Of a DNA stretch of 64,000 nt, positions 1 through 64,000 are shown piece by piece. The notes under the pieces were generated by a model. It did not search any database. It worked only from the letters and a program-made list of their open reading frames with translations, and was not told the origin of the DNA. Numbering within the stretch: position 1 is the stretch's first letter; every line of letters starts with the position of its first letter. The stretch comes from Paramicrobacterium chengjingii (GTDB taxonomy: Bacteria; Actinomycetota; Actinomycetes; Actinomycetales; Microbacteriaceae), in NCBI RefSeq assembly GCF_011751765.2, contig NZ_CP061169.1, positions 496,001 through 560,000 on the forward strand, given 5' to 3'. The position numbers and the translations under genes are program-made.

Positions 1-1373
1 TCAGTGTGTACGTCTGCGTCTGAGCGGTGGGCAACCGAACCGGGCTTGTCAACCTGCACAAGCCAGCGTTCGAGATTGCGCACCCAAGGCCGGGTCTGCC
101 ACTCGCCGTTGAACGGCCCGGTCTCATCGCCTGCCCAGTAGGTGTCTTCAGCATCGCGCAGTGCAGCCCATGCATCCGGTGAGTTCTGCGCTGTGTGTCC
201 CATCGACAGGCGCACCCAGTCCCAGAGCTTCGGGTACTCGGCAAAATACGACGGTTCCGGAACCACATAGATCCAGTTCGTTTGCAGCTGCAGAGCCTTG
301 AGATTCGATTGCCGCACCGCGTAGTACGGATCGTCGGTCTCGTACCCGCACTCGTTGTAGCACTCGTTCTCGGTGGCGACAATGCGGCTTCCATCGTGCA
401 CGGGAAGCGTATCGTCGAGCGACATGTGACCGTTGGGCAGAATGTGCGAGCCGTAGGCAGGAGCTTCGCTCAAATGAAAGTTCGAAAGCTCGGTAATGCC
501 GGTGCGAATGCCGAGTCCGGCATCGACAGCCTGCTTCGCAAGAAGGTCGTCATCGGTGCCGAAGGGACCCCACGGGTAGTCTTCGCCGGTGAAGACAAGT
601 TTGTTCGCGTTGTCGCCGAACATGTCGGCGAGGTCGGTCCAGGCGTGGCCGTACCACGACAAATACGTCTCAAGGTCGAGATCTCCCGCGTCGACGGCGG
701 CGGTGATCATCTCATAGTCGAACTCGGCCCAGGTAAACGCACCCGGAACATAGACGAAGGTGAGACGCTCATCGTCGGCGAGGCCGCTGTCGATGAACAA
801 CGTCTGGTAGGTGTCCATCAGATGACCCCACACGCACTCATTCCAGATCGGCAGATGCCGCTGGCCGTCGTAGTCGGGGCCATATGTCGATACCCCGCAA
901 TCGTCGACGACCCACTGCGGGGCCCACTCCTCGCCGCTCGCGAACACGCGCATCCAGAAGGTGTCCGGGCCCTCGAGCTGTTCATCGAGCGGCTCGAAGC
1001 TCATGTCCTGAGCCGTGCCGCTCGACTCGCGGTCCAGGGCGCCCGGTTCCGGCTGAATCTGCCCCCACGACACATCGACGGAGCGCGTATACACGTGGTC
1101 AGACGGGGACGCCTCCTCAGAGAAGAACCCTGAGTTTGCCGCCACACCCGCATCCGCTGGAAGGCTCCAGTCGTCGCCGTCGCGAATCGCGACGCCGTCA
1201 CCGGCATCCAGAAAAGGAAACGCCGGCCCGTCGTCTGACGCGTTGACCTGCTCGGATGCCGCCGGGCCCTGCCCGCACGCGGTGACACTCGCGACGGTCA
1301 GAGCAAGTCCGACAGCGATCGCGCTGCGGAGCCTTCGGTTTCGGCCGGCCTGCTGGGTGATGATCTTGGTCAC
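1..1373 (-). CDS. Secreted lipoprotein, probable glycoside hydrolase-like barrel (partial, C-terminus off the left edge)
   Basis: An open frame of 457 codons runs off the left edge with no stop. I chose GTG at 1373 because GGAGG (1379-1383) lies five bases upstream. The N-terminus has a basic segment, a hydrophobic stretch and a lipobox ending at Cys33 (VTAC), so the product should be a surface lipoprotein. The mature part is rich in Trp, Tyr and acidic residues, with segments such as SWGQIQPEPG, NECVWGHLMDTY, TGEDYPWGPFG and ATENECYNECGY, which recall TIM-barrel glycosidases. I recognise it as resembling uncharacterised actinobacterial proteins, but I cannot assign a GH family or a substrate. 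It is divergent from the next lipoprotein gene, and a 14-bp palindrome lies just upstream. Confidence 0.6.
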   Translation of the reverse strand, partial: MTKIITQQAGRNRRLRSAIAVGLALTVASVTACGQGPAASEQVNASDDGPAFPFLDAGDGVAIRDGDDWSLPADAGVAANSGFFSEEASPSDHVYTRSVDVSWGQIQPEPGALDRESSGTAQDMSFEPLDEQLEGPDTFWMRVFASGEEWAPQWVVDDCGVSTYGPDYDGQRHLPIWNECVWGHLMDTYQTLFIDSGLADDERLTFVYVPGAFTWAEFDYEMITAAVDAGDLDLETYLSWYGHAWTDLADMFGDNANKLVFTGEDYPWGPFGTDDDLLAKQAVDAGLGIRTGITELSNFHLSEAPAYGSHILPNGHMSLDDTLPVHDGSRIVATENECYNECGYETDDPYYAVRQSNLKALQLQTNWIYVVPEPSYFAEYPKLWDWVRLSMGHTAQNSPDAWAALRDAEDTYWAGDETGPFNGEWQTRPWVRNLERWLVQVDKPGSVAHRSDADVHT

Positions 1374-1419
1374 AATCGCCTCCGTGAGATTCTCAGGCGA
1401 TTCTCGCTGATGTTGCGCG

Positions 1420-1433
1420 ATCTGGGCCCAGAT
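1420..1433. promoter_or_regulatory. Perfect 14-bp palindrome in the divergent intergenic region
   Basis: ATCTGGGCCCAGAT is its own reverse complement. It sits 47 bases upstream of the GTG of the glycosidase-like lipoprotein and is a candidate operator. No regulator is encoded next to it, so the binding protein is unknown. Confidence 0.35.
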
Positions 1434-1605
1434 GATCACTTGCGGTGACCGTTTCAGCTCGATCAGTGGTCAGCATTCTCGCTGGAAAGAAGCCCGTGAC
1501 GCGCCGATCGATCGTTGCAGAAACAGTCAATGCAGTTCGCTAGGGTGAACCGGATGCTGCTGTGGCAGCCACTGACGGACGACCGCCGTTCTGAGTGCAA
1601 CCTTC

Positions 1606-1611
1606 GAGGAG
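1606..1611 (+). promoter_or_regulatory. Shine-Dalgarno GAGGAG that points to an ATT start
   Basis: GAGGAG is followed by exactly seven bases and then ATT at 1619. No ATG, GTG or TTG lies at a workable distance downstream. The only upstream in-frame candidate, GTG at 1595, has no Shine-Dalgarno and lies in front of this site. Confidence 0.5.
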
Positions 1612-1618
1612 TACCGCT

Positions 1619-2173
1619 ATTCGTCGCCACGCTTTCGCCACCGCACTTGCCGCACTCGCGCTTCTCGGACTCGTCGGCTGCGCACCCGCCGACTCCGAGG
1701 CCGGCCCGACGAAGACGCCGTCCGTTCCGCAGAGCCTCGCGCCATCGGCCACGGACGTCGCCGTCGGCGAGCAGAACGCAGAAGAGCTGTGTGCGGCCGA
1801 GAGCTCGTCTGGATCCGACGACGTCTGCGTGCTCGAGAACACCGAGATCGACGGCAACATCGTTTTCGCCACACAACGGGTTGTGAAGCTCATCGGGGCA
1901 ACGGTCACCGGCGCAGCATCCATCACGGGCGCAGACAGCGTCGTTGTAACAGATAGCACGGTGGAGGGCGACCTCGAGATGGCAGGAAACGTTGATGCTG
2001 TCGTCACGCAGAACTCGGTTGGGGCGACCCTGACCGTTGATGGCAGCAAGCACGGAACCGTCGAGAACAATACAGTCGCAGGCGATCTCAACTGCACGGG
2101 CAACGGTGCAGTGGAAGGCACCGGCAACTCGGTTTCGGGCACAGCTGCCAGTCAGTGCGCGAACGTAGTCTGA
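1619..2173 (+). CDS. Small surface lipoprotein with beta-solenoid-like repeats, probable ATT start
   Basis: From ATT at 1619 the product is 184 residues. It begins with two Arg, a hydrophobic segment and a lipobox LVGC at about residue 21, so it should be lipid-anchored outside the membrane. The second half (about residues 75-180) is made of short Val/Thr/Asn strands such as ENTEIDGNIVF, VTDSTVEGDLEM, TQNSVGATLTV and ENNTVAGDLN. That period looks like a right-handed beta-helix or solenoid. A GTG at 1595 in the same frame would add eight residues but has no ribosome site. The function is unknown; an adhesive or polysaccharide-contact role is only a guess from the neighbouring glycosidase-like gene. 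Confidence 0.65.
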   Translation: MRRHAFATALAALALLGLVGCAPADSEAGPTKTPSVPQSLAPSATDVAVGEQNAEELCAAESSSGSDDVCVLENTEIDGNIVFATQRVVKLIGATVTGAASITGADSVVVTDSTVEGDLEMAGNVDAVVTQNSVGATLTVDGSKHGTVENNTVAGDLNCTGNGAVEGTGNSVSGTAASQCANVV

Positions 2174-2353
2174 TCCGCCGACGTCACAGCTCGAAGCTGG
2201 GGTCGAAAGGGGCCATCCGGCTCGACTCCGCCCGCATTCACTGCTCGATACGAATGCAAATGATGAAGAAGCGTCCGCCACTACGCAACTACTTTCTGGT
2301 TGCCAGACTTATGCCCTCTCGTGGCCCCGAATTCCTTGATTTTCTGCCGCAGA

Positions 2354-2393
2354 ATCCGAAGGATTATCGACTAGCAGTAATACGATTTCGGAT
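2354..2393. promoter_or_regulatory. Inverted repeat ATCCGAA / TTCGGAT upstream of the FAD oxidoreductase
   Basis: ATCCGAA (2354-2360) and TTCGGAT (2387-2393) form a 7-bp inverted repeat with 26 bases between the arms. The left arm lies inside a smaller hairpin, AATCC-GAA-GGATT (2353-2365). The site is 20-60 bases before the ATG at 2413 in an AT-richer stretch, where a regulator such as the nearby IclR protein could bind. The rest of 2174-2412 shows no gene. Confidence 0.3.
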
Positions 2394-2412
2394 AGTAGAA
2401 AAGAGGCTGCTT

Positions 2413-3825
2413 ATGAGCACCGACTACGACGTAGTGGTTGTCGGAGGAGGAACAGCTGGGTCATTCGCAGCAATTGCTGCAGCGACGACGGGCGCAAAGA
2501 CTCTGGTAATTGAAAAGCAGGGCTATCTGGGAGGCATACTGTCTCTCGGCATGCACATGCTGGGAACGCTAGATCACGAAGGCTACTGGGCTCTCGGGGG
2601 ACTCGGTCGAAAACTCATCCTCGACCTCGTGAATGAGGGATTCGCGACTCCTCCAATTACGGACTCGCTGTTTGGGGCGTTCAACTCGCAAGACGCTGAG
2701 GTCGCAAAGATCTTTCTCTTGCAGATGGCCAGTGACGCTGGCGTCGAGTTCTTGTTCCACTCGACGGTTATCGATGCCGAAACAGAGGGAGACGACGTTA
2801 CATCGGTTCTCGTTGCGAACAAGGCCGGCACTCGCACGATCCGAGCGAAGAGTTTTGTGGATTGTTCCGGCGATGCCGATCTCGTCGCGCTGGCCGGAGG
2901 CGATTTCGTCTTCGGAAGTGGAGAGGTCTCAGCGCCACCACAGCCGGTGAGCAACATCTACAAGGTGAGCGGCGTCGACATTGAGCGAGTCTGGGATTAC
3001 CTCGAAGCACACCCCGAGGAGTATAGAACCCCGCCCGGCTGGTCTGGGGAAACCTATTCGATGGAGTTCATTCGGAATACCCCGGGAATTCATTTTCATG
3101 CCTTTGAGAATCTCATTAGTGAGGCGAGGGTAGCTGGAGAATTCACCATCACACGAAATGCCGTTGGTATCTACACGTACCCGTGGAACAACGAGGTCGG
3201 CATCAATGTCACCCGCGTCCACGGGGTAGACGGTACAGATCCGGACGAAGTCTCTCGTGCCGAGTTAGAAACTCGGCTCCAGGTCTTGGAGAGCTTTCGG
3301 TTTCTCCGCAAGTATGTGCCCGGCTTCGAAAATTGCTGGCTTTCGTCCGTGCCGTTCCAGGTGGGCATAAGGGAGTCTCGCCATATTGTGACGGATCGCA
3401 CACTGACGAAGGAAGATGTGCTCTCTGGGCGAGATTTCAGCGACCAAGTTGGTCGGGGTGCTTATCCACTCGACATTCATGATGTCCAGCCAAATAGCAC
3501 GGTGCTAGGGAACGAAGTGGACGGTGGCGGCATCTCCCTCATCCGCATCGCGAAATCTTATGGCATCCCCCGTCGCTCACTAGTTCCGAACGGACTCAGC
3601 AACGTTTCTGTCGGTGGTCGTTGTATTGGGGCCGACCAGGAAGCCGCGGGTTCCGCCAGAGGACAAGCGGTTTGTATGGTTACCGGCCATGCTGCAGGAG
3701 TGATCGCGGCGCACTCCGCACTCCGCGGCCAAGGGGTTCTGGATGTTCCGATCGACGTATTGCAGAAAACTCTTGTTGAGCAAGGGGCGGTTCTCGCTCG
3801 GAACGAAAAGCCGCAGAGCAATTAG
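2413..3825 (+). CDS. FAD-dependent oxidoreductase (FAD_oxidored type)
   Basis: The 470-residue product starts at ATG 2413 behind AGAGG; the frame is open further upstream, but that part has no protein character. Residues 5-20 carry the dinucleotide-binding turn VVVVGGGTAGS, followed by IEKQGYLGG, as in proteins that bind FAD through a Rossmann fold. The segment SFVDCSGDADLVALAGG near the middle is typical of the FAD_oxidored family. The C-terminal part has GGRCIGADQEAAGSARGQ, a second FAD-contact region. A cytoplasmic oxidation of a small organic substrate is likely but the substrate cannot be read. The gene is followed by a strong hairpin and then an MFS transporter and IclR gene, suggesting a catabolic module. 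GC content is visibly lower than in its surroundings. Confidence 0.85.
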   Translation: MSTDYDVVVVGGGTAGSFAAIAAATTGAKTLVIEKQGYLGGILSLGMHMLGTLDHEGYWALGGLGRKLILDLVNEGFATPPITDSLFGAFNSQDAEVAKIFLLQMASDAGVEFLFHSTVIDAETEGDDVTSVLVANKAGTRTIRAKSFVDCSGDADLVALAGGDFVFGSGEVSAPPQPVSNIYKVSGVDIERVWDYLEAHPEEYRTPPGWSGETYSMEFIRNTPGIHFHAFENLISEARVAGEFTITRNAVGIYTYPWNNEVGINVTRVHGVDGTDPDEVSRAELETRLQVLESFRFLRKYVPGFENCWLSSVPFQVGIRESRHIVTDRTLTKEDVLSGRDFSDQVGRGAYPLDIHDVQPNSTVLGNEVDGGGISLIRIAKSYGIPRRSLVPNGLSNVSVGGRCIGADQEAAGSARGQAVCMVTGHAAGVIAAHSALRGQGVLDVPIDVLQKTLVEQGAVLARNEKPQSN

Positions 3826-3830
3826 AGATT

Positions 3831-3863
3831 GTGGCTGATACCGCTGGTCGCGGTATCAGCCAC
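3831..3863 (+). terminator. 14-bp perfect stem-loop after the FAD oxidoreductase
   Basis: The arm 3831-3844 pairs perfectly with 3850-3863 around the loop TGGTC. It begins six bases after the stop codon and has no T-tract, as is common for actinobacterial terminators. It would separate the oxidoreductase from the transporter gene. Confidence 0.75.
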
Positions 3864-3969
3864 CTCTCCTCTCGGAGGAACCCGAGGCGACTGTGCCAGG
3901 CGACAAACACGTCTGTGAACAGCTGACTCGCTCACGCTCCATGATCCTCACCGGAAAGGACACAACGAC

Positions 3970-5325
3970 GTGCAAGATAACGTTCAGCCTGAGAATGCAG
4001 GAATCCAAAAGGTCGGAATATCCGCTCTGATCGGCAGCGCGATCGAATGGTATGACTTCTATATATACGGAACGGCCGCAGCACTCGTTTTCGGCACCCA
4101 GTACTTTCCAAGTTTCTCTCCCGTGGCCGGGACGCTTGCCGCCTTCGCGACATTTGCTGTGGGCTTCATAGCACGGCCTATCGGCGCCATCATATTCGGG
4201 CACTTTGGAGATCGCGTCGGCCGAAAGAATACGCTCGTGCTCACGCTGCTGATCATGGGGTGCGCAACTGTTTTGATTGGGGCGGTTCCCAATTACTCCA
4301 CGATCGGAGTGTGGGCACCAATTGCTCTCACGGCTATTCGTTTCATTCAAGGCTTCGCCGTGGGAGGAGAGTGGGGCGGCGCAACGACAATGGTGGTTGA
4401 ACACTCACCTCGGAAGAAGCGCGGATTCTATGGCGGCCTGCCACAGATGGGCGTCCCCATTGGTCTCGTACTCTCAACCGCAGTCTTTTCAGCAGTATCT
4501 GCTTTGCCCGACGACGATTTCATGTCCTGGGGATGGCGTATTCCCTTCTTCCTCAGCGCCCTTCTGATTCTGGTTGGCTTGCTGATACGGGTCAAGATTG
4601 AAGAAACTCCGACCTTTGCAGAGATGGCCAAGGCCGGGGGTAAAGCCAAGATCCCGTTCAAGGAGGCTCTGGTCCACGGCTGGAAGGAGATTCTCCTGAC
4701 CGCGGCGCTCTACCTCGGCCACGGTGTACTTTTCTACGTGATCACGGTGTTCGTCCTTTCTTATGGCACGAGCGAGCTGGGATTGCCGGAGAGCCTTCTG
4801 CTGACGTGTGTGATGATCGCCGCTGGTCTGGAAATTCTGTTGGTACCCGCATTCGGAGCGCTCTCTGACAAGCTCGGCAGGCGAACTGTGTATATCGCCG
4901 GTGCAGTCGGTGCAATAGTGATGGCTTTCCCCTTCTTTGCCGTGCTCGAAACTGGGTCCCCCATTCTGATCGGCGCGATCACAATTCTGGTAATCACCCT
5001 CTGCCACGCTGCGATGTACGGGCCGATTGCTGCCTGGTATGCGGAAATGTTCGGACCGAGCGTACGGTACACAGGAACATCGATCGGGTATCAGATTGGT
5101 GGCGCAATATCTGGGTTTGCGCCCATGATCGCTGGCGTTCTCGTCGGCACGACAGGTGGGGCTTCATGGCCTCTCGGCCTGATGTGGATGATTGCCGTTG
5201 GCATTGGAATTGCCGCCGCGCTGATTGCGAAGGAAACCAGAGGTGTGAGCCTGACAGCGAAAAGTCATCCTTCTGACTCTTCAGCCACTGAAGGAGTTGA
5301 AGTGGAGAATGTCGAAAGCCTTTAG
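3970..5325 (+). CDS. MFS transporter, metabolite:H+ symporter (MHS) family
   Basis: This is a 451-residue integral membrane protein starting at GTG 3970 behind GGAAAGGA (3953-3960). The N-terminal IEWYDFYIYG and the loop GDRVGRKNTLVL are signatures of the MHS branch (ProP, ShiA, KgtP relatives) of the major facilitator superfamily. About twelve hydrophobic segments can be counted, and a second motif, LSDKLGRRTV, lies after the central loop. These carriers import organic acids or betaine-like solutes with protons. The neighbouring FAD oxidoreductase and IclR regulator suggest that the substrate is a small acid oxidised by the former, which is inference. Confidence 0.88.
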   Translation: MQDNVQPENAGIQKVGISALIGSAIEWYDFYIYGTAAALVFGTQYFPSFSPVAGTLAAFATFAVGFIARPIGAIIFGHFGDRVGRKNTLVLTLLIMGCATVLIGAVPNYSTIGVWAPIALTAIRFIQGFAVGGEWGGATTMVVEHSPRKKRGFYGGLPQMGVPIGLVLSTAVFSAVSALPDDDFMSWGWRIPFFLSALLILVGLLIRVKIEETPTFAEMAKAGGKAKIPFKEALVHGWKEILLTAALYLGHGVLFYVITVFVLSYGTSELGLPESLLLTCVMIAAGLEILLVPAFGALSDKLGRRTVYIAGAVGAIVMAFPFFAVLETGSPILIGAITILVITLCHAAMYGPIAAWYAEMFGPSVRYTGTSIGYQIGGAISGFAPMIAGVLVGTTGGASWPLGLMWMIAVGIGIAAALIAKETRGVSLTAKSHPSDSSATEGVEVENVESL

Positions 5326-5399
5326 ACGCGATGTCATGAACGTGCAGATCGCTCAGGCTGTGAGTTTCGATACCGTGTAATCGAACACCGATTGGGTTT

Positions 5400-6203
5400 A
5401 TGACAGAGAAGAAGGTGTACCGGCGACCAACGTACGCCATCACGTCGGTTGACCATGCGCTAAGACTCATCCAGATCATTCGAGACACGGGGGACTTGCG
5501 TGTTTCGGACGCGGCAGCAGAGCTGGGCATCGCGACGTCGACCGCTCATCGACTGCTTGCAATGCTCGTTTATCGTGGATTCGCCGTTCAGGATGACACA
5601 CGAGCCTACGCGCCGGGTCCGGCGCTCGGAGTCGCTCCGTCAAAGGCACCATGGACGAGGGTGCTTCGAGACCTGCTTTATCCCCATGTTGAGCTGCTCG
5701 CCGATCGACTCAATGAGACCGTTAGCCTCATGTTTCGTGTTGGCGGCAAAGTCAGGCTCCTGACCAGTGTGGAGGCCGCCAACGTGCTGCGGGTCGGCGA
5801 TCGCACCGGTGTAGTTCTCAATGCGCGTGATGCTTCTGGCGGGAAGGCCCTGCTCGCCGAAGTCGATCGCGCGAGCGTTGAGCGACTCTATCGCAGCCGT
5901 TCGGCCGAGCTGGCAGGAGAATATCTGGCCGATCGAGAGTTTGCCCGCATTCTCCGCGAGCTCGATGACGTGCGTACCCGTGGCTTTGCGCTCAACAACG
6001 AGGAGACAGAGCCTGGAGTCTGCGCAATCGGCGCGAGCCTGCGCGATGTACGTGGCCGTCCCGTCGCTGCGTTCAGCGTTGCAGTTCCAGCGACGCGCAG
6101 GGGCCTTCTCCGCGAGAGCAAAGTTATCGCGTTCGTGCGAGAGGCCCGGAGTGACATGGAAGTTGAGTTGCGGACTAATGACTTCGACGCCACGATTCGT
6201 TAG
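5400..6203 (+). CDS. IclR family transcriptional regulator
   Basis: The 267-residue product has an N-terminal winged helix (about residues 10-70, with LRVSDAAAELGIATSTAHRLLAML) and a C-terminal IclR effector-binding domain (about 80-255). The start is ATG 5400; the Shine-Dalgarno is weak. IclR proteins usually control adjacent catabolic genes and respond to an aromatic or organic acid. The gene follows the MFS transporter on the same strand after 74 bases, so control of the oxidoreductase and transporter genes is likely. A convergent epimerase gene lies downstream. Confidence 0.88.
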   Translation: MTEKKVYRRPTYAITSVDHALRLIQIIRDTGDLRVSDAAAELGIATSTAHRLLAMLVYRGFAVQDDTRAYAPGPALGVAPSKAPWTRVLRDLLYPHVELLADRLNETVSLMFRVGGKVRLLTSVEAANVLRVGDRTGVVLNARDASGGKALLAEVDRASVERLYRSRSAELAGEYLADREFARILRELDDVRTRGFALNNEETEPGVCAIGASLRDVRGRPVAAFSVAVPATRRGLLRESKVIAFVREARSDMEVELRTNDFDATIR

Positions 6204-6320
6204 CGTGGCCCCAAAATTTGCGGCACCGTTGAGAGTATCGAGAAACGGACAGAACCTGACAGCGCGAAATGAGCTCAGTCTCTCGATCTAGCTTGTACCA
6301 ACCCCATTGTCGGAGAGAAC

Positions 6321-7304
6321 CTAGCCTCGCGCCTCGGCGACGAGGCGGTCGAAGACCGCGTCGAGGGCGGCATCCGCCTTCTGCTTCTCCGGGTGTGCGT
6401 CGAGCCACTCGATCTGCGCGCGGGCACCCTGCCAATAGGGCACAGTGGTGCCAAATTCTGGTACGAGCGCGCGCAGTTTGCTTGTGTCGAACACCATCGA
6501 ATGCGACTTGTCACCGAGCAGGCCAGGGCCAAGCTCCGGGAGCGCAGAAGCGATGCGATCGCTCGTGACATGAACGATGTCGCAAGGTGCACCGGCAGCA
6601 TCCGCGAGCCACTCGTAGATCTGGTTCCACGTCGGCGAGTGATCGCTGGTGATCGTGAACGCCTCTCCGATCGCCAGCGGATTGCCGAGCAGTCCGCTGA
6701 ACCCGACAGCGAAGTCGGTATTATGCGTCAGCGTCCACAGGCTCGTCCCGTCGCCGTGCACAACGACGGGCTTTCCCTCGCGCATGCGGGCGACGTCGGT
6801 CCAGCCGCCGAGCGTTGGAAGCCCCGTGCGATCGTAGGTGTGCGACGGGCGAACGATCGTGATCGGAAACCCGCGCTCGCGGTACGCCGTGACAAGAAGG
6901 TCTTCGCCGGCGATCTTGTCGCGCGAATACTGCCAGAACGAATTGCGCAGCGGCGTCGACTCGGTGACGGGCAGTCGCGATGGCGGAGTCTGGTACGCGG
7001 ACGCCGAGCTGATGAACACGTATTGCCCCGTGCGCCCCTCGAAGAACTCGACGTCGCGGCCCACCTGCTCGGGCGAGAACGCGACGAACTGCGCGACGGC
7101 GTCGAACTCGCGGTTGCCGATGGCGTCACGAATGGATGCTGGCGAGCCGGCGTCCGCAGTCAGCTGCTCCACGCCGTCGGGCAGCGGTCGGTCGGTGCTG
7201 CGCCCCCGATTGAGCACAGTCACCTCGTGACCGCGACCCAGAGAGGCGCGCACACACGCCGAGCTGATTACGCCGGAACCGCCGATGTAGAGCACTCGTG
7301 TCAT
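6321..7304 (-). CDS. NAD-dependent epimerase/dehydratase (extended SDR)
   Basis: The 327-residue product opens with TRVLYIGGSGVISSACV, a glycine-rich NAD-binding turn, and carries the catalytic YSRDK (Tyr-x3-Lys) near residue 130. ATG 7304 fits the family start best; two further ATGs lie at 7313 and 7316. Extended SDR enzymes of this type act on sugar nucleotides or free sugars in the cytoplasm. The gene is divergent from a LacI regulator with about 80 bases between, so it may belong to the arabinoside locus to the right, but the substrate cannot be told. It is convergent with the IclR gene. Confidence 0.82.
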   Translation of the reverse strand: MTRVLYIGGSGVISSACVRASLGRGHEVTVLNRGRSTDRPLPDGVEQLTADAGSPASIRDAIGNREFDAVAQFVAFSPEQVGRDVEFFEGRTGQYVFISSASAYQTPPSRLPVTESTPLRNSFWQYSRDKIAGEDLLVTAYRERGFPITIVRPSHTYDRTGLPTLGGWTDVARMREGKPVVVHGDGTSLWTLTHNTDFAVGFSGLLGNPLAIGEAFTITSDHSPTWNQIYEWLADAAGAPCDIVHVTSDRIASALPELGPGLLGDKSHSMVFDTSKLRALVPEFGTTVPYWQGARAQIEWLDAHPEKQKADAALDAVFDRLVAEARG

Positions 7305-7383
7305 GCGTCTCATCATGCCGGATGCTGGCGCACAGCGCTATGGCGAATGCGCCGCCACTCCTGCCGCCGATTATGCTGTGTGC

Positions 7384-8391
7384 ATGCGAGCGACAATGCG
7401 TGATGTAGCGTCGCGGGCGGGGGTGTCGCCCAAAACGGTGTCGAATGTCATCAACGGCGTCGTCTTCGTACGCCCTGAAACACGCGAGCGCGTCGAGCAG
7501 GTGATGGCAGAGCTTGACTACGTGCCAAACCTCAGTGCACGTGGATTGCGCAACGGGCGGTCAGGCGTGCTGGCGCTCGCGCTGCCTCACTTGTCGACGC
7601 AGTACTCGGCAGAAACCGTCGGCGCTTTCGTCGAGGTCGCGCACTCGCGGGGGTGGGCAATTCAGGTCGAAGAAACGGGCGCCGAGCCGACGCGCGAGAT
7701 CGAGCTGTTGTCACGGGCGCGCGCCCATCTGGTTGACGGGCTCATACTCAACCCGATCACTCTGGAAGACAGCGTTATCGCGCAGGCGCGAAACCTGCCA
7801 CCTCTCGTGCTCATCGGGGAGGTCGAGCAGAGCCTTGTCGACCTCGTCGGTGTCGACAGTCGTGCATCCGCTTACGAGATGACGCGGCACCTCATCGAGC
7901 GGGGATGTCGTCGGATCGCCGTCGTCGGATCACCAGCCTCCGAGTTTCAGACCGCAACCTCGCGTCAGCGCACGGAAGGCTACCGAGATGCCCTCCGAGA
8001 AGAGGGGCTGCCGCTCGATGCAGAGCTGGAGATTGGCTGCGGCGATTGGACTGCGGCGGGAGCAGCATCCGCGTTCTCGGCATTTCTCGATGGTGGCGGT
8101 GCCGTTCCCGATGCGGTGTTCTGCTTCACCGACACCATGGCAATCGGCGTGCTGAATGTGCTGTGGAGACACGGCCTTCGAGTGCCCGAAAACGTGCGGG
8201 TAGCAGGCTTCGACAACACGGTGGACAGTCCGTACGCCGTTCCGCCGCTCACCACAGTTACCTTCGATCGTCGCGAGTTGGCGAAGCTCGCCATTGAGCG
8301 ACTGGAGCAGCGCCTCGCCGACGAGTCACTCGAGCCTGTGAGAACGCGGGTGCCGTACCGCTTAGTGGTGCGTGAGAGTACAGGGCGGTAG
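7384..8391 (+). CDS. LacI family transcriptional regulator of the arabinoside locus
   Basis: The 335-residue protein has a LacI helix-turn-helix at residues 5-50 (DVASRAGVSPKTVSNVINGVV, then the hinge-helix region LSARGLRNGRSG), followed by a periplasmic-binding-like sensor domain. I chose ATG 7384 because a -10 box TATGCT (7372-7377) lies six bases upstream, which fits a leaderless transcript; no Shine-Dalgarno is present. The gene precedes a sugar ABC transporter and a GH51 arabinofuranosidase, and a perfect CG-centred palindrome lies between it and the transporter. It most likely represses those genes until an arabinose-containing sugar is present. Confidence 0.88.
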   Translation: MRATMRDVASRAGVSPKTVSNVINGVVFVRPETRERVEQVMAELDYVPNLSARGLRNGRSGVLALALPHLSTQYSAETVGAFVEVAHSRGWAIQVEETGAEPTREIELLSRARAHLVDGLILNPITLEDSVIAQARNLPPLVLIGEVEQSLVDLVGVDSRASAYEMTRHLIERGCRRIAVVGSPASEFQTATSRQRTEGYRDALREEGLPLDAELEIGCGDWTAAGAASAFSAFLDGGGAVPDAVFCFTDTMAIGVLNVLWRHGLRVPENVRVAGFDNTVDSPYAVPPLTTVTFDRRELAKLAIERLEQRLADESLEPVRTRVPYRLVVRESTGR

Positions 8392-8441
8392 CGTTCGCGC
8401 CCCGAGTTGCAATTGAGTCTCACATCGGGTCTTGCGCCATC

Positions 8442-8459
8442 CATTACATCGATGTAATG
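8442..8459. promoter_or_regulatory. LacI-type operator, perfect 18-bp palindrome
   Basis: CATTACATCGATGTAATG is a perfect palindrome with the central CG typical of LacI-family operators. It lies 50 bases after the LacI stop and 43 bases before the ATG of the sugar-binding protein, where it would cover the promoter of the transporter operon. I saw no second copy in the window. Confidence 0.7.
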
Positions 8460-8502
8460 ATGGGACATCCACGATGGTGTCCAGCACGAAGGAGTGATGT
8501 TC

Positions 8503-9846
8503 ATGACACGATCTCGTCAGCCGGGCGGTGGTCCGGGCTTTTCGAGGCGCCGCATGCTGACCGGCGCGGCAGTGCTGTTGGGCGGAGCGTTCGCAGCGCC
8601 CGCCCTGAGCGGCTGCACGCAGGCTGCAGCATCCGGAGTCACCAACCTCAGCTACTGGCATCTGCTCAGCGGCGGCGACGGTATCACCATGGCGACACTC
8701 GTCGCCGATGTCGAGAAGGAACTCGGAGACGTCTCCGTCGACCAGACGGTGCTCGCCTGGGGCGCACCGTATTACACAAAGCTCGCCATGGCGGCCGCGG
8801 GCGGTCGTGCACCAGACATCGCGATCATGCACGCCAGCCGTGTCACCGGTTGGGCGCCCGGTGGACTGCTCGACCCCTGGGATCTCGATCTGCTCGCCGA
8901 GTTCGGTGTCAGCGAAGACACCTTCAAACCGCGCATCTGGGAGAAGGGCTTCACCGACGACACGCTCTATTCCGTCGCCCTCGACTCGCACCCGTTCATT
9001 ACCTTCTTCAATACAGAGGTGGCCGACAAAGCCGGCGTGCTGAAGTCTGACGGCACGCTCATCGATACCTCGACACCAGACGAGTTCATCGACATGGCGC
9101 TCGAGATGCAAGCGGTCACGGGTCAGCACGGTCTCTCATGGGGCTATCTCAATGACGGAGCCCAGCTCTGGCGGCTGTTCTACACGTTCTACAAGCAGCA
9201 CGGCGCAGACATGGTGCTCGAGACAGGCAAACCGGCGCAGTTCGACGAAGACGCTGCGATCGAATCGCTTGAATTCATGACGAAGCTCGTCGACGGCACT
9301 GTCGCAGCGACGAACAGCGACATCAACAACGGCATCGCGGAATTCGCCGGAGGAAAGAGCGGCATGCTCTTCTCTGGTGTCTGGGAACTTCGCACGCTAC
9401 AAGACGCGGGAGTCCCGTTTGACGCGACGACGATTCCCACGCTGTTCGGCACACCCGCCGTGTACGCCGACTCGCACGCGTTCGTGCTGCCGCACCAGTC
9501 GAACCCAGACGAAACGAAGCGCCGTGCGGCATACGAGTTCATGTCGACGCTCTTGAAGGGATCGATCAAGTGGGCGGGCGCTGGGCACATTCCGGCCTAT
9601 CTTCCGGTCATCGACGACCCGGCATACGCTGAGCTGCTGCCGCAGGCCCACTACGCTGACGCCGCGGACCTGATCAACTATGACCCACCCGCATGGTTCA
9701 CAGGCTCAGGTTCTGACTTTCAAAACTATTTCCTCGACGCGATCCAAGGGGTCATGCTTGGTGGTACGACGCCCCAAGCGGGCTTCGCGTCGTTCATCTC
9801 ACGAATCGACACGCTGCTCTCGAAGCCGAATCCGGTGACGGCATGA
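8503..9846 (+). CDS. ABC sugar transporter, extracellular binding lipoprotein
   Basis: The 447-residue product starts best at ATG 8503, eight bases after GAAGGAG; GTG 8494 and ATG 8497 are too close to that site. The N-terminus has a twin-Arg-like SRRRML, a hydrophobic stretch and the lipobox LSGC, so it is exported and lipid-anchored. The mature part is a family 1 solute-binding protein of the sugar type, with LSYWHLLSGGDG near its start. It captures the sugar for the two permeases that follow. The genes downstream point to an arabino-oligosaccharide, which is inference. No ATPase gene is present here; a shared MsiK-like ATPase would be expected elsewhere. Confidence 0.88.
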   Translation: MTRSRQPGGGPGFSRRRMLTGAAVLLGGAFAAPALSGCTQAAASGVTNLSYWHLLSGGDGITMATLVADVEKELGDVSVDQTVLAWGAPYYTKLAMAAAGGRAPDIAIMHASRVTGWAPGGLLDPWDLDLLAEFGVSEDTFKPRIWEKGFTDDTLYSVALDSHPFITFFNTEVADKAGVLKSDGTLIDTSTPDEFIDMALEMQAVTGQHGLSWGYLNDGAQLWRLFYTFYKQHGADMVLETGKPAQFDEDAAIESLEFMTKLVDGTVAATNSDINNGIAEFAGGKSGMLFSGVWELRTLQDAGVPFDATTIPTLFGTPAVYADSHAFVLPHQSNPDETKRRAAYEFMSTLLKGSIKWAGAGHIPAYLPVIDDPAYAELLPQAHYADAADLINYDPPAWFTGSGSDFQNYFLDAIQGVMLGGTTPQAGFASFISRIDTLLSKPNPVTA

Positions 9847-9898
9847 GCGCCCCCATCCGGCAGTGCAAGGCGCTGCGCGACGACGAAGGAGTCTCGCT

Positions 9899-10831
9899 GT
9901 GACGACGGAAACCGCCCAAAACGTCCTGACTGACACCGCCAGCACTGTGAAGGTGTCGCGGTCGAACAGGCCACGGGAAAATCTCACCGGGTGGGCGTTC
10001 ATCGCCCCTCTCGGCATCCTCTTCATTCTGTTCATGCTCGTGCCGATCCTGTGGGGTCTGTATCTGAGTTTCACAAACCAGAGCCTCACGGGTGCCGGCG
10101 GTGACCTCGTCGGCTTCGACAACTACGCCGAGGCGCTCGCGGACCCCGACATGTGGAGGTCGATGCTCAACACCGTATGGTTCACGGTGCTCAGCACAAT
10201 CCCTCTCGTCGTCATCTCGCTCGCCCTCGCACTTCTGGTCAATACCGGTCTACCGGGGCAGTGGCTGTGGCGGCTGTCGTTTTTCATGCCCTATCTGCTT
10301 GCCTCTACAGTGGTATCGCTCATCTGGGTATGGCTGTACAACCCGCAGCTGGGGCTCTTCAACGCCATCCTCGGATGGTTCGGCATCGATCCGGTCACGT
10401 GGCTGCAAGACCCCGACCTCGCGATGCTTTCGGTCGTCGTCACGACCGTGTGGTGGACAATCGGATTCAACTTTCTTCTCTACCTCGCGGCAATCCAGAA
10501 CATTCCGGAGAGTCAGTATGAGGCAGCGTCGCTCGACGGGGCCGGCCGCTGGCGCACCCTTACCTCCATCACGATCCCGCAGTTGGGATCGACGACGATC
10601 ATGGTTGTGATTCTGCAGCTGCTTGCGTCGCTCAAGGTATTCGACCAGATCTATCAGATGACCGGGGGAGGCCCAGCGGGTACGACGCGATCGGCCATTC
10701 AGTACATCTTCGAGTCGGGATTCACCGGGTTCCGTTTTGGGTATTCGTCGGCGATCTCATACATCTTCTTCGTGCTCATCATCATCGTCTCGGTAATCCA
10801 GTTCCGCATCACGGCGCGAAGGAGCGCATGA
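9899..10831 (+). CDS. ABC sugar transporter permease, MalF type
   Basis: The 310-residue membrane protein starts at GTG 9899, seven bases after GAAGGAG. It has about six transmembrane segments and the EAA loop in ASLDGAGRWRTLTSITIPQL, the contact site for the ABC ATPase. It forms a heterodimeric channel with the next permease. The gene is 52 bases after the binding protein gene, and its TGA is separated by one base from the next ATG, so the operon is tight. Confidence 0.92.
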   Translation: MTTETAQNVLTDTASTVKVSRSNRPRENLTGWAFIAPLGILFILFMLVPILWGLYLSFTNQSLTGAGGDLVGFDNYAEALADPDMWRSMLNTVWFTVLSTIPLVVISLALALLVNTGLPGQWLWRLSFFMPYLLASTVVSLIWVWLYNPQLGLFNAILGWFGIDPVTWLQDPDLAMLSVVVTTVWWTIGFNFLLYLAAIQNIPESQYEAASLDGAGRWRTLTSITIPQLGSTTIMVVILQLLASLKVFDQIYQMTGGGPAGTTRSAIQYIFESGFTGFRFGYSSAISYIFFVLIIIVSVIQFRITARRSA

Positions 10832-10832
10832 C

Positions 10833-11729
10833 ATGTCGACAGAGACCCAACACATGACCGTACCCGCGACTGCCCGCAACGCGGCATCCATCGCTCCGAA
10901 AAGGCGCACAAAGCTCGGCCCGGCCGGCATCGCCGCCCTCGTCGTTTTGATCGTGCTGGCGGTGGCGTGGCTGCTGCCGTTCGTCTGGGCGATCGTCACA
11001 TCGCTTAAAAGCGAGACGGATGCCGCTTCGGCGTCGCTCTGGCCAGCGCACGGCTTCACATTGGATGCGTATGCCAAGGTTCTCGCCGAGGGCAATGTTC
11101 CCACCTGGGCGTGGAACAGCCTCTTCACGTCAGCGCTGATCACGCTCATCACCGTGCTCACGTCTGCGCTCGCCGCCTACGCGTTCTCGCGCATACGGTT
11201 CAGGGGCAACAAGGCCGTGTACATCGTCGTGATCGCGGCGATCGCGGTGCCGCCGCAGGTTCTCATCGTTCCTCTCTTCTACGAGATGCTCGCGATGGAC
11301 CTCGTCGACACCTATTGGGGCCTCATGCTGCCGCAGGTGGTGCAACCGATCATCGTGCTGATTCTCAAGCAGTTCTTCGACCAGATTCCGGTTGAGCTGG
11401 AGGAAGCGGCACGGGTCGACGGCGCCAGCAGACTGCGCGTCTTCATCTCGATCGTGATGCCGCTGTCGCGACCCATTCTCGCGGCGGTGTCGATCTTCGT
11501 GTTCGTGTGGGCATGGAACAACTTCCTCTGGCCCTTCATCATTATCAACGACCCGCAGCTCATGACGCTGCCTGTCGGCCTGCAGACGGTGAAGAGTGCC
11601 TACGGCATTCAGTACGCGCAGAACATGGCCATGGCGATTCTCGCCGCACTGCCGCTCATCGTCGTCTTTCTCTTCTTCCAACGCCAGATCATCAAGGGCA
11701 TCTCCACCACCGGCTTCGGTGGACAGTAG
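10833..11729 (+). CDS. ABC sugar transporter permease, MalG type
   Basis: The 298-residue partner permease starts at ATG 10833, one base after the preceding stop and behind AAGGAG. Six hydrophobic segments and the EAA motif (EEAARVDGASRLRVFISIVMP) are clear. With the preceding permease it makes the membrane channel of a carbohydrate importer of the CUT1 class. The GH51 gene follows after 35 bases. Confidence 0.92.
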   Translation: MSTETQHMTVPATARNAASIAPKRRTKLGPAGIAALVVLIVLAVAWLLPFVWAIVTSLKSETDAASASLWPAHGFTLDAYAKVLAEGNVPTWAWNSLFTSALITLITVLTSALAAYAFSRIRFRGNKAVYIVVIAAIAVPPQVLIVPLFYEMLAMDLVDTYWGLMLPQVVQPIIVLILKQFFDQIPVELEEAARVDGASRLRVFISIVMPLSRPILAAVSIFVFVWAWNNFLWPFIIINDPQLMTLPVGLQTVKSAYGIQYAQNMAMAILAALPLIVVFLFFQRQIIKGISTTGFGGQ

Positions 11730-11764
11730 CCCACGTGACCCGACCGCACCACACAAGGAGACAC

Positions 11765-13297
11765 ATGACCACCGCTCGCATCACCATCGACCGCGACTTC
11801 CGTGTCGGCGATGTGCCTCGGCGCATCTTCGGCTCGTTCGTCGAGCACATGGGACGCTGCGTCTATTCCGGCATCTACGAGCCGGGGCATCCTCAGGCCG
11901 ATGAGCGCGGGTTTCGCCGCGACGTTCTCGAGCTCGTGAAAGAGATGGGCCCGACGATTGTGCGTTACCCGGGAGGCAACTTCGTCTCGGGCTACAACTG
12001 GGAAGACGGCGTCGGCCCGGTTGAGCAGCGTCCCACGCGCATCGATGGCGCTTGGCACACGATCGAGACGAACGCCTTCGGTCTACACGAGTTCGTCGAC
12101 TGGGCGCGCGAGGCCGACGTCGAGGTGATGGAGGCCATCAACCTCGGAACCAGGGGAGTGGATGCTGCTCGCGCACTTGTTGAGTACGCCAACCACCCCG
12201 GGGGCACCGCGTGGAGCGACATGCGACGCAAGAACGGCGCGGAGGAGCCCTTCGACATCAAACTCTGGTGCCTCGGCAATGAGCTTGACGGACCGTGGCA
12301 GATCGGCCACAAAACGCCGGACGAGTATGGGCGTCTCGCGCAAGAGGCGGGCAAGGCGATGAAGCTCGTTGACCCGTCGATCGAGCTCGTCGCAGTCGGC
12401 AGCTCCAACACGGGAATGCCCACGTTCGGTTCGTGGGAGCACGCCGTGTTGAATCACGCGTACGACGAGGTGGACTACATTTCACTTCACGCCTACTACC
12501 AGGAGCACGACGGCGACGCCAAGAGCTTCCTTGCCACGGCAGTCGACATGGACTACTTCATCGAGTCGGTGATCTCAACGGCGGATGCTGTCGGCGCCCA
12601 GCGCAAGACGAAGAAGCGCATCAACCTCTCGTTCGACGAGTGGAACGTCTGGTATCAGCGCGGACTCGACACCGACGACCAGCCGCACAACGTCGAAAAG
12701 AGCTGGCAAACGCACCCGCGCCTGATCGAAGACGAGTACAACGTCACGGATGCCGTCGTCGTCGGCACGTTCCTCAACTCGCTGCTGCGACACGGTGACC
12801 GCGTCACCGTCGCCAACCAGGCACAGCTTGTCAACGTGATCGCGCCGATCCGCAGCGAAGAGGGAGGGCCTGCGTGGCGGCAGAGCATCTTCTGGCCATT
12901 CGCGCGCATGTCGCAGCTCGCCCACGGCAGCATCCTGCGCACCGCCGTCGAGAGCGACAAGATCGACACCGCCAAATACGGGGATGCTGACGCCGTCGAC
13001 GTGAGCGCGACGTGGGACGAAGAAGCGGGCACCGTGGCGTTCTTCCTCGCCAACCGCGGGCTCGACGAGCGATGCGACGTCTCGGTGAAGCTCGGCGGTT
13101 TCACGGCATCCGGAATCTCACGCGCCGAGGTGCTCTCAGTGCCCGAGGGGGGCGACCGGTTCACGTCGAATACGCAGGATGCTCAGCCGGTCGGCCTCAC
13201 GCCGCTCGACGGTGTATCCGTCGACGGGTCTGCTCTCACGCTGCAGCTTCCTGCGCTCTCGTGGGCGGTCGTGGTTGTCGACGTCACGCGAGCGTAA
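11765..13297 (+). CDS. abfA: Alpha-L-arabinofuranosidase, GH51
   Basis: The 510-residue enzyme starts at ATG 11765 behind AAGGAG. It has no signal peptide, so it acts in the cytoplasm. The acid/base Glu lies in WCLGNELDG at about residue 173 and the nucleophile Glu in SFDEWNVWY at about residue 292, close to the E175/E294 pair known for GH51 enzymes. The barrel is followed by a C-terminal beta-sandwich. It removes terminal arabinofuranose from imported arabino-oligosaccharides. Its position at the end of the LacI-ABC operon supports this, and a long hairpin follows it. The frame is open far upstream, but that part overlaps the permease gene and is not coding. Confidence 0.93.
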   Translation: MTTARITIDRDFRVGDVPRRIFGSFVEHMGRCVYSGIYEPGHPQADERGFRRDVLELVKEMGPTIVRYPGGNFVSGYNWEDGVGPVEQRPTRIDGAWHTIETNAFGLHEFVDWAREADVEVMEAINLGTRGVDAARALVEYANHPGGTAWSDMRRKNGAEEPFDIKLWCLGNELDGPWQIGHKTPDEYGRLAQEAGKAMKLVDPSIELVAVGSSNTGMPTFGSWEHAVLNHAYDEVDYISLHAYYQEHDGDAKSFLATAVDMDYFIESVISTADAVGAQRKTKKRINLSFDEWNVWYQRGLDTDDQPHNVEKSWQTHPRLIEDEYNVTDAVVVGTFLNSLLRHGDRVTVANQAQLVNVIAPIRSEEGGPAWRQSIFWPFARMSQLAHGSILRTAVESDKIDTAKYGDADAVDVSATWDEEAGTVAFFLANRGLDERCDVSVKLGGFTASGISRAEVLSVPEGGDRFTSNTQDAQPVGLTPLDGVSVDGSALTLQLPALSWAVVVVDVTRA

Positions 13298-13303
13298 GAG
13301 TCT

Positions 13304-13391
13304 GTTCAGTCATTCGGAGCCTTGCCGCCCGTCGCGGCGTGTCGGTGGGCGACGCGCCGCGGGGGCGGGTGGTCCTTCCGAATAGCTGAAC
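13304..13391. terminator. Long nested hairpin between convergent abfA and aldose epimerase genes
   Basis: The outer arms 13304-13318 and 13377-13391 pair at 13 of 15 positions. Inside them CCGCCC (13325-13330) faces GGGCGG (13363-13368), and CGCGGCG (13333-13339) faces CGCCGCG (13355-13361). The structure fills the whole gap between two convergent genes and probably stops transcription from both sides. Confidence 0.7.
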
Positions 13392-13403
13392 GGTGTGCTG
13401 CCG

Positions 13404-14321
13404 TCAGATGGCGCGGATGCTCCAACTCGCCGTCGCCGAGGCATCGGGGTCGAGCGTGATCAGGTCCGTCCCTGAATTGAATGCGTCGGGCGGGCAGGTC
13501 ATGGGCTCCACGGCGAGGCCGATGCGACTGATCTCGGGCGCATCATCGCGGTCTGCTGTGTGCACTTGCACCCAGGGACATGCGGCATCCCACGTGATCT
13601 CCACACCGGTGCTGGCCTGCGAGCGCACCTGCACTGCGGCGATTCCATCGGCGTCGCGTGCAAGCCGGGTGTACGCGTGGTCGATGAACGTGTCGCCGAT
13701 GACCCGCGGCTCGCGAAAGTCGAAGTCCGTGCCGTCGACCGGCTTGATTCCGGTGGGAATCAACCGATCATCGGTCACCGTGAGTACGGAGTCGGCGCCA
13801 ATTGTCGCGCTCCAGTCGTCGACGCGGCCTTCCCCTGCCACGAGGTAGGGGTGCGGGCCCGTACCGAACGGCGCCGCTGCGTCGCCGCGGTTGGTCGCCG
13901 TGACGGCGCAGTGCATTCCGTCGTCGTCAAGGCGAAAGTCGACGGCGATGTCGAGCGTGAATGGGTAGCCGTCTTGCGCGGGAATCGCCGTTCCGAGCGT
14001 GACGGCGGCTTCGGACTGCTCGACGATGCCGTAGTCGAGCCACGCACCGAGCCCGTGCAGCGCGTGACCTCGCGCCGGTTCGGTCAGCGCCAGCTGGTGC
14101 TCGGCGCCCTGCCATGAATAGCGCCCGTCGACAACGCGATTCGGCCATGGAACGAGTGTTGCTCCACGGTACGCGGGCCGCACATCGCTCTCGGCGAACG
14201 GCACAATCAGGTCGCGCCCGGCATACGTGAGTTCGCGCAGCGTTGCGCCGATCGTGGCGATGGATGCCGCGTATTCGCCGTGCCGCAGTGTGATGTTCCG
14301 TCCGGAAAGCGCTCGTGTCAT
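13404..14321 (-). CDS. Aldose 1-epimerase family protein (GalM-like)
   Basis: The 305-residue product has the aldose 1-epimerase fold: YRGATLVPWPNRVVDGRYSW near residue 50, HALHGLGAW with the conserved His, and GTGPHPYLV near the middle. These enzymes interconvert the alpha and beta anomers of a free sugar in the cytoplasm. I chose ATG 14321; an ATG at 14330 is nearly as good. It is convergent with abfA and probably processes the arabinose or hexose released there, which is inference from position. Confidence 0.85.
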   Translation of the reverse strand: MTRALSGRNITLRHGEYAASIATIGATLRELTYAGRDLIVPFAESDVRPAYRGATLVPWPNRVVDGRYSWQGAEHQLALTEPARGHALHGLGAWLDYGIVEQSEAAVTLGTAIPAQDGYPFTLDIAVDFRLDDDGMHCAVTATNRGDAAAPFGTGPHPYLVAGEGRVDDWSATIGADSVLTVTDDRLIPTGIKPVDGTDFDFREPRVIGDTFIDHAYTRLARDADGIAAVQVRSQASTGVEITWDAACPWVQVHTADRDDAPEISRIGLAVEPMTCPPDAFNSGTDLITLDPDASATASWSIRAI

Positions 14322-14448
14322 AGCATCCATCCTGCCGCACGTGTTCTCTGACAACGAACCGATGCATGGCTGATTCATAGCTGAATCCAGGCCCGTGTCA
14401 GTGCCAAGTGATTAACTGAGCTTCCACCCGAGACCGGCGAGGAGCACC

Positions 14449-15009
14449 ATGCCCACCTCTGATATCCAGACGCGTCTGTACCTTGATGTCGATGGAGCAA
14501 TCAACGCAGACGAACCACCATTCTCCGAGGTGAAGTCAACGCGTGTGCAAATAGAGTACGGCGGCGGAATGATGAGCCGCATGCCCCTCACGTGGGCTCC
14601 CGAGGTGGTCGCAGAGCTCGACGCTCTGCGCGACGAATTCAACGTCGAGCTCGTGTGGCTGTCGACGTGGAACGAGATGCATGCGTCGATGACGCGACTC
14701 GCGCCGGCTCTCGGTGGGCTCTTCGGGGGTCGCGCCATCATGGATGTCGATGCGGTCAGCGTCGACCGAGGGCGGGGCTGGTGGAAGGCTCAGAGCATCA
14801 TCGCCGACCAGGACATGACGCCGGCTCCGTTCATCTGGGTCGACGATGAAGCGGTGATGGCACATGGAGGAATGGTCGACGACGCCACCGTCGGCACTCC
14901 CTCGCTCAAGCTCACCACCGTGTATGAGCACGGCATCGAGCGATTGCATCTGGCACAGATGCGTTCGTTCCTTGCCGCGCAGACGCAGCGCCAGGTCGCC
15001 CTGCGCTGA
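14449..15009 (+). CDS. HAD-like domain protein
   Basis: The 186-residue protein starts at ATG 14449 behind GAGGAG. LYLDVDGAIN near residue 10 is HAD motif I with both Asp residues, WLSTWN near residue 65 is like motif II, and FIWVDDEAV near residue 125 supplies the last acidic pair. It resembles the small HAD-domain proteins grouped with RNA-repair HAD domains. The substrate is unknown. It stands alone between the divergent aldose epimerase gene and the small membrane protein gene. Confidence 0.7.
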   Translation: MPTSDIQTRLYLDVDGAINADEPPFSEVKSTRVQIEYGGGMMSRMPLTWAPEVVAELDALRDEFNVELVWLSTWNEMHASMTRLAPALGGLFGGRAIMDVDAVSVDRGRGWWKAQSIIADQDMTPAPFIWVDDEAVMAHGGMVDDATVGTPSLKLTTVYEHGIERLHLAQMRSFLAAQTQRQVALR

Positions 15010-15030
15010 ACGGACGCGCTGGGGCGAGGC

Positions 15031-15059
15031 TTGCCACGGCGCGCAGATGCTCATAGCGT
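15031..15059 (+). promoter_or_regulatory. Promoter for a leaderless transcript
   Basis: TTGCCA (15031-15036), a 17-base spacer and TAGCGT (15054-15059) lie just before ATG 15066, with six bases between the -10 box and the start codon. Transcription would therefore begin at or next to the ATG. Confidence 0.6.
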
Positions 15060-15065
15060 GACGGT

Positions 15066-15302
15066 ATGGCAGAACACGCGGGGCGGGCGATGGTTCTTCC
15101 GACTGATCGGGAGAAGCGAACAGGCGAGATCGGGCCGTGGGTCCGGCAGCTCAACATTGATGAGCTGCGAGAAGACATCGACGACACGGTTGCAGCGATT
15201 CGCACGAAGGTCGTGCCTGTCGCCATCGGAGTGGGCGTCGCGGCGGTCGGCGCCGCCGTCTACATCGTTGCGTCTGCCCTGAGCGGTGATGACGATGAGT
15301 GA
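15066..15302 (+). CDS. Small single-span membrane protein
   Basis: The 78-residue product has a polar N-terminal half and one hydrophobic segment (about residues 48-70, VVPVAIGVGVAAVGAAVYIVASAL) ending in an acidic tail. The gene has its own promoter for a leaderless mRNA, and its end overlaps the start of the YihY gene by eight bases, so the two are probably translated together. I do not recognise the family. A helper or assembly role for the YihY protein is possible but not shown. Confidence 0.7.
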   Translation: MAEHAGRAMVLPTDREKRTGEIGPWVRQLNIDELREDIDDTVAAIRTKVVPVAIGVGVAAVGAAVYIVASALSGDDDE

Positions 15303-16305
15303 GTCGTCACGAGAGGCACACGCCCGGCCTACCCGGCTGCGCTTTCGCAGCATCCGGGTCGCCTATGTTCATGCAGTCCAGATGTTCGGCGTCAACAAGT
15401 CGGCTGATGTGGCGGCGACGCTTACCTACTTTCTCGTGCTGGCGCTCTTTCCCGGTCTGATCGCAATCGTCTCGATTCTGTCGCTTGTCAACGCCGATGG
15501 TTCGGTGAGCACCGGCCTGATTCAGATGCTCAACGACGTCGCGCCGAAAGAGACGGCGAAGACGCTCGAAGGGCCGATCACCACGGTCATGTCATCGCCG
15601 GGAGCCGGACTCGGACTCGTGCTTGGTCTTCTTGGTGCGATCTGGTCGGCGTCGAAGTATGTCGACGGGTTCACCCGGGCGGCGAATCGCGCGTTTGGTG
15701 TCACCGAGGGGCGCCCGGCGCTCAAATTGCGGGCGACGGTGCTTCTGCTCACCGCATCGAGCCTCGTGGCAATCACCGTCATGGCTATTCTGCTCATCGT
15801 CAGCGCGCCCGTCGCTCGGCTGATCGGGTCGGTGATCGGTCTTGGAGACGCGAGTGTTGCCGCGTGGAACATCGCGAAGTGGCCCGTTCTCGTTCTCGCG
15901 GCCATCGCGCTCATCGCCCTGCTGTACTACTTCTCACCGAACGTGAAACCGTCGAAGTTCCGGTTCGTCGGGCTCGGAGCCATCACAGCGCTTCTTGTCT
16001 GGGCGATCACGACAGTCGGTTTCGTACTCTACGTGTCGAATTCCGGGGGCTACAACGCGACGTACGGCTCGCTCGGCGGCATCATCGTCTTTCTCATTTG
16101 GCTGTATCTGAGCAACATGGCGCTCGTCTTCGGAATCGGCGTCGAAGCAGAGCTTGAGCGTGCACGTCAACTGCAGCAGGGTATACACGCTGAGTATTCA
16201 TTACAGCTGCCTCTGCGTGACGTAACGATGATCGACAAGAAAATCGAAGCCGAGGCCAAGGCTGTGATTTCGGCGCGTAAGCTGCGCCGCTCATTCGATG
16301 GTTAG
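15295..16305 (+). CDS. YihY/virulence factor BrkB family membrane protein
   Basis: The 336-residue integral membrane protein starts at ATG 15295, inside the end of the preceding gene; an earlier GTG (15286) and ATG (15289) are possible. The family signature is visible in DVAATLTYFLVLALFPGLIAI and in the C-terminal YNATYGSLGGIIVFLIWLYLSN. About six hydrophobic segments are present. Members are widespread inner-membrane proteins without a settled function, once misread as RNase BN. The stop overlaps the convergent MarR stop by three bases. Confidence 0.85.
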   Translation: MSESSREAHARPTRLRFRSIRVAYVHAVQMFGVNKSADVAATLTYFLVLALFPGLIAIVSILSLVNADGSVSTGLIQMLNDVAPKETAKTLEGPITTVMSSPGAGLGLVLGLLGAIWSASKYVDGFTRAANRAFGVTEGRPALKLRATVLLLTASSLVAITVMAILLIVSAPVARLIGSVIGLGDASVAAWNIAKWPVLVLAAIALIALLYYFSPNVKPSKFRFVGLGAITALLVWAITTVGFVLYVSNSGGYNATYGSLGGIIVFLIWLYLSNMALVFGIGVEAELERARQLQQGIHAEYSLQLPLRDVTMIDKKIEAEAKAVISARKLRRSFDG

Positions 16306-16745
16306 CAACCTTCGGTCGCTGTGCGCACCTTCGTCGTCAGTTCGGTGAGCTGTGTCAGCTCATCGTTGGAGAGGGCGGCCTGCATGACCCTGGCTATCGA
16401 TTCCATGTGCTTGACGGCGACGGAGCGGAACTCACGGTATCCGGCATCTGTCATGCGCACGATCGTGCCGCGACCGTCTTTCTCGTCTTGAGTCTTCTCG
16501 ACGTAACCGCGGGCGACGAGCCGGTCGACCATGCGGGAGACGCTCGGCTGGCTGAGCAACACGCGAGAGTTGAGCAGTCGTAGCCGTGCGGAGCGCTCTG
16601 GCTCGCGTGAGAGATTGAACAGAATGTCGTACTCGGTGATTGAGATCGAGTGAGTCGGGAACTCATCGCTGAGCACCCGCATCACCTGCACTTGGGCGCG
16701 AAAAAGCGATTCCCAGGCATGCACAGCCGTGGATCTCTGAGCCAT
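16302..16745 (-). CDS. MarR family transcriptional regulator
   Basis: The 147-residue protein starts at ATG 16745 behind a strong GGGAGGA. The winged helix spans about residues 35-105, with the recognition helix in VLLSQPSVSRMVDRLVARGYVEK and the wing in DEKDGRGTIVRMTDAG. MarR dimers usually repress nearby genes and are released by small phenolic or oxidising ligands. The target is unclear: the gene is convergent with YihY, and the DNA upstream of it holds only an orphan hairpin and decayed-looking sequence. Confidence 0.85.
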   Translation of the reverse strand: MAQRSTAVHAWESLFRAQVQVMRVLSDEFPTHSISITEYDILFNLSREPERSARLRLLNSRVLLSQPSVSRMVDRLVARGYVEKTQDEKDGRGTIVRMTDAGYREFRSVAVKHMESIARVMQAALSNDELTQLTELTTKVRTATEGC

Positions 16746-16823
16746 TGGATTCCTCCCGTTGACTCAGGATAGTGGAGCGACAGCGGGCAGGGGATCCAGG
16801 AGTATGTCCTCAGTGCAAAGATT

Positions 16824-16857
16824 GAGGGCCGGTCGTAGAGGCTTACGACCGGCCCTC
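16824..16857. terminator. Orphan 14-bp perfect hairpin upstream of marR
   Basis: The arm 16824-16837 pairs perfectly with 16844-16857 around the loop GAGGCT. It looks like a strong terminator but no gene ends next to it on either strand, so it may be left from a lost gene or may block read-through toward marR. Confidence 0.6.
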
Positions 16858-16958
16858 TCCCTTGCACCAAGAGTGTCCTGCAATCACATTCCGCGTCAGC
16901 CGCCACAGCAAAGCAACTGACGCACTTCGAATATATAACGGAAAGATAACAAGGTCTA

Positions 16959-16975
16959 GTTACCAAAGCGTTATT
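16959..16975 (+). promoter_or_regulatory. Direct repeat GTTACC / GTTATT with an 11-base period
   Basis: GTTACC (16959-16964) and GTTATT (16970-16975) are spaced 11 bases start to start, the usual arrangement for OmpR-type regulators such as MtrA. A like repeat, also containing GTTACCAAA, lies upstream of the M23 peptidase gene at 35941-35957. Confidence 0.3.
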
Positions 16976-17054
16976 TTTCTGCCAATGTTCTGAACAACGG
17001 CTATCCACAGGCTTAGCCGTCTCGCGGAAGGCCAGAAGGCTCGAGCTAACCCCC

Positions 17055-17213
17055 GTGGATCGCGTCGTTGGGGTCGATCAACGCGGAGTGCTTCGCCCGA
17101 ACGATCTGCCCGGCGGTTTTGAGCTAACAGTCGGCACGCTCGTTGCCGCTCTCTTGTCGGTGGTCATCCCTGTCTTGTTCGAACCCCTTGGAGTTGCCCT
17201 CTTCAGCATGTAG
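17055..17213 (+). pseudogene. Short hydrophobic ORF, possible gene remnant
   Basis: A 52-residue frame from GTG 17055 ends in a membrane-like segment, TVGTLVAALLSVVIPVLFEP. The frame is open upstream as far as about 16950 but has no start codon with a ribosome site. It may be the tail of a decayed membrane protein gene; it could also be chance. Confidence 0.25.
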
Positions 17214-17257
17214 AGAACTTGAACGGGTCGTCTGCAACGACAGTAGACGAAAAAACG

Positions 17258-17356
17258 GTGAGTACGACGGTGGATATCGCCCTCATTGTTGTAATCGTCG
17301 GCTTCACGGTGTTTCGTCGACTAGCGGGGAACCGGCCGAGGGAGCAGACTGGCTAG
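17258..17356 (+). CDS. Possible 32-residue single-span membrane peptide
   Basis: GTG 17258 opens a frame for 32 residues with a hydrophobic core (DIALIVVIVGFTVF) followed by a basic and polar tail. Its TAG touches the ATG of the GNAT gene (17357), so the two could be translationally coupled. No good Shine-Dalgarno is seen. It may be a real tiny membrane protein, a leader peptide, or a fragment of the decayed region. Confidence 0.3.
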   Translation: MSTTVDIALIVVIVGFTVFRRLAGNRPREQTG

Positions 17357-17845
17357 ATGCTGATTCGCGACGCTTCCACCGCCGATTGGCCTGCCATCTG
17401 GCCATTCCTGCACAAGATCGTGGTGGCGGGAGACACATTCACTTACGACCCGGAATTGCGCGAGGAGGAGGCCGAGGCGATGTGGATGGCGAGACCACCG
17501 GGTCGCGTGGTCGTAGCTGAAGCGGACGGTGGCAACGTGGTCGGCACGGCGAGTATGTATGCAAATCGAGCTGGCCCTGGCGCCCATATTGCCAGCGCGA
17601 GCTACATGGTAGATCCAAGCCACCAGGGCACAGGGGTCGGGCGGGCGCTTGTTTCGGACTCGCTCCGCTGGGCACGAGCTCGAGGCTTCCAGGGCATGCA
17701 GTTCAATGCCGTTGCCCAGACCAACTCCTATGCAATCAGACTCTACGAGTCGCTCGGCTTCACCGTAATCGGAACAATTCCAGGCGGCTTTCGCCACCCC
17801 GTGGCCGGCGATGTGGGGCTCCACATCATGTTCTGCCCGCTTTGA
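17357..17845 (+). CDS. GNAT family N-acetyltransferase
   Basis: The 162-residue protein has the GNAT fold: N-terminal IRDASTADWPAIWPFL, strand-rich middle, and the acetyl-CoA pyrophosphate loop QGTGVGRAL at about residues 94-102, then AIRLYESLGF near the end. It transfers acetyl from acetyl-CoA to an amine on an unknown acceptor, perhaps a small molecule such as phosphinothricin-like compounds or an amino acid. The start ATG touches the preceding tiny ORF. Confidence 0.88.
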   Translation: MLIRDASTADWPAIWPFLHKIVVAGDTFTYDPELREEEAEAMWMARPPGRVVVAEADGGNVVGTASMYANRAGPGAHIASASYMVDPSHQGTGVGRALVSDSLRWARARGFQGMQFNAVAQTNSYAIRLYESLGFTVIGTIPGGFRHPVAGDVGLHIMFCPL

Positions 17846-17865
17846 TTGCGGCGGCTAACGGAAGC

Positions 17866-17881
17866 GCCCGCCGAGGCGGGC
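17866..17881 (+). terminator. Short GC-rich hairpin after the GNAT gene
   Basis: GCCCGCC (17866-17872) pairs with GGCGGGC (17875-17881), 20 bases after the stop codon. There is no T-tract. It is a plausible terminator for the GNAT gene. Confidence 0.45.
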
Positions 17882-18024
17882 CGCCGAGCCGCATTCACGC
17901 ATCGTCATCGATGCTGCGTGAGAGTCGCGCATCATGGCGTGACCCGTAGCTCGTGTGTGTGGGAGACACGGATTGGGCCGCGACCCAAGGTGACTCGGCT
18001 CAGAATCTTTCACGGTATTCAGTG

Positions 18025-18063
18025 TTGCTCAGTACCGGTACCTAGTGTTACTGTTTACCGGTA
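18025..18063 (+). promoter_or_regulatory. padR promoter with two ACCGGT operator palindromes
   Basis: TTGCTC (18025-18030) and TACTGT (18049-18054) form a candidate promoter with an 18-base spacer. GTACCGGTAC (18032-18041) lies in the spacer and TACCGGTA (18056-18063) at the expected transcription start, with centres 23 bases apart. Two like palindromes placed this way suggest autorepression by the PadR protein. Confidence 0.55.
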
Positions 18064-18096
18064 GTCAATGACACTGAGTAGCGCGAGGGATGGTTC

Positions 18097-18447
18097 ATGG
18101 GTAATCAGATGACCGAGATGCTGAAGGGCACGCTCGAAGGCATCGTTCTCACGGTTCTCACCGCGCGTTCCGCGTATGGGTATGAAATCACGGCCCAGTT
18201 GCGCGAGCGCGGCTTCTCCGATCTCGTCGAGGGGACCGTGTACGCGCTTCTCGTGCGGGTGGAACAGAAGGGCCTCGTTGACGTTGAGAAGGTTCCGTCT
18301 GAAAAGGGCCCACCGCGGAAGGTGTATTCGCTCAACGCGCAGGGGCGACGGCAGCGCGATGAGTTTTGGGGAACGTGGAACGCTCTGTCCGAACGGATCG
18401 AGCGGCTCCACTCTGACGTTGACCTCACACATGACAAAGGAGAATAA
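18097..18447 (+). CDS. PadR family transcriptional regulator
   Basis: The 116-residue protein is a small PadR repressor. The winged helix covers about residues 5-85, with GIVLTVLTARSAYGYEITAQL and the typical EGTVYALLVRVEQKGLVDVEK and PPRKVYSLNAQGRR. It starts at ATG 18097 behind GAGGGA. It heads an operon with DUF1048 and a DrrAB-type exporter, a common arrangement in which PadR represses the exporter genes until a toxic compound binds. Confidence 0.9.
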   Translation: MGNQMTEMLKGTLEGIVLTVLTARSAYGYEITAQLRERGFSDLVEGTVYALLVRVEQKGLVDVEKVPSEKGPPRKVYSLNAQGRRQRDEFWGTWNALSERIERLHSDVDLTHDKGE

Positions 18448-18449
18448 GC

Positions 18450-18818
18450 ATGGCCGCAAAGTGGATTGAAGCTCTGACGGGGTCACTCGAACAGAAGAAG
18501 CAGTACAGGCAAGCTCAAGCGCGCATCAAAGCACTGCCTGAGCCGTATTCCACAGCAGCGAACGCGTTCAACCGGTACTTCATGGTCTATGGAGGGGTTA
18601 CTGACGGCGACACGATTGTGCAGATGGTCCTTGACTCGGCCGATCTGTGGGAACGCGCTGCTGTCGACCGCACTTCTGTCAGCGACATCGTCGGGGAGGA
18701 TCCTGTCGATTTCGCCGAAACATTCGCCCAGGCATATGTCGGAAAGCAATGGATCGACAAGGAGCGTGCACGTCTGCTTGCTGCCGTCGACGAGGCGAAG
18801 CGGAGCGAGGGGCAATGA
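18450..18818 (+). CDS. DUF1048 family protein
   Basis: The 122-residue helical protein matches the DUF1048 pattern: WIEALTGSLEQKKQYRQAQARIKALP at the N-terminus and DIVGEDPVDFAETFAQAYVGKQWIDKER in the second half. It starts two bases after the padR stop and its stop overlaps the ABC ATPase start. Proteins of this family are regularly found with PadR and ABC exporters. The role is unknown. Confidence 0.85.
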   Translation: MAAKWIEALTGSLEQKKQYRQAQARIKALPEPYSTAANAFNRYFMVYGGVTDGDTIVQMVLDSADLWERAAVDRTSVSDIVGEDPVDFAETFAQAYVGKQWIDKERARLLAAVDEAKRSEGQ

Positions 18819-19624
18819 CGACAGAGGATGCCCGCAATATTGCGATCCGGGTGCGGGGTGTGACAAAGGCTTTCGCCGAAGTGCAGGTCTTACGCGGGGT
18901 CGACTTCGACGTCGAGGCAGGTACGATCTTCGCTCTTCTCGGTTCCAACGGTGCAGGCAAAACGACGCTCGTGCGAATTCTCTCGACGCTGCTGAAGGCA
19001 GATGCCGGCACGGCAGTCATCAATAACTGGGATGTCGTTTCGGCACCGGGCGGCGTGCGCGAATCGATCAGCCTGACGGGACAATTCTCGGCTGTTGACG
19101 AGATGCTCTCGGGACGAGAAAACCTGGAGTTGATTGCACGACTTCGTCATCTGAAGAACCCCGGTGCGATCGCCGACACCATGCTTGCTCGCTTCTCGCT
19201 CACGGATGCTGGAAGTCGCAAGGCTGCCGTGTACTCGGGCGGCATGCGACGACGTCTCGACATTGCCATGAGCCTGATCGGCGATCCGCCCGTTGTCTTT
19301 CTTGATGAGCCCACAAGCGGACTCGACCCGCAGGCGCGAATCGACGTGTGGCAGACGGTGAGAGAACTTGCGAAGCACGGAACGACCGTGTTGCTCACGA
19401 CCCAGTACCTCGATGAAGCAGAGAAGCTTGCAGACCGCATCGCAATCTTGCATCACGGCACGATCATTCAGAACGGCACTCTCGACGAACTCGAGAGACT
19501 CCTGCCGTCGACCACAGTCGAATACGTCGAGAAGCGACCATCCCTCGAAGATGTCTTCTTGGCTCTCGTCGACGACACCACGACGTCTGACGCCGGCACG
19601 GCCTCGGTGACGAAGGGATTCTGA
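18815..19624 (+). CDS. ABC exporter ATPase, DrrA type
   Basis: The 269-residue ATPase starts at ATG 18815, overlapping the preceding stop (ATGA). Walker A is GSNGAGKTT (about residues 47-55), the signature is YSGGMRRRLDIAMSL, Walker B is VVFLDEPTSGLDP and the switch His lies in LLTTQYLDEAEKLA, where Gln replaces the usual His of the H-loop region as in DrrA proteins. It powers export by the next gene product, probably of a drug-like compound. Confidence 0.92.
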   Translation: MTTEDARNIAIRVRGVTKAFAEVQVLRGVDFDVEAGTIFALLGSNGAGKTTLVRILSTLLKADAGTAVINNWDVVSAPGGVRESISLTGQFSAVDEMLSGRENLELIARLRHLKNPGAIADTMLARFSLTDAGSRKAAVYSGGMRRRLDIAMSLIGDPPVVFLDEPTSGLDPQARIDVWQTVRELAKHGTTVLLTTQYLDEAEKLADRIAILHHGTIIQNGTLDELERLLPSTTVEYVEKRPSLEDVFLALVDDTTTSDAGTASVTKGF

Positions 19625-20388
19625 TGACAACGCATGTTCTGAGCGACACTCGTGTTCTTACCGGAAGATCGCTTCGCCACATCCTTCGCAGCCCCGACAC
19701 GATTATCACCACAGCTGTCATCCCGATCGCGCTCATGCTCGTGTTTGTGTATGTGCTCGGTGGTGCGATCCACACAGGGGCCGATGTGTCGTACATCAAC
19801 TACATGCTTCCGGGAATTCTGCTCATCACGATCGCGTCTGGCATCGCCTACACCTCATACCGGCTGTTCCTCGACATGCAAGGCGGCATCTTCGAACGTT
19901 TCCAGTCGATGCCTATCGCCCGATCGAGCGTGCTCTGGGCCCACGTACTCACCTCAGTCGCCGCGAACCTCATCTCGATCGTGCTTGTGATCGGCGTAGC
20001 GCTGCTTATGGGGTTTCGCAGTCAGGCGCCCGTGCAGGCATGGATCGCCATCGCCGGCATCCTGATTCTCTTCACACTCACGCTGACCTGGGTTGCCGTG
20101 ATCGCCGGTCTCTCGGCAAAGAGCATCGATGGTGCAAGCGCGTTCAGCTATCCGCTCATCTTTCTGCCGTTCATCAGCTCTGCGTTCGTTCCGACGGAGT
20201 CCATGCCAGCGCCTATTGCTTGGTTCGCAGAAAACCAACCCGTGACGTCGATCGTGAACTCCATCCGGGCACTTTTTGCGCAGCAATCCCTCGGTTCAGA
20301 TATCTGGGTTGCTCTCGCCTGGCTCGTCGGCGTATTCGTCATCGCATATGCGCTCGCCATTGTGCTGTACCGCAGGAAGAGCCGGTAG
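19624..20388 (+). CDS. ABC-2 type exporter permease, DrrB type
   Basis: The 254-residue membrane protein starts at ATG 19624, overlapping the TGA of the ATPase gene. It has six hydrophobic segments and the ABC-2 signature in YPLIFLPFISSAFVPTESMPAPIAWFAENQPVT. With the ATPase it forms a daunorubicin-resistance-like exporter controlled by PadR. Confidence 0.9.
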   Translation: MTTHVLSDTRVLTGRSLRHILRSPDTIITTAVIPIALMLVFVYVLGGAIHTGADVSYINYMLPGILLITIASGIAYTSYRLFLDMQGGIFERFQSMPIARSSVLWAHVLTSVAANLISIVLVIGVALLMGFRSQAPVQAWIAIAGILILFTLTLTWVAVIAGLSAKSIDGASAFSYPLIFLPFISSAFVPTESMPAPIAWFAENQPVTSIVNSIRALFAQQSLGSDIWVALAWLVGVFVIAYALAIVLYRRKSR

Positions 20389-20413
20389 CGCGCTCGCAAC
20401 TTAGACTGACGCA

Positions 20414-21376
20414 ATGGAACATGCTCTCGACGCCGCCGAGCGTTGGATCTCTGACCGCGTTCGTGAGTGGTCGCCGACGCTGCGCGAGAGTCTCTCGAAG
20501 TGGCTTGAACCGCAGCTGGCGCTTGTGGGAGACGCCGAGTGGGGTGCGCAGATCAGGGACATGGTGAAGTTGCCCGTGGACGATCCGCGCGACTGGGCCA
20601 ATCGCCGCATCGAGCTGGCTGATGGCGAGTGGGCGATCGCCGGGATCCGGTTTCGCGGTCGTGACATCGAGAAGCCGTTCGTCGACATCATCGCCACCTC
20701 GGTGCCGCCCAGCGTTGAGGGGTTTCAACGGCTCGCTGAGGTGCTGCCGCACTATGCGGACTTCGCGCCGCTGTGCCTTCGCGTGAACGCCCCCGAGCCA
20801 GACACCCTCATATCTGCGCTCGCGTCCGTAGGCTCCGCGGCAGGGCACGCAGACGTTGACATGTGGATCGTGGCCGGTCGCGTGCGTGAACTGTCAGCGA
20901 GAGAGCCGAATGTCGATGCGCGCGTGTCGCTCGAGAAAATGAACCCGGATGCTGCGGCCAAACGTGCGGCCGAGATCTACGACGAGCTCGCGTCGTCGCG
21001 CACGGGCATCGTGGAATGGGCGACTCCCGAGGATGAGGAGTCGCTGGCGGCGTGCGCAGCGCAGGGGCTGCTCTTCGAAGTCACGGTAGACGGGGTCTCG
21101 GCGGGAATCACCGCACTCGCGCGGGACGATTCCTTCGGCCTGCGCGGCTGGTGCGTGCAGGAGATCTGCCTTGATCGCGTGCATCGTGGTCGAGGCTTCG
21201 GCCCGGTTGTTCTTTGCGATCTGGCGAGACGGCTTCCGAACCCCGACGATGTTCTCTGGGGGCACATCCATCCGGGCAACACGGCGTCGCTGCGCAATGC
21301 GTTCGCGGCGGGCCGTGAAATCGTCGGCGGTCAGCTGTGGTTCACGCCAGACGGCTACCCCGGCATGCCCGGCTGA
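20414..21376 (+). CDS. GNAT-like N-acetyltransferase, two-domain
   Basis: The 320-residue protein has a C-terminal GNAT domain (about residues 215-310) with EICLDRVHRGRGFGPVVLCDLARRL as the acetyl-CoA loop and HIHPGNTASLRNAFAAGRE after it. The N-terminal 200 residues are unlike known domains I can name. ATG 20414 lies six bases after TAGACT (20402-20407), consistent with a leaderless mRNA. The 3' end overlaps the convergent CPBP gene by 22 bases. The acceptor is unknown. Confidence 0.75.
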   Translation: MEHALDAAERWISDRVREWSPTLRESLSKWLEPQLALVGDAEWGAQIRDMVKLPVDDPRDWANRRIELADGEWAIAGIRFRGRDIEKPFVDIIATSVPPSVEGFQRLAEVLPHYADFAPLCLRVNAPEPDTLISALASVGSAAGHADVDMWIVAGRVRELSAREPNVDARVSLEKMNPDAAAKRAAEIYDELASSRTGIVEWATPEDEESLAACAAQGLLFEVTVDGVSAGITALARDDSFGLRGWCVQEICLDRVHRGRGFGPVVLCDLARRLPNPDDVLWGHIHPGNTASLRNAFAAGREIVGGQLWFTPDGYPGMPG

Positions 21377-22344
21377 CGGTCGGCGGTGGACGCGAGTGAG
21401 CGCGACTCGGGCACGTCTCGCGTGGAGGCGTGTGCGCCCCGCCGGAATTGCCACACGACGACTGCAGCATAGACGGCCATTGTCGCAATCGACACGACGA
21501 GGTCGATGGGGCCGAGTGACGTCACGTTGACGTCGCCGAGGCCGAGCGCGCCGAGACCGAACACAGCGAGATTGTTTACCACATGCAGCCCGATCGCAGC
21601 TTCGAGCCCACCGGTTCGTATCGTCAACCAGCCTGCCACGATGGCGAAAGCGGCGACGCTTGCCTGCCCGAGGGGATCATAGCCATGCGCGACGACGAAG
21701 ACGGGCACGGGAAGAAGAACGGAGAAGAGAGGATGCCGAAGCCAGCCTCCAACTGTCTGCATCAGGAATCCGCGAAACACATACTCCTCAGCCGCAGCCT
21801 GGAACGGCACGAGCAGAACCGCAATGACCAGCGCAGGCAGGGCGGTCGAGGCATCCACATGCTGAGTGAGAGGTTCGCCCTGCGCGGCAGATATCGCGAC
21901 AGTGATGCACTGCGCGATCGCGAAAACCGCGAACGCGACACGGAGGCTGCGCGTCAGCATCCGCCACCGCAGATGACCAGCGACAGACGAGAGCAACCCG
22001 ACAGGCTTGGTGCCGACGAGCAGCTGTGCGATGAAGAGCGAGGGCAGCAGGGCGATCAGCGACAGCAGCGTGACGGCGAGAACCAGGGGGTCGCTCACGT
22101 CGTGGGCGCTCGTGGCAAATGCGTCGGCGGCTGCCGCGAAGCCGGGGCTCAGCAGGGCAGCGACGCCCGCCCAGAGTAATGCGCCCAGCATGAAGGTTCC
22201 GTAGAACCCCGCTCCGACTCCGGCGACGAGGAGCGGTCGCCACCATCGATAAGAGCGTGCAGAGCGCGCAAGGCGGTGGTATTGCAGAGGAGAGGCGCCG
22301 TCGACAGCAGAATGGGCGGGCAATGCGTCTCGACTCGTTGTCAC
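21355..22344 (-). CDS. CPBP family intramembrane metalloprotease
   Basis: The 329-residue membrane protein has about eight hydrophobic segments and the CPBP (Abi) signature EEYVFRGFLM (EExxxR) near residue 195, then FVVAHGYDPLG and the later HVVNNLAVFGLG, which together carry the metal ligands. GTG 22344 is the family-length start, although GGAGG lies almost against it, so a start further in is possible. Members cleave prenylated or membrane-bound substrates or protect against bacteriocins; the substrate here is unknown. Confidence 0.82.
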   Translation of the reverse strand: MTTSRDALPAHSAVDGASPLQYHRLARSARSYRWWRPLLVAGVGAGFYGTFMLGALLWAGVAALLSPGFAAAADAFATSAHDVSDPLVLAVTLLSLIALLPSLFIAQLLVGTKPVGLLSSVAGHLRWRMLTRSLRVAFAVFAIAQCITVAISAAQGEPLTQHVDASTALPALVIAVLLVPFQAAAEEYVFRGFLMQTVGGWLRHPLFSVLLPVPVFVVAHGYDPLGQASVAAFAIVAGWLTIRTGGLEAAIGLHVVNNLAVFGLGALGLGDVNVTSLGPIDLVVSIATMAVYAAVVVWQFRRGAHASTRDVPESRSLASTADRQPGMPG

Positions 22345-22476
22345 CCCTCCAGTGTGGCTCTCGGGGCGCCCATTGTGCACCAGACGTGGGCGTTGTGTTT
22401 TTCGTCCCAAAGGATGACCCGAACGGTGCCATCGGCAGGACGCCGCGGCCGCAACGTCGCGGCTAGCATGAAGTCG

Positions 22477-23727
22477 ATGACCATGGATGCTGCTTTCCCC
22501 CGACTGCGCCGCCTGTGGAGCGGAACATGGCGGCTGCTCCTCGCGGTGGTCATGGGACTGTTCGCGTTTCTCGTGACATACGGCTCGATCATCGAAATAA
22601 AGCCTACGGGCGAGCTGAATAATGGTGCTTTGGGAATGCGGATGCTTGCCGATGTCGCCCTCGGTGTCGTCGCGCTCGTGCTGTATCCGTTCCGCCATCG
22701 TGCTCCACTGCTCATCGCTCTCGTCATCTGTGCCTCCACTGTCGTCTCGGCTCTGGCACTCGGCGCGTCGACGCTCGTCATCGCCTCGATATCCACGCGT
22801 CGCCGCGTGCGGGAGATCGTGCCCGTTGCGGTGTTGTCACTCGTGGCCGGAGTCATCGCAGAGATCACGTTGCCGCAGACCGAGGAACTGCCGCTGTGGG
22901 CCGTTGCGCTCATGTCCACCCTCTCCATCGGAGTGGTGGTCGTCACCGGCCTGTATATCGGCGGCCGACGCCAGCTTCATCGCAGTCTGTTTGAGCAGGT
23001 GCAGAGCGAGCGGCGTGAGCGCGCCGCCCACATTGAGCAGGCTCGGGCGAGCGAGCGCACCCGCATCGCACGCGAGATGCACGACACCCTGGCGCACCGC
23101 CTGTCGCTGGTCTCACTGCACGCGGGAGCCTTGGAGTTTCGCACTGATCTGTCGCACGAACAGGTCGCTCAGGCCGCGGCGACGGTGCGAGAGAACGCTC
23201 AGCTGGCCGGTGATGAGTTGCGGGCCGTTCTCGGGGTGTTGCGCGACCCTGAGAACGGAACGCTCGAGTCAACGGGGATGCTGCAGCCCTCGCTGCGAAA
23301 TCTCGACGAACTGCTCGCCGTGAGCGAGCGTGCGGGAAACCCGGTCGATCTGGTCGTCGACGCGGACGTCGATCCGCTCTGGCACGCGCCATCTGAGACG
23401 CTTAGCCGCACCGTTTTCCGGGTGATCCAGGAGGCCGTCACCAACGCCCGAAAACACGCTCCACACACGCGCGTGAACATCAGGGTGAGTGGCGAACCCG
23501 GCGAGTTCGTCACACTGACAATCAGAAACCCGATCGTGCGGGTCGGCTCCGACGCCGACGCTGTATGCGAGAACACCGCCGCAGAAATGCGTGCAGCGCC
23601 AGCATCCGGACTCGGTCTTGTGGGGCTGGCCGAGCGCGTGCGACTGGTCGGCGGCACACTCGAGCGGGATCCCGGTGCCTATGAGAATGTGTTCACTTTG
23701 AAAGTATGGTTTCCATGGAGCACATGA
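22477..23727 (+). CDS. Two-component sensor histidine kinase, NarL/DesK type
   Basis: The 416-residue kinase has four to five N-terminal transmembrane segments (to about residue 165), a HisKA_3 dimerisation helix with the phospho-acceptor His near residue 202 (TRIAREMHDTLAHRLSLV), and a HATPase domain (VFRVIQEAVTNARKHAPH, then GLGLVGLAERV). ATG 22477 lies seven bases after TAGCAT (22464-22469), fitting a leaderless start; ATG 22468 is the alternative. It overlaps the response regulator gene and should phosphorylate that protein. The stimulus is unknown but probably membrane-related. Confidence 0.9.
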   Translation: MTMDAAFPRLRRLWSGTWRLLLAVVMGLFAFLVTYGSIIEIKPTGELNNGALGMRMLADVALGVVALVLYPFRHRAPLLIALVICASTVVSALALGASTLVIASISTRRRVREIVPVAVLSLVAGVIAEITLPQTEELPLWAVALMSTLSIGVVVVTGLYIGGRRQLHRSLFEQVQSERRERAAHIEQARASERTRIAREMHDTLAHRLSLVSLHAGALEFRTDLSHEQVAQAAATVRENAQLAGDELRAVLGVLRDPENGTLESTGMLQPSLRNLDELLAVSERAGNPVDLVVDADVDPLWHAPSETLSRTVFRVIQEAVTNARKHAPHTRVNIRVSGEPGEFVTLTIRNPIVRVGSDADAVCENTAAEMRAAPASGLGLVGLAERVRLVGGTLERDPGAYENVFTLKVWFPWST

Positions 23728-24386
23728 CACGCGCGTATCGCGTAGCACTCGTCGATGATGAGCAGCTCGTCCGAGCCGGGCTGCGCCTCGTGCTCGAGGG
23801 CGACCCCGCCCTCACCGTCGTCGGCGAGGCATCTGACGGCAGGGAAGCACTTGACCTTGTGGCGCGCACCGATCCCGATGTCGTGCTCATGGACATTCGC
23901 ATGCCCCACATGAACGGCATCGCCGCTACCGAGCGGCTTCTTGCGGCGAATGCCGAGCGCACGGTCATCATTTTGACCACATTCGACACCGACGAGTTCA
24001 TGTATGAGGCGTTGAGGCGCGGAGCCCGCGGATTTCTGCTGAAAGACATGCCTCCGCGTGAACTCGTCGATGCGGTGCGTCGGGCTGCGGAGGGGGAGAG
24101 GATGCTGTCGCAGTCTGCGCTCTCATGGCTCATCGGCGAAGCAACCGGGCCGAACGCGCGGGGCGTGGTGGGGCCGCAGCTCGATTCGCTCACGGGGCGC
24201 GAGCGTGACATCGCCATCGGTGTGGCCAAGGGGCTGTCAAACGCCGAGATCGCCGCGGAGCTTTTTGTGAGCGTGACGACGGTGAAGACCCATGTGGGCC
24301 GCATTTTGGACAAGCTCGGCGCCGACAATCGTGTGCAGATCGCCAACGCGGTCAATGGCGCCCCGGGGCGTGGCTCGAGAGAGTAG
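23724..24386 (+). CDS. Two-component response regulator, NarL/LuxR family
   Basis: The 220-residue regulator starts at ATG 23724, overlapping the kinase TGA. The receiver domain has DDE near residue 10 and the phospho-acceptor Asp near residue 57 (VVLMDIRMP). The C-terminal LuxR helix-turn-helix is LTGRERDIAIGVAKGLSNAEIAAELFVSVTTVKTHV. It is the partner of the preceding kinase. Earlier in-frame ATGs at 23706 and 23715 lie inside the kinase gene and have no ribosome site. Confidence 0.92.
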   Translation: MTRAYRVALVDDEQLVRAGLRLVLEGDPALTVVGEASDGREALDLVARTDPDVVLMDIRMPHMNGIAATERLLAANAERTVIILTTFDTDEFMYEALRRGARGFLLKDMPPRELVDAVRRAAEGERMLSQSALSWLIGEATGPNARGVVGPQLDSLTGRERDIAIGVAKGLSNAEIAAELFVSVTTVKTHVGRILDKLGADNRVQIANAVNGAPGRGSRE

Positions 24387-24430
24387 CGAAGCGTGATGCC
24401 CTCAGCTTCGTCAAGCGACGAGCGCGCGGC

Positions 24431-25114
24431 TTAGAACAGGTCGGGTGACGGCGTCGATGCGTGACGGATCGAGACGTCTGCGTGACGGTCGAATCGGTAG
24501 CCGGCGCCCCGCACCGTGCGCACGATGTCTTCGTAGCGGCCGAGCTTCGAGCGCAGACGGCGCACATGAACGTCGATCGTACGCTCGTTGGGAACGTCAC
24601 CATCGTTAGCCGACCACAGAGCGTTGATGAGTTCCGTGCGCTCGACGGTGCGGCCTTCGCGCAGCACAAGGTACTGCAGCAGCTCGAACTCCTTGTAGGT
24701 GAGCGTCGCCGTCGCGTTGTCGAGCACGACGCGCTTGCGAGAGATGTCGATGACGACTCCCGCGTGTGCGCGATCGAGTTCTTCGTCTTCTTCGACGGGC
24801 TCTGCACTGTTGCGGGCGACGGCAGTCGGCTCCTGCAGTGCGAGTCGCACGACGTCGACGTCGCGGCCGCCGACTCCGGCTGGGGCCAGGGCGACTGCGG
24901 CATATGACTGCGCGGCGGGAGCAAGCTCCCCGATGGACTTCTTGACGGCCTCGACGATGGCGCCGAGAGAGGTGCCGGCAGCCCGAGCCGCTTCTTCATC
25001 GAGTCCGACGTAGAGGGCGAAACCGCGAGGCTCGGGAGAAGCGGGCACGGCGCGGAGTGCACGTGTGCGGTTCTCGGTGGGGGCGGCCTGCGGAAAAGCG
25101 GTTGCGAGTGACAT
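24431..25114 (-). CDS. Orphan winged-helix transcriptional regulator without a receiver domain
   Basis: The 227-residue protein starts at ATG 25114, seven bases after AAGGA. Residues about 130-215 form an OmpR-type winged helix (LTYKEFELLQYLVLREGRTVERTELINALW, then NERTIDVHVRRLRSKLG and VRGAGYRF). In place of a receiver domain the N-terminal 120 residues contain a different segment, FALYVGLDEEAARAAGTSLGAIVEAVKKSIGELAP, and an acidic linker. No phospho-acceptor Asp pattern is seen and no kinase is adjacent, since the NarL-type pair next door is complete. A cysteine-rich leader ORF and hairpins precede it. The signal it senses is unknown. Confidence 0.82.
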   Translation of the reverse strand: MSLATAFPQAAPTENRTRALRAVPASPEPRGFALYVGLDEEAARAAGTSLGAIVEAVKKSIGELAPAAQSYAAVALAPAGVGGRDVDVVRLALQEPTAVARNSAEPVEEDEELDRAHAGVVIDISRKRVVLDNATATLTYKEFELLQYLVLREGRTVERTELINALWSANDGDVPNERTIDVHVRRLRSKLGRYEDIVRTVRGAGYRFDRHADVSIRHASTPSPDLF

Positions 25115-25204
25115 GAAAGATCCTTTGCGATGATGAGTATGACCCACCCCAGGCCACACCGACGCTCGTCGGGGCAGGGGTGAGAAGTGTGTGGTGTCGA
25201 GGTG

Positions 25205-25225
25205 GCGGATGCTGACAGCATCCGC
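25205..25225 (-). promoter_or_regulatory. Hairpin in the leader between the cysteine-rich ORF and the winged-helix gene
   Basis: GCGGATGCTG (25205-25214) and CAGCATCCGC (25216-25225) are perfect inverted arms around one base, so the real loop will be a little larger. A second, smaller arm pair, CCGACG/CGTCGG, lies closer to the start codon. They could form a transcription attenuator, although no T-tract follows. Confidence 0.45.
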
Positions 25226-25251
25226 GGTGCGTGCGGCGTGAGGTCAGGGTG

Positions 25252-25356
25252 TTAGCGACACATTCGACAACACATGACAGCGGCGACGCCGGTCATCATC
25301 GACCCGGCATTCCCAGGGAACTCGACAGAGCTCAGGGGGCGCGTGCTGTGTGTCAT
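25252..25356 (-). CDS. Leaderless 34-residue leader peptide ending in CCRMCR
   Basis: ATG 25356 opens a 34-codon frame on the minus strand that ends VMCCRMCR-stop, with all three Cys as TGT. A perfect -35 TTGACA, an 18-base spacer, TTAGAT and seven bases place the transcription start on this ATG. The winged-helix gene begins 137 bases after its stop. Cysteine-rich leaderless upstream ORFs that act as cysteine-responsive attenuators are known from mycobacteria and other actinobacteria; this architecture matches, but those usually precede sulfur genes. Confidence 0.6.
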   Translation of the reverse strand: MTHSTRPLSSVEFPGNAGSMMTGVAAVMCCRMCR

Positions 25357-25363
25357 GACATCA

Positions 25364-25393
25364 ATCTAAGTCGCACGCGAATCGGTGTGTCAA
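25364..25393 (-). promoter_or_regulatory. Consensus promoter for the cysteine-rich leader ORF
   Basis: On the minus strand TTGACA (25393-25388), an 18-base spacer and TTAGAT (25369-25364) are followed by seven bases and the ATG at 25356. It is the best-matching promoter in the window. Confidence 0.75.
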
Positions 25394-25551
25394 ATCATTG
25401 CAGTAAATGACGTTTGATTGCGTAATAATCATGTTTCTTCGGTGATATCGCGATAACAACGCACGATCTTCTATGCTGACAGGGGACGGATGCTGTCGCT
25501 CACAGAAATTTCCACCTGACGGCGCGAACCGCAGGGCTGCCCGGCCATCGC
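25394..25551. other. AT-rich non-coding stretch
   Basis: No gene is seen. It contains a palindrome TATCGCGATA (25446-25455) and runs of AT-rich sequence upstream of the leader promoter, so it may hold regulator sites for that promoter. Confidence 0.5.
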
Positions 25552-25573
25552 TGCCGCCGTGTGGGCGGCGGCA
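25552..25573 (-). terminator. Hairpin directly after the DUF1345 gene
   Basis: TGCCGCCG (25552-25559) pairs with CGGCGGCA (25566-25573) around TGTGGG, starting two bases after the stop codon of the minus-strand gene. It would end the upp-DUF1345 transcript. Confidence 0.6.
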
Positions 25574-25575
25574 CG

Positions 25576-26286
25576 CTAGGCGGTCAGGCTGCCGAACAGA
25601 AGCGAGACCATCATGGCCACGATGACCGTGTTGAAGACGAAGGCGAACACGACGTTGAGGCGCAGAACCTGCCACGCTTTGCGTGTGTGGATGCGAGCTG
25701 ACGACGTTGCGGCCATCGTTGAGACGAGAATCGCGAGTGTGAGGTAGTCGCTGAATCGCGCGGGGTCCTCCACCTCGAGGCTGATGTGGTTCTCTGTGCC
25801 GTCGGCGCTGGCGACGAGCCGAAGGTACTGCAGGGCGAACGAGTACACCATGAGGGCCCACGAGCTTGCGACGCTGAGCATGCCGAGGCCGATGTACAGC
25901 CACGAACTGTGGATGACAGGGGTTTGCGCGACGACGACGGTGAGGAAAACGGCGAAGACTGCTCCCGTGAGAGTCCAGCTCGATGCGCCGCCGTATCCGA
26001 TCATCGGAGCCCACCATTTCTGCAGCGAGCGTGTCTCTCGCCGTGCCGAAGCCTCAAGCGTGCGTGGCCCTCGTCGCTCGTAGCTGACGTGCGTCCACGC
26101 CACGTAGATGATCACGAATGCTGGCCACATGCAGAGGTAGAAAGTGATCAGGAGCGTCTTGATGTCGGTGCTCGCTGCAGTTCCATCGGGCAGCAGCATC
26201 CCTGCAGTCGCACCCGCGCCGATGGCGGCAGAGACTAATGACGCGAGGTTCGCGCGTGCGGTGTCGCTGAGATAACGAGCGGCCAT
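25576..26286 (-). CDS. DUF1345 family membrane protein
   Basis: The 236-residue protein starts at ATG 26286. It has about five to six hydrophobic segments, and its C-terminal region (ARFSDYLTLAILVSTMAATSSARIHT, then NVVFAFVFNTVIVAMMVSLLFG) follows the DUF1345 pattern. The function is unknown. It lies 46 bases downstream of upp on the same strand and may be cotranscribed with it. Confidence 0.75.
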   Translation of the reverse strand: MAARYLSDTARANLASLVSAAIGAGATAGMLLPDGTAASTDIKTLLITFYLCMWPAFVIIYVAWTHVSYERRGPRTLEASARRETRSLQKWWAPMIGYGGASSWTLTGAVFAVFLTVVVAQTPVIHSSWLYIGLGMLSVASSWALMVYSFALQYLRLVASADGTENHISLEVEDPARFSDYLTLAILVSTMAATSSARIHTRKAWQVLRLNVVFAFVFNTVIVAMMVSLLFGSLTA

Positions 26287-26332
26287 ACGTTCATAGTTCC
26301 ATAGCCGGTGCGCGAAAGCCGAGCAGGCCTGC

Positions 26333-26965
26333 TCAGACCAGGCCGTAGAGCCGATCGCCAGCGTCGCCGAGACCGGGCACGATATAGCCGTTCTCATCGA
26401 GTTTCTCGTCGAGCGCGCCGAGAACGATCGTCACGTCGAGGCCTTCGGTTTCGCGTTCAAGCCGTTCGAGGCCCTCGGGCGCGCCGAGAATGCAGACGGC
26501 AGTGACGTCGACGGCGCCGCGCTTGATGAGGAACTGGATTGCGGCTCCGAGTGATCCCCCGGTGGCGAGCATCGGGTCGAGCACGAAGCACTGTCTGTTC
26601 GACAGATCGTCGGGCAGACGCTCGGCGTAGGTCATCGGCTGCAGGGTCTCGTCGTCGCGCACCATGCCGAGAAAGCCCACTTCGGCTGTCGGAAGCAGCT
26701 TGACCATGCCGTCGAGCATTCCAAGCCCCGCACGAAGGATCGGCACAACAAGCGGGCGCGGGGAGCTGATCTCGAGCCCGGTCGTCGTTGTCACGGGGGT
26801 CTCGATTTGCACAGGCTGCGTGCGGACGCCCCGCGTTGCCTCATAGGCGAGCAGTGTGACGAGCTCTTCGGTGAGGGCCCGGAATGTGGGGGAAGAAGTC
26901 TTCTTGTTGCGCAGCACCGTGAGTTTGTGGGTGATGAGCGGATGATCGGCAACGTGCACTCGCAT
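26333..26965 (-). CDS. upp: Uracil phosphoribosyltransferase
   Basis: The 210-residue enzyme converts uracil and PRPP to UMP in pyrimidine salvage. The PRPP-binding loop is [12 protein letters not shown] near residue 130, and the conserved [10 protein letters not shown] and the C-terminal GLGDAGDR are present. ATG 26965 lies seven bases after TAGGTT on the minus strand (26978-26973), so the mRNA is probably leaderless. It is divergent from tadA, as in many actinobacteria. Confidence 0.95.
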
Positions 26966-27020
26966 ACTGTTTAACCTACAGCCCAAATGGGCACTTCGAC
27001 GCAGCAGAGGGAGATGCCGG

Positions 27021-27485
27021 ATGCCGCTTGCCGCAGACCCGCGATATGACGAGCTCATGGGGCTCGCTCTGGGCGAGGCGACGGCGGCGTTGCACACGGG
27101 CGATGTGCCGGTGGGCGCCGTCGTCGTTGACTCCGCGGGGCAGGTGATCGGCAGCGGACGCAACGCGCGTGAGGCCCGCGCCGATCCCACGGCGCACGCC
27201 GAGATTGAGGCGATCAGGCAGGCAACGGCAGCTCGAGGTGAGTGGCGTCTCGGCGATGCGGTGCTCGTCGTCACTCTCGAACCGTGTGTCATGTGCGCTG
27301 GCGCGATTCTGGCAGCACGCGTGCCCACCGTGGTCTTCGGCGCGTGGGATGAGAAGGCCGGTGCTGCGGGCAGCATCCATGATCTGCTTCGTGACCGCAG
27401 GCTTACCCATAGGGTTGAGGTCATTCCCGGTGTTCGCGCGGCCGAATGCGCCGACCTTCTCACGCGGTTCTTTCGCGAGAGCTGA
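27021..27485 (+). CDS. tadA: tRNA-specific adenosine deaminase
   Basis: The 154-residue zinc enzyme converts the wobble adenosine of tRNA-Arg(ACG) to inosine. Zinc ligands and the catalytic Glu are visible as HAE at residues 59-61 and PCVMC with Cys89 and Cys92. ATG 27021 lies seven bases after GAGGGAG. The murQ gene follows after 34 bases on the same strand. Confidence 0.94.
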
Positions 27486-27519
27486 CCCGAGAACGTCGTA
27501 TTCGAGAGAGGAACGGCAC

Positions 27520-28461
27520 ATGCCAGGGGAAGAGAGCGACCACGCGTCGTCGATTCACCGCGAAATCAGCGGGCTCGCCACCGAACGGGTAAATGACTCA
27601 TACTCCTCGCTCGACGAGCTCAGCACCCCTGAGCTCGTGCGGGCGATGAATCGCGAAGACGCCTCTGTCGCCGCAGCCGTCGCCCATGCAGAAACGGCCA
27701 TCGTCGCAGCCGTTGACGGGATCGCCGAGCGAATGCGCCGCGGGGGCCGGCTGCTGTACGTCGGCGCAGGCACACCGGGGCGGCTCGGCGTACTCGATGC
27801 GAGTGAGATTCCGCCGACGTTCGGTATGAGCCCCGACCGCGTGCTCGGCGTGATCGCCGGGGGAGACGGCGCCATTCGCACAGCCGTCGAAGGTGCCGAA
27901 GATGACGCAGCCCTCGGCGTGAGCGATATGGCTGCTCGTGGAGTGACGGCGCTCGACTCGGTCGTGGGCATCTCGGCATCCGGACGAACTCCCTACGTAC
28001 TCGGGGCCATCGGAGAGGCTCGTACGCGAGGAGCGTTCACGGTCGGCTTCGCGTGCAACGCCGAGTCGCCGCTCGGAGCTGCCGCAGACGTGGCTCTTGA
28101 GGTGGTCGTCGGACCGGAGATCGTCTCCGGATCAACGCGGCTCAAATCGGGCACCGCGCAGAAGATGGTGCTCAACATGCTGAGCACCCTCACGATGGTG
28201 AAGCTGGGCAAGACATTCGGCACGCTCATGGTCGATGTGCAGATTACGAACGAGAAGCTCCGAGCTCGCGCCGAGCGCACGATCATGCGTGCAACCGCGT
28301 GCGACAGGCAGGCAGCGGCCGAGCTGCTGGATGCCGCAGACGGCTCAGTGAAGGTGGCAATCGTGGCGGCACTCGCCGGCATTCCGGCAGAAGCCGCCCG
28401 CTCCGCCCTCGAGAGGTCGGACGGGTTTATCAGACATGCTCTCGCAGACGAAGGGTCCTGA
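27520..28461 (+). CDS. murQ: N-acetylmuramic acid 6-phosphate etherase
   Basis: The 313-residue enzyme starts at ATG 27520 behind GAGAGGA. It cleaves the lactyl ether of MurNAc-6-phosphate to GlcNAc-6-phosphate in cell-wall recycling. The SIS fold is visible ([27 protein letters not shown] with the catalytic Glu, and [13 protein letters not shown]). Downstream are a GH20 hexosaminidase frame, a LacI regulator and a PfkB kinase, which form an amino-sugar module. No MurNAc PTS component is present here, so the substrate phosphate must come from another step. Confidence 0.93.
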
Positions 28462-28495
28462 CGCCTCAACGGTGCAGTACGCGAACACGGTGACA

Positions 28496-30131
28496 ATGGT
28501 GACTCACAAGATCTCGATCATTCCGGCGCCGCGCGCGGTGAACGCGCTCCCCGGAACATACGAGCTGACCACAGAGACAACGGTCTCCGCTACGCCCGGG
28601 CTGGCAGACGAGGCGCGAAGCCTGCAGCGACAGTTGCGGCCGGCGACCGGATTCGCCATCGACATCGTCGAGATGGGAAACGGCACAATCGAGCTTGCAC
28701 TCGACGCCGGGCTCGATGCCGAGCAGTACAGGCTTGCCGTTACCGAGAACGGCGTTGCACTTCGAGCGGGATCGCCCCGCGGCATCCAGTGGGCAATTTA
28801 CAGCTTTCTGCAGCTTCTTCCTCCGGCGATACACCGAGAATCGTGCGTGGCCGACACCGCATGGATGCTGCCTCGGTGCGTCATTGATGACGCGCCGCGG
28901 TTCGCCTGGCGCGGCCTCATGCTCGATGTCGCGCGGCACTTTCTGCCGAAGCGCGACGTGATGCGGGTGATCGATCTGATGGCGCTGCACAAGCTCAACA
29001 CCCTGCACCTTCACCTCACAGACGACCAGGGGTGGCGTCTGGAGATCAGGGCGTTCCCGCGGCTCACCACACGTGGCGGATGGCGCAGCGACAGCCAGCG
29101 CGGGCACGGGCCGAACGCAACGATGGCCGGCCGTCCGCACGGCGGTTGGTACACGCAGGACGATGCACGCGAGATCGTCGCGTATGCCGCCGAGCGAGGC
29201 ATCGACGTTGTTCCTGAGATCGAGATGCCCGGGCACGTGCAGGCTGCGCTCGCCGCCTACCCGGAGTGGGGCATCGGCGATGCTCCGGACGAGCCGTGGA
29301 CGCACTGGGGAGTCAGCACCCGGCTGCTCAATCTCGAGAGCTCCACGATTGCCGACGTCTGCCGTATTCTCGACGAGGTCGTAGAGATCTTCCCGTCGAC
29401 GTTCATCGGAATCGGCGGTGACGAGGCGAAGAAGAGCGAATGGAATACGGATGCGCGCACGCGCGAACTTATGCGCGCGCGGACTGTGCGACGCAGAAGA
29501 CGCGCAAAGCTGGTTCATCGCGCAGATCGACGCGCACCTGACGTCGCGCGGTCGGCGGGCCTTTGGCTGGGACGAGATTCTCGAAGGAGGCCTCGCGCCG
29601 GGAGCGACAGTTGCCTCGTGGCGGGGTCGCTTCGGTGCGATCGCCGCGGCGCGCGCAGGGCACGACGTCGTCGTATGCCCAGACGACGCGGTGTACCTCG
29701 ACTATCGGCAGTCCGATCGCAATGACGAGCCGATTCCCGTCGGCTTTCCGCTTGGCGTCGACGAGATCTACGCGTTCGACCCGATGCCCGCAGAGCTCAC
29801 GTCCGAGCAAGGGCACCATGTGCTCGGCGGGCAGGCGAACATGTGGACCGAGCACATCGATTCTTCGCGAGCACTCGACTACATGCTGTTCCCTCGGCTC
29901 TGCGCGCTCGCCGAGGCCGTGTGGTCGACCGAGAAGAACCTCGCCGACTTTCGGAGCAGGCTCGACAGTCACAGCAAACGGCTTAATGTGCTCGGCGTCG
30001 AGTATCGGCATCCGGAGGGGCCGGCGCCGTGGCAGAGTCGCCCCGACGCGCCGGGCAAGCCGATCACACGCGAGGAGCGGCTCGCGATTCAACGGGAACT
30101 CACCCGAAACATCAGCGACGCCGGACGCTGA
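28496..30131 (+). pseudogene. GH20 beta-N-acetylhexosaminidase interrupted by a frameshift
   Basis: The first 325 codons (ATG 28496) encode the N-terminal GH20b domain and the barrel up to the catalytic Asp-Glu pair, GGDEAKKSEW. The rest (AFGWDEILEGGLAPGA, VLGGQANMWTEHI, LCALAEAVWS) lies in another frame and ends at 30131. The frames join in a CG-repeat after ATG 29471; adding one CG there, or removing one base, restores MRARGLCDAEDAQSWF, as expected for GH20. No signal peptide is seen, so the enzyme would be cytoplasmic. It may be a true pseudogene, a slippage site or a sequencing error. The start is uncertain. Confidence 0.85.
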
Positions 30132-30139
30132 GATCCGTG

Positions 30140-31150
30140 TCAGTCCTGTGGCCGTGACGTTGAGCCGCGCACCACGAGCTCGAACGGCAGCGTGAGTTCG
30201 GTTGGTTTCGCTATGCTCTCGCCCAGTTCGGCAAGAAGCAGGTCGACGGCCGTCTCCCCCTGGCGCTTGGGAAACTGGGCGACTGTCGTGAGATCGAAGA
30301 ACGGAGCCTGCTGATTATCGTCAACCCCGACAACGGACACGTCGTTCGGCACAGACAACCCCAGGTCTCGTGCCGCGAGAATTGCGCCGATTGCCATATC
30401 GTCTGAGGCCGCGAAGATACCTGTTGGCCGGTTGGCGGGCGACCCGAGAAGTTGTTTGGCTGCGACGTAGCCTCCCTTCATCGTGAAGTCTGCCGTCCGT
30501 ACGAGGGCATCGTCGATCGCGATCCCGGCATCCGCGAGCGCTGACTCGTAGCCGCGGCGTCTCGTTGTCGGCAGGTGAAAGTCCACGTCAAATTCCCGGC
30601 CGCCGCCGATGTGGGCGATGCGGCGGTGTTCGAGGCTCGTCAGGTGCGATGTTGCGAGCTTCGCTACCTGAAAGTCGTCGAGTTCGAGGGTGGGCACGTC
30701 GGGTATCGGCCCACCGATTCCGACAAGCGGTTTGCGCAGGTCGTGCAGCGCGCTCACCTCGTCTGCCGTGAGTTCGAGGTTGATGGCAATCACGGCATCC
30801 ACTCGCTTGCGAAGCAGAAAATGGGTGAAAACGCTGCGACGTTCGGCCTCGCCGCCCGTGAGGTTGTACAGCGTGGTGTCGTAGCCGCGGCGAAGCAACG
30901 CGGTTTCTGCGCCTTCGACGACGTTGGCGAAGTACCAGTGACTGAGCAGCGGAACGACGACTCCGATGTTTCGCGTGCGACCAGAGGCAAGACCGGATGC
31001 CGTCGATGACACGACGTAACCGAGCTCAGACGCCGCACTCTGCACAATGTTCCGTGTGCGCTCTGACACATAGCCGCGGCCGGACAGCGCACGCGAGACG
31101 GTCGCCGTTGAGACGCCGGCCTTCTGGGCAACCTCTTCGATTCCGGCCAT
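30140..31150 (-). CDS. LacI family transcriptional regulator of the amino-sugar module
   Basis: The 336-residue protein starts at ATG 31150 behind GAGGAG. The N-terminal helix-turn-helix is IEEVAQKAGVSTATVSRALSGRGYVSERT with a hinge region SSTASGLASGRT, followed by the sugar-sensing domain ending VDDNQQAPFFDLTTVAQ. It is convergent with the hexosaminidase frame (eight bases apart) and divergent from the PfkB kinase gene (54 bases apart), so it probably controls both. The frame runs on upstream without a stop, but that part is antisense to the kinase gene. Confidence 0.88.
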   Translation of the reverse strand: MAGIEEVAQKAGVSTATVSRALSGRGYVSERTRNIVQSAASELGYVVSSTASGLASGRTRNIGVVVPLLSHWYFANVVEGAETALLRRGYDTTLYNLTGGEAERRSVFTHFLLRKRVDAVIAINLELTADEVSALHDLRKPLVGIGGPIPDVPTLELDDFQVAKLATSHLTSLEHRRIAHIGGGREFDVDFHLPTTRRRGYESALADAGIAIDDALVRTADFTMKGGYVAAKQLLGSPANRPTGIFAASDDMAIGAILAARDLGLSVPNDVSVVGVDDNQQAPFFDLTTVAQFPKRQGETAVDLLLAELGESIAKPTELTLPFELVVRGSTSRPQD

Positions 31151-31204
31151 CGAGCTCCTCACGGTGTTGAGCACCAGCTTACGCAGCCGTGTACATTGAC
31201 CGAT

Positions 31205-32092
31205 ATGCGCCCCTCGTCTGCCCCCGTCGCCGTGATCGGTGACGCGTTGATCGATGAACTTCGTGACCCCTCTGGAACCCGCGACTTCGTGGGTGGTGCG
31301 GCGCTCAACGTTGCAGTCGGTCTTGCTCGGCTCGGAGTGCAGACAACGCTCATCGCCATGATCGGCGACGATGCCGACGGCGCGCGAATTGCCGAGTTTC
31401 TCGACCAGCACGGTGTGGGCTTTGTGCGCACAATTGGGCCGAACGGCACCTCGCGGGCAATCAGCGACCGTCGGGCAGGGGAGCCGCGCTACGTATTCAA
31501 CGATGCGGCGCAGAAGCGAGCCATCGACTTCGGCCCCGAGGCGCAGCAGGCCATCGACGAGGCGCCCTACACTCTCGTCAGCTGTTTTCCATTTGACGAT
31601 CTCGACCAGGTTGATCAGCTGACAGCATCCGTTCCCCACGATCGACGACGCCTGATCGTCGACCCCAATCCACGATCGGGCATGCTGCACTCGCGTGAAC
31701 GGTTCGTGCAGGGCTTTGAAGCGGTCACCGGGTTCTGCGAACTCATCAAGGTCGGCGACGATGATGCACGGATTCTGTATGGCGCTGGCCTTGATGAGCT
31801 CGTCTCGCGGCTTGCCGACGCTGGAGTGCCGCACGTCGTCGGAACTGCGGGTCGCGACGGTGCTTTCGTGCGTAGCCGCAGTGAAATCGTGAGGCGTCCG
31901 GTCGCTGACCTGCCCGGTGACGTGATCGACACGATGGGTGCGGGCGATGCCGTGCTCGCATCTGTGGTTGAGAGCCTGGTCGCGGCAGGCGAGCCTGATT
32001 CGGACGCTGCGTGGGGTGTCGTTCTCGATCGAGCCATGCGGGTGGCCGCGGCAACCTGTCGGCACGAGGGCGCGCTGCTTCGCGTGCCGTAA
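31205..32092 (+). CDS. PfkB family carbohydrate kinase
   Basis: The 295-residue kinase has the PfkB fold: GDALIDELRD near the start, the Gly-Gly motif in DFVGGAALNVAVGLARLG, and the C-terminal signature DTMGAGDAV containing the catalytic Asp. ATG 31205 lies seven bases after TACATT (31192-31197), fitting a leaderless start; TTG 31196 is an alternative. It phosphorylates a sugar with ATP. Its link with murQ, GH20 and LacI suggests GlcNAc, glucosamine or a related amino sugar, but ribokinase-like specificity cannot be excluded. Confidence 0.85.
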   Translation: MRPSSAPVAVIGDALIDELRDPSGTRDFVGGAALNVAVGLARLGVQTTLIAMIGDDADGARIAEFLDQHGVGFVRTIGPNGTSRAISDRRAGEPRYVFNDAAQKRAIDFGPEAQQAIDEAPYTLVSCFPFDDLDQVDQLTASVPHDRRRLIVDPNPRSGMLHSRERFVQGFEAVTGFCELIKVGDDDARILYGAGLDELVSRLADAGVPHVVGTAGRDGAFVRSRSEIVRRPVADLPGDVIDTMGAGDAVLASVVESLVAAGEPDSDAAWGVVLDRAMRVAAATCRHEGALLRVP

Positions 32093-32191
32093 AACCCACG
32101 CTCGGGGCTCGATTTCGTCCCGGCCACGGGAAAGGCTAATATTTCTGTGGCGCCTTCGGTTGGCTGTACAAGTTTGGTCGAGCGCGCCCCT

Positions 32192-32273
32192 GGCGAGTTA
32201 CCCAAGCGGCCAAAGGGATCTGACTGTAAATCAGCTGTCATCGACTTCGGGGGTTCGAATCCCTCACTCGCCA
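32192..32273 (+). tRNA. tRNA-Tyr (GTA)
   Basis: GGCGAGT (32192-32198) pairs with ACTCGCC (32266-32272). The anticodon GTA is at 32226-32228. The long variable arm is that of a class II tRNA, as expected for bacterial tRNA-Tyr. CCA is not encoded. Confidence 0.93.
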
Positions 32274-32398
32274 CTTTGTCCTGAGTCGCCCGGCCGTTGG
32301 CCACCGTTTTCTGCTGGGTAGGGGTTCGCACATCGACGCTACGGAGAGACACAGCTTCTCCGCGTAGGGTCGGCGACATAACGGTTCGTGCACCATGC

Positions 32399-32453
32399 CA
32401 CGACGTCCTCGTCGTGTTGGGCCTGCTCAACCGAGACGGTACCCGTCTCTCGG
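32399..32453 (+). terminator. Two adjacent hairpins between tRNA-Tyr and the convergent EamA gene
   Basis: CACGACG/CGTCGTG (32399-32405 and 32410-32416) and GAGACGG/CCGTCTC (32433-32439 and 32443-32449, extended by CC and GG at the ends) form two strong hairpins. They probably end transcription from the tRNA and from the convergent transporter gene. Confidence 0.5.
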
Positions 32454-32473
32454 GACGTCTCAAACGCACATCG

Positions 32474-33397
32474 TCAGAATGTGTGATTGGCGGCAGGGCT
32501 TGGGGGTCCTGCCGCCTCAATATGCGCCACCGGAGGCCGAGTGCGTCGCGCATGAGTGGTCGTGGTGCCGAAGGTGGCCACAATCACGAGTGCAATGGCC
32601 GTCAGTCGAAGCGGGCCGGACGGTTGCTGCAACAGCATCCACCCGACGAAAGCCGCAGCGACGGGTTCCAGACTGAGCAGGATGCTGAAGACGTGACGCG
32701 GAAGCCGGCGTAGTGCCGAGAGCTCCAGCGAGTAGGGGAGCGCTGACGCAAGCACTGCCGTCGCGACCGCGAGGGCGACGACTCGTGCGTCAATTTCTGC
32801 CGATGCAATGCCGGGCACACCAAATGGCAGCACGATTACCGCGGAGATCGCCAGCGCCACAGCGAGGCCAGACGAGCCAGGGACGCTACTGCCGACGCGT
32901 GCGCTGGCAAGTATGTAGCCCATCCAGAAGACAGCGGCGATCAACGCGAACGCGACTCCGAGCGGATCGAGAGCAGCAACACCAGCCATGCTCTCAACTC
33001 CGATGGCGGCGAGGCCCAGAGATGCGATTGCAAGCCAGAGGGCGTCGAGTCGACGCCGTGAAAGAAGCGCCGAAAGTAGCAGCGGGCCCACGAACTCGAT
33101 CGTCACAGCCGCACTCAGCGGAATGAGCCCAATAGATGCATAGAAGAAGCCGTTCATTCCAGCCATCGCGACTCCGAGAACGATCACTCCTCGCCATTGC
33201 CCGCCCCTCCATGAGCGAACGCGGGGCCGCGCCACGACGAGCATGACCAGGGAGGCGATGCCGAGGCGCAGCGCTGTGACTCCCCACGATCCGAGGTCGG
33301 GGAACAGCTGAGTAGCCAGTGCAGCGCCGAACTGCAGCGAGACGCAGGAGCCGAGGACGAGCGCGACGCCCGATGTTGAACGGCGGGCGTCAGTCAT
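32474..33397 (-). CDS. EamA/RhaT-type transporter (drug/metabolite superfamily)
   Basis: The 307-residue membrane protein has ten hydrophobic segments in two EamA repeats (VTIEFVGPLLLSALLSRRRLDALWL and SLEPVAAAFVGWMLLQQP are the paired signatures). It is of the RhtA type, exporters of amino acids or other metabolites. ATG 33397 is the family start. It is divergent from a LysR regulator, the usual arrangement for an exporter and its activator. Confidence 0.86.
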   Translation of the reverse strand: MTDARRSTSGVALVLGSCVSLQFGAALATQLFPDLGSWGVTALRLGIASLVMLVVARPRVRSWRGGQWRGVIVLGVAMAGMNGFFYASIGLIPLSAAVTIEFVGPLLLSALLSRRRLDALWLAIASLGLAAIGVESMAGVAALDPLGVAFALIAAVFWMGYILASARVGSSVPGSSGLAVALAISAVIVLPFGVPGIASAEIDARVVALAVATAVLASALPYSLELSALRRLPRHVFSILLSLEPVAAAFVGWMLLQQPSGPLRLTAIALVIVATFGTTTTHARRTRPPVAHIEAAGPPSPAANHTF

Positions 33398-33486
33398 CGG
33401 ACGCCGCACGGCGTGGAAACGTATGCATGCATCCAGCGTGACCCGCTCCAAAACTTAAGTCTAGCAATCGTTTGTTATCTATTAGC

Positions 33487-33501
33487 ATTAGTTAAACTAA
33501 T
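33487..33501. promoter_or_regulatory. LysR-type operator ATTAGTTAAACTAAT
   Basis: A perfect inverted repeat (seven bases each side of one central A) has the T-N11-A form of LysR-type sites. It lies between the divergent transporter and LysR genes, 17 bases before the LysR ATG. Confidence 0.6.
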
Positions 33502-33517
33502 GAAATGGGGAGCGTTC

Positions 33518-34462
33518 ATGTTGTCGCTTTCACGACTGCGGATGCTGCGCGAACTACACAGGCTTGGCACACTCGCCGAAGTTGCACGCGCACTTTCGTA
33601 TACGCCTTCCGCTGTCTCGCAGCAGCTCTCGCAGCTGGAGCGTGAATGCAGGGTTCCGCTACTGGAGCGCGTCGGTCGTCGAGTGCGGCTCACAGACCAG
33701 GCTCTCTCGCTCGTCGCCCATACGGAAGAGGTACTCGCTCAGCTCGAGCGGGCAGAGGCAGAGCTGGCTGCAGCGAGTCCTCGCGTTAGTGGAACGCTAA
33801 AAGTCGCCTCGTTCCAGACCGTCGTGCTGTCGTTTGCCCCCACCGCACTCACGCTTATGGCAGGGCGCTGCCCGGAGGTTGACGTCGAGATCACACAACG
33901 GGAGGTCGGACCGGCATTTGAAGGGCTGCTCTCGCATGACTTCGACTTGATCCTCGGTGAGGAATATCCGGGAATGCCGGATCGCGTGCGCGACGGCATC
34001 GACCGGGCGGAGCTGCTCAGTGATCCGCTCCGTCTCGTGCTCCCTCCGACCGGGATCCTCAGCGCACGGCCGCAGTCGCTGGCTGACCTCGCGGACGCGC
34101 CATGGGCTTTTGACCCTTCGGGGACGATGACGGGTGCGTGGGCGCGCGCAGAATGCCGGAAGGCGGGCTTCGAACCTCGCGTGCGCTTCGACACCCCGGA
34201 CCCGCTGATGCACGCGCACCTCGTGCGCACCGGACACGCTGTCGCTTTCAGCCCTGCGCTGATCGCGGCGCAGCATCTGGGCGGTACCCAGATCTTCGGG
34301 CTTCCCGATGACCCGCACAGGACACTGTTCACCGCGGTTCGCGCTGGACGCAGCGATCACCCAGCCGTGCGTGCCTTCCGCGAGTGCCTCGCTGAGGCAG
34401 CATTGACAGAAGAAGCACCCGCTCCCTCATTGGTGCTTGCGCCCGCAGACCGCAGGGCCTGA
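33518..34462 (+). CDS. LysR family transcriptional regulator
   Basis: The 314-residue protein starts at ATG 33518 behind GGGGAG. The LysR helix-turn-helix covers residues 1-60 (RMLRELHRLGTLAEVARALSYTPSAVSQQLSQLERE), followed by the two-lobed effector domain (SGTLKVASFQTV onwards). It is divergent from the EamA exporter gene and a clear T-N11-A palindrome lies between, so it probably controls that exporter. It is convergent with the DJ-1 gene. Confidence 0.9.
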   Translation: MLSLSRLRMLRELHRLGTLAEVARALSYTPSAVSQQLSQLERECRVPLLERVGRRVRLTDQALSLVAHTEEVLAQLERAEAELAAASPRVSGTLKVASFQTVVLSFAPTALTLMAGRCPEVDVEITQREVGPAFEGLLSHDFDLILGEEYPGMPDRVRDGIDRAELLSDPLRLVLPPTGILSARPQSLADLADAPWAFDPSGTMTGAWARAECRKAGFEPRVRFDTPDPLMHAHLVRTGHAVAFSPALIAAQHLGGTQIFGLPDDPHRTLFTAVRAGRSDHPAVRAFRECLAEAALTEEAPAPSLVLAPADRRA

Positions 34463-34486
34463 ATCATTCTCGTGGGCGGTACCGGC

Positions 34487-35032
34487 TCAGGTGGTCTGAC
34501 CGCGGTGCTGGCCTTCACCAATCTCTTCAACCAACGCGTCGTTGAACGCCGGAAGATCGTCGGGCGTTCGACTCGAGACGAGTCCGTTGTCGACGACGAC
34601 TTCTTGGTCGACCCAGGTGGCTCCGGCGTTCGTGAGGTCAGTTCGGAGGCTCGGGTAACTCGTGAGCGTCCTCCCGCCGAGCACGTCGGCGTCTGCGAGG
34701 ATCCACGCGCCGTGGCAGATGACGCCCACCGGCTTGTGTTCGACGAAGAAACCGCGAGCGAATGCGACAGCGTCGTGATCCATGCGGAGATCGTCAGCGT
34801 TGACGACGCCTCCGGGAAGCACAAGTGCGTCGAAATCCAGTGCTTTTGCCTCGCGAACCAACATGTCGACAGTCTGTGCGTGTCCGTTTTTACCGGTGAT
34901 CACATCTGGATTCGGTGAGACCATCGTGGGGACGGCACCTGCCTGTACGAGCGCCTCCCAGGGGCTTATCAGCTCGCTGTCTTCAAAGCCATTCGTGGCG
35001 AGAACTGCGACCTTCTTAGCGTTGATGCTCAT
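34487..35032 (-). CDS. DJ-1/PfpI family protein
   Basis: The 181-residue protein starts at ATG 35032 behind AAGGGAG. The nucleophile elbow VICHGAWIL carries the Cys and adjacent His near residue 105, with ATNGFEDSEL at the N-terminus containing the conserved Glu. These glutamine-amidotransferase-like proteins act as stress proteins, proteases or glyoxalase-type deglycases. The precise role is not clear from sequence. Confidence 0.88.
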   Translation of the reverse strand: MSINAKKVAVLATNGFEDSELISPWEALVQAGAVPTMVSPNPDVITGKNGHAQTVDMLVREAKALDFDALVLPGGVVNADDLRMDHDAVAFARGFFVEHKPVGVICHGAWILADADVLGGRTLTSYPSLRTDLTNAGATWVDQEVVVDNGLVSSRTPDDLPAFNDALVEEIGEGQHRGQTT

Positions 35033-35173
35033 TGGTACTCCCTTCAGACTCTGCGCGGATACTCCACGCAACGGGTACCTCTTTGCGCTGGCACGCTCGC
35101 TATCGGACGCGCCAACTTCGAGTCTCCACCCCGCGCAGCATCATTTCAAGGTGCGGTCGTGCTCTTATCGGCG

Positions 35174-35671
35174 TCAGCCGTCGTGCACCTCGTACGGAGA
35201 CTCGTCGTCGTTGTGCTCGTCCGTGTGGTCAGGGCGTCTCTGTTGGGCTGGCTGGTCTGAGAACTCTCCGCCTTCGCGGCCGCCAAATGGTCGCCCGTGA
35301 TCTGCAAACTCTGCACGGGCGAAGACAAGCGTCCACGGTCCTGCCGTAAATCGCGCGCCCTGTCGCAGGATCTCCGTGCGTGTGCCCTCGGTCGCTGTCG
35401 CCTCGGGATTGGCGTTCATGAGACCGTCTTCGATGAGCGTCAGTACATACTCGTCGTTCTCATCATGATGCACCGTTGCGTGCAACGGCGCTGCCCCGTC
35501 GATTCTGAGCTCGTTCGACTCAGCTGACCCAATGTTGACTATGTCGGTCGTGATGTCGTAAACGAAGCGGTCCGACTCGCTGGAAACACGAAGTCGTGGA
35601 TTCCCGGCGCCCCAGCCTGAGTGGGTGGTTGCAGCGGATTCGTCTGCTGGCCCTGCGTCGTTCGATTCCAT
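35174..35671 (-). CDS. FHA domain-like protein
   Basis: The 165-residue protein starts at ATG 35671, seven bases after GAAAGGA. Residues about 35-125 follow the FHA pattern (a GS turn followed by N-E-L, LRIDGAAPLHATVHHDENDEY, and a later LRQGARFTAGPWTLVFAR). Both ends are polar and look disordered, the C-terminus being rich in Gly, Gln, Asp and His. FHA domains bind phosphothreonine, so it may respond to a Ser/Thr kinase. Its partner is unknown; the GGATGC motif is absent here. Confidence 0.65.
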   Translation of the reverse strand: MESNDAGPADESAATTHSGWGAGNPRLRVSSESDRFVYDITTDIVNIGSAESNELRIDGAAPLHATVHHDENDEYVLTLIEDGLMNANPEATATEGTRTEILRQGARFTAGPWTLVFARAEFADHGRPFGGREGGEFSDQPAQQRRPDHTDEHNDDESPYEVHDG

Positions 35672-36024
35672 TGTGTGTCCTTTCTCAACCACATTCTCGG
35701 TGTCGAAACAAGCACGTCAGTCCCCACCATAGACGCAGCGCTGCTTCACGGTGCAGGTTCATCAGCATTCGGATTCTTTGAAGCGGTACTTGAAGGTTTG
35801 AGCGCGGATCGAATTCTCGGTTGATCGACCGCCTCGCCCGTCATTGCAGGCGAGGCGAAGCAACGACTCGTGGTTCCCCATTTGGGGGACTCGAAAATTG
35901 GCATGTTGCTCTGGAAATATTCAGCCTTGCTTTGCTACTGTTTATCAATCCGTTACCAAACGGCGCCCCCATTGCCTACTGGTAGCAACAGCTGTGCCCC
36001 CTAGCGAAGAAAGTCCGTCTGCCT
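35672..36024. other. Intergenic region between the FHA gene and the M23 gene
   Basis: No convincing gene is seen. The right part holds the direct repeat at 35941-35957 and the inverted arms TTGCTAC (35932-35938) and GTAGCAA (35982-35988), which could fold in the M23 leader RNA. The left part should hold the FHA promoter, but I see no clear box. Confidence 0.5.
35941..35957 (+). promoter_or_regulatory. Direct repeat TTTATC / GTTACC with an 11-base period upstream of the M23 gene
   Basis: TTTATC (35941-35946) and GTTACC (35952-35957) are spaced 11 bases start to start. This resembles the direct repeats bound by MtrA-type regulators, which control cell-wall peptidase genes in actinobacteria. 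The M23 gene starts 67 bases downstream. Confidence 0.35.
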
Positions 36025-37563
36025 GTGTGGAGTTGTGCCTCTGAAGAGAACGAGTCTGTTCTCGACCCCTCAGGCACCGCATCGACCCCTCACTCGGGAA
36101 CAGCGTTCGAATCGCGTCGTGCGCGCCGGGACCGCGAGGCTCGAGAGGCTCTAGAGAGCGCGCGCTCCGCCGGTGTCGCCGACCTCGGCGATGCACTAAC
36201 GGCCGCTGCTCCGGCGAACACCGAGTTTCTCTCTCGTCGCGAGCGCCGCCGAGCCGCACAGCGCACGACGGATGATCATTCCGAGACGCTGCCGAGCGCT
36301 CAGGCTCAGCCCACTGACGTGCAATTGACCCGTCGCTCGCGTCGTCGTGCACCGTCGCCCACATCGTGGCCGGCCGCTGCAGACAACGACGACGCTGATA
36401 CGAGTGATGCGCCCCGCACCGTCGCCGCGCATGACGTCGCAGCTGAGACAATGGCGGAAGCGCCCGTCGACGTCGCAAGGTCATCAGCTGCGGCAAGGTC
36501 ATCGGCTGCGGAGCGTGCGGCAGACTCTGAGGCCGAGGTCGTCGAGCCAGCGAATGCTGAGTCGGCAGAGCCTGAGTCAGTTGAGTCCGAGCCAGTCGAG
36601 GTCGTCGCTGAGATTGCGCCAGACGGCGTGCCGACGACGACAGAATCCTTCGAAGAGATCATTGCGGGTGCCTTCCCGATCGACGAATCTTCGGTTCCTG
36701 ACGACGCACACAGCGACCCGGACGAAGCGCCCGTCGCGACCGAGCCCGCAACGGCCGACGCCGCAGACGATGCTCCCGCACCGCTCCGTGGTCGGCATGG
36801 GGCCTCGGAATCAGCACCCGTCGACGGCCCGCGCCCGCCGCGGTCGATTCGACGCCTTGCCGCCAAGACAATGAGCATCAGCGCTCTTCTCGCTGTCGGC
36901 CTCATGACCGTTGCAACCTCGGTGCCGGCAAACGCATTGCTCAGCGCAGACGACGTTCAGGCGCAGAAGCGTCAGTCGATCCAGCAGGAAACGTACGCTC
37001 CAGGGCATGCACAGTCACTCGTCAACACCGCGTCTGCCGACCTTGCTCTGCAACGCGACACCTACGGAGCTCTCTCAGTGACGCAGGCGGCGACCGAGCT
37101 CGGGATCAACCCCGAGAACACGTTCACGAACGACCCGAACGGCACAGTGCAATGGCCGTTCTCCGTCGGCGTGCACATCGGCAGCGGTTACGGCGCACGT
37201 CCCGGCTGTTCACTCGGCTGCTCGACGAACCACCTCGGCCAGGACTTTAACCCGGGCTACGGTGCTCCGATTCAGTCCATCGCCGACGGGGTCGTCGTCG
37301 AGTCGACCGACTCCGGCGGGGGCTTCGGCGTCAAGATCGTCATCGAGCACGTCATCGACGGACAGATGATTCACAGCCTGTACGGCCACATGGTGCCGGG
37401 ATCGCGCACCGTTCAGGTCGGAGACCACGTCTCGGTCGGACAGATCATCGGCAAGACGGGCAACACGGGAATCTCCACCGGACCTCACATGCACTTCGAG
37501 ATTCTCATCAACGGAACCAAGCACGTCGACCCGCTCGCGTGGCTCTACGAGAACACCAACTAG
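36025..37563 (+). CDS. Membrane-anchored M23 peptidase with a long charged N-terminal region
   Basis: The 512-residue protein starts at GTG 36025 (weak ribosome site; no better start is seen). Residues 1-270 are acidic, low in complexity and probably cytoplasmic, with three basic motifs of the form [ST]RRxRR at about 30, 70 and 102. One hydrophobic segment (about 280-300) is followed by an extracellular part ending in an M23 domain with zinc ligands His403, Asp407 and His490, and His455 and His488 in the active site. It should cut peptidoglycan cross-links during growth or division. A canonical terminator follows. Confidence 0.88.
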   Translation: MWSCASEENESVLDPSGTASTPHSGTAFESRRARRDREAREALESARSAGVADLGDALTAAAPANTEFLSRRERRRAAQRTTDDHSETLPSAQAQPTDVQLTRRSRRRAPSPTSWPAAADNDDADTSDAPRTVAAHDVAAETMAEAPVDVARSSAAARSSAAERAADSEAEVVEPANAESAEPESVESEPVEVVAEIAPDGVPTTTESFEEIIAGAFPIDESSVPDDAHSDPDEAPVATEPATADAADDAPAPLRGRHGASESAPVDGPRPPRSIRRLAAKTMSISALLAVGLMTVATSVPANALLSADDVQAQKRQSIQQETYAPGHAQSLVNTASADLALQRDTYGALSVTQAATELGINPENTFTNDPNGTVQWPFSVGVHIGSGYGARPGCSLGCSTNHLGQDFNPGYGAPIQSIADGVVVESTDSGGGFGVKIVIEHVIDGQMIHSLYGHMVPGSRTVQVGDHVSVGQIIGKTGNTGISTGPHMHFEILINGTKHVDPLAWLYENTN

Positions 37564-37583
37564 TCTCTCGATCAGCTCAACTT

Positions 37584-37607
37584 CCCGGCACAGTGGCCGG
37601 GTTTTTT
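37584..37607 (+). terminator. Canonical rho-independent terminator of the M23 gene
   Basis: CCCGGC (37584-37589) pairs with GCCGGG (37596-37601) around ACAGTG and is followed by six T. It is the clearest intrinsic terminator in the window. Confidence 0.92.
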
Positions 37608-37638
37608 ACTGTCTAGCACCGTTTCCGAGGCACACGAC

Positions 37639-37675
37639 AACGGCACCGCGTCGCCGAATGCGACGCGGTGCCGTT
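37639..37675 (-). terminator. 16-bp hairpin after the GH13 glucosidase gene
   Basis: The arm 37639-37654 pairs with 37660-37675 around CGAAT without a mismatch. It lies 23 bases after the stop of the minus-strand glucosidase gene and probably ends its transcript. Confidence 0.8.
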
Positions 37676-37698
37676 CCGTGGTGAGGCCTGGGCGGCTG

Positions 37699-39420
37699 CT
37701 ACGGCGTCAGGAACCAGACGGTTGAGTCAGCGGAAACGACGCCCTCACGGGAGGGCGAGCTTTCGAGCGTGCGCGTTGCCGTGAGAAGCGACGCCGGCAC
37801 ATCAGCATCCTGATCACCCGTATTCGCGATGACCGTGACCGGGCCATTGGTGAACCACAGAACATTGTCATCGCCGGCATCATGCCACTCGATCGCGCCG
37901 AGCCCCAGCTGATGCGTGTTGCGAAGCCAGAGTGCCCGACTGTAGAGCTCGAGAGTCGAACCGGCCACACCGAGCTGGCTCGACCGCGCATACTCCGCCC
38001 AATCATCGGGCTGCGGCAGCCACGAGGCGCCCGTCGCGCTGAACCCGTAAGCGGGGGCATCGGCTTCCCACGGAATCGGCACGCGACAGCCGTCGCGACC
38101 GTAGCGCTCGCGATTTGTGCGAAACCACGTCGGGTCTTGCCGGGCAGCGTCGGGCAGGTCGATCGCCTCGGGAAGACCAAGCTCTTCGCCCTGGTACAGG
38201 TAGGCGCCTCCGGGAAGGGCGAGCATAAGGGCGGATGCTGCTCGCGCGCGAGCCAGGCCGATATCGCGGTTCGGGCGGTCGACGGTGGCGGGGCCGATGC
38301 CGTGGCCCTGGGGGTTCTCGTGCGTCAAAGCGAGCCGCGACGCGTGACGCACAACGTCATGATTTGACAGCACCCAGGTGCTCGGCGCGCCAACGGCAGA
38401 GAACGCGGCGATGGATTCGTCAATGATGCCGCGCAGCTCCGGCCCGCTCCACGGCGTCTCGAGGTATGGAAAGTTGAAGGCCTGCTGCATCTCATCTGGG
38501 CGCACCCACAGCGCCATCTTCTGCAGCGGGTCGACCCAGGCCTCGGCACACAGCACGCGCTGGCCGGTGTACTCCGCAAGCACCTGATTCCATTCGCGAT
38601 AGATGTCGTGCACGCCATCTTGCCCCCAGTACGGAGCAAGAACGGCGGCGGAATCCGTCGTCCCCTGGCCGCCCATGCTGCCCGCGCTGCCTGGCGGGGT
38701 GAAGTCGGGCAGTCCATCGGCCTTGACGAGACCGTGCGCGACGTCGACCCGAAAACCGTCGACCCCGCGGTCGAGCCAGAATCGCAGCACGTCGCGGAAC
38801 ATGGACCGTACGTCAGAATTGCTCCAGTCAAAATCGGGCTGGCTCGCGTCGAACAGGTGCAGGTACCACTGGCCAGGGTTGCCGTGTGCGTCGACCGTGC
38901 GGGTCCATGCGGGGCCGCCGAACATGGATTCCCAATTGTTGGGCGCCTCATCGCCGTGCGGCCCGCGGCCATCTCGAAACATGTAGCGATCGCGTACGGG
39001 GGAGCCTGGCTGCGCTGCGAGGGCCTTCTGAAACCAGTCATGCTGATCGGACGAGTGGTTGGGAACGAGATCGATGATCACTCGGATGCCGCGTGAATGC
39101 GCAGCATCCGTCATCTCGTCAAAGTCGGCGAGCGTACCGAAAAGCGGGTCGACATCGCAGTAATCAGAGACGTCGTATCCCGCGTCTTTCTGCGGAGAAG
39201 TGAAGAACGGCGACAGCCAGATGGCGTCGATGCCGAGCTGCTTGAGCGAGTCGATGCGAGACGTGATGCCAGCGAGATCGCCCACGCCATCGCCGTTCGC
39301 ATCGGCGAACGATCGAGGGTAGATCTGATAAATCACGGCGGAGCGCCACCATTCAGCGCCGACAGGGGCGTCTGTGGTGGTGAACGGCTCGTCTCGGGCG
39401 GGAGAGCTGGCTTGGGTCAT
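37699..39420 (-). CDS. GH13 alpha-glucosidase
   Basis: The 573-residue enzyme has the GH13 core: AVIYQIYPRSFADANGDGVGD near residue 30, the nucleophile Asp in GVDGFRVDVAHG, the acid Glu in VLCAEAWVD and the His-Asp of LSNHDVVRH. It lacks a signal peptide and would hydrolyse imported maltose and short maltodextrins in the cytoplasm. ATG 39420 lies seven bases after TACAGT on the minus strand, fitting a leaderless mRNA. It is divergent from the MalEFG genes, with two cre-like operators between them. Confidence 0.9.
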   Translation of the reverse strand: MTQASSPARDEPFTTTDAPVGAEWWRSAVIYQIYPRSFADANGDGVGDLAGITSRIDSLKQLGIDAIWLSPFFTSPQKDAGYDVSDYCDVDPLFGTLADFDEMTDAAHSRGIRVIIDLVPNHSSDQHDWFQKALAAQPGSPVRDRYMFRDGRGPHGDEAPNNWESMFGGPAWTRTVDAHGNPGQWYLHLFDASQPDFDWSNSDVRSMFRDVLRFWLDRGVDGFRVDVAHGLVKADGLPDFTPPGSAGSMGGQGTTDSAAVLAPYWGQDGVHDIYREWNQVLAEYTGQRVLCAEAWVDPLQKMALWVRPDEMQQAFNFPYLETPWSGPELRGIIDESIAAFSAVGAPSTWVLSNHDVVRHASRLALTHENPQGHGIGPATVDRPNRDIGLARARAASALMLALPGGAYLYQGEELGLPEAIDLPDAARQDPTWFRTNRERYGRDGCRVPIPWEADAPAYGFSATGASWLPQPDDWAEYARSSQLGVAGSTLELYSRALWLRNTHQLGLGAIEWHDAGDDNVLWFTNGPVTVIANTGDQDADVPASLLTATRTLESSPSREGVVSADSTVWFLTP

Positions 39421-39452
39421 GCCCAATACTGTACGACAGACTTTCCAATTTA

Positions 39453-39466
39453 TGGAAACGCTTACT
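39453..39466. promoter_or_regulatory. Cre-like LacI-family operator, first copy
   Basis: TGGAAACGCTTACT agrees with TGNAANCGNTTNCA at all but the last base. It overlaps the probable -35 region of the divergent glucosidase gene, so binding should repress it. Confidence 0.6.
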
Positions 39467-39548
39467 ATGTGGATCATCACGAGAAGGTCACAATGACCCC
39501 ATTATCCCGGGATATCGAGTTGTGTTTGTGACAGCACTCATGTAAAAG

Positions 39549-39562
39549 TGGAAGCGCTTGCA
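39549..39562. promoter_or_regulatory. Cre-like LacI-family operator, second copy
   Basis: TGGAAGCGCTTGCA matches TGNAANCGNTTNCA fully. It is 79 bases before the ATG of the maltose-binding protein gene. A MalR-type LacI regulator encoded elsewhere is the likely ligand. Confidence 0.7.
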
Positions 39563-39640
39563 TAGTGATGCGCGAGAAACCTCGGGGCACAGACGCAAGG
39601 TTTGACGGCCACATCGGCACAGCTAATGAAAGGCACACCA

Positions 39641-40873
39641 ATGAGGGTGAAGACCAATCCGATTCTCGCCATCGGAGCGATGACCGCGGTAGCCGCGCTC
39701 GCGCTCACCGGATGCTCTGCCGGAGGCGGCGACGAGGGTAGCAAGAAGGAAGGCTCGACCACGCTCACCGTGTGGGTCGACGCCGACCGCGCTCCTGTTC
39801 TGAAAGACGTCGCTGCGGCATTCACAAAAGAGTCCGGAATCGCCGTGAAGCTGGTGCAGAAGGACTTCGGCAAGATTCAAGAGGAGTTCGTTCAGCAGGT
39901 TCCGACAGGCAAGGGCCCCGACATCACGATCGGCGCTCACGACTGGCTCGGCAACTTCGTGACCAACGGCGTTGTGCAGCCCATTGAGCTCGGCGACATT
40001 GCCGGCGACTTTCAGGACGTTGCCGTCACGGCGATGAGTTACGAGGGCAAGACCTACGGTCTGCCGTACTCCACCGAGAACATCGCGCTCCTGCGAAACA
40101 CCGAGCTTGCCCCCGAGGCGCCGTCAACGTACGACGAGATGGTGCAGATGGGGACGGATGCCGGAACGGAATTTCCGTTCCTCGTGCAGGTGGGTGAAGA
40201 GAGCGATCCGTACCACCTCTACCCCTTCCAGACCTCCTTCGGCGCCCCGGTCTTCGGCACAAAAGATGATGGGAGCTACGACTCTGAGCAGCTGCTGCTC
40301 GGAAACGATGGCGGAATCGACTTCGCGAACTGGCTCGCCGAGCAAGGCAAGGCAGGGCTCCTCAAGACCACCGTCGACGGTGACATCGCCAAAGAGAAGT
40401 TCGTGAGCGGCGACTCACCGTTCCTCATCACCGGACCGTGGAACGTCGCGCCAGCACAGGATGCCGGCATCGACGTCGCCGTCGACGCAATCCCGAGCGC
40501 CGGTGGCGAAGCAGCACAGCCGTTCGTCGGCGTTCAGGGCTTCTTCGTCTCAGCGAAGAGCAAGAACGCTCTTGCCGCCAACGAGTTCCTCACCAACTAC
40601 ATCGGCACGAAAGACGTGCAGGTTGAGCTGTACAACGTCGGCAAGCGTCCGCCGGCACTAACCGCCGCGTTTGAAGAGGTCAGCTCCGACCCGACCACCG
40701 CGGCCTTTGGCGAGGTCGGCGCTGCGGGCGTGCCGATGCCGAACATTCCCGAGATGGGTTCCGTGTGGCAGTTCTGGGGCGTGACCGAGGCCGACATCAT
40801 CAACGGCAAGGGCGATCCGGCCGAGCTGTGGACGACAATGACCTCCGACATTCGGAGCGCAATCGAAGGTTGA
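39641..40873 (+). CDS. Maltose/maltodextrin ABC transporter binding lipoprotein
   Basis: The 410-residue product starts at ATG 39641, about eight bases after GAAAGG. It has a signal peptide with lipobox LTGC and the MalE-type sequence TTLTVWVDADRAPVLKDVAAAFTKESGIAVKLV. It captures maltodextrins outside the membrane for the permeases that follow. Between it and the next gene is a GAAA-capped hairpin that could raise its expression relative to the permeases. No malK is present here. Confidence 0.92.
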   Translation: MRVKTNPILAIGAMTAVAALALTGCSAGGGDEGSKKEGSTTLTVWVDADRAPVLKDVAAAFTKESGIAVKLVQKDFGKIQEEFVQQVPTGKGPDITIGAHDWLGNFVTNGVVQPIELGDIAGDFQDVAVTAMSYEGKTYGLPYSTENIALLRNTELAPEAPSTYDEMVQMGTDAGTEFPFLVQVGEESDPYHLYPFQTSFGAPVFGTKDDGSYDSEQLLLGNDGGIDFANWLAEQGKAGLLKTTVDGDIAKEKFVSGDSPFLITGPWNVAPAQDAGIDVAVDAIPSAGGEAAQPFVGVQGFFVSAKSKNALAANEFLTNYIGTKDVQVELYNVGKRPPALTAAFEEVSSDPTTAAFGEVGAAGVPMPNIPEMGSVWQFWGVTEADIINGKGDPAELWTTMTSDIRSAIEG

Positions 40874-40878
40874 CGTCA

Positions 40879-40907
40879 GTGCTGGTCGGGCGAAAGCCCG
40901 CCAGCAC
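40879..40907 (+). other. Intercistronic hairpin with GAAA tetraloop between malE- and malF-type genes
   Basis: GTGCTGG (40879-40885) and CGGGC (40887-40891) pair with GCCCG (40896-40900) and CCAGCAC (40901-40907) around GAAA, with one bulged T. It lies five bases after the stop and has no T-tract, so it looks like a stabiliser or partial terminator that lowers read-through. Confidence 0.7.
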
Positions 40908-40937
40908 CGTGTCGACGTCACACCATCGCGGGGAGAC

Positions 40938-42554
40938 ATGAGCAGCACTCAGACCGAGGACGCGCGCGAAACGCGCGTCGTCCACAAGCGCAGACGCCGC
41001 GCCGTTCGCATCGCCGAGCAGGCGTCAGGCGGCATCACCTCGTTGATCGTCAAGATCGCGCTGATCGCCGTGATCGACGCGCTATCGCTCTACGCTCTCT
41101 TCGTCTCGATGGCGCAGCAGCAGTGGACTGTCTTCGCTGTGATCCTCGTCATCGCAGCATCCATCAACATCATCTATTTCACGCGCGGCTGGCTCCCCGC
41201 CAAATACCTCGCACCAGGCCTCGTCTTTCTCCTCATCTTTCAGGTTTTCGTGATCGGGTACACCGCCTACATTGCGTTCACGAACTACGGAACAGGGCAC
41301 AACAGCACTAAGCAGGATGCCGTGATCGCGCTCGTGCAGTCGGCACAGGATCGCGTGCCCGACTCTCCGGCGTACGATCTCACGGTGCTCGATCAGCTCG
41401 GCACCTACAGTTTTCTCGTCACGGCGCCAGATGGCACCGTGAGCATGGGAAACGATGCGACACCGCTGCACACCGTCGATGGCGCCGAGATGTCTGGCGG
41501 CAAGGCCGTGGGGCTCTCGGGCTACACGGCCCTCGATTTTGCAAGCATCCTTCAGCACCAAGACGAAATCGCGAAGATCGCCGTGCAGATTTCGGATGAT
41601 CCGAACGACGGCGCTCTGCGCACCCCTGACGGCTCAAGCGCGTACCTCTACGTCTCAACCCTCGTCTATGACGAAGCCGCGGGAACGATGACAGACACGA
41701 CAACGAACACCGTCTACACAGACACGGGTGTCGGTGCGTTCACCGCCGAAAACGGCGAACAGCTCATGCCAGGGTGGAGCATCGCCGTCGGCACCGAGAA
41801 CTTCACGAAGGCCTTTACCGAGCAGAGCATCCGCGGCCCGCTCGTCAGCGTGACGATCTGGACGTTCGCGTTCGCGCTGCTGAGCGTGCTGACGACTTTT
41901 CTGCTCGGGCTGTTTCTGGCGATTGTCTTCAACGACATGCGCATGAAAGGGCGCAAGTTCTACCGCGTGCTGATGATTCTGCCCTACGCGTTCCCCGGTT
42001 TTCTCGGGGCGCTCGTGTGGGCCGGTCTGCTGAACCGCGACTTCGGGTTCGTGAACGACGTGATCTTCGGCGGCGCAGAGATTCCCTGGCTTACCAACGA
42101 ATGGCTCGCCAAGATCAGCATTCTGTGGGTCAACCTCTGGCTCGGATTCCCCTACATGTTCCTCGTGTGCACCGGTGCTTTGCAGGCGATCCCCGAAGAA
42201 CTCACCGAGGCGGCGACGGTTGACGGCGCGAAACCGTTCGCGATCTTCCGGCTCATCAAATTTCCGCTGCTTCTGGTCACCGTCGCTCCACTGTTGATCT
42301 CGTCATTCGCGTTCAACTTCAACAACTTCAACCTGATCTACATGCTCACGGAGGGCGGACCGCGCGATGCGGCTGCCGGCATCAATGTCGGGGGCACCGA
42401 CATTCTCATCTCGATGGTCTACAAGGTGGCGTTCGTCGGAGCGAGCCGCGATTACGGCCTCGCGAGCGCATTCTCAATCATTATCTTCGTCGTTGTCGCC
42501 GTGATCTCGATCATCAGCTTTAAACAGACGAAGGCGCTGGAGGACCTGAACTGA
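40938..42554 (+). CDS. Maltose ABC transporter permease, MalF type
   Basis: The 538-residue membrane protein starts at ATG 40938 behind GGGGAG. It is longer than most sugar permeases because a large external loop (about residues 115-275) like the MalF P2 loop separates the early and late membrane segments. The EAA loop is LTEAATVDGAKPFAIFRLIKFP. P2 loops dock the loaded binding protein, which supports a maltodextrin substrate. The next permease follows after one base. Confidence 0.92.
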   Translation: MSSTQTEDARETRVVHKRRRRAVRIAEQASGGITSLIVKIALIAVIDALSLYALFVSMAQQQWTVFAVILVIAASINIIYFTRGWLPAKYLAPGLVFLLIFQVFVIGYTAYIAFTNYGTGHNSTKQDAVIALVQSAQDRVPDSPAYDLTVLDQLGTYSFLVTAPDGTVSMGNDATPLHTVDGAEMSGGKAVGLSGYTALDFASILQHQDEIAKIAVQISDDPNDGALRTPDGSSAYLYVSTLVYDEAAGTMTDTTTNTVYTDTGVGAFTAENGEQLMPGWSIAVGTENFTKAFTEQSIRGPLVSVTIWTFAFALLSVLTTFLLGLFLAIVFNDMRMKGRKFYRVLMILPYAFPGFLGALVWAGLLNRDFGFVNDVIFGGAEIPWLTNEWLAKISILWVNLWLGFPYMFLVCTGALQAIPEELTEAATVDGAKPFAIFRLIKFPLLLVTVAPLLISSFAFNFNNFNLIYMLTEGGPRDAAAGINVGGTDILISMVYKVAFVGASRDYGLASAFSIIIFVVVAVISIISFKQTKALEDLN

Positions 42555-42555
42555 C

Positions 42556-43470
42556 ATGAGTACGTCAACGATGATTCCGCGCACCGGCGTCTCCGCGATC
42601 CCCGCGAAGCGACCATTCCGCTTCGGCACCTGGTTTCGTGCCACCGGCTGGCGCCACCTCGTGGGGGTTATCACGGTGATCTACGCCGTGTTTCCGCTGC
42701 TGTACGTGCTGAGCGCCTCGTTGAACCCCAACGGCACGCTCCTGAGTTCCAACGGTCTCTTCGCGAAGATCGGGCTCGACAGCTATGTCACGCTCTTCAC
42801 CTCGCCGCAGCAGCCCTACGCCTCGTGGTTCGGCAATACGTTGTTCATCGGTCTGTCGACGTCGGTGTGCACGGTCTTTCTCGGTGCCCTCGCCGCTTAC
42901 TGCTTCAGCCGCATGCGCTTTGCCGGGCGGCGGTTCGGTCTGGTCTCTCTTCTGGTCGTGCAGATCTTTCCGCAGCTGCTCGCCGTTGTCGCGATCTTTC
43001 TGCTTCTCAATACGATCGGCGACATCTTTCCCGTGCTCGGAATCGACAACCAGATTGCGCTCATCGTTGTCTATCTCGGCGGCGCCCTCGGCGTGAACAC
43101 GTACCTGATGTACGGGTTCTTCAACACAGTGCCCACAGCGCTCGACGAGGCAGCGAAGATCGACGGCGCGGGCCATGCGCGCATCTTCTTTACGATCATT
43201 CTGCGACTCGTCGCGCCGATTCTCGCCGTTGTGGGGCTGCTGTCGTTCATCGCATCGACAAACGACTTCGTCATTGCGAGCATCGTGCTGGTCACGCCAG
43301 AGAAGCAGACGCTCGCCGTCGGGCTCTATCAGTTTGTCTCGCAGGAGTTCACGAGCAACTGGAGCGTCTTCGCCGCCGGTGCCGTGCTCGCGGCGTTGCC
43401 CGTGATGGCGCTGTTTCTCTACCTGCAGAAGTACATTGTCGGCGGTCTTACCGCCGGCTCTGTTAAATAG
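42556..43470 (+). CDS. Maltose ABC transporter permease, MalG type
   Basis: The 304-residue membrane protein starts at ATG 42556, one base after the preceding stop. Six hydrophobic segments and the EAA loop (ALDEAAKIDGAGHARIFFTIIL) are clear. It pairs with the MalF-type protein. The GH13 gene begins 11 bases after its stop. Confidence 0.93.
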   Translation: MSTSTMIPRTGVSAIPAKRPFRFGTWFRATGWRHLVGVITVIYAVFPLLYVLSASLNPNGTLLSSNGLFAKIGLDSYVTLFTSPQQPYASWFGNTLFIGLSTSVCTVFLGALAAYCFSRMRFAGRRFGLVSLLVVQIFPQLLAVVAIFLLLNTIGDIFPVLGIDNQIALIVVYLGGALGVNTYLMYGFFNTVPTALDEAAKIDGAGHARIFFTIILRLVAPILAVVGLLSFIASTNDFVIASIVLVTPEKQTLAVGLYQFVSQEFTSNWSVFAAGAVLAALPVMALFLYLQKYIVGGLTAGSVK

Positions 43471-43481
43471 GAGGACGTACG

Positions 43482-45332
43482 TTGGTCATGAACACCGCGC
43501 TCGAGCCGCACCACGATGGTTCGCCGCTCTACGTTTCGACACAGCATCCGCATCTGGGCGAAGCCGTCGTGATGCGCCTGCGGGTTCCTCGCGCACTCGG
43601 CAAGCTTCAGGGCGTGCGCGTGCGATCGAACCCCGACAGAGAGCCCGTCTTCGCCGTCGCTCAACTGGCAGCATCCGCCAGCGGCTGGGACTGGTGGCAG
43701 GCCGAGGTGACCGTCGCAAACCGCGTGCACGGCTACCGTTGGCTGCTGCGTCTCGACGACGGAACCGACATGTGGGTAAACGCCCGCGGGGTGTTCACCG
43801 TAGAGACGCTCGACAGCGACGATTTTCGGCTCGTCGCTGCAGACGGGCCACCCGAGTGGGTTGCATCGACAGTGATGTATCAGGTGTTTCCCGACCGATT
43901 CTGGCGATCGGATGCTGGTGAGTCACGCCCGGCTCCGGAGTGGGCTGTGCCCGCTGCCTGGTCAGACGAGCTGCGCCTCGACCCGCCGGCACGATCAACC
44001 CAGTTCTACGGCGGAGACCTCGACGGCATCGTGGAGCGCCTCGATCATCTCGAGCGCCTCGGCGTGACCATGATCTACCTCACCCCGGTGTTCCCCGCGC
44101 GGTCAAACCATCGGTACGACGCGACGAGCTTCGACATGGTCGACCCGCTGCTCGGCGGCGACGAAGCGCTGATTCGCCTGGTCGAGGCCGCCCACGCGCG
44201 CGGACTGAAAGTGATCGGCGATCTGACGAGCAACCACTCGGGCGACGCACACGAATGGTTTACGGCTGCGCGTGGCAACCCCGCTGCGCCGGAGAGCGAT
44301 TTCTACTATTGGCGGGATGCCGAGCATGAGCAGTACGAGTCCTGGCTCGGAGTGCCCAGTCTTCCCAAATTCAACTGGAACTCTCGTGAGCTGCGCCGTC
44401 GGTTCATCGAGGGAGATGACTCCGTCGTGGCGACGTGGCTGAAAGCGCCATACTCTCTCGACGGCTGGCGCATCGATGTGGCGAACATGACGGGGCGGCA
44501 CGGCGACGACGACCTCAACGCGGAGGTGCGGCAGACTATCCGCCGCACAATGGTCGACATCAACCCCGACACCATCCTGCTCGCCGAGTCGACAAACGAC
44601 GCATCGAGTGATTTCCAGGGCGATGCGTGGCATGGCGCCATGACGTACGCCAACTTTACTCGCCCGCTGTGGGGCTGGCTGTCTGAGCCGCTCGGCGACG
44701 CCGGGGGAGGCCTCGGCATGGCGATGCAGACGATTCCGCGTTACGACGGCTGGCAGTTTTACGCCGCACATCGACAGTTCAGCGCGGGGTTCCCCTGGCG
44801 TGTGCGTCTGGGCAACATGAACGCCCTCGACACGCACGACACCCCGCGGTTCCTCACGAGGGCATTGCCTGGCACACTCCCGGTTGCCGTGGGCATGTCG
44901 GTAACGCTGCCGGGCATTCCCGTGGTGTGGGCGGGCGACGAGTTTGGGCTCACGGGCGAAGACGGCGAGGCGTCGCGCACGCCGATTCCGTGGCACGCCG
45001 CCGATGCGGCATCCGACACCATCGATCTGTATGCCGAGCTCATCGCTCTCAAACGCGAACATTCAGCGCTGAACGGCGGCGGAATCCGTTGGGTGCACGT
45101 GAGCGCCGATGTTCTCGCGTATGTGCGCGAAGATGCTTTGCAGTCGTTGTTGGTCGTTTCCGCGCGTGCGAATGTCGAGGTCGACCTGCCAATCGAGGCC
45201 ATTCCAACACCGGATGCCGCGGAGCAGCTGTTCGGCAGCCTCGACCTCGCGGCGAGCGCTGACAGCATCCGAATTTCGGGCTCCGGGCCGGCCTTCGCGG
45301 TGTGGCGCACGGCCGGTGTCACCGCGGAATGA
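43482..45332 (+). CDS. GH13 neopullulanase/cyclomaltodextrinase-type glycosidase
   Basis: The 616-residue enzyme most likely starts at TTG 43482, seven bases after GGAGG; ATG 43488 is the alternative but is 13 bases away. The first 120 residues form a beta-sandwich like CBM34, followed by the GH13 barrel: VMYQVFPDRFWRSD, nucleophile Asp in LDGWRIDVANMTG, acid Glu in ILLAEST, and LDTHDTPR. No signal peptide is seen. It should hydrolyse imported maltodextrins or cyclodextrins in the cytoplasm, working with the divergent glucosidase. Confidence 0.9.
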   Translation: MVMNTALEPHHDGSPLYVSTQHPHLGEAVVMRLRVPRALGKLQGVRVRSNPDREPVFAVAQLAASASGWDWWQAEVTVANRVHGYRWLLRLDDGTDMWVNARGVFTVETLDSDDFRLVAADGPPEWVASTVMYQVFPDRFWRSDAGESRPAPEWAVPAAWSDELRLDPPARSTQFYGGDLDGIVERLDHLERLGVTMIYLTPVFPARSNHRYDATSFDMVDPLLGGDEALIRLVEAAHARGLKVIGDLTSNHSGDAHEWFTAARGNPAAPESDFYYWRDAEHEQYESWLGVPSLPKFNWNSRELRRRFIEGDDSVVATWLKAPYSLDGWRIDVANMTGRHGDDDLNAEVRQTIRRTMVDINPDTILLAESTNDASSDFQGDAWHGAMTYANFTRPLWGWLSEPLGDAGGGLGMAMQTIPRYDGWQFYAAHRQFSAGFPWRVRLGNMNALDTHDTPRFLTRALPGTLPVAVGMSVTLPGIPVVWAGDEFGLTGEDGEASRTPIPWHAADAASDTIDLYAELIALKREHSALNGGGIRWVHVSADVLAYVREDALQSLLVVSARANVEVDLPIEAIPTPDAAEQLFGSLDLAASADSIRISGSGPAFAVWRTAGVTAE

Positions 45333-45404
45333 TCTCGAGTTCACGATCCGCGGAAAGGTTTGATATTCTTTAGCGGTTGCCTTGTGAACGATGTGCAAGG
45401 CAGT

Positions 45405-45476
<72 letters not shown>

Positions 45477-45500
45477 CGCGCGTTCTACGGAGCGTCGTGC

Positions 45501-45574
45501 GGCAGGGTAGCTCAGTTGGTGAGAGCGCACGACTCATAATCGTGAGGTCGCGGGTTCAAGCCCCGCTCCTGCTA
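45501..45574 (+). tRNA. tRNA-Met (CAT), elongator type
   Basis: GGCAGGG (45501-45507) pairs with TCCTGCT (45567-45573) with terminal wobbles. The anticodon loop CTCATAA on the stem CACGA/TCGTG gives CAT. The acceptor pairing and the lack of the initiator anticodon-stem G-C run favour elongator tRNA-Met. Confidence 0.92.
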
Positions 45575-45578
45575 CAGC

Positions 45579-45612
45579 ACAGAACCCCCGGCATCGCGAC
45601 CGGGGGTTCTGT
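45579..45612. terminator. 13-bp hairpin shared by the tRNA genes and the convergent AtoE gene
   Basis: The arm 45579-45591 pairs perfectly with 45600-45612 around CATCGCGA. It starts four bases after tRNA-Met and lies 30 bases after the stop of the minus-strand transporter gene. Confidence 0.8.
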
Positions 45613-45642
45613 CGTTTCGCGTCGTTGTGTGCCAGCCGCCGA

Positions 45643-47016
45643 TCAGAGGCTCACGATGAGCAGCACAGCCGCCATCACGACACCGGAGCCGAGCAGCGTG
45701 ACGAACGTATAACCCAGAATGTCGCGCATCTTGAGCCCGGCGATCGCGAGCACCGGCAGCGCCCAGAACGGCTGAATCATGTTCGTCCACTGGTCGCCAT
45801 AGGCAACGGCCATGATCGCGATCGACGGATCGACGCCCAGCTGGTGCGCCGCATCGATCATGATCGGACCCTGCACGGCGAACTGGCCGCCGCCAGATGG
45901 CACGAAGAAGTTGACGATGCCCGCTGATAGCAGCGCGAGAACGCCGAACGTTGTGGGCGTCGAAATCGACACGAACGCGTCAGAGAAGAGTTTGATGAGC
46001 CCCGACGACGACATGATTCCGAGAATTCCGGCATAGAGAGGGAACTGCAGCAGAATCTCACCGACGTTCGACGCCGCCCTCTTGGTGAGATGAATCAGCT
46101 CGAACGGATTCTTGACGAGCAGCAGAATCAATGCGAGGAACGACCAGTTGACGATGTCGAGCGTGAGGGTTCCGCCCTGGATGAAGTGCACGGCGAGATA
46201 CCCGACGAGGCCGAGGCCGAGCAGCAGTGTGAGAATGCGCGACGCGTCGACGCGGTCAGCAGGCGTGACGACGGACTCGTCGGCCTCGTCATGCTTCTCC
46301 GAGCCGACAGCATCCGGCAGTTCATAGATGGGGTCGCCGCTCTTGGGCCGGATGAGGAAGAAGAGAAGCGCAACGACGACGATCACCGCGAGGGCGGCGA
46401 GCATATTCCACGATGCGAATATGGTCTCGGTGACGGGGATCACCTCGCCGCCGAGTGCGGGAGCGAGAAACGAGTCGGGAGTTGCGGCGGTGAGGGGGCC
46501 CGAGCCGGAATATCCCATGTGCCAGACGACGAAGCCTGAGTATCCGGCAGCGACGAGCAGCGGAAAGTGCACTTTGTACCCGCGCCTACGCGACTGCACA
46601 GCGATCTCTCGTGCGAGCAACGTGCCGACGATCAGACCGAGTCCCCAGGTGATGAGGCTCGCAATGGCCCCGATGACGAAGACGAACACGTACGCTGTTC
46701 CCGGGCCCGTGGGTACGCCAGCCAGCCAGCCGAGCAGCTTCTTGACCGGCCGGGTGTTGGCGAGCATGTATCCGAGCAGCAGAATCAGACACATTTGCGT
46801 CATGAACGCGAGAAGGCCCGAGAGGCCATCGCCCCAGCCAACGACGACGTCGACAGGGCTGGTCTGCGTGAGCGTCATCGCGAGGATCGCGACAATGATC
46901 GTCAGAACAATGGCGAAGGTGAGCGCCGAGGGAATCCAGCGCTCAAGAAACCGGTTGATTGGACGCATGACGCTCCGTCGGCCGGTCGGCTTCTCAGGTG
47001 CGGGTGCAGTCGACAT
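45643..47016 (-). CDS. Short-chain fatty acid transporter, AtoE type
   Basis: The 457-residue membrane protein starts at ATG 47016 behind AAAGGAG. It has about twelve hydrophobic segments and AtoE-family landmarks: ITWGLGLIVGTLLAREIA, HMGYSGSGPLTAATP and NFFVPSGGGQFAVQGPIM near the end, followed by YGDQWTNMIQPFWALP. It should take up short-chain fatty acids such as acetoacetate or butyrate. No fatty-acid CoA-transferase gene is adjacent. Confidence 0.9.
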   Translation of the reverse strand: MSTAPAPEKPTGRRSVMRPINRFLERWIPSALTFAIVLTIIVAILAMTLTQTSPVDVVVGWGDGLSGLLAFMTQMCLILLLGYMLANTRPVKKLLGWLAGVPTGPGTAYVFVFVIGAIASLITWGLGLIVGTLLAREIAVQSRRRGYKVHFPLLVAAGYSGFVVWHMGYSGSGPLTAATPDSFLAPALGGEVIPVTETIFASWNMLAALAVIVVVALLFFLIRPKSGDPIYELPDAVGSEKHDEADESVVTPADRVDASRILTLLLGLGLVGYLAVHFIQGGTLTLDIVNWSFLALILLLVKNPFELIHLTKRAASNVGEILLQFPLYAGILGIMSSSGLIKLFSDAFVSISTPTTFGVLALLSAGIVNFFVPSGGGQFAVQGPIMIDAAHQLGVDPSIAIMAVAYGDQWTNMIQPFWALPVLAIAGLKMRDILGYTFVTLLGSGVVMAAVLLIVSL

Positions 47017-47060
47017 TGACGAACTCCTTTGTTCTGACGTGGATCTCGACGAGTGAGACT

Positions 47061-47957
47061 CTACCGGGCGATGCGCGCGCGACGGGCGATGCCGATGAGC
47101 AGCTCTGCGGCCTCGTGCACGCTGCCGGGCAGCCACACTGCGCGCATGCATCGAGCGAACTCACTTTCCGTCGGCACAATGACGAGACCACCAGAGCGCA
47201 CAGCATCGGCGACCGCAAGTTCGCTCAACACAGCAGGGCCTGCACCGGAGGCGACGCTGATGCGCACTGCGGCGTTGCTGTCGAGCTCAAGCGTCGGGGG
47301 GACAGGGTCGAGATGCGCGATCGCGGATTCGAGCGTCGTGCGGGTTCCAGAACCCGATTCACGAACAACGAGCGGGGTTCGCGCAAGCTCGGCATCGGTG
47401 ATCGCGCGACGGCGGGTTGCCCATGGATGCTGTGGCGCGACCACGATCACGAGGCGGTCTCGCGCGACCTCGGCGCTGCGAAGCCCGCGGCGAACACCGG
47501 GTGACTCGACGAAGCCCACGTCGGCGCGACCTGCCGCGACAGCATCCTGCACCTCCTCTGAGTTCTGGGCGGCGAGATGCAGTTCGAGCTGTGGACGTTC
47601 GGCCCTGAGCGCGGCGAGCCACCGTGGCAAAAGTGCCTCGGCGACAGTCTTGCTCGCCGCGACAGTGAGATGCGATCGCTCCGAATCGCGCAACGCCTCG
47701 GCAGCCGACTGGAAGTTTCGTGATTCAGCCACGACGTCGGCTGCCCAGTCTGCAACCATCGCGCCGTGGTTGGTCAGTGTCGACCCACGCGGCCCCCTAT
47801 CGATGAGCCTGAAGCCGAGATCGGCTTCAAGTCGCCGAAGCGTGCGTGACGCATTGGGTTGAGCCATGTCGAGGCTCTGCGCGGCAGCGCTCAGGCTTCC
47901 GTGCTCGGAGACGGCGCAAAGAAGAGCGAGCGCCGTCAGATCGGGAAGATGTGCCAT
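47061..47957 (-). CDS. LysR family transcriptional regulator paired with YeiH
   Basis: The 298-residue protein has a LysR helix-turn-helix (LTALALLCAVSEHGSLSAAAQSLDMAQPNASRTLRRLE) and an effector domain. ATG 47957 lies six bases after TATCAT on the minus strand (47969-47964), fitting a leaderless mRNA. It is divergent from a YeiH-type exporter gene, and a T-N11-A palindrome overlaps its start codon. LysR proteins of the YeiE/CysB kind often govern YeiH genes. Confidence 0.88.
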   Translation of the reverse strand: MAHLPDLTALALLCAVSEHGSLSAAAQSLDMAQPNASRTLRRLEADLGFRLIDRGPRGSTLTNHGAMVADWAADVVAESRNFQSAAEALRDSERSHLTVAASKTVAEALLPRWLAALRAERPQLELHLAAQNSEEVQDAVAAGRADVGFVESPGVRRGLRSAEVARDRLVIVVAPQHPWATRRRAITDAELARTPLVVRESGSGTRTTLESAIAHLDPVPPTLELDSNAAVRISVASGAGPAVLSELAVADAVRSGGLVIVPTESEFARCMRAVWLPGSVHEAAELLIGIARRARIAR

Positions 47958-47970
47958 ATCACGATGATAT
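47956..47970. promoter_or_regulatory. LysR-type operator ATATCACGATGATAT
   Basis: Perfect 6-bp arms around CGA have the T-N11-A form. The site overlaps both the start codon and the -10 box of the lysR gene, so the regulator would shut off its own transcription and act on the divergent exporter gene. Confidence 0.6.
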
Positions 47971-48027
47971 GACGTAGGGATGAAGAAGGCATTCTCAAGC
48001 CGCCCGCGGACCGGCATTCTTGACACC

Positions 48028-49056
48028 ATGTCGAACTCCACTGCTCCGGTACACGAACCTCAGACACGACGGCGAAACAGGATCGGTGCCCTCCTTCCCG
48101 GACTCGGGCTCTGTGCCGTCGCCGTCGTTGCGGCGCTCACGGTGAATCACCTGGTGCCTGCCGTGAGTGCGCTTCTGATTGCCATCGTGCTCGGAATGCT
48201 GTTGCGCAACCTCGTTCCCCTTCCCGCAGTGTTCGATGCGGGGTTGGCGTTCTCAGCAAAGAAGCTCCTGCGGCTCGGTGTCGTGCTGCTGGGGCTTCAG
48301 CTGGTGGTCGGAGACATCCTCGGGCTCGGCGCAGGGGTGATTGTTGTGGTGATTGCGATCGTCGTCGGCGGAATCGTCTCAACGCTGCTGATCGGCAAGC
48401 TTATGGGCATCAGTTTCACGCAGAGACTGCTCATCGCTTGTGGTTTCTCGATCTGCGGTGCCGCAGCCGTCGCAGCCGTCGACGGCGTCGTCGAGCCCGA
48501 TGACGACGAAGAGGTGGTCACGGCAATCGCGCTCGTGGTGCTCTTCGGAACCCTGATGATCCCTCTCGTTCCCCTTGCAGCTGGGGCGCTCGGGCTCGGT
48601 TCTCATGACGCCGGGCTCTGGGCGGGCGGCTCGATCCACGAGGTCGCGCAGGTGGTTGCCGCGGGAGGGATCATCGGTGGAGGGGCGCTCGGGGTCGCCG
48701 TGATCGTCAAGCTGGCGCGCGTGCTGATGCTCGCCCCCGTCATGGCGGTGATCAGCGCCGTTCGCCGCCGTCAGAGCGCGGGGTCGGGCGGTAAGCGACC
48801 TCCGATCATGCCGCTGTTCGTCTTCGGATTCATCGTGATGGTCGCTCTGCGGTCGATTGGGCTTGTTCCCGCTGGCATCGTCGATGCGGCATCCGTGGTT
48901 CAGAATGCACTGCTCGCTTCGGCCATGTTCGCGCTTGGCGCCGGTGTGAAGATCCGCAACCTTGTGAAGGTCGGCCCGAAGCCGTTCGCGCTCGCCGCGT
49001 GCAGCACGATCGTGGTCGCCGGCATTGCGCTCGCCGGAGTCATGATCGTCGCCTGA
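48028..49056 (+). CDS. YeiH/UPF0324 family putative sulfate exporter
   Basis: The 342-residue membrane protein has about ten hydrophobic segments with the family landmarks FSAKKLLRLGVVLLGLQL, CGFSICGAAAVAAV and WAGGSIHEVAQVVAA. ATG 48028 fits family lengths; it has no Shine-Dalgarno but a weak TTCTCA-17-CATTCT promoter lies seven bases before it. ATG 47980 in the same frame would add 16 residues and leave only 22 bases to the divergent lysR start. These proteins are proposed to export sulfate or other anions; activity is not established. Confidence 0.85.
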   Translation: MSNSTAPVHEPQTRRRNRIGALLPGLGLCAVAVVAALTVNHLVPAVSALLIAIVLGMLLRNLVPLPAVFDAGLAFSAKKLLRLGVVLLGLQLVVGDILGLGAGVIVVVIAIVVGGIVSTLLIGKLMGISFTQRLLIACGFSICGAAAVAAVDGVVEPDDDEEVVTAIALVVLFGTLMIPLVPLAAGALGLGSHDAGLWAGGSIHEVAQVVAAGGIIGGGALGVAVIVKLARVLMLAPVMAVISAVRRRQSAGSGGKRPPIMPLFVFGFIVMVALRSIGLVPAGIVDAASVVQNALLASAMFALGAGVKIRNLVKVGPKPFALAACSTIVVAGIALAGVMIVA

Positions 49057-49074
49057 GGCGGAGCGGGCCGTGCG

Positions 49075-49743
49075 TCAGACGTCGAGAAAGCGTCGGATGC
49101 CTGCGGTCAACGCCATTGAATCTTCGAGCATCGGCAGGTGCGCCGTCGGAAGAGACGCCGTCCACCTCGCGCCGATCCGAGCGGCAGACGCTGCTTGAGC
49201 CGACGCCGGCAGCTCGATGTCAGCCGACGTCGAGACGTAGCCGCACCGCGAAGGAAACGACGTATCGACTGTCTTGTCGAGGTAGAGGCCTCGTGGTTCC
49301 GGTTCGAAACCCTCGACGAGGCGATCCGTCGTGTTCTCGTCGAGGCCCGTACCGAGACTTGAACGAATTGCCGAATCCGGCGGGCGTGTGCCGGTGAGAC
49401 GGAGTGCGATCGGCAGAACCCACCGTGCGGGAATGGGAAGGTTTGCCGCATAGGAGGTTCCCGGTTTCGGAAACAGGGCGGCGACGCCGAGAACCGCGTC
49501 GATGCGGTCGGCCGCGAGCGGCAGCATCCGTGTTGCTATCGTTCCGCCTAGCGAATGCGCGACGACGGTGAAGTGCGGCCACGGCGCGAACTCAAGTGCA
49601 GCGACTGCCGCGTCGGCGAGAGTCGCGCCCTCGTGTCGCGGAGTTTCTGCGACGGCGGACTCGGTGCCGAGACTCTGCCGTACGTCATCCCATACCCACG
49701 TCTGCAGGCCGGCACCGCTGATGAAGAGTACGGGAGACGTCAT
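49075..49743 (-). CDS. Alpha/beta hydrolase
   Basis: The 222-residue protein has the nucleophile elbow VAHSLGG near residue 65, an oxyanion region FISGAGLQTWVWD at the start and a C-terminal His in TAHLPMLED. The substrate is unknown. ATG 49743 lies six bases after TAGTCT on the minus strand (49755-49750), so a leaderless mRNA is likely. It is convergent with the YeiH gene and divergent from the APH-like gene. Confidence 0.83.
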   Translation of the reverse strand: MTSPVLFISGAGLQTWVWDDVRQSLGTESAVAETPRHEGATLADAAVAALEFAPWPHFTVVAHSLGGTIATRMLPLAADRIDAVLGVAALFPKPGTSYAANLPIPARWVLPIALRLTGTRPPDSAIRSSLGTGLDENTTDRLVEGFEPEPRGLYLDKTVDTSFPSRCGYVSTSADIELPASAQAASAARIGARWTASLPTAHLPMLEDSMALTAGIRRFLDV

Positions 49744-49845
49744 GGCGTCAGACTATCGGTGAGAGCCCGACGTGTCGCGGTCTCTGTGGTGAACGGCTTG
49801 TGTGGGGGCCGTAGGATCATGGTCGAAGCGGATGGGGAGGATGCC

Positions 49846-50583
49846 GTGTCGATACCAAGCGCGCCAGTCGCTGTTCCCCCGATCGTCGTGTCTCGTGCGC
49901 GCGGCGATCGCGTCGTGCCCGTGTGGCGCAACGAGCTCGGCGGGCTCACGTTTCGAGCCGAGCCGCTGGAGGGCGCGCCGCGGTACATCAAGTGGGGGCC
50001 CCTCCAGAACGAGACGTCGATGGCGGCCGAGGCCGAGCGGTTGGAGTGGGCCGTGCGCTACGCAGCCGTGCCGCGTGTCATTGAGCACGGTTCAGACGCG
50101 ACGCACGAGTGGCTCGTCACTGCGGCGCTGACGGGGGAGAGCGCTGTCGCGCCACACTGGGTCGCCCGGCCCGCGGCAGCCGTCGTCGCCGTCGGCCGAG
50201 GGCTTCGCGCCCTGCACGAAACCCTTCCCGTCGGGGACTGCCCGTTTGAATGGGGAGTCGAGTCCCGCATCGCCAACGCGGCGGGTCGCGGCATCCACCT
50301 GCCTGAGTCGCTGAGAAAGGCGCCGGATGCCGACAAGCTCGTCGTCTGCCACGGCGACGCCTGCTGTCCCAATACGCTCATCGACGGCGCGGGCAAGTGG
50401 AGCGGCCACGTCGATCTCGGCGCCCTCGGTGTTGCAGACCGTTGGGCTGACATTGCCGTCGCGTCCATGAGCACAGAGTGGAACTACGGCCCCGGCTGGG
50501 AAGACGCGCTGATCGATGCATACGGGGTGAAACCGGACAGGGAGCGGATCGCCTACTACCGTGACCTCTGGAACGCGACCTGA
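49846..50583 (+). CDS. Aminoglycoside phosphotransferase (APH) family kinase
   Basis: The 245-residue protein starts at GTG 49846, five bases after GGGGAGG; ATG 49819 in the same frame has no ribosome site. The APH catalytic loop VVCHGDACCPNTLI (HGDxxxxN) and GHVDLGALGVADRWADIA with the metal-binding Asp are both intact. The layout is nearest APH(3')-type kinases. Many chromosomal members phosphorylate other small molecules, so drug resistance cannot be claimed. Confidence 0.85.
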   Translation: MSIPSAPVAVPPIVVSRARGDRVVPVWRNELGGLTFRAEPLEGAPRYIKWGPLQNETSMAAEAERLEWAVRYAAVPRVIEHGSDATHEWLVTAALTGESAVAPHWVARPAAAVVAVGRGLRALHETLPVGDCPFEWGVESRIANAAGRGIHLPESLRKAPDADKLVVCHGDACCPNTLIDGAGKWSGHVDLGALGVADRWADIAVASMSTEWNYGPGWEDALIDAYGVKPDRERIAYYRDLWNAT

Positions 50584-50681
50584 CCACATGGGTCGCATGA
50601 ATGATCCGGCCCACGAAAGACTTCGCAAAAAAGTTGTCGCGGCAAGGAATATCCCAAAAGTACATACGGTTGCATGGATAC

Positions 50682-51236
50682 ATGACTGAAAACACACTCG
50701 TTCATCCCCAGTACATTGCCGGCACGTGGCTGCTCGACCCGCTGCACTCCAAGTTGGAGTTCTCGCTGAAGCACCTCATGATCAGCAAAGTTCACGGCAC
50801 CTTCGACGTCGTCGAGGCCACGGTTATCACCGCCGAGAACCCGGCAGACAGCACAATTGAGGCAACGATCGACGTGTCGAGCGTCAACACGGGCCAGCCT
50901 GACCGCGACAACCACCTGCGCTCAGGCGACTTCTTTAAAATCGATGAATTTCCGACCATGACCTTCCGTTCGACGAAGGTCTCGAATGACGGCGACGACT
51001 TCACCGTCGACGGTGAGCTGACTCTGCGCGGCGTCACCAAGCCCGTCACGTTGGTCGGCGAGTTTGGTGGAGTTATTGATGCTCAGGGTCAGACAAAGGC
51101 CGGCCTCACAGCATCGACGACAATCAACCGCACCGACTTCGGCGTCAACTGGAACGCGGCAATCGAGGCCGGCGGCATGACGCTCGGTGACAAAGTGGCG
51201 ATCACGCTCGACCTGCAGTTCGCCCTGCAGAAGTAA
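50682..51236 (+). CDS. YceI family protein
   Basis: The 184-residue protein is a lipocalin-like beta-barrel of the YceI family: GTWLLDPLHSKLEFSLKHLMISKVHGTF at the start, then RDNHLRSGDFFKIDEFPTMTFRSTK and LTLRGVTKPVTL. Members bind isoprenoid chains such as polyprenyl quinones. No signal peptide is present, so it is probably cytoplasmic. ATG 50682 is the family start; TACATA (50661-50666) is a possible -10 box. Confidence 0.9.
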   Translation: MTENTLVHPQYIAGTWLLDPLHSKLEFSLKHLMISKVHGTFDVVEATVITAENPADSTIEATIDVSSVNTGQPDRDNHLRSGDFFKIDEFPTMTFRSTKVSNDGDDFTVDGELTLRGVTKPVTLVGEFGGVIDAQGQTKAGLTASTTINRTDFGVNWNAAIEAGGMTLGDKVAITLDLQFALQK

Positions 51237-51253
51237 CGTTTATCGCAGTTTTC

Positions 51254-51280
51254 GGGGTCGCGACGCAGAGTCGCGGCCCC
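51254..51280 (+). terminator. 11-bp hairpin after the YceI gene
   Basis: The arm 51254-51264 pairs with 51270-51280 around GCAGA, with one T-G wobble. It lies 17 bases after the YceI stop. Confidence 0.75.
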
Positions 51281-51326
51281 GCCGTTCGTGAATCGCGCGG
51301 TGAGGGCCGCTGCAGTGTCTTCATAT

Positions 51327-51343
51327 TTCTACGAGCTGTAGAA
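51327..51343. promoter_or_regulatory. Palindrome TTCTAC-N5-GTAGAA upstream of the nitrite reductase locus
   Basis: Perfect 6-bp arms flank GAGCT. The site covers the -35 area of the probable promoter (TAGGCT at 51353-51358), so it is a likely repressor site. It does not match the NsrR or FNR sites I know; copper-responsive repressors are one possibility. Confidence 0.5.
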
Positions 51344-51364
51344 CGTCGGCGGTAGGCTGGGGAC

Positions 51365-52513
51365 GTGCCGAACCCCGTGCCTACCTCCCGAAGCACGCAC
51401 GCCACGATGAACCGAGACGGCGTGCGCGCAGCCCGGCTTGCTTTCGTGTTGCCGGCGGGCGTTGCGCTGCTGATCGGCATGGCGGCGGGCCTCGCTCGCA
51501 TGGGTGTATGGGGAGTGGATGCCGAGGCGCTCCGTGCCGCTCACGCCCCGGCGATGCTCTTCGGCTTCGTCGGCTCGCTTGTTGCGCTCGAACGCGCTGT
51601 CGCCATTCGTCGCGTTTGGGCATTCGCCGCGCCACTGCTGCTGAGTCTTGGCGCCCTTGCGCTCATCACGCCGCTCCCGACAGCGGTTGGCCGCACGGCG
51701 ATCGCACTGGGGCTCGCGCTCATGCTCGTCATCTATCGAGTCATCTGGAAGCGGCAGACCGCTCTCGCGACGAGCGTGCAAGCGCTCGCCGCGGCATCCG
51801 GTCTCATCGCGGCGCTGCTCTGGGCAACTGGTGTCCCGTTTGAAAATGTCAGCATCGTTGCCGCCGTGTTTCTCGTGCTCACGATTGTGGGCGAGCGCAT
51901 CGAACTGGGGCGCGTGGGCGGACTGACCGCACGCGGCGAGGCTGTCGGTCTCGGGCTCTCACTCGTCGTCGCGGCAGCATCCGTTGCTACGATCCTCTGG
52001 CCCGGCGCCGCGCATTCCGTGCTCGGCGCCGCGATTCTCTCACTCGTCGCGTGGCTGCTGATCGTCGACGTCGCCCGCGTCACGATCGCCTCGACGGGCG
52101 CCGCGCGGTACATGGCGGTGTGCCTGCTCCTCGGCTACGCCTGGCTCGCAGTGGCTGGCGGCGTACTGCTTGCCGCTGGCGCCCCGAGTGCCGCAGCCTA
52201 TGACATCGTGACTCACGCCGTGCTGCTCGGGTTTGTCATGTCGATGATCATGGCGCACGCCTCCGTGATACTGCCCGCCGTGCTGCGCACCCCACTGCCG
52301 TATCGTCGCTGGTTTTACGCTCCCGTCGCTCTGCTGCAGCTGTCGCTCGTCGTGCGAGTGATCGGTGACGTGCGTGAGAGCAACATCACGATTCAGGCGG
52401 GCGGCATCGCAAACGTTGCAGCGATTCTGCTGTTTCTCGTGTGCGCGGCGGCCTCGGCTGCTGTGTCTGCACGCGTCGACCGTTCGAAAGGGGTAGCCCA
52501 TGCGCAGCGTTGA
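51365..52513 (+). CDS. NnrS-like membrane protein of the nitrite reductase locus
   Basis: The 382-residue protein has ten to twelve hydrophobic segments and conserved His in membrane helices (RAAHAPAMLFGFVGSLVALERAV, THAVLLGFVMSMIMAHASVILPAV), as in NnrS-related haem-copper membrane proteins of nitrogen-oxide metabolism. GTG 51365 lies six bases after TAGGCT (51353-51358), fitting a leaderless mRNA; ATG 51407 is an alternative with no ribosome site. It overlaps the NirK fusion gene by 14 bases, so the two act together. The exact role is unknown. Confidence 0.65.
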   Translation: MPNPVPTSRSTHATMNRDGVRAARLAFVLPAGVALLIGMAAGLARMGVWGVDAEALRAAHAPAMLFGFVGSLVALERAVAIRRVWAFAAPLLLSLGALALITPLPTAVGRTAIALGLALMLVIYRVIWKRQTALATSVQALAAASGLIAALLWATGVPFENVSIVAAVFLVLTIVGERIELGRVGGLTARGEAVGLGLSLVVAAASVATILWPGAAHSVLGAAILSLVAWLLIVDVARVTIASTGAARYMAVCLLLGYAWLAVAGGVLLAAGAPSAAAYDIVTHAVLLGFVMSMIMAHASVILPAVLRTPLPYRRWFYAPVALLQLSLVVRVIGDVRESNITIQAGGIANVAAILLFLVCAAASAAVSARVDRSKGVAHAQR

Positions 52514-55127
52514 GCGTCGCACCTGGTACATCATCACGAACTCGGTGCTCGGACTCTGGATGCTTGCAGCCATCGCCGCGGTCACGGCACACCGATTTCT
52601 GCCGCACAGCACGTGGCTCATGGTGCACGTGACGATGCTCGGTGCTGTGAGCACGGCGATCCTCATTTGGAGCCAGCACTTCGCCGACACGCTCACGCGC
52701 AGACAGGCTCCGGGCGGCCGGGTGAGCCTCGGCATCCGTCTCGGCCTGCATACGCTGGGTGCCGCGCTCGTCATCGCGGGAATTCTTTCAGACGTCATGT
52801 CGGTGATTCTTGCCGGTGCTGTGATCGTCGCCGCAGCAGCGCTCACCCATGCGACGACCATGATCCTGCAGCTGCGAGGTGCACTCGCGTCGCGGTTCGG
52901 ACCGCTCGTGCAGTTCTACGCGGTGTCTGCGCTGTGGCTTGTCGTGGGCGTCGGGATCGGCTTCTGGATGTCACAGCTTTCTGCAGACGACCCCCTGCGC
53001 GGCCGACTTTTTGTCGCGCACGTCGCGGTGAATCTGCTCGGCTGGGTGGGGACGACGGTGCTGGGCACGGTGATCTTGTTCTGGCCCACCGTGCTGCACG
53101 CGCGCATGCGGCCAACGGACGGCAGCAGATCACCGCTGGTTCTCACGGTATCGATGTTTGGCATCGTTGTTGTGCTGGCTGGCGCTGCGGCAGATGCTCC
53201 GCCCCTCGTCGCGGCGGGTGCTGTGCTGTGGCTCGCCGCCCTCGGCCTCGTGCTCGTTGAGGGAGTACGACAGATCACGGATGCCGCTCGGCTGAGCTAC
53301 GCCGGCCTGTCGATCGGGGCGGCACTGTGCTGGCTCGCCGTGTCTGTGGGGTTTCTCGCCGTCGGGGTGGGAACGTCCGACGGCTGGGCGACGGCTGTCG
53401 ACAGACTCGCCTGGATCGTGCAGCCGTTCATCGCCGGGTTCGCCGTGCAGATCGTGCTTGGTGCACTCAGCTACCTTCTGCCGGTGATCATGGGCCGCCC
53501 GAATGCTCGCAAGAAGTGCGAAGCCGAGCTCGATCGCGCAGCGGTCTTTCGCGCGGCGACGATCAACATCGGCATCGTCGCCTATCTGCTGCCGGTGCCG
53601 AGCGTCGTGAAGGTGCTGCTGAGCATTGTCGTGCTCTGCGTGTTCATCGCGTTTCTCGTGCTTGCGGTGCGCGGTGTGGTCGTGGGGCTGCGCGAGCGCA
53701 AAGCAGAACCCGCGCCGGCGGCCGACGCGCAGGGCGTGCAGCTGGGCGTCGGAGCGCCGCCGCAGAAGGCGAAGCCGCGGCGTGCACTGAGCGGCCAGCT
53801 CGTCACGGCGGCATCCGTCATTCTTCTTGCCGTTGCGGGCGGAATTGCCATTGATCCGTCAGCGGCGGGCATCAACACGCTCGGCGGCACAGAGGTCGCC
53901 GAAACGGGACACACGACGACAATCGACGTGAGCGTCGACGGCATGCGCTTCGTGCCCGACGTGCTCGAGGTTCCCGCGGGAGATCGCCTCGTTGTCGAGC
54001 TCAGCAACACGGGCACCGACGTGCACGACATCACCTTCGCCAACGGCGTCAGCTCCGAGCGGCTTGCGCCCGGCGACAGCGAGACTGTCGATGTCGGTGT
54101 GATCTCCGAGGACATGCAGGGCTGGTGCTCGGTGACAGGCCACCGCGCCATGGGCATGGAGCTGAGCGTCGTCGCTGTGGGTGCTGCGGCAGAGGGCGCC
54201 CATGACCATGGTGACGCCCAGGACTCGGATGCCGGTGGCGCAGCCGCCGATCTCGACTTCACCCTGTCGACCGACGCGGGCTTCGTCCCCTACGACGCTG
54301 CGCTCGACCCCGCGCCCGCAGCCGACGTGCACGAGATCACGATGCCCGTCACCGAGACGGAGGTCGAGGTGGCTCCCGGCGTCACTCAGACGCTCTGGAT
54401 GTTCGACGGCACAGCACCCGGCCCCGTGCTGCGTGGCTCGGTCGGTGACGTCTTCGACGTGACGCTCGTAAACAACGGCACCATGGGGCACTCCATCGAT
54501 TTTCACGCGGGAACGCTCGCCCCCGACGATCCGATGCGCACCATCATGCCGGGCGAGAGTCTTGAGTATACGTTCACAGCAACGCGTGCCGGCATCTGGA
54601 TGTACCACTGCTCGACCATGCCGATGTCGAGTCACATTGCGAACGGCATGTTCGGGGCGGTCATCATCGACCCACCCGACTTGGCACCCGTCGACCACGA
54701 GTTCGTGATGGTGCAGTCGGAGTTCTACCTGGGCGAGGAGGGCGGCCCTGTCGACCCGGATGCTGTCGCAACACAGCTCCCCGACATCGTCGCGTTCAAC
54801 GGCTACGCCAACCAGTATCGCGACGTGCCCCTCGAGGTGAAGGCGGGCGACACCGTGCGGTTCTGGGTTTTGGACGCCGGGCCGAACGTCTCCACCTCGT
54901 TCCACGTTGTCGGTGGGCAGTTTCACACGGTGTGGAAAGAGGGCGACTATTCGCTGAAGGACGGCGGTTCTACGGGCGTCGGTGGCTCACAGGCGCTCGC
55001 TTTGGCGCCCGCGCAGGGAGGCTTCGTCGAGCTCACCTTCCCTGAGGCGGGCAACTACTCGTTTGTGTCGCACATCATGTCGGATGCTGAGAAGGGCGCG
55101 ACTGGAATCGTCCACGTCACCGAGTGA
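52500..55127 (+). CDS. nirK: Copper nitrite reductase fused to a membrane domain and a blue-copper domain
   Basis: The 875-residue protein has three parts. Residues 1-400 hold about ten membrane segments. Residues 470-560 form a cupredoxin with a full type 1 site (His509, Cys543, His548, Met553). Residues 585-875 form a two-domain NirK with type 1 ligands His664, Cys704, His712 and Met717, type 2 ligands His669, His703 and His802, and the catalytic Asp667. It should reduce nitrite to NO outside the membrane, with electrons passed from the cupredoxin in the same chain. ATG 52500 overlaps the preceding gene and follows AAAGGGG. Confidence 0.88.
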   Translation: MRSVERRTWYIITNSVLGLWMLAAIAAVTAHRFLPHSTWLMVHVTMLGAVSTAILIWSQHFADTLTRRQAPGGRVSLGIRLGLHTLGAALVIAGILSDVMSVILAGAVIVAAAALTHATTMILQLRGALASRFGPLVQFYAVSALWLVVGVGIGFWMSQLSADDPLRGRLFVAHVAVNLLGWVGTTVLGTVILFWPTVLHARMRPTDGSRSPLVLTVSMFGIVVVLAGAAADAPPLVAAGAVLWLAALGLVLVEGVRQITDAARLSYAGLSIGAALCWLAVSVGFLAVGVGTSDGWATAVDRLAWIVQPFIAGFAVQIVLGALSYLLPVIMGRPNARKKCEAELDRAAVFRAATINIGIVAYLLPVPSVVKVLLSIVVLCVFIAFLVLAVRGVVVGLRERKAEPAPAADAQGVQLGVGAPPQKAKPRRALSGQLVTAASVILLAVAGGIAIDPSAAGINTLGGTEVAETGHTTTIDVSVDGMRFVPDVLEVPAGDRLVVELSNTGTDVHDITFANGVSSERLAPGDSETVDVGVISEDMQGWCSVTGHRAMGMELSVVAVGAAAEGAHDHGDAQDSDAGGAAADLDFTLSTDAGFVPYDAALDPAPAADVHEITMPVTETEVEVAPGVTQTLWMFDGTAPGPVLRGSVGDVFDVTLVNNGTMGHSIDFHAGTLAPDDPMRTIMPGESLEYTFTATRAGIWMYHCSTMPMSSHIANGMFGAVIIDPPDLAPVDHEFVMVQSEFYLGEEGGPVDPDAVATQLPDIVAFNGYANQYRDVPLEVKAGDTVRFWVLDAGPNVSTSFHVVGGQFHTVWKEGDYSLKDGGSTGVGGSQALALAPAQGGFVELTFPEAGNYSFVSHIMSDAEKGATGIVHVTE

Positions 55128-55188
55128 TTCCGTGTGTGCAGACGGTTTTCCAGGGCATGCGTGTGCAGTCGGCTCCCAGATCACGCGT

Positions 55189-55270
55189 GCACAGATTCGG
55201 AGATCTGGGCGACACGCCGCTTTGGAATGCGCTTCCCGCGGCGTGTCGCGAAAAATTTCCGAATCTGTGC
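55189..55270. terminator. Nested 82-base hairpin between convergent nirK and SGNH genes
   Basis: The outer arms 55189-55201 and 55258-55270 pair perfectly, and inside them 55209-55220 pairs perfectly with 55238-55249. It fills the convergent gap, ending ten bases before the stop of the minus-strand gene. Confidence 0.75.
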
Positions 55271-55280
55271 GCAGGGCCAG

Positions 55281-56042
55281 CTATTCGCCCGAGTCGCTCA
55301 CCGGCAGCAGCGTCGGCCGCTTCGCCACGCGGCCGTCACCTGACGACCGTCCGGTCAGGCGGCGACCAATCCACGGCAGAACGTACTCGCGGTAATACGC
55401 GAACGTGCGGCGCTCGCCCTCCGCGGCATCCGCAACGGCCTCGACTCCCCACTCGTGCGGAACAGCAACCCCCAGCGCCTCCAGAACGTTCGCCGCCACC
55501 CGCGCATGCCCGAGCGCGTTCAGATGCAGCTTGTCTGCCGACCAGTAGCGGGCCGCCTCCAGCTGCTCATCGTGCCAATTGTCGACGAACAGCACCCCCG
55601 TTCCACCCAGCGCATCGGCGACGGCGCCGGCAAGCGCGTCGCCTCGGCCGCGGATCACCCGGCCAAGCGGAAGCAACCGAGACGGGTTGGCACCCGCGAG
55701 AATAACCGGCCGCGTCTCCGTGGCCAGCGTGCGATCAACGACGTCCATTGTGCGCTCGACGACCCAATCGATCCTTACGCGGGGCCGCATAATGTCGTTT
55801 CCGCCCCCGTTGAAGGTGAGCATGTCGGCACCGAGCGCGAGCGCAGGTTCCAGCTGCTCGTCGATGATCGGGCTGAGTTTGCGCCCGCGAATCGCCAGAT
55901 TTGCGTAGCCGATGGGGTCGGCGGATGCTGCCTGCAGCCCGATCGCCACGAAATCAGCCCAGCCGCGCACACTCCCGTCTGGCCTGCCGTCACCGACGCC
56001 CTCGGTGAAACTGTCGCCGAGGGCGACGTAGCTGCGGATCAT
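55281..56042 (-). CDS. SGNH/GDSL hydrolase
   Basis: The 253-residue protein has the SGNH blocks in order: GDSFTEG near residue 9 (Ser), NLAIRGRK (Gly), NGGGND near residue 78 (Asn) and DKLHLNALGH near residue 170 (Asp, His). It hydrolyses an ester on an unknown substrate, perhaps a lipid or acetylated sugar. It has no signal peptide. ATG 56042 overlaps the stop of the upstream hydrolase gene, so the two are coupled. Confidence 0.9.
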   Translation of the reverse strand: MIRSYVALGDSFTEGVGDGRPDGSVRGWADFVAIGLQAASADPIGYANLAIRGRKLSPIIDEQLEPALALGADMLTFNGGGNDIMRPRVRIDWVVERTMDVVDRTLATETRPVILAGANPSRLLPLGRVIRGRGDALAGAVADALGGTGVLFVDNWHDEQLEAARYWSADKLHLNALGHARVAANVLEALGVAVPHEWGVEAVADAAEGERRTFAYYREYVLPWIGRRLTGRSSGDGRVAKRPTLLPVSDSGE

Positions 56043-56815
56043 GCGCCCTCCTGCAGAAACTCGATGGCCGCACGTCGAAAGGCGCCAGAGGTCGGTGCAT
56101 TGAAGTGCGTGCGCCCCGGCAGATCGATGAACCGGGCATCCGGCGCTTCGTCAGCGAGTAAACGGGCTTCGTTCGCAATCGTGTCGTCGCTGCCCGCTGC
56201 GATCAGGAGCGGATGAGGGGGAGCTTTGTCGATCGACGCATGGGGGTCGCCGCGCAGACCCTCGACGAGGGCGACGAGGGCGAACAGATCGTTGTCGCCC
56301 CGTTCACTCGCCATCTCGATGTACGTGCGTGTCACAGCATCCGTCATGGGAATTCCCATCTCGGCGTAATTGCGCGCCTGCGTAATGTCGAGGCGGGCAA
56401 ACGGATCGGCCTTGGGGATGCCGCCGAGCACCGCGCGTGTGACGCGATCATTTTCCGTGAGCGCCGAATACCAGGTGACGCGTGCTCCCATCGAATAGCC
56501 GACCCACGGCGCCGATGCGATCGCGTACGCGTCCATCACTCGGAACACATCGTCGCGCATGATCGACATGCTGTAGGCAGCACGATCGTGCGGCTTGTCG
56601 CTGCGCCCGTGGGCGCGGTGGTCGAGAGCGATGACGCGGTAGCCGTTGCGCGTCAGCTCGCGCGTCCACCCGGTGAGCACCCAGTTGGACTCAGCGCTCG
56701 AGGCGAAACCGTGCACGAGCATCACGGGTGGGGTGTCTGGATCGCCGATCTCGTATGTCGCGAGCTGAACGTCACCCGATCTGATGAAGCGAGGGTCTGG
56801 CGCTGACGGAAGCAT
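56039..56815 (-). CDS. Alpha/beta hydrolase
   Basis: The 258-residue protein has VMLVHGFASSAES (oxyanion hole) near residue 32, HRAHGRSDKP, the nucleophile elbow VGYSMGARV near residue 105 and a C-terminal catalytic His in GRTHFNAP. I chose ATG 56815, though GGAG lies very close; ATG 56836 is possible. It overlaps the SGNH gene by four bases and is divergent from the TauE gene. The substrate is unknown. Confidence 0.85.
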   Translation of the reverse strand: MLPSAPDPRFIRSGDVQLATYEIGDPDTPPVMLVHGFASSAESNWVLTGWTRELTRNGYRVIALDHRAHGRSDKPHDRAAYSMSIMRDDVFRVMDAYAIASAPWVGYSMGARVTWYSALTENDRVTRAVLGGIPKADPFARLDITQARNYAEMGIPMTDAVTRTYIEMASERGDNDLFALVALVEGLRGDPHASIDKAPPHPLLIAAGSDDTIANEARLLADEAPDARFIDLPGRTHFNAPTSGAFRRAAIEFLQEGA

Positions 56816-56895
56816 GCTCCTATTCGACCACGACATGGGGCACGGCGCAGCCACGATAGTCTGTGTGGCGTTGGCAAAACGAAGGGCTACGCTGC

Positions 56896-57663
56896 ATGAG
56901 ACGACGCATCGACTGGGTTTGGTTCGTCGTTATCGGCCTTATCGCGGGATTCATGTCGGGGCTCTTCGGCGTCGGCGGCGGCATCCTTATCGTTCCGCTG
57001 CTCATCACACTCGCGGGCTTCGGGCAGAAGCGGGCGGCGGGAACATCGTTGGCCGCAATCGTGCCGACATCGATCGCTGGCGTCATCAGTTACGCGGTTA
57101 ATGGCGATGTCGCGCTGATCGTCGCAGCCATTCTCTGTGTTGGATCGATCATCGGCGCGCAACTCGGAGCTGTGCTGCTGCACAGGCTGCCCAAGAGAGT
57201 TGTGCAGTGGGCATTCATCGGTTTTCTGCTGATCGTTGTCGTTTCGCTGTTCTTCGTCATTCCCTCGCGCGACGCTGTTATTCATCTGAACGCGCTCTCG
57301 ATCATCGGGCTGTTGGCTCTCGGCCTGCTTGTCGGCGTGCTGTCGGGAATACTCGGCATCGGGGGAGGAGCCGTCATCGTTCCGATGCTCATTCTGCTCT
57401 TCGGCGCGAGCGATCTTGTGGCAAAGGGAACGTCGCTCGCCGTGATGATTCCCACAGCCATCTCGGGCACGATCGGCAACGCACGGCGCCGCAACGTCGA
57501 TATTCCTGCGGCGCTCACTATCGGTTTGTGCGCCTGTCTCACCACGTCTCTCGGCGCCATCGTCGCCACCGCCCTCGATCCGGCAATCGGCAACCTTCTG
57601 TTCGCCGCGTTCCTCGTGGCGATCGCCGTGCAGCTGACGGTGCGAGCCCTTCGCACACGCTGA
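56896..57663 (+). CDS. TauE/SafE family sulfite exporter-like protein
   Basis: The 255-residue membrane protein has eight hydrophobic segments in two repeats, each with the family motif (GFMSGLFGVGGGILIVPLL and GVLSGILGIGGGAVIVPML). It starts at ATG 56896 behind GAAGGG, after a -10 box TAGTCT at 56857-56862. Members export sulfite or other organosulfur anions. The substrate is not clear here. Confidence 0.9.
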   Translation: MRRRIDWVWFVVIGLIAGFMSGLFGVGGGILIVPLLITLAGFGQKRAAGTSLAAIVPTSIAGVISYAVNGDVALIVAAILCVGSIIGAQLGAVLLHRLPKRVVQWAFIGFLLIVVVSLFFVIPSRDAVIHLNALSIIGLLALGLLVGVLSGILGIGGGAVIVPMLILLFGASDLVAKGTSLAVMIPTAISGTIGNARRRNVDIPAALTIGLCACLTTSLGAIVATALDPAIGNLLFAAFLVAIAVQLTVRALRTR

Positions 57664-57728
57664 CCTCACGCAGCGGCTCGCCGCCGCGTCTTCACAGTGT
57701 CAGTCGTTCGCGAGACACTGGAGGGATC

Positions 57729-58241
57729 ATGACCGTTTTGCACAGCGTTGTCGATTCGCCCATCGGGCCGCTCACCGTCGTTGGCGATATTCGCGATGAC
57801 GGGGTCGCCCTTCATGCCGTGTGGATGAACACTCCGCGCCATACGCACGGAGACGACGAGCTCGGAAAGCGTGACGATGCCGCGTTCAGCGAGGTCGCCC
57901 GCCAATTCGGCGAGTACTTCGCCGGCACGCGCACCGTCTTCGATCTCGAGCTCGACCCGGCAGGAACGGAGTTCGAGAAGCGCGTGTGGATGCTGCTTCG
58001 CGACATTCCGTACGGCACAACGCGCAGCTATGGGGAGCTCGCGGCAGACCTCGGAGACCCGAACCTGTCGCGCGCCGTCGGCACGGCGAACGGCCGCAAT
58101 CCGCTGTCGATCATCGTGCCGTGTCATCGCGTGATCGGAGCCGATGGTTCGCTCACAGGCTACGCTGGCGGGCTTGAGCGCAAGAGGTTTCTTCTCACGC
58201 TCGAGCGCGACCCGGCGCCATCGGCAGATCAGCTCTTTTGA
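57729..58241 (+). CDS. ogt: Methylated-DNA--protein-cysteine methyltransferase
   Basis: The 170-residue protein starts at ATG 57729 behind GGAGGG. The active site PCHRV (Cys near residue 137) and the preceding FEKRVWMLLRDIPYGTTRSYGELA helix-turn-helix are complete. It repairs O6-methylguanine by transferring the alkyl group to its own Cys. It forms a pair with the alkA-like gene four bases downstream. Confidence 0.94.
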   Translation: MTVLHSVVDSPIGPLTVVGDIRDDGVALHAVWMNTPRHTHGDDELGKRDDAAFSEVARQFGEYFAGTRTVFDLELDPAGTEFEKRVWMLLRDIPYGTTRSYGELAADLGDPNLSRAVGTANGRNPLSIIVPCHRVIGADGSLTGYAGGLERKRFLLTLERDPAPSADQLF

Positions 58242-58244
58242 CGC

Positions 58245-59150
58245 ATGATCGCACTTGCGCATCGTCTCAACCTGCCGTTTACGCCGCCGTATGACGTCGC
58301 GGCGCTTCTCGCCGCGCAGCGCACCCATGCTGTCACCGGAATTGATGCGCCAGAATTTTCGGGGTCAACAGCTGGCGAGACGCGCGGCACAGTCGAGACT
58401 CCGGATGCCGTCATCACCCGCAGCATCCGCCACAACGGCCTGTTTGCTCTCGTCCGCGCCACGTTTCGAGACGCCCACGTCGAGCTGAGCAGTTCCGTCC
58501 CGGTCGATGACGGCCTCGCGCGACGCGTGCGGCGCTGGCTCGACCTTGATGCCATCCCCGCTGACACCGCACATCAGCTCGGAGACGACCCGGTGATCGG
58601 GCCGCTTGTCGCACGACGCCCGGGGCTTCGCATCTTCGGGCACATCGACGACGTCGAGGCGGCGTGCTTCGCTGTGCTGGGGCAGCAGGTGTCTCTCGCG
58701 TCTGCGCGCACGTTCCAACGTCGCTTTGTTGCGGCGTACGGCGTGCGCGACTTCGCCACCGGCTACAGCCTCCTTCCCGATGCCGCCGAGATCGCCGCCC
58801 GCGACCCGCTCGAGATCCGCGAGGCGGTCGGTCTCACGCGCTCGCGTGCCGCGACGCTGCACGCCGTTGCCGCGGAACTCGCGTCGGGGCTCACGCTCGA
58901 CGGCGACCCCGACAGCATCCGCCACCGCCTGCTCGGGCTGAAGGGCATTGGGCCCTGGACGGCGGACTACCTCGCGGTGCGAGCCATCGGCGATCGCGAT
59001 GCTTTTCCCACCGGCGACCTCGTGCTGCGCCGGGCGATGGGCGCTGACACCGCCCGCGACGCGATGCAGCGCGGTGATGCCTGGCGTCCGCTGCGCGCGT
59101 ATGCGACGTTCCACCTGTGGACGGAGTACGCGTACTGCGCTGCGCGGTGA
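58245..59150 (+). CDS. DNA-3-methyladenine glycosylase, AlkA type
   Basis: The 301-residue protein has an AlkA N-terminal domain and the HhH-GPD motif LKGIGPWTADYLAVRAIGDRDAFPTGD, where the last Asp is catalytic. It removes alkylated bases such as 3-methyladenine. There is no Ada domain in front, unlike the Ada-AlkA fusions of many actinobacteria. It is cotranscribed with ogt, so the two make an alkylation-repair operon. Confidence 0.9.
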   Translation: MIALAHRLNLPFTPPYDVAALLAAQRTHAVTGIDAPEFSGSTAGETRGTVETPDAVITRSIRHNGLFALVRATFRDAHVELSSSVPVDDGLARRVRRWLDLDAIPADTAHQLGDDPVIGPLVARRPGLRIFGHIDDVEAACFAVLGQQVSLASARTFQRRFVAAYGVRDFATGYSLLPDAAEIAARDPLEIREAVGLTRSRAATLHAVAAELASGLTLDGDPDSIRHRLLGLKGIGPWTADYLAVRAIGDRDAFPTGDLVLRRAMGADTARDAMQRGDAWRPLRAYATFHLWTEYAYCAAR

Positions 59151-59179
59151 CGGTGCGGCGCGGGTTTCGCGTTGCGCGC

Positions 59180-59223
59180 AGGTCGCCGCGACCCTCCTCT
59201 GAAGCTGCTGTGCGCGGCGACCT
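59180..59223 (+). terminator. 11-bp hairpin after the alkA-like gene
   Basis: The arm 59180-59190 pairs perfectly with 59213-59223 around 22 bases, 29 bases after the alkA-like stop. It is the likely end of the repair operon. Confidence 0.55.
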
Positions 59224-59247
59224 CTGGTGTGCCCGGGGGAGGGTACT

Positions 59248-59312
59248 GTGCTGAGAAGAGGACGTTTTGGGGGAAATCTCCTCGTGCCAGCACTTTGCCC
59301 TCTTCTCGGCAC
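59248..59312 (+). promoter_or_regulatory. 14-bp inverted repeat upstream of the hadA-type gene
   Basis: The arm 59248-59261 pairs with 59299-59312 (one T-G wobble) around 37 bases. It ends 19 bases before the -10 box TAAGCT (59332-59337), so it is more likely an operator or a second terminator than part of the mRNA leader. Confidence 0.4.
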
Positions 59313-59344
59313 GCGTCAAGGGGCTGCCCGGTAAGCTTGCCCTC

Positions 59345-59791
59345 GTGTCAGTGAATCCCGAACTTCAGGGGCGCACGTTGCCCCCGACCGAGCCGTATCT
59401 CGTCGGTCGTGAGAAGGTGCGCGAGTTCTCTCGTGCCGTGCTCGCGACAAACGCCATTCACCTCGACGTCGACGCCGCGCGCGCTGCCGGCCATGCCGAT
59501 GTCGTGGCGCCGACGACGTTTCCCGTCGTGGTGCAAGAGAAGACCCTCGCGCAGCTCCTCGCCGAGCCCGACGCCGGAATCGACTTCAGTCGCGTTGTTC
59601 ATGGCAATCAGCGTTTCAGCTACAGCCGCGCGGTTGTCGCGGGAGACGAGCTGACTGCGCAGCTCACGGTGTCGAGCGTGAAGACCCTTGGCGCCCACGC
59701 GATGGTGACGGCAGACACCGTGGTCACGGATGCCGCAGGCGAGCACGTTGTGACGGCCATCTCCACACTTGTTGTGCGAGGAGACGAATGA
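59345..59791 (+). CDS. MaoC N-terminal-like dehydratase subunit (HadA type)
   Basis: The 148-residue protein has the FAS1-like hot-dog fold (REKVREFSRAVLATNAIHLDVDAARAAGHADVVAPTTFP). I chose GTG 59345 because TAAGCT lies seven bases before it and no Shine-Dalgarno is present, fitting a leaderless mRNA. It should pair with the next product to form a heterodimeric (3R)-hydroxyacyl-ACP dehydratase of fatty-acid synthesis. Its stop overlaps the next start. Confidence 0.85.
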   Translation: MSVNPELQGRTLPPTEPYLVGREKVREFSRAVLATNAIHLDVDAARAAGHADVVAPTTFPVVVQEKTLAQLLAEPDAGIDFSRVVHGNQRFSYSRAVVAGDELTAQLTVSSVKTLGAHAMVTADTVVTDAAGEHVVTAISTLVVRGDE

Positions 59792-60228
59792 GCGCCGCAC
59801 CGCAGAAGATCCCCTCCCTGTCGCAGCTGACTGTCGGAGACGTCGTTGCCGAGAGAAGCGTCACGCTCACGCGCGATGCGCTCGTGCGCTACGCCGGCGC
59901 ATCCGGCGATTTCAACCCCATTCACTACCGCGATGACGTCGCGGCATCCGTCGATCTGCCTGGAGTGATCGCGCACGGGATGCTGACGATGGGCGCCGCC
60001 GTGCAGCCCGTCGTCGACTGGGTCGGCGATCCGTCGCGTGTCACCGACTATCAAGTGAAGTTCACGCGCCCCGTCGTGGTTGACCCGACGAGCGGCGCTG
60101 ATGTCGCGATTGTCGCGAAGGTTGGAGCGCTCGACGCCGATGCGGCTACGGCGCGCATCGACCTGACAGTCTCGTTCGACTCGGCCACAGTGCTGGGCAA
60201 GGCCCAGGTGGTGGTGACACTCGCGTGA
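59788..60228 (+). CDS. MaoC family dehydratase subunit (HadB type)
   Basis: The 146-residue hot-dog protein has the hydratase 2 motif YAGASGDFNPIHYRDDVAASVDLPGVIAHGML with catalytic Asp and His. It starts at ATG 59788, overlapping the HadA-type stop, and its own stop overlaps the murB start. It is the catalytic partner of the dehydratase. The order hadA-hadB-murB links fatty-acid and cell-wall synthesis, as in related actinobacteria. Confidence 0.88.
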   Translation: MSAAPQKIPSLSQLTVGDVVAERSVTLTRDALVRYAGASGDFNPIHYRDDVAASVDLPGVIAHGMLTMGAAVQPVVDWVGDPSRVTDYQVKFTRPVVVDPTSGADVAIVAKVGALDADAATARIDLTVSFDSATVLGKAQVVVTLA

Positions 60229-61370
60229 GCGAGCTGGCAGAACCGACGCGCCTCGCTGAGCTTACGACGCTCGGCGTCGGCGGAGCGCCCGAGCGGATGC
60301 TTGTCGCCACAGACTCCGACGAGCTCGTCGCGCAGCTGACAGAACTGTGGCAGCACGACGAGCCGTGGATGGTGCTGGGCGGCGGCTCCAATACCTTTGC
60401 GACAGATCACGACATCGACGGCACCGTCGTGCTCGTGCGCACGCGCGGAATCGAGCGCATCACGACAGACGCCGGTGTTGTGCTGCGCGTACAGGCGGGT
60501 GAGACGTGGGACGATCTGGTCGCATACGCCGTTGACAACGGTCTCGCCGGCATCGAAGCGCTCTCGGGTATCCCCGGTTCCGTCGGTGCCGCGCCGATTC
60601 AGAACATCGGGGCCTATGGTCAGGAGCTGTCAAGCGTGCTTCTGGGCATTGAGCTGCTCGACCACGAGACGGGCGAACGTGCACATGTTCCGGCATCCGC
60701 CCTTGGGCTCGGCTATCGCACGTCGGTGCTGAAACGCCACGGTGGCTCTGATGCCGAGCGCGAGGCTGTCGTGCTTTCGGTCGATCTGCTGCTTACCGAG
60801 AGCTCTGACGGTAGGGGTCTTCCCGTTGCATATGAGCAGCTTGCGAAGGCGCTCGACGTGCAACTCGGCGACCGCGTTGAGTTGGCGCGGGTGCGGGATG
60901 CCGTGATTGCCCTGCGTCGCTCGAAAGGAATGGTTCTCGACCCCGCTGACCGCGATACGTTCAGCGCCGGTTCCTTCTTCACAAACCCGATCGTCACAGA
61001 GCAAGCGGCACGCACCCTTCCTCCAGATGCCCCACGCTGGCCGCAAGACGAGATTGCCGAGACGGCGACGGTGATTCCGCTCGACGGCTCGAGCGACATC
61101 GTTGCGCCGCCGCCGATTCAGACGACGACGCAGCGGGAGGTGAAGCTCAGTGCCGCGTGGCTGATCGAGCACTCGAGTATTCACCGCGGCTTCCACCTGC
61201 CTGGGTCGCGCGCCTCCATCTCGTCGAAGCACACGCTCGCCCTCACGAATCAGGGAAACGCGCGGTCAGACGACATCGCCGCGCTCGCCCGTTTCGTGCA
61301 GTCGCGCGTGCGGTCCGAGTTCGGCATCACTCTGCGCCCGGAACCCGTGCTCATCGACATCGAGCTCTGA
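60225..61370 (+). CDS. murB: UDP-N-acetylenolpyruvoylglucosamine reductase
   Basis: The 381-residue enzyme starts at GTG 60225 inside the end of the HadB-type gene. FAD- and substrate-binding regions are visible: WMVLGGGSNTFATD near residue 47, IEALSGIPGSVGAAPIQNIGAYGQE near residue 110 and GSFFTNP with the catalytic Ser near residue 248. It reduces UDP-GlcNAc-enolpyruvate to UDP-MurNAc in peptidoglycan synthesis. It has the longer actinobacterial form. Confidence 0.95.
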   Translation: MSELAEPTRLAELTTLGVGGAPERMLVATDSDELVAQLTELWQHDEPWMVLGGGSNTFATDHDIDGTVVLVRTRGIERITTDAGVVLRVQAGETWDDLVAYAVDNGLAGIEALSGIPGSVGAAPIQNIGAYGQELSSVLLGIELLDHETGERAHVPASALGLGYRTSVLKRHGGSDAEREAVVLSVDLLLTESSDGRGLPVAYEQLAKALDVQLGDRVELARVRDAVIALRRSKGMVLDPADRDTFSAGSFFTNPIVTEQAARTLPPDAPRWPQDEIAETATVIPLDGSSDIVAPPPIQTTTQREVKLSAAWLIEHSSIHRGFHLPGSRASISSKHTLALTNQGNARSDDIAALARFVQSRVRSEFGITLRPEPVLIDIEL

Positions 61371-61376
61371 TCCGCA

Positions 61377-62189
61377 ATGAGCTTCACGCCGCCGCCCGTT
61401 CCTCCCGTCGTCAATACATCAGACGACGAGAATCGTCCTGTTCCGCCGTCGAAGCGTCGGCGCGTCTGGGGTTGGATTATTGCGGGGCTCGGCATCACGG
61501 CGTTCTCGGCAATCGCCGTGATCGCGGTGACGAGCCTCATTGCGAGCACGCTGCCGAAGGCTCCGCCCGATGCCGCTCCGGTGCCGACAGCCGAGGCAAG
61601 TGCGCCGTGGGGTGCGACGCCGACGCCACAGCCGACGGAGACGGGCCTTGGTGATCCGCCGAGCTACGATCCGCCGCCGTATTCGACGGCCGTCGACGGC
61701 GTGTACCCGCTGTCGAGCTACGCATACTTCGCGCAAGACGTCACGTTCGAGCAGAACCTCGCCGACAATTGGTACAGCCAGAACGATAAGTTCGGTGAGT
61801 ACTGGTTGAGCGACGATCCGGTGTGCAACCTCACTGCAGACACCAAGTGGATCTACCTCTTCGGCGATCCCGAACCCGACAAGAACGACGGGTACTACAC
61901 AACGCGGGATCTTGAGCTCAGCGAGGCCAATCTGCTCGCGCAGTTCCCCGACCTCGACAGCCACGGTGATGATTTCGTCGTCGAGATGCCGGTTTCAGAC
62001 GGCAACACGATCGAGTTCGCCGGTCGGCGACTAGATTACGCTGGAGGATTCTTCATGCAGCTCACCCGCGGCATGATGTGGCAAGACTCCTCGTACGGCA
62101 TCACCATTTCATGCCTTGGCGCCGAATCATTCGATCACGAAGGCTTTGCGCAAGACATCGTCGACCAGTTCACCATGAAGCTCGGCTGA
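61377..62189 (+). CDS. Uncharacterised membrane-anchored protein
   Basis: The 270-residue protein starts at ATG 61377, six bases after murB. It has a Pro-rich, polar N-terminus, one transmembrane segment (about residues 32-56), a Pro/Thr-rich linker and an extracellular domain with several Tyr and Trp and two Cys (DDPVCNLTAD, ITISCLGAE) that could form a disulfide. I do not recognise the family. Its place after murB may be by chance or point to the cell wall. Confidence 0.75.
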   Translation: MSFTPPPVPPVVNTSDDENRPVPPSKRRRVWGWIIAGLGITAFSAIAVIAVTSLIASTLPKAPPDAAPVPTAEASAPWGATPTPQPTETGLGDPPSYDPPPYSTAVDGVYPLSSYAYFAQDVTFEQNLADNWYSQNDKFGEYWLSDDPVCNLTADTKWIYLFGDPEPDKNDGYYTTRDLELSEANLLAQFPDLDSHGDDFVVEMPVSDGNTIEFAGRRLDYAGGFFMQLTRGMMWQDSSYGITISCLGAESFDHEGFAQDIVDQFTMKLG

Positions 62190-62285
62190 CCGGTGCCACG
62201 CAAACAGCTGACTGTTCACCGCGCCCGTGCGTGCTCGTCAGACTCCTGAGTTAGGCTGAAAGCGGACTCTCCCGAAAGGAAGCCC

Positions 62286-62549
62286 ATGAGCGACAAGAGG
62301 CCGAATCAGAAAGCTCCGGATGCTGCCCGGCAGAGTGAGCAGCCGGAGGCGGGGCATCGCCGAAGCGAGCCGTGGACGGGCCAAGGCCCCGTGGTTCGCA
62401 ATCTCCCGACCTCGTCACGTCCCTACGGCGCATCGCCCGAACGTCGACCGGAGCCCACGCGGCGAACGATCTCACCGTGGACCGTCGTTGCGCTCATTGC
62501 GATTCTCATCGTCATCATTGCGGCAATCGTTCTCGCCCTCGTGCTCTAA
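62286..62549 (+). CDS. Small C-tail-anchored membrane protein
   Basis: The 87-residue protein starts at ATG 62286 behind GAAAGGA. The first 60 residues are polar, rich in Pro, Arg and Gln, and the last 25 form one hydrophobic segment (WTVVALIAILIVIIAAIVLALVL). The family is not known to me. Such tail-anchored peptides are common in this lineage. Confidence 0.65.
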   Translation: MSDKRPNQKAPDAARQSEQPEAGHRRSEPWTGQGPVVRNLPTSSRPYGASPERRPEPTRRTISPWTVVALIAILIVIIAAIVLALVL

Positions 62550-62628
62550 GCATCTCTGCACGTCGGTGCTAATTTCTCGAAACCTCTTAACACCGGGAGT
62601 TTCTCGGAGTATTCTTCGAACTAACCAA

Positions 62629-62647
62629 GAGAATATGAGGGATTCTC
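62629..62647. promoter_or_regulatory. Inverted repeat GAGAAT-N7-ATTCTC
   Basis: Perfect 6-bp arms lie 55 bases before the ATG of the four-span membrane protein gene, in an AT-rich stretch. It may be an operator; no matching regulator is adjacent. Confidence 0.35.
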
Positions 62648-62701
62648 ATGAGGCGCTAGTGTCGACCCACCCAATCGCGAGCCGGCGAAGGGGAGGTTGT
62701 C

Positions 62702-63163
62702 ATGAACGTCGCACAGACAACGGATGCGGTGCCACGGCACGTCGCCGGATGGCGCACAGTCATCGACCGCTTTTACCAGTGGATTGCGCTGCTTGGGCTC
62801 GTGCTCGCCCTACTCCAGGTTGCGTTTGCGGCGCTGGGCTTTTGGGGTGCCGAAGAAAAGCCGGGCGATCAGGCTTGGGGCATGGCAGCCTTTGAGCCGC
62901 ACGCGATCAACGGCATGGTTCTTTACGTGATTGCCGTGGTGCTCTTCATTCTCGGTCTGCTCTCACGAGCGAATTGGAAGGTCTGGGCCGTTCCGCTTGT
63001 GCTGTTTATCTTGCTCTATGGAGCGCAGGGTCTGCTCGTCGGGCTTGGCTTTGGCGTGAGCAAATGGTTCGGGTTCGTGCACGCACTGAACGGCGTCGTG
63101 ATCATCGCCGGGTTCGCCTGGATCTACCTCAACCGCGTGCGACGTCCGCTCACCGTGACGTAA
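62702..63163 (+). CDS. Four-span membrane protein (DUF6220-like)
   Basis: The 153-residue protein starts at ATG 62702 behind GGGGAGG. Four hydrophobic segments are visible, with His residues at helix ends (FEPHAINGMVLYV, GFVHALNGVVIIAG) that recall DUF6220 and small haem-binding membrane proteins. The function is unknown. A strong hairpin follows. Confidence 0.7.
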   Translation: MNVAQTTDAVPRHVAGWRTVIDRFYQWIALLGLVLALLQVAFAALGFWGAEEKPGDQAWGMAAFEPHAINGMVLYVIAVVLFILGLLSRANWKVWAVPLVLFILLYGAQGLLVGLGFGVSKWFGFVHALNGVVIIAGFAWIYLNRVRRPLTVT

Positions 63164-63180
63164 GCGGCTTCGACACGACG

Positions 63181-63212
63181 CGCGCCCGACAACCGGACGG
63201 TTATCGGGCGCG
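63181..63212. terminator. 15-bp hairpin between convergent genes
   Basis: The arm 63181-63195 pairs with 63198-63212 with one mismatch around GA. It lies between the membrane protein gene and the convergent aminotransferase gene and likely ends both transcripts. Confidence 0.75.
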
Positions 63213-63227
63213 TCGTCAGCGGGTGTT

Positions 63228-64000
63228 TCAGGCGAAGAGCTTCTGCAGTCGCTCTGCCCCTTCGCGCAACGCATCGTCGCCGAGCGCATAGCTGAATCGC
63301 AGGTACCCGCTCGGGCCGAATGCCTCCCCGGGAACCGCGGCGACCTGCGCCTTCTCGAGCATGAGGTCTGCCACCTCGAGCGACGAGCGCGGAGTGACAC
63401 CATCGACCTCGCGACCGATGACTCCCGACACGTCCGCGTACACGTAGAACGCGCCCTTCGGAGTGGGAACGGAGAAACCGTTCACCAGGTTCAGCTGCTC
63501 GACGATCGCGTGGCGACGCCTGTCGAACGCCTGTCGCATCTGCTCAACGGGCTCCTGTGCACCGTTGAGCGCTGCGATTGCCGCGCGCTGTGCGATGTTG
63601 TTGACGTTGCCCGACAGGTGAGACTGCAGGTTGGTCATGGCCGTGATGGCATCCTTCGGCCCGACCGTCCAGCCCACACGCCACCCGGTCATGGCGTAGC
63701 TCTTCGCTACGCCGTTGACCAGCAGGGTCTGCTCGGCGAGCTCTGGAACCGCGGCGACGATCGATGTCGCCTCGACACCGTCATAGGTGAGGTTCTGGTA
63801 GATCTCGTCTGTGATAATCCAGATGCCGTGTTCGAGCGCCCACTCGCCGATCGCACGTGTCTCCTCGGGGGAATAGACGGCGCCGGTCGGGTTCGACGGC
63901 GAAACGAACAGCAGCACCTTCGTGCGCGTGGTGCGCGCGTCTTCGAGCTGCTCGAGCGTCACCTTATAGTCGTGGGCGGCGTCGGCGAAGACGTCGACAG
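63228..64000 (-). CDS. Class I aminotransferase, aspartate type (partial, N-terminus off the right edge)
   Basis: The 257 visible codons are the C-terminal part; the frame is open through the right edge, so the start lies outside. SPSNPTGAVY and VNGVAKSYAMTGWRVGW, with the PLP-binding Lys in the latter, identify a fold type I aminotransferase close to aspartate aminotransferases. The C-terminus (SYALGDDALREGAERLQKLF) is complete. It moves an amino group between aspartate or a like amino acid and 2-oxoglutarate. Confidence 0.92.
   Translation of the reverse strand, partial: VDVFADAAHDYKVTLEQLEDARTTRTKVLLFVSPSNPTGAVYSPEETRAIGEWALEHGIWIITDEIYQNLTYDGVEATSIVAAVPELAEQTLLVNGVAKSYAMTGWRVGWTVGPKDAITAMTNLQSHLSGNVNNIAQRAAIAALNGAQEPVEQMRQAFDRRRHAIVEQLNLVNGFSVPTPKGAFYVYADVSGVIGREVDGVTPRSSLEVADLMLEKAQVAAVPGEAFGPSGYLRFSYALGDDALREGAERLQKLFA

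Follow-up and report, generated by a model that had tools for sequence, protein, structure and literature searches.

A conserved, putatively leaderless ORF ending in cysteine codons lies ahead of a nearly sulfur-free winged-helix regulator in Microbacteriaceae

In the window, the 64,000-nucleotide stretch of Paramicrobacterium chengjingii DNA analysed here, a short ORF ending in cysteine codons lies ahead of a gene for a winged-helix regulator, and this observation, made in a first-pass annotation, is confirmed as real. Comparison with relatives establishes the ORF, its promoter geometry, the codon-level conservation of its tail and a regulator that is nearly free of sulfur, the last of these being the surprising part of the system. 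On the same comparison the leader is most likely responsive to cysteine, or to sulfur amino acids more widely, and would serve a regulator that is itself unstudied.

Layout of the locus

All features described here lie on the minus strand. The leader ORF (25252..25356) is of the leaderless type and has 34 codons, MTHSTRPLSSVEFPGNAGSMMTGVAAVMCCRMCR plus a stop; translation of 25356-25252 bears out the C-terminal end VMCCRMCR given in the first-pass annotation. The end that is kept in relatives, TGT TGT CGA ATG TGT (Cys-Cys-Arg-Met-Cys), occupies 25258..25272. Further upstream in the ORF is a run of Met codons, CGATGATGA (25293..25301), which is complementary to 25128-25136.

The promoter had been called perfect, and part of that description stands. 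Its -35 box TTGACA (25388..25393) matches at 6/6 positions and the spacer is 18 nt when the -10 region (25363..25369) is read as TTAGAT, or 19 nt when it is read as TAGATT, in either case 6-7 nt before the ATG. However, TTAGAT (25369-25364) matches TATAAT at only 3/6 positions, making it a poor -10, and a stricter promoter scan of 24400-26000 gave no site. Seven nucleotides follow TTAGAT before the leader ATG at 25356. The geometry fits the earlier proposal that this ATG sits at the expected transcription start, and the spacing recurs in relatives (see below). Directly upstream of the promoter is an element, GTCATTTACTGCAATGA (25395..25411), identical in all four Paramicrobacterium genomes compared.

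The leader stop and the regulator ATG are separated by 137 nt. Folding predicts a hairpin formed by GCGGATGCT and AGCATCCGC (25205..25225) and a second hairpin between the leader stop and the regulator (25143..25184), and both a single-sequence fold and a consensus of four genomes predict that the segment TCGACACCACA (25190..25200) pairs with the Cys codons. Elsewhere in the genome lies a second copy, at 96% identity, of the 26-27 nt around the GGATGCTGTCAGCATCC hairpin (25199-25225, and likewise at L002). Directly before the Shine-Dalgarno-like AAAGGA (25121..25126) of the regulator gene, which encodes 227 residues (24431..25114), stands TCATCATCG (25128..25136), complementary to the run of Met codons.

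Conservation of the leader and of the RNA behind it

We drew 150 Microbacteriaceae genomes, all of which contained a match to the winged-helix protein and 147 a close orthologue; three (G015, G107 and G144, with best E values of 1.1e-7, 8.0e-19 and 9.0e-17) had no close orthologue and were left out. Up to about 1 kb was read at each of the 147 loci (30 + 117), less at contig ends, and as loci were chosen by their regulator orthologue, the downstream gene is by construction the winged-helix one. Of the 147 genomes, 136 have a leader ahead of it, 115 being recognised by a strict CCRMC-like rule, under which a few starts are probably wrong (for example in G061, G104 and G117), and 21 by eye under a looser rule, with variants such as ...MCMCMCR, ...CACRRMCCSN and ...RRMCA. 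The 11 genomes without a counted leader include one cut by a contig end (G124) and three (G012, G027 and G094) with Cys-rich candidates that we left uncounted. At 80 named loci of the family, whose species overlap with the 147, a leader was found within 500 nt in 74, and on a longer look in four more, all Clavibacter, with the single-Cys tail MSCRMSA. This gives 78 of 80, and one of the two misses has just 147 nt of upstream sequence.

The promoter is conserved together with the ORF. A -35 box matching at 5/6 positions or better lies upstream of 119 of the 136 leaders, compared with 4.1% of random windows; the other 17 have no good -35 box. In 112 leaders the best -35 box begins 36-37 nt before the ATG, and in 105 a gap of 6-7 nt separates the end of the best -10 candidate from that ATG. 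Such a conserved spacing between promoter and ATG is what a leaderless transcript would show.

At least one Cys is found in the last eight residues of all 136 leaders, at least two in 125 and at least three in 96, counts that are partly circular as Cys or RMC near the end helped to recognise leaders. Within this limit the check proposed in the first-pass annotation, that the terminal Cys be conserved in relatives, came out in its favour. A single terminal Cys is seen in some relatives, for example ...RRMCA and ...SRMCR. The contrast between synonymous and non-synonymous differences is less circular than the counts. Among 766 equal-length leader pairs from 100 genomes, with at most 25% of positions differing and the pairs not being independent, the CCRMC tail codons showed 695 synonymous and 129 non-synonymous differences, as against 2,200 and 7,297 in the remaining leader codons. 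In-frame deletions and one mid-leader expansion leave the CRMC tail in place (G076, G084, G111 and G130). In the leader of G130 (L188) both the start and the CCRMCA tail are normal, and the part between them contains MMPV(L/R) five times, in tandem and in frame. On these alignments, selection acts on the leader tail and has kept its amino acids and some of its bases too.

The bases concerned are seen in the codon choice. Counting back from the stop, codon four is CGA in 124 of the 136 leaders, one other leader having a different Arg codon (CGC) and the rest no Arg, and the Arg codon before ATG is CGA in 131 of 134 cases; among the Arg codons of 80 regulator genes CGA makes up 53 of 1,788. The conservation of CGA may reflect either slow reading of this codon or a role in pairing. 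TGT outnumbers TGC in the leaders (274 vs 125), although their third positions are 75% G or C. Of the 4,467 residues in all leaders together, 399 are Cys and 615 internal Met, and Cys accounts for 23% of the last 12 residues vs 0.6% of the rest.

Other tails are found in some small-genome members of the family, among them MCMCMCMCR, CACRRMCCSN and MCCSMML. Leader tails recorded at three such loci are MCMCMCMCR, MCMCMRTCL and MMMCCSMML (loci L255 and L258 of G013 and G095, and L259 of G081). In the genome of the window the word CCRMC occurs once, at this leader. It was found in 99 of the 150 family genomes, in some a second time elsewhere; second words with CGA lie away from the regulator at, for example, G040:C8:91232, G145:C1:1847802 and G061:C118:3822.

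Outside Microbacteriaceae, a C(C)(R)RM word stands upstream of the gene in 12 of 18 loci of the neighbouring family, assigned to Micrococcaceae by names, and each of these words contains CGA. The ORFs that carry them are small and in most cases probably start at GTG. Ahead of most of the GTG leaders (L278, L280, L281, L285 and L289-L292) the word GTTAC is repeated at intervals of about 20 bp, which may mark a site for the regulator. In a further family, f9, a related regulator is closely preceded at two of four loci by an ATG polycysteine leader, with the endings CRCACCCQN and VCSRACCCR, the other two loci being doubtful. No leader was found in families f7 (0/6 loci) and f12 (0/4 loci).

We then considered the RNA between leader and regulator. 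Eight of the 136 loci had no assigned regulator start, leaving 128, and spacer-length limits reduced these to 127 for shuffle tests and 125 for the folding test. The first-pass annotation had placed hairpins after the leader stop, in the manner of an attenuator. Two are indeed predicted, but the attenuator role is not borne out. No intrinsic-terminator-like site was listed in 24400-26000 of the window, and therefore the two predicted hairpins are not evident terminators; a scan of relatives' spacers for perfect stems with a T run gave 0 of 128. Likewise, masking a ribosome footprint along the leader in 125 genomes did not consistently free the ribosome-binding site of the regulator gene.

Complementarity between leader and spacer was weakly above shuffles, with a mean z of -0.34 at best, and generic duplex enrichment was for this weakness dropped as evidence for a mechanism. 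Two short motifs are clearer, both being lineage-specific and their counts inflated by relatedness. CATCATC, complementary to the run of Met codons, is present in 51 of 127 spacers (3.6% in shuffles), and TTCGAC, complementary to a section of the tail, in 36 of 127 (8.7% in shuffles). They often lie near the Shine-Dalgarno sequence, and 46 of 137 regulator genes have CATCATC in the 40 nt ahead of their start, vs 5 of 67 other genes. The words CGGATGC and GCATCCG are also enriched in relatives' spacers. RNAalifold, run per clade, returned plausible helices, which we set aside as support given alignments of only 4 to 28 sequences and very variable spacers. A search of Rfam gave no match with an E value under 1, and those it gave scored well short of the gathering thresholds.

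Sulfur content and possible targets of the regulator

The only Pfam match in the regulator is the OmpR-type DNA-binding domain Trans_reg_C, whose best solved match is GlnR (8hml, 8hig) at about 45% identity. These matches agree with the earlier view that the target of the leader is a transcription factor. Pfam detected no receiver domain, and of 40 NCBIfam matches the 25 that were listed all fall within about residues 82-214. Two models gave no receiver fold for the N-terminal part, where their confidence is low to moderate, and for this reason we claim no fold for it. Close homologues carry generic names (winged-helix regulator, transcriptional regulator or hypothetical protein), the closest named ones being from Paramicrobacterium.

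The regulator of the window contains no Cys, and its only Met is the start residue. The same holds with few exceptions for its relatives, in counts that are not independent as the proteins are related. Across the 28,893 residues of its best 120 homologues (68-100% identity, the window protein among them) there is a single Cys and a single internal Met. The regulators at the 80 named loci, counted from the first matched residue, add up to 16,640 residues with no Cys and three Met, 77 of them having neither. As a control we took OmpR-family paralogues from four genomes, using 30 loci of 47 matches and the last 225 residues of each frame; one locus (L369) proved to be the regulator itself and was removed. 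The remaining 29 add up to 6,525 residues, of which 24 are Cys and 123 are Met, and none is free of both. For reference, 8 of 583 nearby ORFs lack Cys and internal Met, and four of these eight are the regulator itself. An alternative count from the most upstream start, by which 33 of 62 had neither Cys nor Met, was set aside, as such starts run into non-coding DNA.

Against a strict reading of this depletion, 20 of the 21 orthologues with the lowest scores have Cys at ordinary frequency (12 in 4,002 residues), but Met is rare in them too (5, a single protein contributing four), and 10 of the 20 have neither. The best 120 Micrococcaceae homologues, whose 33,267 residues include 18 Cys and 109 internal Met, are still poorer than the paralogues. 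Regulators low in Cys and Met were also seen in other families of the order (homologues P0002-P0241 surveyed). In f9 there are 0 Cys and 0 Met in 969 residues, in f7 1 Cys and 6 Met in 1,478, and in f12 1 Cys and 8 Met in 2,063, these three groups together comprising 18 distant proteins with starts assigned by script. Low-sulfur regulator and leader hence do not always co-occur in the families compared, f7 and f12 being sulfur-poor with no leader found.

What the regulator controls was approached through domains, neighbours and operators. PF01507 was not found in the one Paramicrobacterium genome searched for it, that of the window, and the sulfite/nitrite reductase domain PF01077 is absent from four of four Paramicrobacterium genomes (G000, G148, G085 and G001). 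Sulfate assimilation therefore seems, by domain content, to be absent in Paramicrobacterium and is an unlikely target there. A search for Cys leaders before PF01507 and PF01077 loci, meant as a positive control, gave nothing convincing and one weak candidate (L313). By eye, no sulfur gene was recognised among neighbouring genes in 22 clusters from 71 loci.

In one clade a perfect palindrome, GTGCAAGAAACTTGCAC, overlaps the -10 region of the leader promoter. Allowing up to two mismatches, it was found exact and solely at the leader in five of eight genomes searched (G006, G021, G048, G066 and G130; L320-L322, L324 and L325); G039 has a two-mismatch copy at the leader, and G111 and G118 have none. 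The element GTCATTTACTGCAATGA is likewise exact solely at the leader, and its copies with two or three mismatches in four genomes number 16 against 10 for the control, not far above it. As an operator search for a regulon this was given up, both elements being exact at the leader alone with no further targets. Promoter elements confined in this way to the leader suggest autoregulation or a private input.

Proposed mechanism, alternatives and known systems

We think it probable that the leaderless leader senses charged Cys-tRNA, possibly Met as well, and sets expression of the regulator in cis. We infer that the transcript starts at the leader ATG, and the stall, the sign of the response, cysteine as its signal and the regulon belong to the same proposal. 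As it is translated, the ORF would gauge the supply of charged Cys-tRNA. When cysteine is short the first ribosome would halt at UGU UGU CGA AUG UGY beside the stop codon, and the stalled ribosome would change the fold of the mRNA or the position of ribosomes on it such that the regulator is made, in a step that may be either translational or transcriptional. The regulator, needing no Cys and, once its start Met is removed, no Met, could be made while both are scarce and would then presumably steer the acquisition or economy of sulfur amino acids. A leader rich in Cys and Met codons together with a protein containing almost neither fits induction by shortage of sulfur amino acids, and the nearly sulfur-free regulator adds independent support for such limitation as the signal. 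A more tentative extension, which we rate a little below an even chance, is that the pair is a dedicated emergency switch for sulfur amino acids, in which a leader that spends Cys and Met controls a near-sulfur-free master regulator of sulfur scavenging that could be made once both have run out, even where sulfate assimilation is lacking.

Four other explanations were weighed against the sensing of charged Cys-tRNA. The strongest, though unlikely, is that the leader is a general sensor of translation stress akin to that of whiB7/wblC, with any slowing of ribosomes, by antibiotics, by other amino acids or at the rare CGA codon, raising the regulator and cysteine not being the specific signal. 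Here too the target is a transcription factor, as with whiB7/wblC, the rare codon is itself conserved (131/134 in leaders vs 53/1,788 in regulator genes) and some tails keep RMC alone. Yet such a sensor would not call for the concentration of Cys in the last 12 residues (23% vs 0.6% elsewhere in the leader), for the polycysteine or Met-Cys tails of other lineages or for a regulator that avoids Cys and Met, and our scans of the window region and of relatives' spacers found no intrinsic terminator of the kind described for whiB7/wblC. Avoidance of Cys and Met could alternatively mean that the regulator must work under oxidising conditions, with a Cys-rich nascent end or falling Cys pools signalling thiol oxidation. 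A sulfur-free regulator would resist oxidation, but because the Cys codons adjoin the stop the ribosome would hide the new residues, and the conserved CGA and Met codon run would be left unexplained; on these arguments we rate a redox sensor slightly lower again.

The conservation of bases raises a different question, whether the reading frame is incidental to an RNA or DNA element such as an operator or a pairing strand. TGTTGTCGAATGTGY is kept down to wobble positions (274 TGT, 125 TGC; CGA at 124 of 125 Arg), and spacers contain ATTCGAC, complementary to TGTTGTCGAATGTGY, as well as CATCATC, complementary to the Met run. Against this, 695 of 824 differences in the tail are synonymous, deletions preserve both frame and tail, and polycysteine tails of other sequence occur elsewhere, which makes an incidental frame improbable. 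Short ORFs are common, so that one without function might arise by chance; occurrence in 136 of 147 genomes with near-constant promoter geometry leaves almost no room for this.

If sensing of charged Cys-tRNA is correct, a whole regulon rather than one operon would stand under a cysteine-sensing leader, Microbacteriaceae and Micrococcaceae would gain a candidate sulfur regulator, and the regulator would be a clear case of protein composition fitted to the starvation it serves, in a sulfur-poor family that extends over several families of the order.

Among the papers searched, none described the leader or the regulator. The first-pass annotation had likened the locus to the cysteine attenuators of actinobacteria; the terminal Cys codons and the conserved promoter geometry, which fits a leaderless start, uphold that likeness, but an attenuator role of the hairpins is not borne out by our scans and the target is a transcription factor. 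In mycobacteria, polycysteine leaderless short ORFs reportedly attenuate Cys-metabolic operons (Canestrari et al., 2020). The leader described here shares with them a conserved, here putatively leaderless, short ORF upstream of a separate gene and a cluster of Cys codons near its end (Cys-Cys-Arg-Met-Cys in the window). It differs in its CCRMC tail with conserved Met and CGA, its 137-nt spacer and its target, which is not a Cys-metabolic operon but an uncharacterised, nearly sulfur-free transcription factor. Cys-rich leaderless uORFs of mycobacteria were proposed as attenuators by Shell et al. (PMC4633059).

The ilvB1 leader of M. tuberculosis is a further actinobacterial case in which an amino-acid-coding uORF governs the gene behind it, but as described (PMC13236596) it has branched-chain codons, a terminator/anti-terminator and a biosynthetic target, all different from the locus here. 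For the regulator itself the nearest known protein is GlnR, an orphan OmpR-type regulator with a closely similar DNA-binding domain, from which it differs in having no Pfam receiver, a different short N-terminal part and almost no sulfur. The whiB7/wblC system is described (PMC11550727) as having a Rho-independent terminator and as responding to antibiotics and to starvation for amino acids, whereas our scans found no terminator at this locus, whose leader tail abounds in Cys codons. The two have in common a uORF acting in cis, or placed to do so, ahead of an actinobacterial transcription factor gene, an arrangement that is not new in itself and for which whiB7/wblC is a precedent.
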